A stretch of DNA of 41,552 nt from Candidatus Thorarchaeota archaeon (lineage in GTDB: Archaea > Asgardarchaeota > Thorarchaeia > Thorarchaeales > Thorarchaeaceae): contig JAUVHR010000001.1 of NCBI GenBank assembly GCA_030593165.1, positions 89,025 through 130,576 of the forward strand, written 5' to 3'. The notes below the pieces were generated by a model, which searched no databases, was not told the origin of the DNA, and worked only from the letters and a program-made list of their open reading frames with translations. The translations under genes were made by a program, and so were the position numbers. This document shows, piece after piece, positions 1-41,552 of the stretch (positions are counted from its first letter, which is position 1; every line of letters begins with the position of its first letter).

Positions 1-72
1 TTTCCGGACAAAATTGATTACCGCAACTGGGACAAAATCCGTGAGTGGATGACTGGGCTAGTTTCAGCATAA
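1..72 (+). CDS. C-terminal end of an unidentified protein (partial)
   Basis: The window opens inside a reading frame that runs 23 codons to a TAA stop. The visible tail is hydrophilic and rich in Trp and Asp (contains NWDKIREWM). It is too short to assign to a family. The stop abuts the stop of the convergent gene on the other strand, so the two genes end back to back without a spacer. Confidence 0.5.
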   Translation, partial: FPDKIDYRNWDKIREWMTGLVSA

Positions 73-303
73 TCAGGAGTACTTCACCTGCCTATTGCAT
101 GAGGCACCTAGACTGACAATGGAAAGCAAGAGAATTACCATGATTAAAACATCTTGCCAACCGAATGCACTCTCTATCACGAATGCAGACTGAAACCACA
201 ACACCAAAACCACACCAATCAAACATAAGACAGCAATCCTAAGCGCAGCAATCTGTTCTCCAAGTTGTTTCAGGGGTTTCTTGACATCTTCGCTCAACAT
301 CAT
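73..303 (-). CDS. Small two-helix membrane protein, unknown function
   Basis: The 76-residue product has a charged N-terminal stretch of about 20 residues and then two hydrophobic segments, at about 22-44 and 50-68, separated by a short FGWQD turn. This predicts a small double-spanning membrane protein. It starts with two consecutive ATG codons and either could be used. It ends against the stop of the partial gene at the window edge. The gene behind it on the same strand (319-702) is only about 15 bases away, so they may be cotranscribed. I recognise no family, and the membrane topology is the only supported statement. Confidence 0.5.
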   Translation of the reverse strand: MMLSEDVKKPLKQLGEQIAALRIAVLCLIGVVLVLWFQSAFVIESAFGWQDVLIMVILLLSIVSLGASCNRQVKYS

Positions 304-318
304 CTTAGATTCTATCCA

Positions 319-702
319 TCAGTTTCTATCCATACTTGTCACATCTAAGTTATCACCATCTATTGAAATATTCTCCCCGGAAATCACTTCAAGAATCGGA
401 ATCACGTATGTGTAGAGGTTTCCCGTGCTTGGGTCATAGGTGATACTCTTCAAAGTACTTTCCATTGCATTATTCATCGATTCCATTTCGAAGGATTTTG
501 TCAGCAGTATGAGCTGTGCTCCACGATCTGTGATAATAAGCGTGGCAGCCATGAGGCTATGCGAGTGGGTGAGCCGACCAAGACCGTTCATCACATCGTT
601 TGTTAGTTCTACAGCCGTTTTGTAGACAGCATCTTCTCCTGATAGAGTCCTCCTATCGTGAATGATATATGCTGTTGTTTGTGAATCTAAATGGACCCCC
701 AT
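319..702 (-). CDS. Hypothetical protein, 127 aa
   Basis: A soluble-looking alpha/beta protein with no transmembrane segment or cysteine. The middle part (about residues 48-85) alternates a hydrophobic strand (AATLIITDRG, AQLILLTK) with a helix, loosely recalling roadblock- or profilin-like small folds, but I cannot support any assignment. The ATG at 702 lies about 25-30 bases downstream of an AT-rich CTTAAATC element on the minus strand (near 729-737), so the transcript is probably nearly leaderless. The downstream membrane gene (73-303) is close enough to share the transcript. Confidence 0.55.
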   Translation of the reverse strand: MGVHLDSQTTAYIIHDRRTLSGEDAVYKTAVELTNDVMNGLGRLTHSHSLMAATLIITDRGAQLILLTKSFEMESMNNAMESTLKSITYDPSTGNLYTYVIPILEVISGENISIDGDNLDVTSMDRN

Positions 703-891
703 GGTCCTGAGTCAGCGCTTAAGGATTTAAGCCCCGATCAATTTGATAGATTTGGCACTGATATGGTCACTAACATCACGAACTGATTCTGTACAATCTT
801 CTACTCTTGTTGTTCATGCCAACATTACTTCAATAACTGAAGCATTAAAGTGTCTTGACTAAAATAACGAAATGAACTAAGGGAGAAACTA

Positions 892-1263
892 ATGATGGGA
901 ATGAAAGTCGAGAAATCCGATACCATGAGATGTAGACGAGCCCCAACTAGGCCTTGTGATGACAAGTGCATCTACAAGAGATTCCTCTCAATACTGGGAA
1001 AGAAACACACCCTTGACATAATCAGAATACTCATCTACGATCAACCAACTAGATTCACTGCTATTCAGAAGCAGATTCATGGTAGCCCGAAGACTCTCAC
1101 GGACCGCCTTAACGAGTTACGCTCTCTCGGCATAATCAAGCGAGAAGCATTTGCAGAAATACCACCTCGTGTAGAGTACTCGTTGACAGAGAAGGGAATG
1201 ACACTCACTCCTGTAATGAATGCACTCAGAATATGGGCAGAACAATGGGACAATGAAGGGTGA
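892..1263 (+). CDS. HxlR-family winged-helix transcriptional regulator
   Basis: The 123-residue product matches the HxlR/MarR-like DUF24 family: an N-terminal Cys region, then ILGKKHTLDIIRIL (first helix), a recognition helix region with SPKTLTDRLNELRSLGIIKRE, and the hallmark wing PPRVEYSLTEKGMTLTPVM. HxlR proteins are small dimeric DNA-binding regulators, many of which sense electrophiles or redox state through a conserved cysteine. This one carries three cysteines ahead of the domain (about residues 14, 22 and 26) where usually one is conserved, so thiol sensing is possible but inferred. A GGGAG ribosome-binding site precedes the double ATG. A TATA-like CATTAAAG lies near 843-850. No obvious target operon is adjacent. 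Confidence 0.88.
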   Translation: MMGMKVEKSDTMRCRRAPTRPCDDKCIYKRFLSILGKKHTLDIIRILIYDQPTRFTAIQKQIHGSPKTLTDRLNELRSLGIIKREAFAEIPPRVEYSLTEKGMTLTPVMNALRIWAEQWDNEG

Positions 1264-1723
1264 TTAGCATGACACGCTGGACCAATTGCACTTATTCTGA
1301 ACATTCTATCGACGGCAGTAGTTCCTGATTTGATGGAGCAATTCATTGGCTGATTAGGCCGCTTTATCAAAGATAATCAAAAAGACACGAATACAGGACC
1401 TGTTTTTGTTAATTTTCTGCAATCAGACCTTAAATTAATCCAAAATCACACATCACTGAATAATCCAAAAGGTGAAAAACATGATTCCGCTATGGCTCCC
1501 TCCAGAAGAACCTTGGTAATCCACTTTGTTTTGGAATCCATGAGATTTCCTAGAAACTCTTCATAAAATCTATGGTGAAGGGTCGTTCCCCTTTCTTTTC
1601 ACATTGAAGTAACCACTTTCCAATATCTTGTGCTCAAATTGCCTGAGAAATCGTATCCTTGTTTCCTGCAAAACAATCTTCATACTGTCTTTTCACAGTT
1701 GGTTAAGTCACCTTGTCGAAACC
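1264..1723. other. 460-base intergenic stretch with one micro-ORF candidate
   Basis: No long reading frame is convincing here. The only organised element is near 1431-1519: an AT-rich stretch (ttaaattaat) that could be a TATA box, then a GGTGA ribosome-binding site (1471-1475) five bases before an ATG that opens a 12-codon frame ending at 1519. The rest is AT-rich. A weak hairpin around 1574-1600 is followed by a T-rich tract that might act as a terminator. The 3' end of the interval runs into the tuf promoter. Confidence 0.4.
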
Positions 1724-1732
1724 GTTTTAAGC
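1724..1732 (+). promoter_or_regulatory. TATA box of the aEF1A gene
   Basis: The element GTTTTAAGC is preceded by a purine/C-rich AAACC that could serve as the BRE. Initiation about 25 bases downstream (near 1755) would give a leader of roughly 50 nt containing the hairpin at 1756-1774. Confidence 0.55.
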
Positions 1733-1755
1733 ATCCCACGGGGTGATTGGCCAGT

Positions 1756-1774
1756 CTGTCCTTTCAGAGGACAG
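1756..1774 (+). promoter_or_regulatory. Leader hairpin ahead of aEF1A
   Basis: A perfect 7-bp stem (CTGTCCT / AGGACAG) closes a 5-base loop. It lies between the predicted transcription start and the AAGGAG ribosome-binding site (1788-1793). It could stabilise the 5' end of a highly expressed message or be a protein-binding site. The role is inferred. Confidence 0.4.
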
Positions 1775-1803
1775 TGTAAAACCGAATAAGGAGATTCAAT
1801 GCC

Positions 1804-3102
1804 TTGTCCAAGAGAGAAAAAGAGCACCTGAACATGGTCGTCATCGGTCACGTTGACCATGGCAAGTCTACCATGACAGGCCGATTGCTCTACGAAACAG
1901 GCGCTGTTGATGAACGTACTTTCCAACAGCATAAAGCCGAAGCAGAGAAACTTGGGCGACCCAGCTGGGCATGGGCTTTTGCGCTGGACCGCCTAAAAGA
2001 GGAGCGAGAGCGAGGTCTAACTATTGACATCGCATTCTTCAAGTTTTTGACAGATCGTTACTACTACACGATTATCGATGCACCAGGACACAAGGACTTC
2101 ATCAAGAACATGATCACAGGCGCATCACAGGCTGATGTTGGTCTGCTTGTCGTGTCCGCAAAGAAGGGTGAGTTTGAGGCTGGTATTGGCCCCGGTGGTC
2201 AGACCAAAGAGCATGCTTACCTAGCTTTCACACTTGGTGTCCCATCTCTGATTGTCTGTGTCAACAAGATGGACGACGAGAGCGTCAAGTACAGTGAAGA
2301 CAGGTACAATGAAGTCAAGGAGGAGATTGAGGCATTCCTGAAGACCGTTGGTTACAAGACTGCCGGTATTCCGTTCATCCCAACCTCAGCACTTGATGCT
2401 GCTAACCTTAAAGAAAAGACCCCTGACCTTACACCATGGTACAATGGTCCTTGCCTTCTTGAGGCACTTGACTTAGTTGAGCTTCCAGAAAAACCGCTTG
2501 ACAAGCCACTCAGACTACCAATCAATGATGTCTACTCTATCAAGGGAGTTGGTACCGTACCTGTTGGTCGTGTTGAAACCGGAATCATGAAGACCGGAAT
2601 GTCAGTCACTTTCATGCCCCCAAATAAGACCGGAGAGGTCAAGTCCATCGAGATGCACCATGAGATACTTCAACAGGCAATACCTGGTGACAACATCGGA
2701 TTCAACATCCGAGGCATCGAAAGGCAGGATCTTGGTCGTGGTGATGTTGCTGGTCCAACTGACAACCCACCGACAGTTGCTGCTGACTACACTGGCCGTG
2801 TTATGGTTATTCAGCACCCGACTGCTATCACTGTGGGTTATACACCAGTCGTCCACGCTCACACAGCACAGGTCGCTTGCAGGTTCGATGAGATTCTGGA
2901 GAAGTTCGACGAGCGTGGTCAGAAAGTCGCTGAGAATCCTGACTTTGTCAAGAAGGGTGAAAGTATGACTGCCAGACTCGTTCCACTCAAGCCAATGTGT
3001 ATCGAGTCCTTTGCTGAGTTTCCACAACTTGGACGCTTTGCTGTCCGTGACATGGGAATGACCGTGGCTGTTGGTATTGTCCAGAAAGTCACCAAGAGGT
3101 AA
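1804..3102 (+). CDS. tuf: Translation elongation factor 1-alpha (aEF1A)
   Basis: The 432-residue GTPase delivers aminoacyl-tRNA to the ribosomal A site. G1 GHVDHGKST is at 15-23, the switch II DAPGH at 92-96 and G4 NKMD at 154-157. Domain II (about 225-320) includes GTVPVGRVETG. Domain III ends with the family hallmark GRFAVRDMGMTVAVG. Length and motifs are those of archaeal/eukaryotic EF1A rather than bacterial EF-Tu. The start is the TTG at 1804, giving the expected MSK..EKEHLN N-terminus. AAGGAG lies 10 bases upstream. An out-of-frame ATG at 1799 sits closer to that ribosome-binding site and opens a 10-codon frame. The gene is monocistronic, with its own promoter and a terminator at 3114. 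Confidence 0.97.
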   Translation: MSKREKEHLNMVVIGHVDHGKSTMTGRLLYETGAVDERTFQQHKAEAEKLGRPSWAWAFALDRLKEERERGLTIDIAFFKFLTDRYYYTIIDAPGHKDFIKNMITGASQADVGLLVVSAKKGEFEAGIGPGGQTKEHAYLAFTLGVPSLIVCVNKMDDESVKYSEDRYNEVKEEIEAFLKTVGYKTAGIPFIPTSALDAANLKEKTPDLTPWYNGPCLLEALDLVELPEKPLDKPLRLPINDVYSIKGVGTVPVGRVETGIMKTGMSVTFMPPNKTGEVKSIEMHHEILQQAIPGDNIGFNIRGIERQDLGRGDVAGPTDNPPTVAADYTGRVMVIQHPTAITVGYTPVVHAHTAQVACRFDEILEKFDERGQKVAENPDFVKKGESMTARLVPLKPMCIESFAEFPQLGRFAVRDMGMTVAVGIVQKVTKR

Positions 3103-3113
3103 TCTAGTTCACA

Positions 3114-3151
3114 GAACCGGGTCGCAAGGCCCGCGTTCCTATTCTTTTTTT
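3114..3151 (+). terminator. Terminator after aEF1A
   Basis: A hairpin (GAACCGGG / CCCG-c-GTTC) starts 11 bases after the tuf stop and is followed by a T-rich tract ending in seven T residues. Archaeal termination mainly needs the T-run, and the stem is an addition. Confidence 0.6.
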
Positions 3152-3333
3152 GAATCAATCTGCTGAAAAGAAGCTGATTTCTTCAGATTCATTGTTCTCA
3201 GATTATCATCAGGTCTAGTCAAAGAAGCCTGTCATCTTGCGGCGACATTACCACACGAATTTCGACATAATTGACAACCTCAACAAAACTGTACCCACAG
3301 AGTTAACGGTCTTAATAGGTACTGCTTGAATTA

Positions 3334-3942
3334 GTGTGCATGACCAATCTTCGATTGCGCTTATTTTCACACACATTTGTCGATTCCGAAAAGGAATCGA
3401 TGTACGTGGGAGTGGAAAGTGTGCGATTATGGGATCTGGTGAGGGACAAATCGGTTCACCTCATTTTGAAGAAACCTGCTCTCAACGAGCTAGCTGACAG
3501 AAGGGATAAGGTCCTCATCCATTTTTGTGAAGACCTGATTCAATCGGAAACCTTTGACGAATGGCTGGTAGGCGTTGAAATACTAAGTGCACTGGGAACA
3601 TCTGCAGCCATTGAGAGGCTGATAACACTCTATACTCAGACGAATCTGACCGATAGAAGACGAGTAACATATGCACTGGCAAAGGTACTCACCGCAGAGT
3701 GCGTTCATCCCTTCGGTATCATGATACGTGAACTCGCTAAATCTGGACAGCTAGATGTGACAGGCTGGACACTGGTGGCAATAGCAACTCTCAAGCATGT
3801 CTGCAAGAGGTTTGGGGTGAAGGTTGACGATAGATCACTGGATTCAACTACGCATTCAGAGTATCTTGGTCTTTTAGACAGAACGCCTACAATGTCTAAA
3901 GGTAGAAGAAAGACAAGACAGAAGATAGTACAACAAACCTAA
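3334..3942 (+). CDS. Alpha-helical (HEAT-like) hypothetical protein
   Basis: The product is up to 202 residues and almost entirely helical after residue 40. The central part (about 85-165) has amphipathic helix pairs such as WLVGVEILSALG..AAIERLITLY and RRVTYALAKVL, resembling one or two HEAT-type repeats. The C-terminus is very basic (KGRRKTRQKIV), suggesting nucleic-acid or ribosome contact, which is inference. The start is uncertain. The TATA-like CTTAATAGG near 3310-3319 would place transcription start after the first ATG, so the in-frame ATG at 3400 is a good alternative. The gene is convergent with tRNA-Ser, whose 3' end is 6 bases away. Confidence 0.5.
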   Translation: MCMTNLRLRLFSHTFVDSEKESMYVGVESVRLWDLVRDKSVHLILKKPALNELADRRDKVLIHFCEDLIQSETFDEWLVGVEILSALGTSAAIERLITLYTQTNLTDRRRVTYALAKVLTAECVHPFGIMIRELAKSGQLDVTGWTLVAIATLKHVCKRFGVKVDDRSLDSTTHSEYLGLLDRTPTMSKGRRKTRQKIVQQT

Positions 3943-3947
3943 GAAGA

Positions 3948-4063
3948 TGGCGCTGAGGGAGGGATTCGAACCCTCGTGTGCTTAGCACACCAACTATCAG
4001 CCCGCCTACATTACGCGCCGGCGATTAGCAGGCTGGCTCCTTACCAGGCTAGGAAACCTCAGC
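3948..4063 (-). tRNA. tRNA-Ser (GCU) with a 30-nt intron, CCA encoded
   Basis: Read on the minus strand: a 7-bp acceptor stem GCTGAGG / CCTCAGC, D stem TCC/GGA with a GG-containing loop, anticodon stem CCAGC / GTTGG, loop C-T-GCT-A-A, a long variable arm (GTGC-TAA-GCAC core) and T arm GAGGG-TTCGAAT-CCCTC. The discriminator is G73, followed by encoded CCA. The class II variable arm, G73 and GCT anticodon (4029-4027) identify serine. The anticodon stem only closes properly if about 30 bases (4025-3996) are removed between positions 37 and 38, the canonical archaeal intron site. The intron can pair with exon 1 (CAGCC/GGCTG plus CGCC/GGCG), as expected for a bulge-helix-bulge substrate. Confidence 0.9.
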
Positions 4064-4090
4064 TTGAGAATCTGCGGGCCCAAATTTTCT

Positions 4091-4098
4091 CTTAAACC
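4091..4098 (-). promoter_or_regulatory. TATA box of tRNA-Ser
   Basis: On the minus strand GGTTTAAG, preceded by a purine-rich GAGAA (BRE-like), lies 28 bases upstream of the mature tRNA 5' end. This is standard archaeal spacing. Confidence 0.6.
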
Positions 4099-4387
4099 TT
4101 CTCTTCGTGAATCAATAGAGAAGTAAGGTGCAGCAGCCCTTGGTGCTTTGGGTATCCTCTCCCTAAAGAGCTAAAACATTGCATTTTTCAAAACAGGGAC
4201 TTCCAAGGCTCGTTCATTTGTGGAACAGTACTTCATCGAAGCAATGGAATTGTTCTGTTCACTACATCCAAGACACTAATCCGGATTGATTTTTTGGGTT
4301 GGAAAAGAAGACCTACCAAAGATGAAACGCACATTAACCGATTCCGCAACCCTTAATTCCTATTCACAAGAATGGGTTAGATGCGAT
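4099..4387. other. Intergenic region between tRNA-Ser and SRP RNA
   Basis: No coding frame of note. The right end should hold the SRP RNA promoter: TTAATTCC near 4353-4360 lies about 28-35 bases before the predicted RNA start and is the best, though weak, TATA candidate. I see nothing else organised here. Confidence 0.35.
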
Positions 4388-4665
4388 GGGTAGGGCTGGA
4401 CCGTTTGCCGCGGTCTGTTACCGGTAATGGCAATAACCGGGGCCAGTAACCGACATCGAGGATGAACCGGAACCTCGGTGGGTCCAGTCGCAAGACTATG
4501 ACAAGCAGTCTCCGAAGTCTGTCACGGCCACAGCAGCAGTTGAAGGATTGCTGTGAGTGTGCTTAAACCTTCGAACCGGGTCAGGTCCTGGCGGGAACAG
4601 CCTTAAGATCGAGTGGTGGAGCCTCGGGGGTCGCTGCTTCGAGGAAGGCACTGATCAGCCTGCCG
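4388..4665 (+). ncRNA. Signal recognition particle RNA (7S/SRP RNA)
   Basis: The RNA core of the signal recognition particle, which targets nascent secretory and membrane proteins. The SRP54-binding helix 8 is at about 4578-4602, with GGTCAGGTCC on the 5' strand and AACAGCC on the 3' strand. The 5' domain carries the archaeal Alu-type core (GGGCTGG, TGTTACCGG, GGGGCCAGTAACC). The ends pair as the archaeal helix 1: GGTAGG-g-CTGG (4389-4399) with TCAGCCTGCC (4655-4664). The length of about 280 nt is normal for archaea. Helix 8 is unusual: the apical loop reads UGGC rather than the common GGAA/GNRA-type, and the 3' side of the symmetric loop reads AACA rather than AGCA. Confidence 0.88.
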
Positions 4666-4766
4666 ATTACCGACATGCAGAATGAAGGAGCCATCGCACC
4701 TCATTACCCGCGAATAGTATCGACAATAATACTGAATCTTCTTATCCTCTAGAAACTCGGCCATTA

Positions 4767-6548
4767 CTAGACAAAAGCCCCTGCTGCTCTCTTGATCTGC
4801 GTGATTTCCTCAACGACTTCCAGTTCAGATGGTGTGAGTTCATCCTTGAACTTGGTCCTGATTGCTATGATGTGTCTGTCAGGAAGATCAGTGTAGAGTA
4901 CATCATCTTTCTTCACCTGACGTCCAATTGTGGGTCCTCGAATGGATATTGCTACTTCCATTCCTTCTGTGGCCTCATCAATTGTCACACCCCTATCCTG
5001 AATCTGGAGAAGCTGGCCAACACGACGGCCTTCCGAATTCATCAAACCAACACGTGTTCTCAGAAAACCATGGACCCGGACTCCCACAACTGCAGGATTC
5101 TTCTGTCTGAAGATGTAATCAGGCATAATCTCAAGTTTGGCTGGTCTGATGATTGACCCGAGTGATTCAGCCCTTGCCTGTTCCCTCTTTACAATCAGCC
5201 AGGCATTATACTCGTCATAGAGTCGGTAAATCACCTCATTGAGGAATACCTCAACTCCCTGTTCCGCAGCCAAGTCCTCAATGTCAGCAGCAAACTTGAC
5301 ATTGAATCCGAGCACGACAGCATTGAGCGGGTCAGTATCACCTGCAGCTTGTGCTTCGACTATATCACGTTTCACAATCGGGCCGACATCAGCAACACGT
5401 ACTGGAATCTGGCGGTCCCTGAGGAATTGAGTCACAGCCTCCAAAGAGCCAAGTGTGTCAGTCTTGAGGACAATTCCGGACTTGTCAGTATGAATTCGAA
5501 TTGCCCCAACTTCCTCCCTAATCTTCTCCTTAGTGGCCTCAATCTCCGTAGGATCTGATACCGCATAGACCGGTGCGCCTGCAACGGCACCCTCAAGGTC
5601 GGGAGCAACAATCTTCACACCTGCCGCCGCATGAACTTCGGAAACGTGAATGAACTTCTCTTTCGGGTCTCGAATCTCGTCCAATTCCTTTGGTAGCAGA
5701 AGAGCTCTAATCTTTGCAACCACCACATCATCAAGACCTCCAACTACGATTGTATCGGTCTTCTTCAGAATACCTTCATAGATTATTGTGTCAAGAGTGA
5801 TTCCGAGACCGGTTTCTTCTCGAACTTCCAGCACGGCCCCCTTTGCAGGACCTGACACAACCTTCAATCTCTCTTTCATGAACTGCTGCGTGAGACCGGA
5901 CAGTACCATCAAAAGTTCTCCAATACCCGTGCCTGTTTTGGCACTTGTCGGAACTATTGCAACCTCTTTCTTGAAGTCCTCCACTCTATCGAATCTCTCG
6001 GACTGTATTCCGTTGGCTGAGAGAGCACCAACCAATTCATAGAGCCGTCTGTCAAATTCAGCCTGAGTTGAGGTGCCCTGGGCTTTGATGGCCTGAATCA
6101 AATCCATTCCCTCTTTCTCCCTCCAGCCTGGCACCTTGTCCATCTTGTTTGCAGCAATCAAGAAAGGGGTCTTACCTGACCTGAGAATCTTGAGGCTCTC
6201 ATAGCTCTGAGTCAGAAATCCCTCGTTGATGTCCACGACCAGTATCGCGAAGTCAGCTATTGCACCTCCTCTTCTACGGAGATTCAGGTATGCCTCATGG
6301 CCCGGGGTGTCTATGAAAAGAAGCCCTTCAATGGCCAAATCACTCTGTACACTCTTCAGAAGGTCGCCGCACAGCTTTTGGATTGTTTCAGTTGGGAAGA
6401 ATGACGCACCAATATGCTGGGTAATCCCTGCAGCTTCGCGTTCCTGAACTGCAGTGCCACGCATCTTATCAAGGAGAGAAGTCTTTCCATGATCTATGTG
6501 CCCCAGCACGGTAACAATCGGTGACCGAAGTTTGGTTTCTTGTGTCAT
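4767..6548 (-). CDS. infB: Translation initiation factor aIF5B (IF2-like GTPase)
   Basis: The ribosome-dependent GTPase that promotes subunit joining during initiation. From the ATG at 6548 (593 residues): G1 GHIDHGKT at 16-23, a long switch region, DTPGHE near 81-86, NKMDKVPGW after that, SAKTGTGI later in the G domain. Domain II, the alpha/beta domain III and C-terminal domain IV follow (HGFLRTRVGLMNSEGRRVGQ, GPTIGRQVKKDD). Length is typical for archaeal aIF5B, without a eukaryotic N-terminal extension. An in-frame GTG at 6563 could add five residues, but a GGGGTG motif there looks like the ribosome-binding site for 6548. The gene belongs to the conserved L7Ae-S28e-L24e-Ndk-IF5B neighbourhood, but here it has its own promoter because ndk is inverted. 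Confidence 0.96.
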   Translation of the reverse strand: MTQETKLRSPIVTVLGHIDHGKTSLLDKMRGTAVQEREAAGITQHIGASFFPTETIQKLCGDLLKSVQSDLAIEGLLFIDTPGHEAYLNLRRRGGAIADFAILVVDINEGFLTQSYESLKILRSGKTPFLIAANKMDKVPGWREKEGMDLIQAIKAQGTSTQAEFDRRLYELVGALSANGIQSERFDRVEDFKKEVAIVPTSAKTGTGIGELLMVLSGLTQQFMKERLKVVSGPAKGAVLEVREETGLGITLDTIIYEGILKKTDTIVVGGLDDVVVAKIRALLLPKELDEIRDPKEKFIHVSEVHAAAGVKIVAPDLEGAVAGAPVYAVSDPTEIEATKEKIREEVGAIRIHTDKSGIVLKTDTLGSLEAVTQFLRDRQIPVRVADVGPIVKRDIVEAQAAGDTDPLNAVVLGFNVKFAADIEDLAAEQGVEVFLNEVIYRLYDEYNAWLIVKREQARAESLGSIIRPAKLEIMPDYIFRQKNPAVVGVRVHGFLRTRVGLMNSEGRRVGQLLQIQDRGVTIDEATEGMEVAISIRGPTIGRQVKKDDVLYTDLPDRHIIAIRTKFKDELTPSELEVVEEITQIKRAAGAFV

Positions 6549-6575
6549 TGTTTGGCACCCCACAAAGAGTTGCGA

Positions 6576-6618
6576 TTTGGGGTTTGATGATTCTTATGAA
6601 AGTGTCGTTTGGGGTTTG
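6576..6618. repeat. Direct repeat TTTGGGGTTTG in the infB-ndk divergent promoter region
   Basis: Two identical 11-base copies, at 6576-6586 and 6608-6618, have a start-to-start distance of 32 bases, about three helical turns, so both would face the same side of the DNA. They lie just upstream of infB and upstream of ndk. A regulator-binding role is inferred. Confidence 0.5.
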
Positions 6619-6719
6619 TTATCCCTAGCCCTCGAATCATATCGGGGCTTTCACAAGCCTAAAATAACAGACCAATTCGACAAGCTGTATCACAGACATC
6701 CAACAGTACGGTGAAACCA

Positions 6720-7382
6720 ATGGAACATTCACTTGTTATTATCAAGCCCGATGGGGCCTCACGTAGGAGAGTTGGTGCCCTAGTCTTGAAAGCCTTTCTA
6801 GCAAGGGGGTATGATATCAGAGCATTCAAGGAGATGAAGGTTTCAAGGTATTTGGCTGAGATGCACTATGCAATCCACAAGGAAAAGCCATTCTTCTCAT
6901 GGCTCGTGGATTTCATATCTTCTGCTCCAGTCTTGGTCATGATCTTTGAGGCCGAAAATGTAATTGAGGACATACGTACCGCTCTCGGTGTAACCTTCGT
7001 TCAGAAGGCTAATCCTGACTCACTCAGGGGTAAGTATGGCATCTGGGCTGGTGTCAACATTGCCCACGCATCTGATTCTCCCGAAACCGCTGCAAACGAA
7101 ATTGCCCTCTGGGCCAAGGAAGGCGACGTTGTAGAGTCAGATAACGCAAGAACCGCGGCTGAGGCCTACATTGCGAAGCACATCGCAAGTGGTACTGATT
7201 TCACAATGCAGATTCGAGATGTTGTTAAGAATGCCATTGCGAATCTTGATTCCTCTGACAGTGTACTGAAAACTCTCATTGACCTCTTTGGCAGGGATGC
7301 CGAGGGGATTTCCAAGGATGATACAGTAGCACTTGCTAAAGCAGTCCATGACTTTATTCTTGAGGAAATTGAAAAGAAATAG
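6720..7382 (+). CDS. ndk: Nucleoside diphosphate kinase with C-terminal extension
   Basis: Transfers the gamma phosphate between nucleoside tri- and diphosphates through a phosphohistidine. The domain is canonical: HSLVIIKPDG near the N-terminus, an HYAIHKEKPFF helix, RGKYGIW, and the active-site motif NIAHASDSPETA with the catalytic His (about residue 114). The kinase core ends near residue 150 (EIALWAKEGD). About 70 further residues are mostly helical and acidic/basic, unlike the usual short family tail. The start is the ATG at 6720, because GGTGA (6710-6714) precedes it; an in-frame GTG at 6711 is part of that site. The gene lies in its usual neighbourhood but on the opposite strand from L24e and infB. 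Confidence 0.95.
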   Translation: MEHSLVIIKPDGASRRRVGALVLKAFLARGYDIRAFKEMKVSRYLAEMHYAIHKEKPFFSWLVDFISSAPVLVMIFEAENVIEDIRTALGVTFVQKANPDSLRGKYGIWAGVNIAHASDSPETAANEIALWAKEGDVVESDNARTAAEAYIAKHIASGTDFTMQIRDVVKNAIANLDSSDSVLKTLIDLFGRDAEGISKDDTVALAKAVHDFILEEIEKK

Positions 7383-7393
7383 AATGAGAACGA

Positions 7394-7440
7394 GGTGGCA
7401 CACGATGCCACCCAGCTTCTCAATGACCCAGAACTGGGTC
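7394..7440. terminator. Bidirectional terminator-like hairpins between ndk and L24e
   Basis: Two consecutive inverted repeats separate the convergent genes: GGTGGC/GCCACC (7394-7412) and the perfect GACCCAG-AA-CTGGGTC (7425-7440), the latter running into the L24e stop codon. A pyrimidine-rich tract (TCTATCTTCTTGTCTT) follows on the plus strand. Confidence 0.5.
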
Positions 7441-7640
7441 TATCTTCTTGTCTTACCACCTTTCTGGTAAGCAGTACTCCACTTGGTGTCCCTTGGCTTC
7501 ATACTCCGCTTGAGTAATGCTACCTTACATTTGTTGGAACAAAACCATAGAACAGATCCATCCTTGGTTTGCACAAAGGCTGAACCTGTACCTGGTTCAA
7601 TATCATTCCCGCAGAAGATACACTTTTGCGTTCCAACCAT
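7440..7640 (-). CDS. rpl24e: Large-subunit ribosomal protein L24e
   Basis: A 66-residue zinc-binding ribosomal protein shared by archaea and eukaryotes. It has CIFCGNDIEPGTG followed by WFCSNKCKVALLKRSM, i.e. a CxxC...CxxxC zinc site, and ends in a basic tail. The start is the ATG at 7640, one base after the S28e stop. GGAGGC lies eight bases upstream, inside the end of S28e, so translation is probably coupled. It is the third gene of the L7Ae-S28e-L24e operon. Confidence 0.95.
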   Translation of the reverse strand: MVGTQKCIFCGNDIEPGTGSAFVQTKDGSVLWFCSNKCKVALLKRSMKPRDTKWSTAYQKGGKTRR

Positions 7641-7641
7641 G

Positions 7642-7872
7642 CTAGCGCCTCCGCATCTTCCGAGCTTCACGCTCTGTTTCTCGTAGTATCAGAATGTCTC
7701 CTTCCCGGACAGGACCTTTCACATTACGTGTGAGAACGCGTCCCTTGTCCCTACCTTCCAGAATCTTGACCCGTACCTGAGTGATTTCGCCAGTAACACC
7801 TGTACGTCCCAAGAGCTGGATTATTTCTGCAGGGATTTCTGGAGATTCTACTTGGTCATCTTTCTTGCTCAT
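7642..7872 (-). CDS. rps28e: Small-subunit ribosomal protein S28e
   Basis: A 76-residue OB-fold ribosomal protein. Recognisable parts are [24 protein letters not shown], then [32 protein letters not shown], the family's C-terminal signature. GGTGAT lies upstream of the ATG in the short gap after L7Ae. The S28e end contains the ribosome-binding site for L24e. Confidence 0.95.
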
Positions 7873-7897
7873 TGAAATCCATCACCTGGATGTCTTA

Positions 7898-8269
7898 CTA
7901 TTTTCGCAGACCACTGATTTTCTCGACAATATCGTCGACTAGGTCCTTTGCTTTTCCATCAACTACGATTGCTACTGCAGCAGTAGGCCGTTCGATACCA
8001 GCTGCATTACCGAGGTCTCTCTTGCTCTTCACGAAGATATAGGGGGCCTTTCTGTCATCGCAGAGGCCTGGCAAGAACATGATTATCTCAGGCGGTTCGA
8101 CATCTTCAGCAATTACCACGAGCTTCGCAATACCACGCTCGATACTCTTTGTCGCTTCGTTGATTCCTTTCTTGATTCGACCCGTGTCCTTGGCGATTTC
8201 AAGTGCCTCAAGGGCCTTCTTCTGCAACTCTTCTGTTGCTTCCCATTCCACGAAAGATGGTTTTGGCAT
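7898..8269 (-). CDS. rpl7ae: Ribosomal protein L7Ae (kink-turn-binding protein)
   Basis: The archaeal L7Ae binds kink-turns in 23S rRNA, box C/D and H/ACA guide RNAs and RNase P. The 124-residue product shows GRIKKGINEATKSIERG, with the RNA-contacting N-E-T/K motif, IAEDVEPPEI, and GIERPTAAVAIVV near the end. The start is set at the ATG at 8269 (MPKPSFVEW), the family's usual N-terminus. An upstream in-frame codon at 8329 would add 20 atypical residues. It is the first gene of the L7Ae-S28e-L24e operon. The leader just upstream contains a kink-turn that overlaps the GAGGT ribosome-binding site, pointing to autoregulation. Confidence 0.95.
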   Translation of the reverse strand: MPKPSFVEWEATEELQKKALEALEIAKDTGRIKKGINEATKSIERGIAKLVVIAEDVEPPEIIMFLPGLCDDRKAPYIFVKSKRDLGNAAGIERPTAAVAIVVDGKAKDLVDDIVEKISGLRK

Positions 8270-8275
8270 TGTTTC

Positions 8276-8300
8276 TACCTCTGTTCTTACTTCATCGGTA
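8276..8300 (-). promoter_or_regulatory. Kink-turn in the L7Ae leader (candidate autoregulatory element)
   Basis: The mRNA reads UACC, then bulge GAU, then GA, a short A-GU-AAGA-AC-A cap, then GA, then GGUA. UACC/GGUA forms a 4-bp C-stem ending in C-G pairs. The three-base bulge NNU plus tandem sheared GA/GA is the k-turn consensus. The non-canonical side is short (an A.A, then two pairs and an AAGA loop). The 3' strand GA-GGU is itself the ribosome-binding site, seven bases from the ATG. L7Ae bound here would block initiation of its own operon. Confidence 0.7.
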
Positions 8301-8363
8301 TTAGTGAATACAGATTGAGATACACCCACTGCTGGGGTGCACTTCTGCGCCCCTTACGGTGCG

Positions 8364-8372
8364 TTCTTTTAA
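8364..8372 (-). promoter_or_regulatory. TATA box of the L7Ae operon
   Basis: On the minus strand TTAAAAGAA. Initiation about 25 bases downstream (near 8340) gives a leader of about 70 nt that includes the kink-turn. An inverted repeat, GGGGTGC/GCGCCCC (8334-8354), straddles the likely start site. Confidence 0.5.
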
Positions 8373-8413
8373 GGCTGTCGAACTGTGACCGGTTTTCCAA
8401 CCTGAAGAATCAC

Positions 8414-9436
8414 TCAATAGTTCAAATTAATGAGGGCATGACCAATCTCTTGGTCCGAAACATTGGCGTGTTTCAACACAGAGTACCTTCCTCTCTTCTC
8501 CATGATTCTTAGAGCATGATGAATATTCTCTAGGAACAGATTTCGTGGTATACTCATCTCACCCAGCGATGTTGGCATCCCTCTTTTTCTCATGAACTCG
8601 ATTACACTATTTGCGGAGTGCTTGGAGTATCCTACTTCATTGAGGAAGTGCAAACACAAAGGTGTCGTAAAAGCAACTTGAAGTCCATGAAGATCACAAG
8701 CATCTCGATCCATGGCGTGTGATATCGCGTGTTCAGTTCCTGAGCAGGGCCTTGAGCTACCGAACTGGCTCATTGCCTTCCCACAATCAATTTGAGCCCG
8801 AATAAGCGTTTCAAGATTATCGGTATTCAGTACAGAGTCTAGGGCTTTGCTAACAAACGAGAAAATTCCGTCATCGAACGGTTCGTCAAATTTCTCATGG
8901 CCTAGGCGCCACTCAGCTAGACTGGACGTCTTACAGATTATATCGCCTATCCCCGCGAGCCTGAGTCTCGGTGGTGCCTCAGATACGATGGACAAGTCCC
9001 CCACGACTGCAATCGGACTCTTACATTTCTCCGAATATCTATAACCATTATGACTGACCGATGCAACGTCACTTGCAATTCCATCATGCGATGCAGCAGT
9101 GGGTATGGCCATCCAATCAAGCCCGTTATCTCTAGCAAGCAGTTTGGCAATATCGATACTGCGACCACCACCAAACCCAAGGATGATATCGATATCCGGT
9201 TTGATGCCTTTAGAACCAGCATCATACTGCGAAACCATCAGCCATTCGTCTTTGATTCCCAGTAGTTCGTCCACACTTACTCCGTACCTAGAGTATACCT
9301 GCTCATCAGTGACAATCAGAGGATGTCTATACTCTCCTAGCAAGTCCCCGACTCTTACTATCACACCCTCGCCTATGATAACGGTACGGGGATCTGCTGA
9401 TGACATAGTCACTCTACAAAGCGAACTATCTCTCAT
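8414..9436 (-). CDS. egsA: sn-glycerol-1-phosphate dehydrogenase
   Basis: Reduces dihydroxyacetone phosphate to sn-glycerol-1-phosphate, setting the stereochemistry of archaeal ether lipids. The 340-residue product is an iron-dependent-alcohol-dehydrogenase-like enzyme: dinucleotide motif GFGGGRSIDIAK (near 89-100), the family signature PTAASHDGIAS, and metal-ligand regions around RLAGIGDIICKTSSLAEW and SGTEHAISHAMD, with a later LHGLQVAF. Glycerol dehydrogenases are the closest alternative, but TAASHDGIAS and GTEHAISH favour EgsA. A second ATG at 9406 (residue 11) is possible. It is divergent from the Arf-like GTPase. An AT-rich TTATATTA near 9480 is the probable promoter. With carS and the mevalonate genes here it covers several steps of membrane lipid synthesis. 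Confidence 0.93.
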   Translation of the reverse strand: MRDSSLCRVTMSSADPRTVIIGEGVIVRVGDLLGEYRHPLIVTDEQVYSRYGVSVDELLGIKDEWLMVSQYDAGSKGIKPDIDIILGFGGGRSIDIAKLLARDNGLDWMAIPTAASHDGIASDVASVSHNGYRYSEKCKSPIAVVGDLSIVSEAPPRLRLAGIGDIICKTSSLAEWRLGHEKFDEPFDDGIFSFVSKALDSVLNTDNLETLIRAQIDCGKAMSQFGSSRPCSGTEHAISHAMDRDACDLHGLQVAFTTPLCLHFLNEVGYSKHSANSVIEFMRKRGMPTSLGEMSIPRNLFLENIHHALRIMEKRGRYSVLKHANVSDQEIGHALINLNY

Positions 9437-9602
9437 TGTTAAGCTCTTCCATCACGCGTCAAATACGATGATTCTCCCGTTATATTACGTAGATCATATA
9501 ATGAAAATCAACAGTGCGCCGTGTGAGAAGGAGCGAGTGTTTTCTCGGTAACACTAGACCATATACATCCATTCACAAATGACCCGCATGGAGTCGTGTC
9601 AG

Positions 9603-10100
9603 ATGACCCAGTACGTCAAGGTTGCTCTAATGGGGTCCGGTTTCGCTGGTAAATCAACACTAATCAAACTGCTTACTGATAAGATTGACACTCTCAAGAC
9701 GAACTATCAACCCACAGCTGGAATGGACTGTGGTACTATCACCCTTGACAAAATCACGAAAGTCGTCCTTGTGGAGATGGGCGGCCAGACACATTTTGAG
9801 TTCATGTGGCCTGATTTGTTACGGGGAAGCAAAATGGTGGTTGTAGTAACAGAGAGCACCCCAAAGGCTGTTCTCAAGACACGACAGCTTCTCAGCAAGT
9901 ACAAGGACCAGCTTGCAGGCATGCAGATTATTGCAGTCGCAAACAAGCAAGATATTCCTGGATCCATGAGGCCTGCGTCCGTCCAAGATCTTCTAGGTGT
10001 TCCAACCTACGGAATGGTTGCAGTGGACCCCAAACAACGAGTTCACGGCTATCGACTGATTGTGGAAGGGCTAAAGGGAATGGTCCAAATTGCAGGATAG
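9603..10100 (+). CDS. Arf-type small GTPase (eukaryotic-signature protein)
   Basis: A 165-residue Ras-superfamily GTPase. G1 is GSGFAGKST, followed by switch I QPTAG (conserved Thr), G3 EMGGQ, G4 NKQD (the Arf version) and an SVQDLLGVP region matching Arf helix 4. GGQ plus NKQD place it nearest the Arf/Arl/SRbeta group, which is abundant in Asgard archaea. Two points are odd. The Asp of the usual D-x-G-G-Q is Glu here. There is no N-terminal amphipathic helix, Gly2 or C-terminal lipidation motif, so membrane attachment, if any, is indirect. The start is set at 9603, because the TATA-like CATATACA at 9560-9567 would start transcription after the earlier in-frame ATGs (9579, 9588). Confidence 0.85.
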   Translation: MTQYVKVALMGSGFAGKSTLIKLLTDKIDTLKTNYQPTAGMDCGTITLDKITKVVLVEMGGQTHFEFMWPDLLRGSKMVVVVTESTPKAVLKTRQLLSKYKDQLAGMQIIAVANKQDIPGSMRPASVQDLLGVPTYGMVAVDPKQRVHGYRLIVEGLKGMVQIAG

Positions 10101-10140
10101 ATTTTCTACAATTGAAAACTCCCTAATCCGTTCCCAAATC

Positions 10141-10151
10141 CTTTTATACAT
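10141..10151 (+). promoter_or_regulatory. TATA box of the rpo3-S2 operon
   Basis: CTTTTATACAT lies in an otherwise AT-moderate gap. Initiation about 25 bases on (around 10170) would coincide with the 5' side of the leader hairpin and leave a leader of about 105 nt. Confidence 0.6.
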
Positions 10152-10161
10152 ACTACAAAAC

Positions 10162-10266
10162 GGCTCATTCACCTAGGACACGGGCGAGTGAGCTGTCAGT
10201 CCACCAGGGCTTTCTGCGAGTCCGTCCGGGAATAGTGTCTTTTAGGTGAGTCAAAGCCTCCCTGGT
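10162..10266 (+). promoter_or_regulatory. Structured leader (or small RNA) before rpo3
   Basis: A long-range stem pairs CACCTA (10170-10175) with TAGGTG (10243-10248) and GACAC (10177-10181) with GTGTC (10235-10239). GGCT/AGTC can extend it. A competing pairing joins ACCAGGG (10203-10209) to CCCTGGT (10260-10266), right next to the AAGGTG ribosome-binding site (10267-10272). Two alternative folds suggest a regulated leader of the r-protein/RNA polymerase operon. An independent small RNA is the alternative. It is not a tRNA. Confidence 0.45.
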
Positions 10267-10277
10267 AAGGTGAAACA

Positions 10278-11078
10278 ATGGAAGTCACAATCCTTCACAA
10301 AGATGAGAATGTCATCCATTTCCTGTTGGAAGGTGTTGATGTGGCATTTGCGAACGCACTCAGGAGGACCATGATTAACCGACTGCCTGCAATGGCAATC
10401 GATGAGGTCCTAGTCCTTGAGAACACAAGTGTCATGTTCGACGAAATGCTAGCGCAGCGACTCGGTCTTATCCCCCTGACGACCGACCTAGACTCATACA
10501 ATCTTCCACGAAACTGTGACTGTGAAGGAAAGGGATGCAGCTTATGTCAATGCACACTCACCTTAGAGAAAGAGGCAGACGAAGAAGAAATGATTGTCTA
10601 CTCTGGCGATTTATCATCTCAGGATCCAAAAGTGATTCCTGCGACAGATGGGATTCCCCTAGTGAAGCTTGCTCCTCGTCAGAGCATAATCGTTGAGGCC
10701 TATGCTAGGCTTGGAACCGGTTCAGAGAATGCCAAGTTCCAGCCAGTTGCCACAGTGGCTTACAAGTATGTTCCTGTTGTTAGCGTAGACAAGACAAAGT
10801 GTGATCAATGCGGTGCCTGTGTGGAGGTATGCCCAAAGAATATCCTAATCATTGAGGGCGATACACTGTCTACTCAGAACACTCTGGACTGTAGTCTGTG
10901 TGAAATTTGCGTCAAAGAGTGCGAACCTAGCGCCATCATTATTGACTCCAAGAAGGATAGTTTTCTCTTCAAAGTAGAGTCCTCGGGTGCACTGCCTCCT
11001 GAGGAGATTGCAGAACGGGCAGCAGAGATATTGAAAGAGAGAATCAGAGTGGCACTTGATTTCACAAACTCGCTGTGA
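10278..11078 (+). CDS. rpo3: DNA-directed RNA polymerase subunit Rpo3 (D) with ferredoxin-like domain
   Basis: The alpha-like assembly platform of archaeal RNA polymerase, equivalent to Rpb3. The 266-residue product opens with VAFANALRRTMINRLPAMAIDEV, the alpha-type dimerisation motif. Residues about 75-95 hold a Cys-rich zinc-like loop (CDCEGKGCSLCQC). Residues about 170-220 hold a ferredoxin-like insertion with two 4Fe-4S motifs, CDQCGACVEVCP and CSLCEICVKECEP. Both look complete, so it is probably a cluster-containing D subunit. The C-terminus returns to the dimerisation helix. AAGGTG precedes the ATG by five bases. It heads the operon with L18e, L13, S9, Rpo10 and S2. Confidence 0.96.
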   Translation: MEVTILHKDENVIHFLLEGVDVAFANALRRTMINRLPAMAIDEVLVLENTSVMFDEMLAQRLGLIPLTTDLDSYNLPRNCDCEGKGCSLCQCTLTLEKEADEEEMIVYSGDLSSQDPKVIPATDGIPLVKLAPRQSIIVEAYARLGTGSENAKFQPVATVAYKYVPVVSVDKTKCDQCGACVEVCPKNILIIEGDTLSTQNTLDCSLCEICVKECEPSAIIIDSKKDSFLFKVESSGALPPEEIAERAAEILKERIRVALDFTNSL

Positions 11079-11089
11079 GGTGTATCGAC

Positions 11090-11452
11090 ATGGTGCGAGC
11101 TGGACCAACTGATCCCAATACACGCGCACTCATTAACGCGCTTAGAAAGATATCAACGAAGCACAATGTTGGCATATGGAAAAGGGTCGCTGAACTAGTA
11201 GCCCGGCCAGCTAGGAAACGTCCCACTGTAAACGTAGGAAAGATTGCACGACATACCAATGCAGGAGATGTGGTGATTGTACCCGGAAAGGTACTTGCCT
11301 CAGGAACTATAGCCCATAAAGTGACAGTTGCTGCTCTGAATGCATCTGCTGCTGCAAGGTCGGTTATCGTCGATGCTGGGGGTTCACTGATTTCAATCGA
11401 TGAGCTACTCACAAAAACCCCGAAGGGGACTGATGTCACTATTATCACATGA
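11090..11452 (+). CDS. rpl18e: Large-subunit ribosomal protein L18e
   Basis: A 120-residue L15/L18e-family protein. GPTDPNTRALINALRK at the N-terminus and RKRPTVNVGKIARHT, then DVVIVPGKVLASGTIAHKVTVAAL, are the family signature. The start is the ATG at 11090. GAGGTG at 11076-11081 overlaps the rpo3 stop, so translation is probably coupled. The operon position between rpo3 and L13 is the usual archaeal order. Confidence 0.95.
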   Translation: MVRAGPTDPNTRALINALRKISTKHNVGIWKRVAELVARPARKRPTVNVGKIARHTNAGDVVIVPGKVLASGTIAHKVTVAALNASAAARSVIVDAGGSLISIDELLTKTPKGTDVTIIT

Positions 11453-11462
11453 GGTGGTCCCA

Positions 11463-11915
11463 ATGAGTGAAGGAGCGATAAAAGTCTACGATGCAGACAA
11501 CATGGTTATTGGACGACTATCGGCAAAGGTTGCAAAGGCTGCACTCTTAGGTGATAGAGTGGTCATAGTGAACGTTGAGAAGGCAATCATCACAGGTGAC
11601 AGAAAGACCGTCATAAAAGCATACAAGGAAAAGTTCAACATACGGACTTCATACAATCCAAGGAAAGGACCATTCCACCACCGTCGACCGGACAAACTGG
11701 TCCGACGGATTCTACGAGGGATGCTACCTTGGCCCAAGCCCAGAGGCAAGGCTGCCTTTAAACGAATCCACGTGTATATAGGAATTCCCGAGAAATATGC
11801 AAACATGGAGAAGATTATTCTGGAAGGGTCAAAATATCATAGCCTTACTCGTAAGTTCATCACGATAGCTGATTTGAGTCAAGAACTTGGCTGGAGACAT
11901 CCGGAGGTTATGTGA
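11463..11915 (+). CDS. rpl13: Large-subunit ribosomal protein L13
   Basis: A 150-residue L13, archaeal/eukaryotic L13a type. The markers are VYDADNMVIGRLSAKVAKAAL, VEKAIITGDRK and the basic central stretch with NPRKGPFHHRRPDKLVRRILRGMLPW. The start is the ATG at 11463, with GAGGTGG just upstream after the L18e stop. The stop lies one base before the S9 ATG. Confidence 0.95.
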   Translation: MSEGAIKVYDADNMVIGRLSAKVAKAALLGDRVVIVNVEKAIITGDRKTVIKAYKEKFNIRTSYNPRKGPFHHRRPDKLVRRILRGMLPWPKPRGKAAFKRIHVYIGIPEKYANMEKIILEGSKYHSLTRKFITIADLSQELGWRHPEVM

Positions 11916-11916
11916 G

Positions 11917-12315
11917 ATGCGAGTTGTTGTTTCAACTGGAAAACGAAAGACAAGTCTTGCAAAGGCCACAGTAAAGAACGGATCTGGTAGAATTCGAATT
12001 AACGGAACACCACTTGAAATCCTCCAACCCGAGATTGCACGTCTAAGGGTGACCGAGGCCTTGATCCTATTCGGTGAAGATTGGAAGAGGTATGACATCA
12101 AGGTGAGAGTGCGAGGTGGTGGTTTCATGAGTCAGGCTGACGCTATCAGGATGGCCATTGCTACTGGATTGTTTCGAATGAGTCAGGACTTTGAGGCTCG
12201 CTCAAGGATGCTTGAGCACGACAGAACAATGCTTGTGGGGGACCCACGAAGAACAGAACCGAAGAAGTTCGGAGGCCCCTCAGCAAGATCAAGATTTCAG
12301 AAATCATACAGGTAA
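11917..12315 (+). CDS. rps9: Small-subunit ribosomal protein S9
   Basis: A 132-residue S9. STGKRKTSLAKATVKNGSG is the N-terminal hallmark. VRVRGGGFMSQADAIRMAIATGL follows, and the tail ends SRFQKSYR, the universally conserved C-terminal Lys/Arg tail that reaches the P site. The ATG is one base after the L13 stop; an upstream in-frame codon would only add residues read from the L13 end. Confidence 0.95.
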   Translation: MRVVVSTGKRKTSLAKATVKNGSGRIRINGTPLEILQPEIARLRVTEALILFGEDWKRYDIKVRVRGGGFMSQADAIRMAIATGLFRMSQDFEARSRMLEHDRTMLVGDPRRTEPKKFGGPSARSRFQKSYR

Positions 12316-12327
12316 GGTGGCGATAGG

Positions 12328-12546
12328 ATGATTGTACCAGTACGATGTTTCACATGCGGAAAAGTCGTGGCAGACAAATATGAAGAGTTTAAGCGTCAAA
12401 TCCGACAGGGCGAGGACCCTGCAGTCGTTCTTGACGGTCTGGGTCTTTCAAGATATTGTTGTCGCAGGATGCTGCTATCACACATTGATGTGATTGATAG
12501 CTTCATGGCCTTTGCTGCCACTAATGTTCCGGAGGGCAACACATGA
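12328..12546 (+). CDS. rpo10: DNA-directed RNA polymerase subunit Rpo10 (N)
   Basis: A 72-residue zinc-binding subunit equivalent to Rpb10, contacting the Rpo3/Rpo11 assembly. It has [14 protein letters not shown] (CxxC) and the paired cysteines in [17 protein letters not shown], the diagnostic motif. GGTGG precedes the ATG. The last codons overlap the S2 ATG (ATGA). The Rpo6 and enolase genes that often follow Rpo10 in archaea are absent here; S2 follows directly. Confidence 0.96.
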
Positions 12547-13181
12547 TTAGCGATGGAGAAATGTCAGAGGCTGATCTTCTTGCCCCGATGGATAAGTACC
12601 TCGCGGCGGGTTGTCATATTGGCACACAAGTGAAAACACAGGACATGGAACCATTTGTCTACAGACAGAGGCCCATTGGACTGTACGTTCTTGATGTTCG
12701 AAAGACCGATGAACGAATCAGGACTGCTGGTAAATTCCTTTCGAGGTTTGACCCCAGCAAGGTAGTTGTAGTTTCTGGAAGAGTCTACGGTAAGAAACCC
12801 GTGGAAACCTTTGCATACTACACTGGTGCCCATGCGTTCACAGATAGATTCATTCCCGGAACACTGACAAATCCGAATATCGCTGGTCCTCGTATCTACA
12901 TCGAGCCCGAGCTTGTGATTCTGACAGACCCACGAACTGACCAGCAGGCGCTCTCTGAAGCTGCGAAGATTGGAGTCCCTGTCATTGCTCTCTGTGACAC
13001 TGATAACATGACCACAAATGTGGATTATGTCATACCTTCTAACAATCGAGGTCGGAAGGCTTTAGCCCTGGTCTATTTCCTTCTATCAAGGCAGGTGCTC
13101 AGAGAACGCGGCGACATATCCCCCGATGGTGAAGCTGCATTCACAGCAGAGGACTTTGAACCACAACTCCAACGTTTCTAG
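12543..13181 (+). CDS. rps2: Small-subunit ribosomal protein S2
   Basis: A 212-residue S2 of archaeal/eukaryotic (SA) type. [12 protein letters not shown] is the hallmark, followed by [37 protein letters not shown], and FIPGTLTNP with [40 protein letters not shown] lies seven bases before the ATG at 12543, and a second in-frame ATG at 12561 is possible. It ends the operon, ten bases from the stop of the convergent mevalonate cluster. Confidence 0.95.
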
Positions 13182-13191
13182 ACAACTACTG

Positions 13192-13608
13192 TCAATCAGG
13201 GTGGTCGTATGATTTGCCCTTGATTGACACGATGCCATTATCAGCGTCTACCTCTATCTTCTGACCTGTCTGAATATTACTAATTTCAATTTGGTCTACA
13301 GCGGGGATTTCTGAAATTATACAGCCAACTGCAACAACAGTATCCGTGGATTCGTTCACAATTGCCAGTGGGGCTTTGCCTACTTTCTTGAGTGCATAGA
13401 GCACATAAGACCCAACAGTAGATCCTTTACCTGTCGGAAAGACTAGAATCTTACCTGCAATGGACTTGCCTTCAAGTTCATGCCCCTTCTCAACGATTTC
13501 TCCTGTTTCTGGGTCACATCCCCCAAAGAAGGAAATATCATCACCTGTGACAAGTGCCTCGCCCTCAATCTTCCCCTTGAAAATCCTCCTACCTTTGAAG
13601 CGAGTCAT
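13192..13608 (-). CDS. Phosphomevalonate dehydratase small subunit (aconitase X swivel domain)
   Basis: The 138-residue product is the DUF126/aconitase-X small subunit. GEALVTGDDISFFGGCDPETG, the KGHELEGKSIAGKILVFPTGKGSTVGSYVLY segment and a VAVGCIISEIPAVD segment are family hallmarks. Together with the large subunit it dehydrates (R)-5-phosphomevalonate to trans-anhydromevalonate 5-phosphate in the archaeal mevalonate pathway. The ATG overlaps the end of the large-subunit gene by four bases. GGAGG is just upstream. Assignment to phosphomevalonate rather than hydroxyproline-type substrates rests on the neighbouring mevalonate kinase and UbiD genes. Confidence 0.88.
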   Translation of the reverse strand: MTRFKGRRIFKGKIEGEALVTGDDISFFGGCDPETGEIVEKGHELEGKSIAGKILVFPTGKGSTVGSYVLYALKKVGKAPLAIVNESTDTVVAVGCIISEIPAVDQIEISNIQTGQKIEVDADNGIVSIKGKSYDHPD

Positions 13609-14786
13609 GTCACTGCCTCCTCAAGGCATTGCTCTATACTTCGTATCTCTGTTTTGAACTTGTTTTTACCACGTGCATAGAAACATGCCTTTGCGGAGTC
13701 CGTCATCAAGCCCTTAAATCGCTCTTTCAATGGGGCCACTGCACAACATGCATCGCTGACTAAGAATGCACCAGCATTTTCGATTGTTTCATAATATCCC
13801 ATCATGATGGCAAGTTCTTTCGTTGGTTTGGCCGTAGTAATCCACACAGTCTTACCCTCTGCGACTCTCTTACCTTCCAATAGCTCAGCCACTCTTGCAA
13901 TCTCTTTGATGCTTGCATGGGGGCATCCTATACTGATAAAATCAATATCAGCTTCATCATCATCGAGAGTCATACGAGCAGCGTCCAAGTCTTCCCGAGT
14001 TACTACCTCAGTCCTATCAGGCACTAATGTTCTGTTGGGAGTAATGTTCTCCATGTGAAACAGTGCCACTCCACCATAAGTTGCAACTGAGGCTGAGAAT
14101 GACTTCAGTTTTTCCATTGTGACACTTACGATTCCAGTAATGTAGGGTATCTCCTTACCGGTGCGCACGCCGATTACATGTCCGAGGAGTCCAAAGTCAT
14201 CGGTGTCCTCAAGTTTGGTTTGAACCTCATACTTGACCTGTGCTATCCTGTTCTCCCGCAAGTGGAGTCCGTATTCTGCTGTTCTCCCTGTGAGGGCTGC
14301 AGCCAATGCACTTGGTCCACCTTCCCTATTGGTCAAAGCTCCAATTACCGAATTAGCAAAACACACTGCAGAGGACTCTGCCCAAGCTATATGTTCTCCA
14401 TAGTGTGGAAGATTTCCTATCAGATAGGGCGTACAAGTGCAGGTCGTCACAACACCCATTCTGTTGAAGATATCGACCACCCTCTGCTGATTTCTAGCAA
14501 AATCGTTATTGATTCCATGCTTTTTCCACTCTACCAAGTCCATACCAGCAGGATTCAGAGTAGTGAGGACCTTTGTTCTCCCATCCTCGGCCATTCCTGC
14601 AAGATACTCGAGACCGGCCTCTCCAAGATTATGGTAGGAAACTCCTGCAATTTGAACGCTGGAAACAGAAATCAGGCGCTCCGCACCATAGATTTCACCT
14701 AGTGTTGTAATAATCTCCATGGACTTCTTGGTTGCTTTCCCATACTTTCCATCCAGCATCTCCTGCTCTTCTCTGGAAAGATCCAT
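13605..14786 (-). CDS. Phosphomevalonate dehydratase large subunit (aconitase X catalytic)
   Basis: The 393-residue catalytic subunit of the aconitase-X family (DUF521). Cluster and active-site regions are visible as CTCTPYLIGN, ISIGCPHASIKEI near residue 295 and SDACCAVAPL near the C-terminus, consistent with an Fe-S cluster held by three cysteines. Substrate loops include EGGPSALAAALTGRTAEYGLH. The start is the ATG at 14786 with GGAGAG about ten bases upstream; a TTG two codons earlier is possible. It lies directly after the UbiD-like gene and overlaps the small subunit by four bases, so stoichiometric coupled translation is likely. Confidence 0.9.
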   Translation of the reverse strand: MDLSREEQEMLDGKYGKATKKSMEIITTLGEIYGAERLISVSSVQIAGVSYHNLGEAGLEYLAGMAEDGRTKVLTTLNPAGMDLVEWKKHGINNDFARNQQRVVDIFNRMGVVTTCTCTPYLIGNLPHYGEHIAWAESSAVCFANSVIGALTNREGGPSALAAALTGRTAEYGLHLRENRIAQVKYEVQTKLEDTDDFGLLGHVIGVRTGKEIPYITGIVSVTMEKLKSFSASVATYGGVALFHMENITPNRTLVPDRTEVVTREDLDAARMTLDDDEADIDFISIGCPHASIKEIARVAELLEGKRVAEGKTVWITTAKPTKELAIMMGYYETIENAGAFLVSDACCAVAPLKERFKGLMTDSAKACFYARGKNKFKTEIRSIEQCLEEAVT

Positions 14787-14793
14787 TACCAAG

Positions 14794-16110
14794 TCACTCT
14801 CCTAGAAACTTCTTCAAGTCAACACTTGGAAACTTGGCTCTTTCATAGCTCTTTCCCTCTGTTTCTAATGGTTTAGTGCAATCGAACCCACACTTGGTAG
14901 TCAACTTAGTTCCACTCTCAGCACTCGGGTCCAAGCTACTTCCTGGCTCCTTGTCTTTGATAAGCAAGTCTACATCAGCTTGAAACCTTGTAGCGAATGC
15001 CCACTCTCTATCGTACCTTGACTGTCTATCATAGATGTCTATGTCTTCATCATATATCCAGACATGTTTGGCACTGTGATGTCCGGCAAACGCGGCTTCG
15101 ATTGCTTTCAGACCGTCATCTTCATACTTCTTACGAATCTTTACGGCTACGTGAAGCCAGCTAGATCCTCCTGGAGTGATGTTCACATCAATTACATCTA
15201 TTCCTAGGTCCTTGACTTTCTTGTAGACGGTTGGTTCTCTGGGCATACCCATGAGAATCTTATGTTCTGCATGTCCAGGAAGAAGTCCTTGCCAAATTGC
15301 ATTCTTTCTGTGTGTAATCTTCTTCACTTCGAAGACTGGCTCTTGTCGAACGACATCAACTGTTTCTGTGAGGTCTATGAATGGGCCTTCGTCGTGCTTC
15401 TCATCCAGAATCACTCTTCCCTCAAGAACAAACTCACATTCAGCTGGTATCAACAAGTCAACTGTTTTTGCTCTTACCACCTTGATTGGCTGGAGCGCAT
15501 TGGCGATTTCTAGCTCATTAATGCCAGTTTCCACACTGGTTGCCGCTGCAATCAACACTTCTGGAGCGTTTCCAATACAGAATGCAACGTCCACCTCTCC
15601 ATTCTTCTCAAGGAATCTATGAAAGTCCCGACCTTGCACTACTCGTGCGACCATGCGATTTTCACCAATCTGCATAGCCCTATGAAAATCAAGATTCTGT
15701 CCATAATCGGGGTCTGCAGCCACAACAACACCCGAGGAGATGTATGGGCCACCATCAATCTCATTATGGACAAGAATTGGCAGCTGACTCAGGTCAACAC
15801 CATCATGTACAACTTCCTGACAAGTGGCTTCTGTGACTTCTTCAGGTACGCTACGATTCTCAATCGCCTTTGTCAAAGTGGGGATTATGTCTTCAGTTCT
15901 GATTCCAAAGTAATCAGCAATCTGACTTTTCGTACAAAAGAGATTTCCAGCAACTCGAAAGTCACTGTCACTTAGGTTCTCAAATAGGACCGGTTTTGGT
16001 TCAATAGCACTGAGAACACCAGCAATCTCTAGGTTCTTGGATATGCTCCTACTAACGACCGTCAGTTTGTTATCTTCACGAAGCTTGTTGATGTATTTTT
16101 CAAGTATCAT
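14794..16110 (-). CDS. UbiD-family decarboxylase, probable anhydromevalonate phosphate decarboxylase
   Basis: The 438-residue UbiD-superfamily enzyme probably decarboxylates trans-anhydromevalonate 5-phosphate to isopentenyl phosphate using prenylated FMN. UbiD features are YISSGVVVAADPDYGQNLDFHRAM, MVARVVQGRDFHRFLE, AECEFVLEGRV, then DEGPFIDLTETVD (acidic proton-relay region) and PREPTVYKKV. AGGTG precedes the ATG by six bases in the 12-base gap after mevalonate kinase. The substrate is inferred from the operon: kinase, this gene, then both phosphomevalonate dehydratase subunits. A UbiX-type flavin prenyltransferase and isopentenyl phosphate kinase would also be needed and are not in the window. 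Confidence 0.9.
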   Translation of the reverse strand: MILEKYINKLREDNKLTVVSRSISKNLEIAGVLSAIEPKPVLFENLSDSDFRVAGNLFCTKSQIADYFGIRTEDIIPTLTKAIENRSVPEEVTEATCQEVVHDGVDLSQLPILVHNEIDGGPYISSGVVVAADPDYGQNLDFHRAMQIGENRMVARVVQGRDFHRFLEKNGEVDVAFCIGNAPEVLIAAATSVETGINELEIANALQPIKVVRAKTVDLLIPAECEFVLEGRVILDEKHDEGPFIDLTETVDVVRQEPVFEVKKITHRKNAIWQGLLPGHAEHKILMGMPREPTVYKKVKDLGIDVIDVNITPGGSSWLHVAVKIRKKYEDDGLKAIEAAFAGHHSAKHVWIYDEDIDIYDRQSRYDREWAFATRFQADVDLLIKDKEPGSSLDPSAESGTKLTTKCGFDCTKPLETEGKSYERAKFPSVDLKKFLGE

Positions 16111-16122
16111 GATTCACACCTA

Positions 16123-17064
16123 CTATATTCCGAATGTTGTCGACTGGACGAAAGCGGCGCCACTCTTCTTGAGGACATCTGCAATCTGTATCATTGTGAC
16201 TTCATCAGGAGCTAATGATATCTGATTTCCGCCCCTTCCCGTCCCTGTCATTTTGGCTCCAATTGCTCCATTGTCACGAGCAATCGTGACCAGATTGTCT
16301 AGCTCATCGCATGAAACAGTGAGACTCTGCAGGAGTTCATGATTTCTGTTCATTTGTTTTCCAACTTCTATGGCATCAAGAGAAAACAGTGCATCCCTAG
16401 CCTTGTGCACAAGAATAGTGTAATCCTTTGCTATCGAGCTAAACCACTCCGGATTTTTCTCCTTCTTAGCTCTGACATCTCCAACCACTTCAGTAGTGCT
16501 TGCTGTTAGTCCCGTAGATGCAATCACCAAATACATGGGCTTCTTCAATCTCAGTGTTTCGAACTTGGGAGGCCCTCCGCTAAGGTCTCTTATGTACCAG
16601 ATGAGACCGCCATAAGTAGAAGCTGTGTTATCCAAACCTGAAGGTGTACCATGATAGCCCCTTTCACCCTCGTAGGCAATTCGGTTTATCTCATCATCGT
16701 TTAGACCAAGTCCGTATTCCTCGTTCATTGCTCTTGCAATTGCAACGCAGCTAGCTGCACTTGCACCGAAACCAGATGCACAAGTAAGGTCACCCTCCAA
16801 TTCGATGTATACTCCATCGGTCGATAGATCCACACAAACATGCTGCATGATGTTATCAATGGACACCCTTTGCTCATTCAGTTTCTTCTCTTTATAGCCC
16901 GGTACTGCAGGTCTTCTATCATCAATAGTCCAACCGGGTGAATCTGTTCGACTCACTTTCGCAATGGTTACAGAAGATATCCCAGCAGCCACTGAAGGCA
17001 TTCCATATACAACAAAATGTTCCCCAAACAAGATTGTCTTACCACGGCCTGAACCAATGCTCAT
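16123..17064 (-). CDS. mvk: Mevalonate kinase
   Basis: The 313-residue GHMP-family kinase phosphorylates mevalonate to 5-phosphomevalonate. GHMP motif 1 is GKTILFGEHFVVYGMPSVAAG, which includes the substrate-contacting GEH. Motif 2 is the glycine/serine ATP loop SGFGASAASCVAIARA. The catalytic Asp lies in GTPSGLDNTASTYGG, and motif 3 is GAKMTGTGRGG near residue 275. The ATP loop reads GFGASAA instead of the usual G-L-G-S-S-A, a mild variation. It is the first gene of the mevalonate operon. A CATTAACC element about 28 bases upstream suggests an almost leaderless transcript. Confidence 0.94.
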   Translation of the reverse strand: MSIGSGRGKTILFGEHFVVYGMPSVAAGISSVTIAKVSRTDSPGWTIDDRRPAVPGYKEKKLNEQRVSIDNIMQHVCVDLSTDGVYIELEGDLTCASGFGASAASCVAIARAMNEEYGLGLNDDEINRIAYEGERGYHGTPSGLDNTASTYGGLIWYIRDLSGGPPKFETLRLKKPMYLVIASTGLTASTTEVVGDVRAKKEKNPEWFSSIAKDYTILVHKARDALFSLDAIEVGKQMNRNHELLQSLTVSCDELDNLVTIARDNGAIGAKMTGTGRGGNQISLAPDEVTMIQIADVLKKSGAAFVQSTTFGI

Positions 17065-17219
17065 GACTTATTCACACTCAAACCCAGAGTTTGGTTAATG
17101 TCAATAATCCCCACTTTTGAACCTTCTCTTCAACACTAGTAAAACCGTGCTTCTCCACAAGATTCTTCTCTGCTGCTCACTAATCCGGACTACTGTAGTA
17201 ACGTTTGGATGAATGTGGT

Positions 17220-18182
17220 ATGAGAATCTTGGACCTGTTTTGTGGCGCTGGTGGCTTTTCATCCGGTTTCATAGGACTGGATGATGAGCATCTTGCCATT
17301 GACAACGATACAAATTCTCTCTCTACGTATACACTCAACTATTCTCGTGCCAGAATCTTGCAGAGGGATATCGGCAGGCTACACGCTATTGAAATCGAGA
17401 GAGCACTTGGTGCCACTCCAGATGTCGTGATAGCTTCACCTCCTTGTGAGGAATTCAGTTGGGCAAACCCCAACAGTAACACCCCCGCAGCTGAGCGTAT
17501 CTACGGTTCCGGGACCGCCCGCCTTCTTCTTGACACGATTCGCTTGATTGGAGACCTTTCTCCAGAGGTTTTCATAATTGAGAACGTTGCAGCACTTCTT
17601 CCGAGAGGAGGCCGCGAGATAGTTGCACGCGAGTTCAATCGTATTGGAGTTGACAACCTTCACTTCAACTTGATAAGGGCCCATCAACATGGAAACCCAT
17701 CCAAACGCCTTCGCGTCTTCATCAGCAATCTAGAACTCAATCTTCCTCGTCACGCACCACCGAAAGTGATGGAAGCAATTGGCGACTTGCCCCCACTTGA
17801 ACAAGGTGCACTGTTCTCCCCCTCTAATGATGTACCAAATCATGAATTACGTATCATAACTGATGATAAACTGAAACAAGTGCGGAAGACACGAGGGGGT
17901 CAGGGGATTCGCTATTTCAGGAGTTCAAAAGACCGGACAAAGCCCAACTGGGTTAGACTCTTCCCTGATCGGGTTGCCACATCCATCATCGGATTATCAC
18001 GTTACATACACCCATATGCGGACCGTCTTCTTACCGTAAGGGAACATGCACGCTTGATGTCATACCTGGATACCTTCATATTCACCGGTCCAATTGATAG
18101 TCAGTACAACCAGATTGGCGAATCTGTTCCACCGCTAATCTCAAGTCTAATTGCTAAGGAGGTTCAGAAACATATTGAGTGA
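17220..18182 (+). CDS. C5-cytosine DNA methyltransferase, solitary
   Basis: A 320-residue AdoMet-dependent cytosine methyltransferase with motifs in the standard order. Motif I is ILDLFCGAGGFSSGF. Motif IV is SPPCEEFSWAN with catalytic Cys76, and VI is FIIENV with Glu121. VIII is GNPSKRLRVF, IX is LTVREHARLMSYLDTFIF and X is YNQIGESVPPLIS. The variable region between VIII and IX is short, implying a small target-recognition domain. Motif IV has PPCEEFS, where most Dcm enzymes have PCQ. The start is the ATG at 17220; an upstream TTG at 17205 is less likely. No endonuclease gene is adjacent. The 3' end overlaps the next gene by eight bases. Confidence 0.92.
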   Translation: MRILDLFCGAGGFSSGFIGLDDEHLAIDNDTNSLSTYTLNYSRARILQRDIGRLHAIEIERALGATPDVVIASPPCEEFSWANPNSNTPAAERIYGSGTARLLLDTIRLIGDLSPEVFIIENVAALLPRGGREIVAREFNRIGVDNLHFNLIRAHQHGNPSKRLRVFISNLELNLPRHAPPKVMEAIGDLPPLEQGALFSPSNDVPNHELRIITDDKLKQVRKTRGGQGIRYFRSSKDRTKPNWVRLFPDRVATSIIGLSRYIHPYADRLLTVREHARLMSYLDTFIFTGPIDSQYNQIGESVPPLISSLIAKEVQKHIE

Positions 18183-18651
18183 CATCACAAAGAACATCTA
18201 TGTAATACTCCACAATGTACATGCAGTTTCAAAGGTTCTCGAAACCGTACAAGTCGTCTATGGTCTGGGCTTTCAGAACTTTGTCGTTACAAAGGCTGAA
18301 GGTTCCGCTGCACAATCAGGAGTTCCAGATGCAAATCGACTTGCGATAAAAATGAAGAAGAACTTCATGGTCCTTCCTGACCTGAAAGATGCAATAGAGC
18401 TTCTAGAGGTCGAGGAGCCTCTTCTTCTCGTTTCACCAGTCTTAACAAAGGAGCGCGTTGACTTGGGGCAGCTAGTGGAACAGACAAAGACGGGTGAAAA
18501 GCTCGTACTAGTCTTCTCAGCGAGCAATAGTTCATTCTCGAGGAAAGAGATGGACTTGGGCAAGTGTGTGAGCCTACAGTCCAAGATTGACATAGGTCCC
18601 TCAGGTACAGCAGCTGTTATACTCTATGCACTCTCTAATGAAATTGCTTGA
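18175..18651 (+). CDS. Conserved archaeal protein (COG1531-like, 'RecB-family nuclease' in annotations)
   Basis: About 158 residues. It matches a small archaeal family whose members read IYVILHNV...VYGLGFQNFVVTKAEGSAAQSGVPDA, then VLPDLKDAIELL and a C-terminal DIGPSGTAAVILYAL. Databases often call it a RecB-type nuclease, but I see no PD-(D/E)xK pattern. The glycine-rich alternation is more reminiscent of a SPOUT-type methyltransferase knot. The function is therefore unknown. The start is set at the TTG at 18175 because AAGGAGG (18156-18162) lies 12 bases upstream; the overlap with the methyltransferase gene suggests cotranscription. Confidence 0.7.
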   Translation: MSDITKNIYVILHNVHAVSKVLETVQVVYGLGFQNFVVTKAEGSAAQSGVPDANRLAIKMKKNFMVLPDLKDAIELLEVEEPLLLVSPVLTKERVDLGQLVEQTKTGEKLVLVFSASNSSFSRKEMDLGKCVSLQSKIDIGPSGTAAVILYALSNEIA

Positions 18652-18663
18652 AAAATGTTGTAT

Positions 18664-18960
18664 TCAGAAGATATCAGGAATCAGTGCCTTGGATCTATGA
18701 AGTTTAGCAATCAATAGAAACTTGATAGTGGCAGTCTTTGAGGGGATCAGGTCCAATGGACTCACACCCATGAGCTTGCAGAGGGCGGTTGTGGTAGAAG
18801 CAAGTCTGTTGCATGTAGGACTGACAAAGACGTTCTTCTTTCCAAGTTGTTCTACTAAGCGCTCCTGTGTTTCTTCTATTGCACAATCTCCTGCGATAAA
18901 CACTCTACCAGTGATAGAGTCCAGAGTTTCAGGAGTGAAGCCCTTCCCCATAAGGATCAT
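18664..18960 (-). CDS. Hypothetical protein, 98 aa
   Basis: A compact alpha/beta protein: GRVFIAGDCAIEETQERLVEQLG, then NVFVSPTCNRLASTTTALCKLMGVSPLDLIP, then a basic tail. It has three cysteines. The sequence is protein-like and follows the methyltransferase gene on the same strand after 26 bases. A strong AAGGAGG stands just upstream of the ATG, so it is very probably translated. It looks like the C-terminal half of a larger family, but I cannot name it. Its frame stays open upstream through the methyltransferase end, without any start codon. Confidence 0.6.
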   Translation of the reverse strand: MILMGKGFTPETLDSITGRVFIAGDCAIEETQERLVEQLGKKNVFVSPTCNRLASTTTALCKLMGVSPLDLIPSKTATIKFLLIAKLHRSKALIPDIF

Positions 18961-18986
18961 AAAGCCTCCTTCGTCTGGAATCTCTG

Positions 18987-19700
18987 CTACTCCTTCACTC
19001 CCACGAATATCCCAGTTCTCTCCATGAGACCTGGCTCCACATAGTTCACAGTGAATCCGCTTTCTTCCATAGTACTCGTGAATGCACTTCTCGGGAAGAT
19101 ACCCATAGGACTTGGGTCAACCAAGTGCTCGACCTTCTCATCTGTTGCTATGAGAAAGTGAAAGTTGAGATAGAGGACATTTCCCTCCATTTTACTAGCA
19201 TTCACACGGGCGATCTTGATGTCTGGTTGGTCTAGACAGAGGATTCCCGTGAACTTTGGATGAACACTTTCTTCGGTAACAAATGGCTCAATAACAACTA
19301 TACCACCTGATTTGGTGTGTCTTGAGAATGTGTGAATGACCTTCTCTAATTGCTCTTGTGTTGTTAGATGACCAATTGAACCAAAGAGGCTAGTGATGAT
19401 GTCGAATTTCCTATCCAGACTCATGTTGGTCATATTGGCTTGGAAGAACTCAACATCATTGTACTTCTCTCTGGCAACCTTGAGCATTGCTTCACTAAGG
19501 TCCAACCCACTCACTTCATAGTGCAGCCTGAGATACTCAATATGACCACCAGTTCCACATCCGACGTCTAGGAGGGTGACTCCAGCAGAAGTTTTGTACT
19601 TCTGAATAATCTCGTGAATTCTTTGTGACTCTGCCTCATAGTCTTTCCAAGAGTACATTGCGTCGTAATACTTGGCCATTATTTCATAGATGTCGGACAT
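18987..19700 (-). CDS. SAM-dependent class I methyltransferase
   Basis: The 237-residue Rossmann-fold methyltransferase has the AdoMet motif LLDVGCGTGGHIEYL (about 41-55), the acidic end of strand 2 in VSGLDLSEAML, FFQANMTNMSL (motif II/post-II) and FDIITSLFGSIGHLT (motif III). A helix with LEKVIHTFSRHTKSGGIVVIEP and a C-terminal FTSTMEESGFTVNYVEPGLMERTGIFVGV complete the fold. The N-terminal YYDAMYSWKDYEAE is common in small-molecule methyltransferases of the Methyltransf_25/31 groups. Substrate cannot be read from sequence. It lies just downstream of tRNA-Pro on the same strand. Confidence 0.88.
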   Translation of the reverse strand: MSDIYEIMAKYYDAMYSWKDYEAESQRIHEIIQKYKTSAGVTLLDVGCGTGGHIEYLRLHYEVSGLDLSEAMLKVAREKYNDVEFFQANMTNMSLDRKFDIITSLFGSIGHLTTQEQLEKVIHTFSRHTKSGGIVVIEPFVTEESVHPKFTGILCLDQPDIKIARVNASKMEGNVLYLNFHFLIATDEKVEHLVDPSPMGIFPRSAFTSTMEESGFTVNYVEPGLMERTGIFVGVKE

Positions 19701-19757
19701 ATCTTAACCGTACTACCAACCTTGAGAAAAGTATTTGCTATCTGAGCAGAGGAAAAG

Positions 19758-19834
19758 TGGTGGGCCGGACGAGATTCGAACTCGCGATCCCTTGGATCCG
19801 AACCAAGAATCATACCAAGCTAGACCACCGACCC
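19758..19834 (-). tRNA. tRNA-Pro (CGG), CCA encoded
   Basis: On the minus strand the acceptor stem GGGTCGG pairs with CCGGCCC (one U-G). The D arm contains TAGCTTGGTAT. The anticodon stem CTTGG/CCAAG closes the loop TTCGGAT, with anticodon CGG at 19800-19798. The T arm is GCGAG-TTCGAAT-CTCGT, the discriminator is A73, and CCA follows. No intron. A TATA-like ATTAAATC (19862-19869) stands 28 bases upstream. Confidence 0.95.
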
Positions 19835-20022
19835 ATTCGAGAGTCACCCTTTCTGCCACTGATTTAATCGTTTCGTTGCAAAATCCTCTCATCATAGTGT
19901 TTCCACAACGCCGTGACTGTTCCCAAGAGCAGACCTCTATCTTCAAAGATGTTCTCTATTACAGAGAACTGACCAACCATACGACATTTTAACACCGCTA
20001 TCAGAATCAAAGATTGAGCACA

Positions 20023-20409
20023 ATGTCACTCAATCCTTACGAGCTGAAGCGTCTTTCAAAAGAACAGCTTGGGCAGAATGATATAGAATTCTTCAGAGAA
20101 CGGTATGGCAAGAGGTTTGTGAGAGCATATCGAGCATTTGAAGAGAGCCGAGTGACCAAGTATGTTTTCCGGCCCAGTGAGTCGGTAAAGTGGACGGTCA
20201 AGGGGCGCAAGAGGCAGTACTTGGTAATTCCTGAAATCTTTTGCACATGCAGGGATTTCTACCAGTCCGTGGTAATAAACGGCGAGGCCAAGATGTGTTA
20301 TCATCTTCTAGCACAGCAAATTGCAGCAATCCGAAAACATCACAACACAATCGATAGCACTGATGTTGAACGGAGAAAGCTGTATTCTGAGTGGCGTAAG
20401 ACCGGTTAA
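20023..20409 (+). CDS. SWIM zinc-finger protein, Sws1-like
   Basis: About 128 residues. The zinc site CTC...(18 residues)...CYHLLA fits the SWIM pattern CxCx(n)CxH with the extra xxA that defines the Sws1/ZSWIM7 subgroup. A basic region (KGRKRQYLVIPE) precedes the metal site, and a charged C-terminal helix follows. In eukaryotes Sws1/Shu2 pairs with Rad51 paralogs to help recombination; small SWIM-only proteins exist in archaea. RadB is encoded elsewhere in this window, not adjacent. The ATG at 20023 is chosen over the TTG at 20014 because a TATA-like ATTTTAAC at 19986-19993 predicts transcription start near it. Confidence 0.75.
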   Translation: MSLNPYELKRLSKEQLGQNDIEFFRERYGKRFVRAYRAFEESRVTKYVFRPSESVKWTVKGRKRQYLVIPEIFCTCRDFYQSVVINGEAKMCYHLLAQQIAAIRKHHNTIDSTDVERRKLYSEWRKTG

Positions 20410-20500
20410 TCATTGTAGTTCATTGGATTGTATGAAGTAAGGTTTAAAACACAGCCCAGATTTTGGCACGCTGTCTGAGCGAAGAGGTCGGATGTAGTTC

Positions 20501-21610
20501 ATGTTACGTTTCAAGAGAGTACCACAAATTGCTGTTGTCATGATTACACTCATGTTAGTGATGACGTGTTTTCAGGGTGAAGTATCTGCTCAGACTGAAG
20601 ACATTGACCAAGTTGTGGTCCTTTTTGATCAGACTCACTTGAATCAATTCACAGCAGATGATGAAGCGCACGGTCTGAAATTGATGCTTGATATGGTGAA
20701 CACATCGACGAAATACATCGTACGAGTCAACATAGGTGACCCTCTCAATGAAACCATATTGAGCGATGTCGATATCCTAATCATAGCTGAACCGGACAGC
20801 TCAGCTGAATTTCAAGAGGATGAGGTCAGTGCGATTGCCGAGTTCTTGGCAAATGACAGCTCTCTGCTAGTTCTCGGTGGACCGACAATCGCCCAGAACT
20901 CAACTTACTGGATCGAACAACCATTCCGAGACACAGGAGACAACCTCGCTCTGAACAACTTCTTTGATGCAATCAATATGACCAGCGTTCGTTTCAGTGT
21001 GAATGAATCAGCTGACGGGACAATCAGGGCAGACACAATGTTTGACTATGAACACGCATTGAATGCATCAATCCCTTGGGTACTCGAGCTAGATTCCACA
21101 ACATGGGATACAACTCACCCAATCTTCAATGACATCAACTCTCTAATCACAATGGTCGGAACACTGAAACCAATTGATGTACCCAGTGCAGTTGCCACTG
21201 GCTATGACACATCTTTCGCACAATACCGCCGAGGTCCCAACACTTGGGCCAATGCTTCATTTCCAAACATGACTTTGGCGGAGTTCGAGGAGAAACCACT
21301 CTCCTATTCGGCGATAAATGGCACATTCCCGCCGTGGATGGCGGTTTTCGAGTTTGATGAGAGCAGAGTGATTGTAGCAGGCTCGACTATCATGTTCTCG
21401 GGACGGAATCTAGACTTTCCAGAGGCTAATTCCTTGTCTGAGCTTCAGTGGTTCTATCAGGCAGACAATTCACGCCTGTTCATGAATATGTTGAACTGGC
21501 TTTCCCAAGACTTCGTGGAATCACCAAGTGCAATCGTACCGATGGCTATTATATCATCTGCCATACTAATTCTTGGAGTAGCAGTCTACCTATTCAGGAA
21601 GATACGGTGA
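20501..21610 (+). CDS. Secreted, membrane-anchored protein with DUF4350/GATase-like domain
   Basis: 369 residues. An N-terminal signal peptide (basic MLRFKR, hydrophobic core about 10-27, cleavage near VSAQ) and one C-terminal transmembrane helix (about 345-364) followed by RKIR predict a type I membrane protein with a large extracytoplasmic domain. That domain begins VVVLFDQTHLNQF, then DVDILIIAEPDS, LLVLGGP and later VFEFDESRVIVAGSTIMFSG, resembling the GldG/DUF4350 'unknown-function secreted' amidotransferase-like fold. At least ten N-x-S/T sequons are present, so N-glycosylation is likely. A TATA box GGTTTAAAAC is at 20441-20450. The ligand is unknown. Confidence 0.75.
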   Translation: MLRFKRVPQIAVVMITLMLVMTCFQGEVSAQTEDIDQVVVLFDQTHLNQFTADDEAHGLKLMLDMVNTSTKYIVRVNIGDPLNETILSDVDILIIAEPDSSAEFQEDEVSAIAEFLANDSSLLVLGGPTIAQNSTYWIEQPFRDTGDNLALNNFFDAINMTSVRFSVNESADGTIRADTMFDYEHALNASIPWVLELDSTTWDTTHPIFNDINSLITMVGTLKPIDVPSAVATGYDTSFAQYRRGPNTWANASFPNMTLAEFEEKPLSYSAINGTFPPWMAVFEFDESRVIVAGSTIMFSGRNLDFPEANSLSELQWFYQADNSRLFMNMLNWLSQDFVESPSAIVPMAIISSAILILGVAVYLFRKIR

Positions 21611-21615
21611 TTTCC

Positions 21616-22224
21616 TTACCATTGTGGTCTAGGAAGTTTCCGGAGTTCAAGAGTCTTCTCTACAGCCTTTCGCAAATCATCTATTCCATCTCTCTTGCTA
21701 GCTGCAGTTACGATTATTCTCGGTTCAACTCCCGGTACAGCTTTCCTCATTTTCTCCCGCATAAACTCGAGCTCTTTTGGCAAGTCCTTCTTTCGGAGCT
21801 TGTCACTCTTATTTGCTACAATAATGACCTCTGGTGAGATTTCTGAAAGAAAGCTGTAGAACTCAACATCAACTGGTATCTCTCCTCTACTATCCCATCT
21901 CTCGAAAAGAGTGCGAAATAGGGATATATCCGTGATCAAAACGGAGAGGATGATTCGCTCACTCCATTTTTCCAGTTTCTGAATAAGAGATGTCTTCATC
22001 TCCTCGATAGCTGTTTTACTCTGTCCAGCCATGTACCCGAAGCCCGCAAGATCGACGATTACAAATGGACCAACATCAACCAATTGCTCCCATTTTGTAC
22101 TTCCTGGACGTTTGCCTATGCGCACTTTCTTGCCAGTCAGTTCTCTTACAGTACTACTTTTTCCAACATTGCTTCTTCCTGCAAAAACTATGAATGGCTT
22201 GTCTTTGTCAGTCCCCGGATTCAT
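21616..22224 (-). CDS. engB: EngB-type ribosome-associated GTPase
   Basis: The 202-residue TrmE-Era-EngA-like GTPase is involved, in bacteria, in large-subunit maturation. G1 is AGRSNVGKSS, switch I has GKRPGSTK, G3 is DLAGFGYMA, G4 is NKSDKL and G5 TAASKRDG. The DLAGFGY motif and the KRPG-T stretch are characteristic of EngB/YihA. The ATG overlaps the preceding small gene by four bases (ATGA), with GGAGAG as ribosome-binding site. It is last in the Elf1-37aa-78aa-EngB group and convergent with the secreted-protein gene, five bases from its stop. Confidence 0.92.
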   Translation of the reverse strand: MNPGTDKDKPFIVFAGRSNVGKSSTVRELTGKKVRIGKRPGSTKWEQLVDVGPFVIVDLAGFGYMAGQSKTAIEEMKTSLIQKLEKWSERIILSVLITDISLFRTLFERWDSRGEIPVDVEFYSFLSEISPEVIIVANKSDKLRKKDLPKELEFMREKMRKAVPGVEPRIIVTAASKRDGIDDLRKAVEKTLELRKLPRPQW

Positions 22225-22457
22225 CCGTTGCTCTCCTTCTTCATTACAAGTCTACGTACTTCGTTGACTAAGATCCGAATATCAGTTCTCAAAGTCACTT
22301 CAGCAGTTTCCATCTTGGAAAGAATCGCTTGGATGAATTGCTCGATGGACTCTGTTTCTGTACCCAGTTCTTGTATAAGAACTCTTAACGTTTCCAGATT
22401 AGCTATGTGTGATGCAATATTACCAAAAGCAAGTTGAATAAACGACTCAAGATTCAT
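22221..22457 (-). CDS. Hypothetical helical protein, 78 aa
   Basis: A wholly alpha-helical, acidic product with heptad-like hydrophobic spacing (LETLRVLIQELGTETESIEQFIQAIL, then VTLRTDIRILVNEVRRLVM), consistent with a short coiled coil or helical hairpin. It overlaps engB by four bases, so the two are translationally coupled. It starts 31 bases after the small membrane peptide gene. No known family. A partner of EngB is an obvious but untested idea. Confidence 0.6.
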   Translation of the reverse strand: MNLESFIQLAFGNIASHIANLETLRVLIQELGTETESIEQFIQAILSKMETAEVTLRTDIRILVNEVRRLVMKKESNG

Positions 22458-22488
22458 TGAGAGTCTTCTCCCAGAAGACTAATGACTA

Positions 22489-22602
22489 CTACTCCTCTTC
22501 TTCTTCACCATAAATCATGTAGCCCAGAATCAAGAATAGGGCTAGAATACCCAATGTACTAAGGATGATAGGCAGGACATCTACAAGAAAGCTGGGCTGC
22601 AT
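22489..22602 (-). CDS. 37-residue single-span membrane peptide
   Basis: A short frame on the minus strand encodes 37 residues: a five-residue start (MQPSF), a hydrophobic helix from about 6 to 31 rich in Leu/Ile, and an all-acidic end of five consecutive Glu. This predicts a tail-out single-span peptide with a strongly negative C-terminus. The frame fills the otherwise unexplained gap between Elf1 and the 78-aa gene, on the same strand, with GAGGGTG upstream of the ATG. Size and topology resemble tiny subunits of membrane complexes (for example the Ost4 class), but I claim no homology. Confidence 0.6.
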   Translation of the reverse strand: MQPSFLVDVLPIILSTLGILALFLILGYMIYGEEEEE

Positions 22603-22673
22603 ATGAATCTCGCACCCTCGGATGAACTCCGCTTATAATGGTTCCTGATTGTTGGCATTGCTCAACATGCCAA

Positions 22674-22928
22674 CTAGGTGTCCTCTTCCTCTCTGGCCGC
22701 GTAGAACTTGTCTATGAATGCACCGTAGATGTCAACAGATTCGGTAAGAGGGTTGAGATCTTCAATGTTCATTTCAAGATCACAAGATCCACACTTCACT
22801 GTTGCAAACTTTGCGTCACGATGGAGTTCAATCTTGATAGCAGTATTACCACAGTCCGGACAGTCATAGACATCGGGAATTCGTTTCTGTGGTCTGCGTC
22901 GAACCTTCTGGCGTCGTCGTCTTCCCAT
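22674..22928 (-). CDS. Transcription elongation factor Elf1 homolog
   Basis: An 84-residue zinc protein. It has a very basic N-terminus (GRRRRQKVRRRPQKR), then YDCPDCGN...CGSCD, a four-cysteine zinc ribbon typical of Elf1 (COG4888), then the conserved NPLTESVDIYGAFID segment. Elf1 in eukaryotes travels with RNA polymerase II and Spt4/5; archaeal copies occur in some lineages, including Asgard. AGGTGAG precedes the ATG. The promoter is the shared AT-rich element at 23005-23013. Confidence 0.9.
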   Translation of the reverse strand: MGRRRRQKVRRRPQKRIPDVYDCPDCGNTAIKIELHRDAKFATVKCGSCDLEMNIEDLNPLTESVDIYGAFIDKFYAAREEEDT

Positions 22929-23004
22929 TGTTACTCACCTTAGCCTATTTCACACAATACGAGCAGAGGCCCGAAAGAAACAGACAGGCTCAGCCTCGAC
23001 GGAT

Positions 23005-23013
23005 TTTATTTAA
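23005..23013. promoter_or_regulatory. Near-symmetric TATA element between Elf1 and the winged-helix gene
   Basis: TTTATTTAA can be read in both directions (TTAAATAAA on the minus strand). It would start transcription near 22980 leftwards and near 23035 rightwards. This placement argues for the ATG at 23080 rather than the GTG at 23026 for the rightward gene. Confidence 0.5.
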
Positions 23014-23079
23014 GCGTTTTGTTAAGTGACCTCAGTCGTACAGAAGGTTTCTTATGACGAAGAGCTTCGACCCCAATCC

Positions 23080-23313
23080 ATGTCAGACCTATCAAAGAAC
23101 GCACAATGCGTTCTTCGTGCGCTGGAATCGTCAGAATCCCTGACCACATCAGAGATTCTTGAGATTGCTCGAAGACCCGAGTATTCCGACTTGTGTGCTG
23201 ATTGCGCTGGGGGTGACTCCTTTGTGGTCGCAGCAAACCAGCTGGTTGAGAAAGGAATGATCAAGAAGAAGTTCGGTAAAGGCGGATACCGCTGGTCTAT
23301 TGTGAGGGAGTAA
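23080..23313 (+). CDS. Winged-helix protein with CxxC, next to cysteine desulfurase
   Basis: A 77-residue product: helix NAQCVLRALESSESLTTSEILEIAR, a loop SDLCADCAGGDSF, recognition helix VVAANQLVEKGMIKKKF and a wing GKGGYRWSIVRE. This fits a compact winged-helix DNA-binding domain. The CADC pair and an N-terminal Cys could bind a metal or Fe-S cluster, or act as a thiol switch; this is inferred. Its stop is one base before the desulfurase ATG, so the two are cotranscribed. The start is the ATG at 23080. Confidence 0.65.
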   Translation: MSDLSKNAQCVLRALESSESLTTSEILEIARRPEYSDLCADCAGGDSFVVAANQLVEKGMIKKKFGKGGYRWSIVRE

Positions 23314-23314
23314 C

Positions 23315-24556
23315 ATGGTTGATTGGGCAAGGGTGAGAGATGATTTTCCGGTCCTTAGGCGAGTAATCAATGGTCATAGACTTGTTTACCTAGACAGTGC
23401 ATGCATGGCACTCAAACCCCGTCAGGTCATAGATGCCATGAGTGAGTACTATGAACAGTATCCCGCATGTGCAGGAAGGAGCATCCACAAACTTGGCGAG
23501 GAAGCATCAGAGGCTTACTCTGCATCAAGAGGGAAGTTCGCAAAGTTCATCAATGCTGCCGAGCCGGAAGAATGCGTTTGGACCCGAAATGCCACAGAGT
23601 CAATGAACATGGTTGCGAACTGTGTGAAGCTTGACAAAGACGCCAAAATCGTCACAACTACTCTAGAACATCACAGTGGTTCACTGCCCTTCATAGAACG
23701 AGCAAGACGGGACGGTCTCAAAATCGGGTTAGTCGAGGCCAAGGAAGATGGCACTTTTGATATTGAGGACTGGAAGGAGATCATAGACGGCAAGACAAAA
23801 TTGGTTTCTGTAGTACACTCATCCAATGTCACCGGTACTGTTGCTCCAATCAAAGAGATAACCGAGATTGCACATGATCGAGGAGCATTGGTGATGTCTG
23901 ATGATGCTCAATACGCACCCCACCATCCGCTTGATGTGCAAGATATGGACGTGGATTTTTCAGCCATTTCTGCTCACAAGATGGTTGGCCCGACTGGCGT
24001 CGGAGTCCTCTACGGCAAGATGGAACACCTCAAGTCAATGGACATGTTTCTTGTCGGTGGCGATACTGTTGCTGATGTGCGTTATGAGAATGGGAAGATT
24101 ATTCCAGAGTACCTTCCTCCACCAGAAAAGTTCGAGGCAGGTCTTCAGAACTATGCTGGCGCTATAGGCGCAGGAGTCGCAGCCGAGTATCTTACTGGCA
24201 TTGGTCTTCGTGAGATTGAGAAACACGAAAGGGGTCTCTTGGCCACGGCGCTCAATGAACTGAAACAGATGGATCATGTTCGTATCTTTGGTACTGATGA
24301 TGTCAGTATAAAGACGGGTCTAGTCACATTCCTCATTGACACGGTGGACACAGCTCATGACATTGCAACTTTTCTCAATGATGAATACAGTGTGATGGTC
24401 AGGAGTGGTGCACACTGCGTACATCCATTCCACTACCAGCTGGGTATCTCTCCATCAAAGGGAACCGCACGGGCCAGTTTCTATCTATATAACACCCAAG
24501 ACGATGTGTCACGATTCATTGAAGGAATCAGGGTGTTAATTGCGGCGAGCGTCTAG
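23315..24556 (+). CDS. sufS: SufS/CsdA-type cysteine desulfurase
   Basis: The 413-residue PLP-dependent class V aminotransferase-fold enzyme mobilises sulfur from cysteine for Fe-S clusters or tRNA thiolation. It has YLDSACMALKP, FTRNATESMN-like WTRNATESMNMVAN, TTLEHHSGSLPF (PLP-stacking His), SDDAQYAPH (Asp binding the pyridine) and SAHKMVGPTGVGVLYG with Lys222 forming the aldimine. The catalytic Cys368 is in RSGAHCVHPF, as in group II SufS enzymes. The length is standard. No SufBCD scaffold genes are nearby. Its stop overlaps that of the convergent RPA gene (24553-24556). Confidence 0.93.
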   Translation: MVDWARVRDDFPVLRRVINGHRLVYLDSACMALKPRQVIDAMSEYYEQYPACAGRSIHKLGEEASEAYSASRGKFAKFINAAEPEECVWTRNATESMNMVANCVKLDKDAKIVTTTLEHHSGSLPFIERARRDGLKIGLVEAKEDGTFDIEDWKEIIDGKTKLVSVVHSSNVTGTVAPIKEITEIAHDRGALVMSDDAQYAPHHPLDVQDMDVDFSAISAHKMVGPTGVGVLYGKMEHLKSMDMFLVGGDTVADVRYENGKIIPEYLPPPEKFEAGLQNYAGAIGAGVAAEYLTGIGLREIEKHERGLLATALNELKQMDHVRIFGTDDVSIKTGLVTFLIDTVDTAHDIATFLNDEYSVMVRSGAHCVHPFHYQLGISPSKGTARASFYLYNTQDDVSRFIEGIRVLIAASV

Positions 24557-26340
24557 TGCTTGTCTAGGTCTTCTCTGGTCAGTTTTGCTGCCTGTTTCAG
24601 GTCAGTTTCTACAAGACGACTGGCAGTAATCTCAATCTCTTCTCTGTACTTGCTCACACGACCCTGAACTGTGACATGTTTTCCGATTATCATGTCTTTA
24701 CTGACATCTATCGGTTCTGTTTCGACCCCAGATTTTTCTATCAGCTCGTGTGCTTCCTGTGCGGTTACTCCCAAAATCTTCTCCCCAACTCTACCGAAGA
24801 GCATAACTTTGATAGAACCTGTACTATCATCATCAGGAGAACCAGTACCATCATCTAGCGTGATCTTGAATGCAACTCTATGTTCAGGCTTCATCTCACT
24901 GTCACATTTTTGACAGAAGTAATCACTACCCTTCTCAGTTAATTTCTTGCCGCACTCTGGACAGGCGGGGTAGATGGGTGATACATTTGAAACTCCAACA
25001 ATAAGCCCAGAAATTTCGACACTTCGGCCTTCTGAGCTCTCATCAATATTCCTAATAATCATCCTCTCAGCAGCAATGAGAGTCTGCTGTCCGGCGTCTG
25101 TTATCTCAAGGTCAGCCAACTCTGTGTTTTCCGGATTGATTTCGATTTCCGACCTGCGACCGACTTGGTACTCTATCCTACCTTCGCGTTCTCTTACGTA
25201 TCCATGCTTGATTCTAATTACGTCACCTACCTGTAGGTCTGCAATCTTGTCCACATCATCATTCCAAAAAGTGATGCGAAGTTCCCCACCAGATTCGTCA
25301 TGAATGAAGATATTCTGAACCCTGCCCTTTCTATCTTCTTTCTCCCATTCATTGGCAGGGAAGAGTCTAGTGACTTTGCCCTCTACATCGACGTCCTTCA
25401 TATCCGGTGTTAATTCGGCTATTGTTTTTCGTCCTAGAGTTTCCGCAAAACTACTTGTTACCTCTGTACCTTCGACATCCTTAAGTTTGCCCTTGATATC
25501 GCGTTCAATTGCCGATGACCTACTACTGTGAACCTCCAAACCTGATTGAGATGTTCTTGTATAGGCTTGTGTGACACGAATTACTTCACCTGGTTGGACA
25601 CCATCCATTTCCTCAGCAAGATTATCCCAAAAGACTACTCGAATGCTGCCGCTCTCATCTGCCCCGATGATACTCAGTACCTTTCCTTCATTACCATCTT
25701 TCTTGCGAGTGAAGGTTGAGAGTCTGAATGCTCGAACTACCTTTACCAAGACAGTGACATCGAACATCCCATCCTGAAGGCCGCCAACTCCTGCGATATC
25801 TGCTTCGGTTACGTCGAAATCAACATCATCCGCCTCGTAGTCTTCGAGGACTCTAATGCCTCCCATACGCCCCAAGTTTAGTTCCAATGCATCTCGAAAT
25901 CCTTTCTTTACATAAGCTCCCCGTACTTGGACGAAAGAGCCTAGTGTGACATGACCATCCGATATTGCTTGTGTCATATCATCCCAAAGCGCCACTCGGA
26001 TTCTACCAGTGTCGTCGGCAATAATGACACTTGCAACCTTGCCTTCAGTACCATCTTTTCTTGTGAATGTACGGACCGTCCCAACTTCGACTACCTTGGC
26101 GGTGAGCGTAACACTTCTTGTTCCTTCAGTAATGTCGTCAATTCTAAAACGCGCTCCGGACGATTCTTGGGAGAGATCGACACCTAATTCGCGTGCAACA
26201 ATCATTGCGGCAGACTCTTCGTTGATTACATCTGCTCCAAGCTCTTCTCGCTTTTCCCGAATCATGACGAGAATGGCCTCCCTATCGTATTGTGGTAGGT
26301 GTTTCAATATTTGTTCAATTGTTTCTTCCAGTGAAAGCAT
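24553..26340 (-). CDS. rpa: Replication protein A, multi-OB-fold ssDNA-binding protein
   Basis: 595 residues. After an N-terminal helical region (about 1-60), at least three homologous OB folds follow, each with the phrase FTRKDG..GKV.S.I.ADD/ESG.IRV..WDD (about 65-160, 180-275, 315-405). A fourth domain then contains a C4 zinc ribbon, CPECGKKL...YFCQKCDSE, near 460-480. This is the archaeal RPA architecture that coats ssDNA during replication and repair. The promoter is TTTTATAG (26398-26405, minus strand), giving a leader of about 30 nt. The gene is divergent from PolD large subunit and shares a 190-base promoter region with it. Confidence 0.92.
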   Translation of the reverse strand: MLSLEETIEQILKHLPQYDREAILVMIREKREELGADVINEESAAMIVARELGVDLSQESSGARFRIDDITEGTRSVTLTAKVVEVGTVRTFTRKDGTEGKVASVIIADDTGRIRVALWDDMTQAISDGHVTLGSFVQVRGAYVKKGFRDALELNLGRMGGIRVLEDYEADDVDFDVTEADIAGVGGLQDGMFDVTVLVKVVRAFRLSTFTRKKDGNEGKVLSIIGADESGSIRVVFWDNLAEEMDGVQPGEVIRVTQAYTRTSQSGLEVHSSRSSAIERDIKGKLKDVEGTEVTSSFAETLGRKTIAELTPDMKDVDVEGKVTRLFPANEWEKEDRKGRVQNIFIHDESGGELRITFWNDDVDKIADLQVGDVIRIKHGYVREREGRIEYQVGRRSEIEINPENTELADLEITDAGQQTLIAAERMIIRNIDESSEGRSVEISGLIVGVSNVSPIYPACPECGKKLTEKGSDYFCQKCDSEMKPEHRVAFKITLDDGTGSPDDDSTGSIKVMLFGRVGEKILGVTAQEAHELIEKSGVETEPIDVSKDMIIGKHVTVQGRVSKYREEIEITASRLVETDLKQAAKLTREDLDKH

Positions 26341-26397
26341 AATGTCATCATTCCGGTCTTTCCTAGTCCTCTCTCAATTAATCATCCTATGAGACTC

Positions 26398-26405
26398 CTA
26401 TAAAA
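26398..26405 (-). promoter_or_regulatory. TATA box of the RPA gene
   Basis: TTTTATAG on the minus strand, within GGGCTTTTATAGG. It predicts initiation near 26373. Confidence 0.6.
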
Positions 26406-26472
26406 GCCCTGCTCGCTTGTTCCGAGCTAACGCCATTCCAGTCCCATTCTTCATACTGTAAAACTGAGCGCG

Positions 26473-26479
26473 TTTTATC
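26473..26479 (+). promoter_or_regulatory. TATA box of the PolD large-subunit gene
   Basis: TTTTATC within GCGCGTTTTATCGAG; initiation near 26503 leaves about 30 nt before the GTG start at 26532. Confidence 0.5.
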
Positions 26480-26531
26480 GAGCAGGCCGAAAAGTCAAAT
26501 ACAGAATATGTCAGCAACCACATGACACATT

Positions 26532-29500
26532 GTGAAAGATACTGGTCTAACTCTTCCCAAGCATAGTTTCAACTACGGGATATACTTCGAGGAATTAAAC
26601 TCAGAAATCGAGCGCATCTATGCTATTGCAGAAGCCGCAAGAGCTAAGGGTGTCGATCCATCAACTAGAGTCGAAATCCCACCTGCGCATGACGTAGCAG
26701 GCCGTGTCGAGGCAACTTTAGAAGGTCCTAAAGGCGTAGCAAAAAGAATTCGTGAACTACAGAAAACAAAGCCCCGAGAGGAAGTCGCTTTCGAAGTTGC
26801 GAAGGAGATTGCACTGTCCGAGCTTGGAGGGATAGAAGACAGAGAGAAGGCAGCAGACAAAGCAGTTCGTGTGGCTCTCTCAATTCTTACTGAGAGCATA
26901 ACTGCAGCACCCATAGAAGGCATTGCAAAGGTCCGTATCAGAGGCTCCGGGGCTGATCAGTATCTTGCAATCTACCTCGCTGGTCCAATTCGTGCTGCGG
27001 GTGGAACAGAGGCAGCCATGACAGTTCTGGTTGCAGATTACGTGCGTCAAGTTCTTGATCTACCTTCTTTCAAGGCGACCGAACTTGAGATAGAACGCGC
27101 CTTGGAAGAGGTAGAACTCTATTCGAGAGCAGCGAATCTTCAATACACAGTACATCCAGAATTAATCAAGCTCGCTGCATCGAAGATGCCTATAATGCTA
27201 ACTGGCGAGCCCACGGAAGAGTTCGAAGTATCTGGTAGCAGAGATATCGAACGTATTGAAACTAACCGTGTCAGAGGCGGCGCGGTCTTGGTACTCAACG
27301 ATGGAGTGGTAGGTCGTGCTGCAAAACTGGCCAAAATCGTGGATCGCCTAGAAATGCCCGGGTGGGAGTGGTTGGACACTCTTGTCAAAGCAACGTCCAA
27401 GACGGATACTCCCGAGAGCGATGATCCGTCGAAAAAACTCGAACCAAAATCAGACTATCTGGTTGATGTTATAGGAGGGCGACCTGTATTCTCACACCCC
27501 TCTCGAGTTGGAGGATTTCGACTTAGATATGGGCGATCCAGAAACACTGGACTTGCAGCAGTTGGAGTTCATCCTGCGACCATGTACGTTGTTGAGGAAT
27601 TTCTTGCTCCCGGTACTCACATCCGCACAGAACGACCGGGAAAGGGGTCAATTGTTTCACCTGTTGACACAATCGAGGGTCCAATCATACTCCTGAAGAA
27701 TGGCACTGTGAAACAGATATCATCTGCTGACGATGCACGAAACCTTGAGGGGAAAATAGAACGCATAATCTACTTGGGTGACATTCTTGTTGCACTCGGC
27801 GAATTCCTAGAGAATAATCATCCTCTAGTTCCTTCTGGATACTGTGAAGAATGGTGGTCACATGATTTGGACCAAGCCTGTAATCATCTGAGCAAGACGG
27901 AACTTGAACGCCGCCTTGCTAAGATAGACCTCACACCGGAAGAGCTTGCAGAGTTCATCGAGTCACCTCTATCAATAGTCCCATCGTCAAAGCATGCATT
28001 GAATCTGTCCAAACAATTCAAGGTCCCACTACATCCCCGGTATCTATACAGATGGCGAGTTCTCAACACTGTGGAGTTCTTCAAGTTTCGTTCTTGGTTC
28101 TTATCAAAGTACAGGATAAAGAAAGAACCCGTAGGTGATGTGATTACACTCCCTAATAACGCAAAACAAAAGGCCATCCTCGAAAAGCTAGGGATACCAC
28201 ACACACTCAATGAGAGTGGCAAGCAGCTTCGAATAACAGACGACTCTTTCACTGTACTTGCCCAGCTTGGTAAAGGTGATACTGGAGAAACTAAAACAGA
28301 GGACGTTCTAGCAATACTAAACACAGTAGCTGATGTAGAATTACGCGACAAATTAGGGTTTTCCATTGGAGCCAGAATGGGGCGGCCCGAGAAGGCAGAA
28401 GAACGCAAGATGCATCCGCCAGTCCAAGTGCTTTTTCCAGTTGGTCGTACAAAAGGTAGTGAACGACGACTAGAACACGTGGCAAGAAGTGTTCAAGCAG
28501 TGCAAACACTAGATTCCTTTGATATTGATACCGATGAGGTTTCTAGATCTTCTATGATATCAGGGACATCTCTCGAGCTTGTTTCAAGGACATGTCCAGC
28601 CTGTGGAAACAAGACTTTTGAGTCCAGATGTCCGGAATGCGGATTCCATACTGAGATTGAAAGGTGGTGCTCCCAAGATGACTGTGGACTGCCAATTGAT
28701 GAAACTACTGGAATGTGTCCCAGAAGTCATGATGTCAACCAGATCCGTTCCACTAGGGACATCATTGTTGATATGCAGGATTTGCTTGATAGGACCAAGG
28801 TTGAGGTCAATGAGCCCCAGACCTATAATCCTCGTGGCGTTCTAGGTCTCACCAGTGATTCGAAGATTCCAGAATACCTAGGAAAGGGCATTCTCCGTGC
28901 AAAGCACGGGGTCTATTGCTATCGGGATGGTACAACCAGATTCGATGTGACTGACGCTCCTCTGACACACTTTACACCGAAAGAGATTGGGGTCTCAGTA
29001 GAAAGCCTTGAGGAGATAGGCTATTACTCTGACTATAAGGGAGAACCACTTGTTGACGAGAATCAAATAGTTGAACTCAAGGTCCAAGACATTATAATTC
29101 CCGAGAACGGCGCAGATTACATGATCAGGGTTGGCAAGTTCGTTGATGACTGTTTGGAGAAAATCTATGGGCTTGAGAGATACTACAACTTCTCCGAACC
29201 CAATGATATTGTTGGACAACTAGTGATTGGTCTTGCCCCACATACTTCCGCGGGTATAATCGGACGGATAATCGGTTTCACCAACGCAAGTATATGCTAT
29301 GCCCATCCTTACTGGCATGCTGCAAAACGGAGGAACTGTGATGGTGACGAGGATGCACTCCTACTTGTCTTGGACGCATTGATCAACTTTTCCAAGTCCT
29401 ATCTTCCGGCTGGGAGAGGTGGTTTTATGGACGCTCCTCTTGTTCTGTCAGTTATTCTCAACCCTTCAGAGGTTGATGATGAGGCACACAACATTGAGGT

Positions 29501-30077
29501 CTGTCACAGATACCCGGCTCAGTTCTTCGATATGGTTGCTCACGCACAACACCCCAAGGTTGTAGAAAACTTGGTTGACATTATCGCCTCACGTATAGAT
29601 TCTGAGGCACAGTATGAAGGCTTTGGTTTCACCCATGGCACATCATCATTCGATGCAGGACCCACAAACACGAGATACAAGATTCTAGGCGGTATGGAAG
29701 AAAAGCTCAATGCACAGCTCTTCCTCGCAACCCTTATTGACGCAGTTGACGCACAGGATGTCGCTGAGAGAGTACTCTCACATCATTTTATCAGAGACAT
29801 TAGAGGAAACCTTAGGGCATACTCAACGCAAAAGATACAGTGCAGGACGTGCCACAGAGTCTTTAGAAGGATTCCTCTCTCCGGGAAGTGTGTCTGTGGC
29901 TCAGATTTGTCATTGACGGTGCGAGAGAAGAACATATCCAAGTACATCTCTGTAGCAGAGAGATTGATTGAGGAACATGGTCTCGGACAATACCTACAGG
30001 AACGTCTTCGGCTCGTGAACTCTGCACTTGAGTCGCTGTTTGTGTCTGAACAGACCAGTCTTGAAGACTATTTCTAG
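26532..30077 (+). CDS. polC: DNA polymerase D large subunit DP2
   Basis: The 1181-residue catalytic subunit of the archaea-specific replicative polymerase PolD. The N-terminus (NYGIYFEELNSEIERIYAIAEAAR) and IRAAGGTEAA are DP2 hallmarks. The double-psi beta-barrel active site is at NCDGDED, residues 935-941, with metal-binding Asp937 and Asp939, after YAHPYWHAAKRR. Zinc ribbons appear near residue 690 (CPACGNKTFESRCPECGF) and at the C-terminal CRTCHRVFRR...CVCG near 1115. A C-terminal tail (SLEDYF) could be a PCNA or DP1 contact. No intein interrupts it, although DP2 genes often carry one. It starts at GTG (26532). The small subunit DP1 is not in this window. Confidence 0.96.
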   Translation: MKDTGLTLPKHSFNYGIYFEELNSEIERIYAIAEAARAKGVDPSTRVEIPPAHDVAGRVEATLEGPKGVAKRIRELQKTKPREEVAFEVAKEIALSELGGIEDREKAADKAVRVALSILTESITAAPIEGIAKVRIRGSGADQYLAIYLAGPIRAAGGTEAAMTVLVADYVRQVLDLPSFKATELEIERALEEVELYSRAANLQYTVHPELIKLAASKMPIMLTGEPTEEFEVSGSRDIERIETNRVRGGAVLVLNDGVVGRAAKLAKIVDRLEMPGWEWLDTLVKATSKTDTPESDDPSKKLEPKSDYLVDVIGGRPVFSHPSRVGGFRLRYGRSRNTGLAAVGVHPATMYVVEEFLAPGTHIRTERPGKGSIVSPVDTIEGPIILLKNGTVKQISSADDARNLEGKIERIIYLGDILVALGEFLENNHPLVPSGYCEEWWSHDLDQACNHLSKTELERRLAKIDLTPEELAEFIESPLSIVPSSKHALNLSKQFKVPLHPRYLYRWRVLNTVEFFKFRSWFLSKYRIKKEPVGDVITLPNNAKQKAILEKLGIPHTLNESGKQLRITDDSFTVLAQLGKGDTGETKTEDVLAILNTVADVELRDKLGFSIGARMGRPEKAEERKMHPPVQVLFPVGRTKGSERRLEHVARSVQAVQTLDSFDIDTDEVSRSSMISGTSLELVSRTCPACGNKTFESRCPECGFHTEIERWCSQDDCGLPIDETTGMCPRSHDVNQIRSTRDIIVDMQDLLDRTKVEVNEPQTYNPRGVLGLTSDSKIPEYLGKGILRAKHGVYCYRDGTTRFDVTDAPLTHFTPKEIGVSVESLEEIGYYSDYKGEPLVDENQIVELKVQDIIIPENGADYMIRVGKFVDDCLEKIYGLERYYNFSEPNDIVGQLVIGLAPHTSAGIIGRIIGFTNASICYAHPYWHAAKRRNCDGDEDALLLVLDALINFSKSYLPAGRGGFMDAPLVLSVILNPSEVDDEAHNIEVCHRYPAQFFDMVAHAQHPKVVENLVDIIASRIDSEAQYEGFGFTHGTSSFDAGPTNTRYKILGGMEEKLNAQLFLATLIDAVDAQDVAERVLSHHFIRDIRGNLRAYSTQKIQCRTCHRVFRRIPLSGKCVCGSDLSLTVREKNISKYISVAERLIEEHGLGQYLQERLRLVNSALESLFVSEQTSLEDYF

Positions 30078-30082
30078 GCGAC

Positions 30083-30946
30083 TCATTTTGTCGATTCAGC
30101 AGCTAACTTGAGTAAATCACGGTCTTCAATCATACCGATGAGGCTGCCTGATGCAGATAGAACCGGGGCTTGATCAATGTCATTCTTCCTCAAGATTCTC
30201 ACAACATCAGCAACAGAGGAAACCTCAGTGACGTTGATGATGGTTTTAGTCATCACATCTCTAACCGGTACAGGAGGTAGCTTAAGCAATCTCTTTGTCA
30301 CAACGAGGAAATCCTTGGAGGTCCATCCCCATTCAACACCGGATTCCGTACCAGTATGTGTTTTGGATATATTGTCCTCGACGGTAACTTCGGATAATCG
30401 AATATAGTCACTGACCGATATCATTCCAGTAGCTCCTCCTTCTTCATTGACTATGAAAAGAGCATTTTTGCCTGCCATCTCCATTATCATGTAAGAGAGG
30501 GGGAGTGGAGTTTCAGTCCAAACCGCAATGACCTGAATATTCACAAAATCCTTGATTGGCATCTTCTGGAACTTTTCATCGTTCTCGAGGATTGCTCCCA
30601 GAATGTCTGGAATCGATAAGAGTCCAACCAATTCATCATTATCAACCACTGGAATTCTCCTGAAGTTTTTCTCCAACATGAGCTTGATTGCAGTTCTAAC
30701 TGCAGATCTGGGAGTTACCGTGGCGGGGTCTCTCATCATGAGCATAGCAATCTGGTTTTCGTCTGGATTACGAAGAAGGTCACTCCTTGTAATCATCCCA
30801 ACTAATGTCTTTGTACCCTTTTTGCAGACTGGGAATCCATTGATCTGCTTTTCTGCCATTTTCAGTAAGACGTCTTCTCTGGTGCCCGGTACTGAAACGT
30901 ATACTACGTCGGACTGCATGCATTCCGCTACTTTCACATTAATCAC
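30083..30946 (-). CDS. Four-CBS-domain protein
   Basis: The 287-residue product consists of two Bateman pairs, i.e. four CBS motifs starting at about residues 5, 70, 130 and 223. Each has a hydrophobic strand plus a phrase such as INGFPVCKKG..LVGMITRSDLLR or IDQAPVLSASGSLIGMIEDRDLL. CBS pairs bind adenine nucleotides and usually regulate attached or partner proteins. There is no fused catalytic domain, so it acts in trans. The linker between CBS 3 and 4 (about 195-220) is Trp-rich (VEWGWTSKDF). It starts with GTG at 30946. It is convergent with the PolD gene, with five bases between the stops. Confidence 0.9.
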   Translation of the reverse strand: MINVKVAECMQSDVVYVSVPGTREDVLLKMAEKQINGFPVCKKGTKTLVGMITRSDLLRNPDENQIAMLMMRDPATVTPRSAVRTAIKLMLEKNFRRIPVVDNDELVGLLSIPDILGAILENDEKFQKMPIKDFVNIQVIAVWTETPLPLSYMIMEMAGKNALFIVNEEGGATGMISVSDYIRLSEVTVEDNISKTHTGTESGVEWGWTSKDFLVVTKRLLKLPPVPVRDVMTKTIINVTEVSSVADVVRILRKNDIDQAPVLSASGSLIGMIEDRDLLKLAAESTK

Positions 30947-31174
30947 TTTCCAATTTGGAGTAGAGTATCCACGGCGCCTATGCTATTTCTAGAAGAAATG
31001 ATTGATACCTTCATTGTTGAATAGACTCCGGTATTACATAAAATTTGTCACATCTAAACACGCGACTCTTGTCTGAATTCCATCCATCTAGCGATTAACA
31101 CCAGAACACGATAAGAGCCCTTTCTTGCCTTTTATGGTTTTCCTAGCAACAATTCAGAACCTTGACCCGAAGAG
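30947..31174. other. Intergenic, 228 bases
   Basis: Between the CBS gene (upstream side) and the stop of carS, both on the minus strand. It must contain the CBS promoter, but no TATA box stands out. The left part is mixed and the rest AT-rich. I see nothing further. Confidence 0.3.
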
Positions 31175-31735
31175 TCACCAAGGGTTCTTCTTCACTCCAA
31201 TTAGATAACCAAGAGTATTGCTAAGTAAATGAATCCCAAAGGTGACGATGATTAACACAGCCGGATAAAACGAATTTGGGTCGAGGAACGGAGCTGCAAA
31301 AATCAGGGCCATCAGAACAAAGCCGAGCTGGTCAAGGACAGGAGATGGGGCACCACTACGCAACCCGACTCTTCTTTTCAGAAAGGACCCCACCAAGTCG
31401 CCAGTCAAGGCTCCAACTGACAGCATGAATCCCACCAAAAGGGGCATGTTGAGAATCACATCCATATCTGGGGTCACTGTTAGATAGTTGACCATCCCAC
31501 TTCTCACATAAGGTGCAGCATAGACTAAGATTGCTCCAGTTAGAGTCCCCCAGAAAACGCCTGCGACAAATCCCCTGATGGTCTTACCATCTCCCAACAG
31601 TCTACCACCGTTTCGGAACATCTTGCCGCCGTCGATAGGCCGGCCGCCGCCGAAGATTACTGGGGTTGAGTTGGCAATCCATGCGGGAAGTCCCAACCAG
31701 AGAGCAAGTCCGATGAGAGCAAGTTCCGCATACAT
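31175..31735 (-). CDS. carS: CDP-archaeol synthase
   Basis: The 186-residue integral membrane cytidylyltransferase of the DUF46/CarS family converts 2,3-di-geranylgeranyl glyceryl phosphate and CTP to CDP-archaeol (unsaturated). Family motifs are WIANSTPVIFGGGRPIDGGKMF (N-terminal substrate loop), LLGDGKTIRGFVAGVFWGTLTG and GALTGDLVGSFLKRRVGLRSGAPSPVLDQLGFVL (metal/CTP motifs); five or so hydrophobic helices. The ATG at 31735 is chosen, with GAGGAG eight bases upstream, five bases after the RadB stop. A longer frame upstream is a reading-frame artefact over radB. It works directly downstream of the lipid built on EgsA's product. Confidence 0.93.
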   Translation of the reverse strand: MYAELALIGLALWLGLPAWIANSTPVIFGGGRPIDGGKMFRNGGRLLGDGKTIRGFVAGVFWGTLTGAILVYAAPYVRSGMVNYLTVTPDMDVILNMPLLVGFMLSVGALTGDLVGSFLKRRVGLRSGAPSPVLDQLGFVLMALIFAAPFLDPNSFYPAVLIIVTFGIHLLSNTLGYLIGVKKNPW

Positions 31736-31740
31736 CTGTG

Positions 31741-32475
31741 TTACTCCTCGGTAGATTCGCCTAGTTCCTGCAAACCTTCTTGCAGATTTCGTTCTGTTAC
31801 AAATCCAGTCTGAGCAAGATACAAAGTTTCTCCCCTTGGAGATTCCTCCGGCATCAACCTTTCTACAATCCGCTCGCCCTTGCTTTTTCCCTTCCTCAGA
31901 CGGATTACAGAATCGGACCAATACGCAAGAATGTTACCAGCAACCGGTTCGAAATCATGACCCTTTTTCATGCTACCCCTTACTTGATTGAGTACCAAAA
32001 CCGCAATATCTCTATGTCTGGCAAGTCCCTTCAGTATTCCAGCTTGAGTGTTCAACTCCCTATGGGCTGCATAGTTCACACTCTTGTCTTCTAAGGCTGC
32101 TCGATACAGTTTCGTAAGTGTATCAATGACAATCAGTTTTGTGTTATGTTTCGCATAGAATTCGAGATCATCAATGACCGCGCCCTGTTCAATGAAGCTC
32201 TTGGGCGAGATTATACGTACGAGGTCTTCGATGTCTACAAACTCCTTTCCTGTGATTTGCTTCAATCGTTCTAGTGGGGATGACATCTCGGAATTGATGA
32301 AGGTGATACAGACTCCTAGTCCACATGCAGCATTTACAAACTGAAGTGCCAATGTAGTCTTGCCTGAACCTGCCTCTCCGTAGACATGTGTGAATCGCCC
32401 TGTATGAAGGCCTCCATCAAGAACCCGATCCAGCAGAGATACACCTGACGAAAGAATCAAATCATGGACCACCAT
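31741..32475 (-). CDS. radB: RadB-like RecA-family ATPase
   Basis: A RecA/Rad51 paralog of about 244 residues without the N-terminal helix-hairpin-helix domain of RadA. ILSSGVSLLDRVLDGGLHTGRF, Walker A GEAGSGKTT, a Walker B strand with KLIVIDTLTKLY, and LVLNQVRG (RecA loop region) define it. RadB is an accessory of RadA in recombination. The start is set at the ATG at 32475. A minus-strand TATA GGTTTATC lies 23-30 bases upstream, implying a leaderless message. Longer in-frame starts would overlap the divergent neighbour. carS follows in the same operon. Confidence 0.88.
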   Translation of the reverse strand: MVVHDLILSSGVSLLDRVLDGGLHTGRFTHVYGEAGSGKTTLALQFVNAACGLGVCITFINSEMSSPLERLKQITGKEFVDIEDLVRIISPKSFIEQGAVIDDLEFYAKHNTKLIVIDTLTKLYRAALEDKSVNYAAHRELNTQAGILKGLARHRDIAVLVLNQVRGSMKKGHDFEPVAGNILAYWSDSVIRLRKGKSKGERIVERLMPEESPRGETLYLAQTGFVTERNLQEGLQELGESTEE

Positions 32476-32497
32476 CAAAATGTCGCGCTCTCCGAAA

Positions 32498-32505
32498 GAT
32501 AAACC
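32498..32505. promoter_or_regulatory. Shared promoter core of radB and the RNase H-fold gene
   Basis: GATAAACC (GGTTTATC on the minus strand) sits 23 bases from the radB ATG on one side and 23 bases from the ATG at 32528 on the other. Both messages would be leaderless. The minus-strand reading is the better TATA box. Confidence 0.45.
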
Positions 32506-32527
32506 TATTCTCAGAAGGTCAGATTTG

Positions 32528-33301
32528 ATGTCTCTATACGAAGTTGCCATTGCTACTCGTAATCCGAAGACGCTCTATCTGACAATCGAGCTTCTTGAGA
32601 ATCTGGGCATACACTTTGTCATTCGTGCACCAGATGATATTGAAGATGGCCTCGCAGGTGTAATTATGACAACTCTCGCAGATATGTCCAAGCTATCACA
32701 CATAGTGGAATCCAAAATTATGTTGATTGAAGACACAATGGACCCTGATGAAACAACAATCCGGCTCATGTTTGACCTGCTTGACATATCCTTGCCGTCA
32801 CTTTGTGTAGTTGGTGTTGATCCTGGAATGCGGTTTGGTATAGCCCTTGTTGAAAACGGACAAAGGTTGCATTCTAAGACCTGTTCCACCCCACATGAGG
32901 CTGTTCGTTCTACTCTCAGATGGTCTCTCTTCATTTCGCGAATATATCCCGACTGTTCAATAGTCACCCGAATTGGCACTGGTTCAAGACTATACGAGGT
33001 TCTATATCTTCGTGGCCTACGCGATACTGACTACCCCTTTTTCGTTGAGCTCGTTGATGAACGCAATACGACAGTTAGGGGTAAATCCGACCAATCATCA
33101 GCTGTCATAATTGCGAGTCGCAGAGGCCGTAGATCTGTAGAGTCTGACTACCACCTAGATGTGAAGGATGGGTATATTCGTTCACTAGTACAACTTGTTT
33201 CCAGAATCAGTGACGGGCGACTCTCTCTGACAAAGGATGAAGCAAGGTCTGTGCTGCTTGACAATGTAACATTAGAGGCGCTTCTCAGTGAGAAGTCTTA
33301 G
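32528..33301 (+). CDS. RNase H/RuvC-fold protein, putative nuclease
   Basis: 257 residues. From about 94 the sequence reads VVGVDPGMRFGIALVENGQ, the RNase H/RuvC-type first strand pair with catalytic-type Asp98. Glu174 lies in FVELVDERNT, and Asp188 precedes a small-residue helix (KSDQSSAVIIASRRGRR), like the last acidic residue of RuvC-type enzymes. TRIGTGSRLYEVLYLRGL is an additional conserved-looking core. The first 90 residues are a separate alpha/beta region (VIRAPDDIEDGLAGVIMTT). Divergent from radB and convergent with XPD, so a recombination/repair role is plausible but inferred. Its stop shares bases with the XPD stop. Confidence 0.65.
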   Translation: MSLYEVAIATRNPKTLYLTIELLENLGIHFVIRAPDDIEDGLAGVIMTTLADMSKLSHIVESKIMLIEDTMDPDETTIRLMFDLLDISLPSLCVVGVDPGMRFGIALVENGQRLHSKTCSTPHEAVRSTLRWSLFISRIYPDCSIVTRIGTGSRLYEVLYLRGLRDTDYPFFVELVDERNTTVRGKSDQSSAVIIASRRGRRSVESDYHLDVKDGYIRSLVQLVSRISDGRLSLTKDEARSVLLDNVTLEALLSEKS

Positions 33302-35226
33302 CTGGAAAAGAATCTGTGCAGTTGATCAGAAACAAGTACTGGATCATTGGGTACAACTTGAATGACATCACGTAACCAAATGGGGAAGAATCTTCGAAGA
33401 TAAGGTGTTCCGAACCGTTGATCAAGGAGGATTATTGCTCCCTTGTCATCTGACTTACGTACTGGTCTGCCCGCTGCTTGAATGGCCCTTGTCATTGCAG
33501 GCATAACGTATGCGTAATCTCTTCCTTTACCATTGAATTTCTTATTGTAGTATTCTATCAATGCCTCAGTTCTAAGAGTGGGTTTTGCATAGGGCACACC
33601 CACAACAATCACACTGTCCATTTCAGGTCCAGGAAAATCGCCGCCCTCAGAATTGCGACCCCCTTGAACCCCCAAGAGTACTGCTCCACCATTCACTCCA
33701 AACTCCTTGAATTCGCTAATCATTCTATCGTTTTCCGAGCTCTTCATTCTTGGTTTCTCAGTGAATAGCTTGCATCTTAGTCTACTTTCAAGGCCTGCGT
33801 GGTTGATGGCCTTCGCAACTGAATAGCTTGGTGCAAAGATACCTGTGTTTCCGGGTGTTGCATGAGCAACTGCAACACAATGATGTACGATTTCCTCGAA
33901 CAGAGAATCAGTCCGATTCCTATACGAGGTGTCAAGATCTTCAATAATCATCCCAAGTCTATTGCTTGTGACAAATGGATTCTGGAATGTTGCTGTTATT
34001 GCTTCCGAACTCAGACCCAGCATCTCTGAATATGCATCGAGTGGTGAGATGGTACCTGAAATTGCAATGGTGCTGTGAACCATTTGAAGTATCGGCCGGG
34101 TGACTGCAGTGGGGTCCAGAGCCACCAAGTCAAGAGAAGCCTTGACACTGCCTTGTCCCTCAGCTCCTGTATTCAGAATATGCATGTAGTCTTCACGTTC
34201 GGCAGTTCTAAGCCACATACTCATGAAGTCCCCTAGTCGGAATATGCTGGAACGGGGAAACTTGCCACTCTTCAAAAGGGCTCTTCGAATACTGGCACCC
34301 TGAGTAAGCAAATGTGCAATGAGATCATCCTCATCTTCGAATTCACTCCCAATCAGTGCCACACCAAGAATTTCTCTGGGATTGACCTTCTTCTCGCTCC
34401 CCTGTTTCATCTTGCCGAGGAAATCAAGAACCAAGCTAATCAGTTCACGACAGAAATTCTTTGATTTCGAATCATTGTAGGTTGTCGCCTCGCGCATTGC
34501 CTGCCGCATCGTACCTACCGTCAATGAATCACTTGCAGAGTTCAATGCAGTCGATGGAACATTATGGGCCTCATCCTCTACTAGGACTATTCGTGATGTG
34601 GGTGTTTCAAGCTCGGGGATGAACGTTTCAAGAATGAAAGGATCAAAGACATAGAGATAGGAGAGTGCAACCACATCAACTACCTTTGCAAGCTGTTTGG
34701 CCAGCTCGTAGGGGCAATAGCTTCTGATTTTAGCAATCTTCACGATATCCGGTGCTTTCAAAACCTTGAATGGCATTTCTTCAAGCAATTCTTCGGGTCC
34801 TCCTGCTTTTCGGATATACTCGTAATAGACACATTTGCGTTCTGCCTTCAGATGTCTACAAACTTCACTGACGGGAGCGATGACGCCTGCATTTTCTACC
34901 ACAAAGCTGTTCAGGCACATGTGGTTTCTTCCCCGGAAAGAAACTCCGGTAACAGGCTGATGCTCAGAAATCCCCTCCAGCTCTTCCATAACCCGATCCA
35001 GTTGCCTGTGTGTTCTTGCACAATAGAGAATTTTTCCACGGTTCTCCGTAATCCATGGCAGGACGCCACACAGCGTGGCCACGGTCTTTCCGAATCCATT
35101 CGGAGCTTCAATGCAAGACTGGGCTCCCCTTTTCACCGTCGCCTCTATCTTCTTCATCATGTCATCTTGTCCCTTTCGGGATTTGGTGTAAGGAAAGAAG
35201 TCTGAGAAAGAAATTTGCCCGGACAT
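33298..35226 (-). CDS. xpd: XPD/Rad3-family DNA helicase with Fe-S cluster
   Basis: A 642-residue superfamily 2 5'-3' helicase. Walker A is APNGFGKT at 41-48. The Fe-S domain cysteines are C104, C123, C132 and C171, with the spacing of XPD/FANCJ/DinG-type enzymes. The DEAH box is VEDEAHN (218-221). Helicase motifs in domain 2 include VGVPYAKPTLRTEALIEYY and AMTRAIQAAGRPVRKSDDKGAIILLDQRF (motif VI). The ATG at 35226 has GAGGTT upstream; an in-frame start at 35268 would overlap the divergent PAC3-like gene. Archaeal XPD acts in repair and unwinds damaged DNA; the exact role here is not shown. Confidence 0.92.
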   Translation of the reverse strand: MSGQISFSDFFPYTKSRKGQDDMMKKIEATVKRGAQSCIEAPNGFGKTVATLCGVLPWITENRGKILYCARTHRQLDRVMEELEGISEHQPVTGVSFRGRNHMCLNSFVVENAGVIAPVSEVCRHLKAERKCVYYEYIRKAGGPEELLEEMPFKVLKAPDIVKIAKIRSYCPYELAKQLAKVVDVVALSYLYVFDPFILETFIPELETPTSRIVLVEDEAHNVPSTALNSASDSLTVGTMRQAMREATTYNDSKSKNFCRELISLVLDFLGKMKQGSEKKVNPREILGVALIGSEFEDEDDLIAHLLTQGASIRRALLKSGKFPRSSIFRLGDFMSMWLRTAEREDYMHILNTGAEGQGSVKASLDLVALDPTAVTRPILQMVHSTIAISGTISPLDAYSEMLGLSSEAITATFQNPFVTSNRLGMIIEDLDTSYRNRTDSLFEEIVHHCVAVAHATPGNTGIFAPSYSVAKAINHAGLESRLRCKLFTEKPRMKSSENDRMISEFKEFGVNGGAVLLGVQGGRNSEGGDFPGPEMDSVIVVGVPYAKPTLRTEALIEYYNKKFNGKGRDYAYVMPAMTRAIQAAGRPVRKSDDKGAIILLDQRFGTPYLRRFFPIWLRDVIQVVPNDPVLVSDQLHRFFSS

Positions 35227-35247
35227 ATGAACCTCAGAATGAAGTGA

Positions 35248-35643
35248 ATGCATACCATTGATAACCATGTTGCTTTCTACAATGACTCAGTGAGCAAATT
35301 GAAGTCTGATGATATTACTGAGTTCATTTCCGAAACATCTCAGGGAAAACTCAAGGTCCGAGTGATGAGTTTGGATAACGGGCTTCTCATTCTCGTTTCT
35401 GACAGGGACAGCTTCAAATTCGGTATATCCGCCTTCGCAATCCCCCCTGCTCAGGGGCGGAGTGAACCGTCTTCTGCTGGCCTCTTCACTGTGGGGGCTG
35501 AGAACACATATGTACGTACTATTGCAGAGAGAATTGCAGTATGGACCACCAAGACCTGCATGTTGATTGTAGGAGTGAAAAATCTGGACCAGAGATGGAT
35601 GATGGAGATTCTATCTACCTTGAAGACGAATCTCTTAACATGA
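35248..35643 (+). CDS. PAC3-like small protein (candidate proteasome assembly chaperone)
   Basis: 131 residues. The product reads like eukaryotic PSMG3/PAC3: a mid-protein strand pair (GLLILVSDRDSFKFGISAFAIPP), a loop, then VGAEN..VRTIAERIAVW and CMLIVGVKNLD..WMMEILSTLK. Human PAC3 has a matching ILVVVTQFGKMGTLVSLEP, VLLGQDEP, NLVAFV and LLAVAVKDKS in the same order with similar spacing. The alignment is by eye and identity is low, so this is a hypothesis; other small alpha/beta folds are possible. It starts 22 bases from the divergent XPD start. Its last 29 bases overlap the end of the convergent zinc-finger gene. Confidence 0.5.
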   Translation: MHTIDNHVAFYNDSVSKLKSDDITEFISETSQGKLKVRVMSLDNGLLILVSDRDSFKFGISAFAIPPAQGRSEPSSAGLFTVGAENTYVRTIAERIAVWTTKTCMLIVGVKNLDQRWMMEILSTLKTNLLT

Positions 35644-35836
35644 GATGAGTAATGACATCCCGCACCCATACTCCTAGTTCTTCTGTTGCCAGTAATGATA
35701 CAAGATACTCCTTCCATTCGATTTCGAGTGCATTCCGCCACACATCGAATGCAGTCTGTAGATTCTGAGAGGCCGCCTGATGATAGGAACAGTACTCTGC
35801 TTCGGTTTCCCGTTCACAAATCTCACACTTATTCAT
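35615..35836 (-). CDS. Small zinc-finger protein following topoisomerase
   Basis: 73 residues. The N-terminus CEICERETEAEYCSYH forms a CxxC...CxxH zinc site; the remainder is helical (FDVWRNALEIEWKEYLVSLL) with a Trp-containing C-terminal segment. The ATG overlaps the topA stop (ATGAATAA), and GGAGGTG stands eight bases before it, inside the topA end, so it is translated with topA. Similar short Cys-rich proteins follow topA in other archaea, but I cannot name the family. The end overlaps the PAC3-like gene by 29 bases. Confidence 0.7.
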   Translation of the reverse strand: MNKCEICERETEAEYCSYHQAASQNLQTAFDVWRNALEIEWKEYLVSLLATEELGVWVRDVITHLMLRDSSSR

Positions 35837-37937
35837 CGGAATCCACCTCCTCTGCCATCTTGCCCCGTCGTTTTTCCAAGGCCTTCAGGTCTTCGCGTCT
35901 GCCAGGACACTCACTCCAGTTGATGCACGTTTCCCATGCTCTTTTCCTAGATACAACCCTGATTATCTGGAAGCCACAGTCAGGACATTGCTTGTCCAGT
36001 GGTACAATCTCCCCTTTTTGTGGAAGTGGAAATGTCACTTCACAATTCCCATCTCTGTAATTCGAACAACCAAGGAACCTCTTTCCACTCTTCGGAGACC
36101 TGACTACGATCAATGTTCCGTTATCGCAGCTAGGACATGGACCAATCTCCTGCTTGGCTTTCCAGTATCTCTGGAGTCCTGCAACCAGCTCTTGACCAAT
36201 CAGTTCCTCCTGTTCTCTAATGCTTTCCAATAGTGTGAGGAGTTCTTCTTTTGCTTTCTTGAGCACCGCCCCCCTACTGTTCTTTCTCTCCTGAATCTGG
36301 GCCATCTCAGCTTCCAGTTGACGTGTTAGGTCGACGGAGAGCATCTTAGGCACGTACCGGTTCAGTGTTTCGAACGTCGCATATCCCAAAGTGGACAGCT
36401 CGAAACGCTCGCTCAGTGTGTACCCTCTAGACTTGACCGAGTCAACAATCGAAGCACGTGTTGACTTGGTGCCGAGGTTCTCGACCTCTAGTTTCTTCAA
36501 CAGACTGGACGGATTGAACCGAGGGGGTGGGGCGGTGTATCTCCAGTCCGCAGCAACAGAAGTAAGTCTGATCAAATCACCTGTGTCTAGTGAAGGCAGT
36601 ACTCTCTCTGAGGTTACCACATATGGTTCATAGAAAGACATCCACCCCTCTTTCAGGACCCGGAGTCCACGCAAGTACAGCTTGTGTTCATCATGAATAA
36701 CGTCTACCCTAAGGCTTTCTTTCACCGCAGGTTCTCCGAACAGCGACAGAAATCTACGAACTATGAGATCGTAGACCTTTTTCTGACTAGGTGTCAGTCT
36801 GCGTTCAGGTTTCTTGCCGGTTGGATGGATTGCTGGATGTGCTGGATCGTCCATCTTTCCTTGAATAGGAACGAGTTCACCTTGAAGGACCTGTTTTGCC
36901 AGGGCAGAATATGTCTTGTTTGTACTCAGTCCGTCAAGTATCAGCTTAACATTGATGCTCTTTGGTATCTTCTGGCTACTTGTCCGAGGATACGAGATGA
37001 GTGCGTCCAGATACAGCTTCTGCGCGATGGCTAGCGTCCGACTTGGTTTGAAACCAAAGTGTCTGTACGCCTCCGATTGAAGCCCGCTGAGATTGAACGG
37101 AACCGGCGGTGATTGTGATACCACTCTGCGGTTCACTGAGTCCACGATGGCAGTCTTACCCGACAGTTCGTCGACTATGGTATCCGCTTGCTGTTTGTTC
37201 TGTACTCGTTTCCTGAAGTATTCAAGCTCTACCTCTCCTCCATCGTACTCTCCTGTCGTCTGTATAACCCAAAAGGGAGTGGGTACGAATACATTAATCT
37301 CCCTCTCCCGCTCAGCAACGTATGCCAAGGCCGGTCCTTGTACCCGACCTGTAGAAACTATTTTGAACCAACCGGACACCCTCTTGATGGCAAGAGTCAA
37401 GGCTCGTGTCAAGTTGATCCCCCAAAGCCAGTCAATTTCATGTCGTACACAACCTGCTTCTATCATGGGGAATTCCAATTGAGGTTCCAGTCCTTGATAG
37501 GCGGCTTCTAAGTCGGTTTTAGTGAGTGCCGAGAAGTACATTCTCTTCGCACTTTTCGGGTCTGCCTTGCATGCATATCTGAGTGTGAGATAGCCAATCA
37601 AACTGCCTTCAATGTCATAATCAGTTGCCACGACGAAGCTATCAACATCTTTCGATAGTCGCTTGATCAGATTGATGATGTACTTGGTTTCTGCTGCCTT
37701 CTTCACAATTTCGTGTTTTGGTGCCCACTCCATGTCTAAACGAGGATAAGTCCAACCCTTCACGGTCTGTCGTAAATCATACAGATGGCCTAGGGCATAT
37801 ACAACAAGGAGAGTGTCCCGCCCTCTCTTGCATTCAAAGTAAGATGCCTTCCGTTTCTTAATCTCAACAGGGGATGATGTATCATCAAGGGCTTCGGCTA
37901 TTCTTCTTGCAGCTGTTGGCTTCTCAGAGATTATCAA
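35829..37937 (-). CDS. topA: DNA topoisomerase IA (TopA/Top3 type)
   Basis: A 702-residue type IA topoisomerase that relaxes negative supercoils and decatenates through a 5'-phosphotyrosine. The TOPRIM domain has Glu5 (SEKPTAARRIA) and DYDIEG with Asp106, Asp108 and Glu110. SGWFKIVSTGRVQGPALAYV follows near 188-207, and the catalytic Tyr316 is in ISYPRTSSQKIP. The C-terminus has two zinc ribbons, CPSCDNGTL...CSNYRDGNC and CPDCG...CINWSECPG. It starts at TTG (37937); there is no upstream ATG before an in-frame stop. A minus-strand CATTTAAGC near 37995-38003 is the likely TATA box. No reverse-gyrase helicase domain. Confidence 0.94.
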   Translation of the reverse strand: MIISEKPTAARRIAEALDDTSSPVEIKKRKASYFECKRGRDTLLVVYALGHLYDLRQTVKGWTYPRLDMEWAPKHEIVKKAAETKYIINLIKRLSKDVDSFVVATDYDIEGSLIGYLTLRYACKADPKSAKRMYFSALTKTDLEAAYQGLEPQLEFPMIEAGCVRHEIDWLWGINLTRALTLAIKRVSGWFKIVSTGRVQGPALAYVAEREREINVFVPTPFWVIQTTGEYDGGEVELEYFRKRVQNKQQADTIVDELSGKTAIVDSVNRRVVSQSPPVPFNLSGLQSEAYRHFGFKPSRTLAIAQKLYLDALISYPRTSSQKIPKSINVKLILDGLSTNKTYSALAKQVLQGELVPIQGKMDDPAHPAIHPTGKKPERRLTPSQKKVYDLIVRRFLSLFGEPAVKESLRVDVIHDEHKLYLRGLRVLKEGWMSFYEPYVVTSERVLPSLDTGDLIRLTSVAADWRYTAPPPRFNPSSLLKKLEVENLGTKSTRASIVDSVKSRGYTLSERFELSTLGYATFETLNRYVPKMLSVDLTRQLEAEMAQIQERKNSRGAVLKKAKEELLTLLESIREQEELIGQELVAGLQRYWKAKQEIGPCPSCDNGTLIVVRSPKSGKRFLGCSNYRDGNCEVTFPLPQKGEIVPLDKQCPDCGFQIIRVVSRKRAWETCINWSECPGRREDLKALEKRRGKMAEEVDSDE

Positions 37938-38099
37938 GATTCGCGACAGATTGAATCAACGCTCCCTTCGGTGATTTGGACAGACTTCTGCGACGCTTAA
38001 ATGCTGCCCGCAGAGCAACAATCATCCTAGTACAACTCTTGTTTCCGCGATAGTCTTAAAAGCAGACCCCAGAACGAGTCGGCTCGAGGTCAATAACGA

Positions 38100-38528
38100 T
38101 TGAAACCTTGGTGGCCGAGCATCATAATTAGACCCAGAGTACGACTCACGAGGCCGAGATTTGGGATGCCAACCCGACCTCCCGACCTCATTGTATTTGG
38201 AGTCATTATGGCAGTTGTTCTCTTTGTATTAGGTGGCAATATCTACACTCTGGTACGAACTCCTCCGGCCATAGCAGGGGGTGCAAACGAAATCCCCATT
38301 CTGATTGCACCAGGACTTGACCTCCAACTTGGTTTGGAAGGCATCGTAGCCTCAGTTACAATCATGATCGGCACGCTTGGATTAGGACTCCTATACTATG
38401 CATCCAAGTACGTTTTCCAACCTGGTTATGCTACACGCCTGATGACTCTTGGCATGATTCTAGCAGGTGTTGCGTTTCTCATAATCACGTACATGTTCGG
38501 AATTAAGACAGCGCAATACTACGGTTAG
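38100..38528 (+). CDS. OSTC/DC2-like oligosaccharyltransferase subunit (Ost3/6 family)
   Basis: 142 residues with three transmembrane helices (about 30-50, 81-101, 113-133). In order it shows MP (23-24), GGNIY (45-49), a PP pair (55-56), an extracytoplasmic loop, Q-L-G-L-EG (76-81), AS (84-85), GTLG (91-94) and a final YMFG...YYG. Human OSTC/DC2 has GGIIY, EPP, GQYIMEG, ASS, MGGLG and LPGYLMG in the same order and of the same length. This is strong for membrane-subunit homology; thioredoxin-type Ost3/6 domains are absent. The start is the TTG at 38100, with GAGGT at 38085-38089; an ATG at 38166 would remove the conserved N-terminus. The TATA box is CTTAAAAG near 38055-38062. Confidence 0.72.
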   Translation: MKPWWPSIIIRPRVRLTRPRFGMPTRPPDLIVFGVIMAVVLFVLGGNIYTLVRTPPAIAGGANEIPILIAPGLDLQLGLEGIVASVTIMIGTLGLGLLYYASKYVFQPGYATRLMTLGMILAGVAFLIITYMFGIKTAQYYG

Positions 38529-38531
38529 TAA

Positions 38532-38555
38532 ATCCTGCCACATACTTGGCAGGAT
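38532..38555. terminator. Bidirectional terminator hairpin between OSTC-like gene and mptE
   Basis: A perfect 9-bp stem ATCCTGCCA / TGGCAGGAT with a 6-base loop lies between convergent stops. Pyrimidine-rich sequence follows on the plus strand (CTAGCTTTCT). Confidence 0.6.
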
Positions 38556-38576
38556 CTAGCTTTCTATACTGAGAAC

Positions 38577-39290
38577 TCAGTTCCATATGATGAACTCGGG
38601 TTCTCCTCTTTCTCTCAATAGCGCAATCATTTCCTGTGCTATCTCAAGTTTCACACGTTTTCTTTCACTAGCAAGGAAATCAGAGTCATGACTCGATTTG
38701 GACCAGCGTCCTACTATTGTTCCAAAATCCATCCCAGCCAATATCACACGTTCAGGTCCATAATGCGTGACGATAAAACACGCTCTGTCACCATCTGTGA
38801 ATCCACCCCAGAGATGTATATTCCCTTTGGGTTCTACTTGAGTGCTGCCCAGTACAGGACCCAACATGGGAACCACAGGTTCTACCACATCCATATTATC
38901 TCCGTGTGCATGTACAATCCCCAAGGCGCCTTGATCTATTAGCGCACGAATGTGGTTGATGTCTCCATCTAAGTCTGTTACTACTATCTCGCAATGATGG
39001 GCTGCATGTACAAATGCAGTGGATGCTCCATCTACTGCCACAAAAACCGCGTTATCATACTCTGCATATTCCTGAATTTCGTTCAAATGGCGTTCTAACG
39101 ATGGTCCAGCACCACAAACAACCACGATATTCTCCCTGATTATTGCATCTAGTTTGGTGAGCAAAGAGGCTGTGTCCACATTGGTTAGCAGAGATGAAAG
39201 GAGTTTCGTGGCAGCACGATCATCATCAGGACTCAGGTTCAACCGTTCAACGATGTTCCAATAGAAACCCTGCCAATCATCCCATTTCAA
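38577..39290 (-). CDS. mptE: 6-hydroxymethylpterin diphosphokinase, MptE type
   Basis: The 237-residue DUF115-family enzyme is the archaeal replacement for bacterial FolK. It pyrophosphorylates 6-hydroxymethyl-dihydropterin for tetrahydrofolate/methanopterin synthesis. It shows VVVCGAGPSLERH, FVAVDGASTAFV, EIVVTDLDGDINHI, GIVHAHGDN and GFTDGDRACFI, the MptE signature set. The product activates the pterin used by the DHPS encoded upstream in the operon, and the two frames overlap by four bases. Confidence 0.92.
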   Translation of the reverse strand: MKWDDWQGFYWNIVERLNLSPDDDRAATKLLSSLLTNVDTASLLTKLDAIIRENIVVVCGAGPSLERHLNEIQEYAEYDNAVFVAVDGASTAFVHAAHHCEIVVTDLDGDINHIRALIDQGALGIVHAHGDNMDVVEPVVPMLGPVLGSTQVEPKGNIHLWGGFTDGDRACFIVTHYGPERVILAGMDFGTIVGRWSKSSHDSDFLASERKRVKLEIAQEMIALLRERGEPEFIIWN

Positions 39291-40129
39291 GGACCATCAC
39301 CCGATTGTCGAAGAGATTCTCCCACCCTAGCAGCTAATCGCGCTTCTGTCACATCATGAGCACGAATAATGTCCGCACCATTTGCTACAGCTATTGAAGT
39401 GGCTGCAATTGTTCCTGTTAGACGGTCAGTCGGGTCAGGCTGCTCCAGAAGTGCTCCTATGAATGCCTTTCTTGAAACCCCTACACAAAGAGGTTGTCCC
39501 AGTGACAGGAACTGTCCTAGTCCACGTATCAATGCAAAATCAACCTCAGGTAGTTTTCCAAAGCCGATTCCTGGATCAACTATGATATACTCCTCGTCAA
39601 TTCCCGCCTTCTTTGCGATAGTGATGCTTCTCTTCAATGATTCAACAGCATCCTTCAGGGATCTACATGGCGCACCACAGTTCGCCATAAGTATGACGGG
39701 CACCTGCTTGGCAGCCACAATCTCAGCCATTTGACTATCATTTTGCAGTCCTGAGATATCGTTCACAATCGAAACTCCAAGGCCAATTGCCCTTTCCGCA
39801 ACAGGGGCGTGTACAGTGTCAATTGAGATAGGTAGACTAGTCAGTTTACGAATCTTGGGTATTGCTACACCGATGCGTTCAAGCTCCTCTTCTACCGAGA
39901 TTTCTGACGTTCCATATACTCTTGCAGGTGCTGTTGACGCGCCTCCAACATCGATTAAATCTGCACCATCTTCATCTACCTGTAAGACTACTTTCTCCAG
40001 TTCTGCAGGGTCCCCAACAATGGATCCTCTAAAAAAGGACTCATCCGAGAGATTAATCACTCCCATTACCCGGACTGGATAATCCTTGCCCACTTTGAGT
40101 CTATCCAATCTGACGAAACGAGCACCCAA
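39287..40129 (-). CDS. folP: Dihydropteroate synthase
   Basis: A 280-residue TIM-barrel enzyme condensing 6-hydroxymethylpterin diphosphate with an aryl amine. It has VMGVINLSDESFF (pterin diphosphate loop), DLIDVGGASTAP, ISIDTVHAPVAERA, VNDISGLQND, YIIVDPGIGFGK and VGVSRKAFIG near the end, and HDV closing the barrel. In folate users the amine is p-aminobenzoate; in methanopterin users it is a PABA-ribosyl derivative made by other enzymes, so the exact product is open. It starts at TTG (40129), with AAGGAG eight bases upstream. It overlaps mptE by four bases and both face away from the divergent gcvT. Confidence 0.93.
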   Translation of the reverse strand: MGARFVRLDRLKVGKDYPVRVMGVINLSDESFFRGSIVGDPAELEKVVLQVDEDGADLIDVGGASTAPARVYGTSEISVEEELERIGVAIPKIRKLTSLPISIDTVHAPVAERAIGLGVSIVNDISGLQNDSQMAEIVAAKQVPVILMANCGAPCRSLKDAVESLKRSITIAKKAGIDEEYIIVDPGIGFGKLPEVDFALIRGLGQFLSLGQPLCVGVSRKAFIGALLEQPDPTDRLTGTIAATSIAVANGADIIRAHDVTEARLAARVGESLRQSGDGP

Positions 40130-40215
40130 TCTGACTACTCCTTAACTGTTGGTAGCAATTGACAATACAGAAGGAAATAAAACCTTAGCATCGCCGCGCC
40201 AAGGTCGTGTCCATC

Positions 40216-41364
40216 ATGAATAAACCGCTTGAACGAACTCATCTATATGCTTGGCACAAAGAACATGGTGATATTGTACCCTTTGCAGGGTGGGAAATGC
40301 CAGTTCGATTCACAGATATCAGAGAAGAACATCTCGCTGTAAGGAATACGGTGGGCATTTTCGACACCACCAATATGTATCGCTTCTGGATTACAGGCCC
40401 ACAGGCTTGCGAATACCTCCAGACGCTCACTACGAACAACGTGAGCAAGCTGAAAATTGGTGATGGCCATTACTCGACCTGCCTTAACAAACGTGGAGGA
40501 ACTCATGATGACCTTATGTTATACAGGATTGCTGAGGACGAGTACATATGGGTGACCAATGCAGACAACGGTCCCAAGATAAGGAACCATCTTCTGAAGA
40601 ATGCTGAGAAGTTTGACATCAAAGTGGAGGATCGATCCAAGGATGTGGCCATGATTGCAGTTCAAGGCCCAAAGGCACTATCCCTTCTTACAAAGATGGC
40701 CGGAGAGGATGTTCATGAGTTCGGACGGTTCAGCTGCACTCCTGTCAAGCTCGCAGGATACGATACTTACCTGTGTCGTACAGGCTACACCGGTGAGAGT
40801 GGTGGCGAAATACTAGTTCTGAACACACCATTTGATTCCGAGGGCATAAAGAGAGCCATATCATTCTGGGAAGAGATTCTCAAACAGGGTGAAGAGTTTG
40901 GTGTGAAACCTTGTGGTCTCGGAGCTAGGGACTCTCTAAGACTTGAGGCTGGTTTCGTTCTATATGGTCACGAATTAGATGAGGACACCTCCCCAATAGA
41001 GGCCAGAATCTCATATGCTGTGAAGTTCAAGGTTGACCCCCACTACTATGGCTATGATGTAGTCAGAAGTCATAAGAAAGAGAAGACAATCAGGAAGACA
41101 AGAATCGGTCTGATTATGATTGATAGAGGAATACCTCGTGAGCATTATCCAGTCTTTTTCGAAGGCACTCAAATCGGCGAAATCACAAGTGGTGGTATAT
41201 CACCTATCACGAAAGAGGGAATTGGACTGGCGTATGTGACTCCGGGTAGCATTAGTAATGATGATATTGTTGAGATTGATATCAAGGGTCGAATGAGGAC
41301 GGCGCGAGTCACATCATGGCCATTCTACGACCCCAAGAAGTACGGTGAGGGTCGTGTTGGTTGA
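40216..41364 (+). CDS. gcvT: Aminomethyltransferase, glycine cleavage T protein
   Basis: A 382-residue T protein that transfers the methylene group from the aminomethyl-lipoyl arm of GcvH to a tetrahydropterin, releasing ammonia. It has GWEMPVRF near the N-terminus, VRNTVGIFDTTNMYRF, TLTTNNVSKLKIGDG, LCRTGYTGESGGEI (folate-site Glu region), GLGARDSLRLEAGFVLYGHEL and GEITSGGISP. The usual HMGR-like phrase after VGIFD reads TTNMYR. The ATG at 40216 is preferred to the GTG at 40207 because AAATAAAACC near 40176-40184 predicts transcription start around 40205. gcvH follows after 54 bases. The partner pterin genes lie divergently upstream. Confidence 0.95.
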   Translation: MNKPLERTHLYAWHKEHGDIVPFAGWEMPVRFTDIREEHLAVRNTVGIFDTTNMYRFWITGPQACEYLQTLTTNNVSKLKIGDGHYSTCLNKRGGTHDDLMLYRIAEDEYIWVTNADNGPKIRNHLLKNAEKFDIKVEDRSKDVAMIAVQGPKALSLLTKMAGEDVHEFGRFSCTPVKLAGYDTYLCRTGYTGESGGEILVLNTPFDSEGIKRAISFWEEILKQGEEFGVKPCGLGARDSLRLEAGFVLYGHELDEDTSPIEARISYAVKFKVDPHYYGYDVVRSHKKEKTIRKTRIGLIMIDRGIPREHYPVFFEGTQIGEITSGGISPITKEGIGLAYVTPGSISNDDIVEIDIKGRMRTARVTSWPFYDPKKYGEGRVG

Positions 41365-41418
41365 ATTGCCCAAAGTGATTTATAGTACCTGCATTCCAGA
41401 ACCGAGTTGGTGACACTG

Positions 41419-41552
41419 ATGACCGACGGGACTAAGGTCTTAGACGATAGACTATACAGTGAAGGACACGAGTGGACAAAGGTTGCTGACGACCTTGTGA
41501 TTATTGGAATCACTGACTTCGCTCAGCACTCACTCCATGAAATCACATTCAT
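41419..41552 (+). CDS. gcvH: Glycine cleavage H protein (partial, N-terminal 44 residues)
   Basis: The lipoyl-carrier H protein, cut by the window edge. The visible start reads Y-S-E-G-H-E-W-T-K, then V-I-I-G-I-T-D-F-A-Q-H-S-L-H, matching the GcvH N-terminus (HEW...VGITDFAQ..LG). GGTGA precedes the ATG by five bases. A TATA-like TTTATAGT near 41379-41386 could give it its own promoter. The lipoylated lysine would be beyond the edge. Confidence 0.93.
   Translation, partial: MTDGTKVLDDRLYSEGHEWTKVADDLVIIGITDFAQHSLHEITF

Follow-up and report, generated by a model that had tools for sequence, protein, structure and literature searches.

Whether an archaeon of the Thorarchaeota controls the translation of its ribosomal protein L7Ae through a kink-turn (k-turn) in the leader of the mRNA is a question raised by a 25-nt element immediately 5' of the l7ae gene in a stretch of DNA of 41,552 nucleotides, here called the window. 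The gene (positions 7898 to 8269, minus strand, with its ATG at 8269) encodes a protein of 123 amino acids that scores 166 bits with the NCBIfam equivalog model TIGR03677 (50S L7Ae; cut-off 134.6) and matches archaeal L7Ae structures at E values down to 2.8e-43. Among named organisms, the closest relatives are Candidatus Thorarchaeota. The L7Ae (eL8) identity of the product and the Asgard lineage of the DNA, both of which had been proposed in a first-pass annotation made from the nucleotide sequence, are thus correct. The L7Ae protein of Archaeoglobus reads the k-turn by N33, E34, K37, and R41 (PMC6298567). These residues were matched by the motif KGxNExxKxxER, aligned by eye, to N37, E38, K41, and R45 of the window protein, which are invariant in 10 diverse Asgard proteins.

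The l7ae gene is the first of a cluster, l7ae-rps28e-rpl24e, in which rps28e (7642 to 7872, minus strand; PRK04007) follows directly on the 3' side and is probably cotranscribed with l7ae, and rpl24e (7440 to 7637, minus strand) is third, with a PRK14891 score of 72.5 bits that lies just below the 73-bit cut-off. The order described in the literature for an Asgard archaeon is L7ae-S28e-L24e-ndk-infB; in the window, ndk lies on the opposite strand. This nucleoside diphosphate kinase gene (6711 to 7382, plus strand) is convergent to the l7ae cluster, and its product has about 80 extra C-terminal residues past the family model. Elsewhere in the window, a tRNA at 3951 to 4063 (minus strand), matched by Rfam and missed by ARAGORN, appears to be a tRNA-Ser(GCU) whose anticodon loop is interrupted by an intron. 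A small GTPase gene (9579 to 10100, plus strand) is located between the glycerol-1-phosphate dehydrogenase gene and the rpoD cluster, and RNA polymerase subunit D (10278 to 11078, plus strand) has a ferredoxin-like domain with two cysteine sets.

Upstream of l7ae, a TATA-box-like sequence, CTTAAAAG (8366 to 8373, minus strand), lies 104 nt 5' of the ATG and is conserved in the family in both position and sequence, with most members having TTTTAAAAG. Folding predicts a hairpin (8321 to 8341, minus strand) near the expected 5' end of the leader, which would be roughly 80 nt long; most relatives have a hairpin of other sequence at the same place, with a conserved GCGNNRAGA-like stretch in the 15 nt before it. 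A second k-turn within this hairpin near the predicted transcription start site was considered and rejected because its 3' side has no consistent GA, and the GCGCAGRAGAG stretch before it was set aside because its genome-wide frequency is near background.

The predicted k-turn hairpin occupies positions 8276 to 8300 of the minus strand, where the RNA reads UACC-GAU-GA-AGUAAGAACA-GA-GGUA, followed by GAAACA and the AUG. The canonical (C) stem consists of four Watson-Crick pairs between UACC (8300 to 8297) and GGUA (8279 to 8276), the 3-nt bulge is the U-ended GAU (8296 to 8294), and the tandem G.A/A.G pairs are formed by the GA at 8293 to 8292 opposite the GA at 8281 to 8280. The 3b:3n position is A.A, and the noncanonical (NC) stem has two pairs only, G-C and U-A (GU/AC), closed by the 4-nt loop AAGA. 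Six nucleotides separate the 3' end of the element (8276) from the start codon (8269 to 8267). The Shine-Dalgarno (SD) sequence is GAGGU (8281 to 8277, minus strand), 7 nt 5' of the start codon; its first two letters are the 3' GA and the rest belongs to the 3' C-strand, so that it overlaps both the tandem GA and the stem. The first-pass annotation had read this leader as a k-turn with the ribosome-binding site in its stem, and the strand, parts, and coordinates that it gave all stand. An independent k-turn scan of both strands of the window returns precisely 8276 to 8300. Strict matches, defined by a 4-bp Watson-Crick C-stem, a 3-nt U-ended bulge, GA/GA, and at least two NC pairs, number only three on both strands of the 41.5-kb window, so that the place of one of them before l7ae is already telling. 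As read from the sequence, the fold fits a simple k-turn. The predicted energy of the bare hairpin is near 0 kcal/mol, a kind of value that is unreliable for k-turns and that is consistent with a protein-dependent fold; an alternative predicted fold of the window leader is more stable than the k-turn. An AUG-AAG-UAA frame inside the k-turn was rejected as a candidate feature, since the box sequence itself generates it and the position of its stop is not conserved.

The arrangement CC-RAU-GA-n-GA-GG is present in all 46 distinct l7ae leaders of the family, which represent 13 genera (the listing has 47 rows, in which the window appears twice). No leader departs from the CC/GG pairs, the bulge AU, or the two GA steps; the stretch between the GA steps is 10 to 11 nt and once 31 nt, and the SD sequence lies 6 to 9 nt from the start. 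Loss of the GA/GA and bulge positions in relatives had been named beforehand as an outcome that would count against the k-turn, and they are kept throughout. In an alignment of 45 leaders, ten core positions are 100% conserved, and the mean identity is 88% over the 25-nt element, compared with 56% over the 30 nt upstream and 58% over the spacer between the SD sequence and the ATG. Conservation coincides exactly with the k-turn positions, the bulge and GA steps among them. With a covariance model of the element, the l7ae leaders of 14 out of 15 genomes score 36 to 42 bits, and every hit above 26.4 bits in the 15 genomes is an l7ae leader. The fifteenth leader (L005, genome G002) scores 21 bits owing to a long insert in its NC arm. 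By these sequence comparisons, the presence of the motif before l7ae is not due to chance. The variable parts of the element are the NC stem, whose U-A pair is missing in 6 of 24 distinct sequences, and the 3b:3n position, which is A.A, A-U, U-A, C.A, U.U, or A.C and mostly A:A or A:U; the -1b:-1n pair is C:G in all leaders of the family. L005 is the sole long form in the family, having a 31-nt NC part with a 7-bp hairpin. One assembly (G000:C13; L002 and L043) contains a second l7ae, 89% identical, with a leader like that of genus g6; this assembly is 6% contaminated, and the second copy therefore probably comes from another organism in the bin.

The first-pass annotation had also looked to covariation in the 4-bp stem for support, and here its expectation failed. 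No two-sided covariation occurs in the C-stem among the family leaders, and the covariation score of the family alignment is not above that of shuffles. Variation in the stem consists of U-A/U-G and A-U/G-U wobbles and two mismatches at the outermost pair. The absence of two-sided changes is expected, since one strand must remain a ribosome-binding site, and the pairing is consequently not proven from the family alone. Support for C-stem pairing comes instead from the differing stems predicted in other Asgard families, whose leaders the annotation had suggested searching. A scan near the start for a C-stem, a U-ended bulge, GA/GA, and either an NC stem or a short loop matches 28 of 54 leaders from these families, and about half of these leaders fail it. 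In 100 sets of shuffled leaders, the mean number of matches is 3.7 and the maximum 8; the values are 5.6 and 12 if the shuffling spares the 3' 18 nt. Both C- and NC-stems differ between Asgard families, a result of scan counts set against shuffles and not of a single alignment. The forms include one with a 4-nt bulge, UACC(UAAU)GA-AGGCAC..GUGCCC-GA-GGUG, three others, CCU(UAU)GA-GGGC..GCCU-GA-AGG, GGG(UAU)GA..GA-CCC, and AUACC(AAU)GA..GA-GGUAU, and a k-loop-like form, CC(GAU)GA-n5..9-GA-GG. In family f17, the NC stems are long and their sequences differ (GGCAC/GUGUC, GGCAC/GUGCC, and GGAAUUC/GAAUUCC). Many non-Asgard archaeal leaders carry the same boxes when inspected by eye, in agreement with the literature.

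A k-turn in the leader of l7ae is a known regulatory element in archaea. In Sulfolobus, L7Ae binds its own leader and represses translation, and six further archaeal leaders gave repression in an Escherichia coli reporter (PMC5539422). The same study found the leader k-turn kept in most of the 121 archaeal species surveyed, and its main text names no Asgard archaeon (PMC5539422). The Archaeoglobus leader folds upon L7Ae binding and hides the ribosome-binding site, as supported by a crystal structure (PMC6298567). The first-pass annotation was therefore right to cite Sulfolobus, but the circuit was already better known than it supposed; its interpretation is supported as essentially right, and its novelty is lower than it thought. 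No description of the element in Asgard archaea was found in the open-access papers searched, exclusive of preprints, and those among them that treat this circuit make no mention of Asgard archaea.

The closest counterparts share the general design and differ in their details. In Sulfolobus acidocaldarius, as in the window, the k-turn lies by the SD sequence in the leader of the gene for the k-turn-binding protein, and occlusion has been proposed; there, however, the SD sequence precedes the Kt-b strand, whereas in Thorarchaeota it is made of the 3' GA and the 3' C-strand, and lineage and sequence also differ. In addition, nop5 is also a target in Sulfolobus, whereas the Thorarchaeota leader model finds no copy before other genes. 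The Archaeoglobus fulgidus leader shares the GAU bulge, the tandem G:A/A:G, the few stem pairs, and a ribosome-binding site that is occluded on binding, but its -1b:-1n and 3b:3n positions are C:A and A:U, compared with C:G and mostly A:A or A:U in Thorarchaeota. The k-turns of box C/D and U4 RNAs likewise have an nRU bulge followed by GA, a GA-ended partner strand, and binding by L7Ae-family proteins, but these belong to guide or spliceosomal RNAs, whereas in Thorarchaeota the element belongs to an mRNA leader and holds the SD sequence in its stem.

Taken with these precedents, the leader k-turn is very probably a device of L7Ae autoregulation, acting by negative feedback through occlusion of the ribosome-binding site, a function for which binding, bending, and repression are inferred. 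Support for this feedback comes from the sequence motif, which overlaps the ribosome-binding site and is strictly conserved, and from the encoded protein, which retains the residues that read a k-turn. When L7Ae is scarce, the hairpin would be too weak to hold alone, and the ribosome would use GAGGU. L7Ae present beyond its rRNA and guide-RNA sites would bind its own leader and bend the RNA into the k-turn, which would lock GAGGU in the paired 3' strand and lower l7ae translation. By published folding rules, C:G at -1b:-1n favors metal-ion folding, and none of the six leaders in that study has C:G (PMC6298567). As this pair favors ion-induced folding, the Thorarchaeota switch may be less cleanly protein dependent.

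The same C:G pair, which could permit folding with metal ions and without protein, lends something to another explanation, in which a genuine k-turn is bound by a different protein of the L7Ae/L30e family, or acts without L7Ae feedback as a standby site or constitutive brake. The genome does encode another L7Ae-family protein (PF01248 match), but the motif stands before l7ae itself, no other gene in 15 genomes is preceded by a comparable copy, every k-turn analyzed so far folds when L7Ae is added (PMC6298567), and L7Ae feedback has been demonstrated in other archaea (PMC5539422), which together make this explanation improbable. In the nop5-fibrillarin leaders of 14 family genomes, where the start codons are uncertain, the motif model finds no copy, and no RAUGA...GAGG arrangement was seen by eye before these genes; nor does such an arrangement occur in the 70 nt before the L30e-like gene of the same genome.

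Very improbable is the view that no RNA structure is involved and that the conserved stretch extends the ribosome-binding site, acts as a DNA element, or encodes additional N-terminal residues of L7Ae. It would account for the one-sided variation of the family C-stem, and in the window the l7ae frame stays open 5' as far as a GTG at 8329, by which start calling could be misled. In most relatives, however, in-frame stops occur within three codons 5' of the start, the conserved positions fall on the parts of a k-turn, including its bulge and GA steps, L005 retains both strands around the 31-nt stretch containing its hairpin, and other Asgard families have the same architecture with other stems. 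The resemblance of RAUGA and CUGA to boxes C and D might suggest part of a C/D box guide RNA overlapping the leader, but the boxes are only 10 to 11 nt apart, C'/D' boxes and space for a guide are absent, a family-wide guide would also keep its spacer, which varies, and Rfam finds only tRNAs in the window; such a guide RNA is extremely improbable. L7Ae feedback thus remains the preferred reading, and it would extend a known mechanism, unchanged, to Asgard archaea.

A broader proposal, which we regard as speculative and somewhat doubtful, is that the ancestor of Asgard archaea already had the leader k-turn and that it has since been rebuilt in different ways: as a k-turn with a 4-nt bulge and a long NC stem, as a k-loop lacking an NC stem, and, fixed in Thorarchaeota, as a form with the SD sequence in the C-stem and C:G at -1b:-1n, which might also be responsive to metal ions. 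If this is true, the L7Ae feedback loop would have operated throughout the lineage that is nearest to eukaryotes, and the variety of its forms would show the rebuilding of such a switch around an unchanging protein. Because the element is strictly kept across an entire Asgard family, the feedback loop is a solid prediction, and the Thorarchaeota leaders and their L7Ae proteins are ready RNA-protein pairs for testing. Its conservation in a family of Asgard archaea, the group closest to eukaryotes, suggests that L7Ae feedback is old in archaea.
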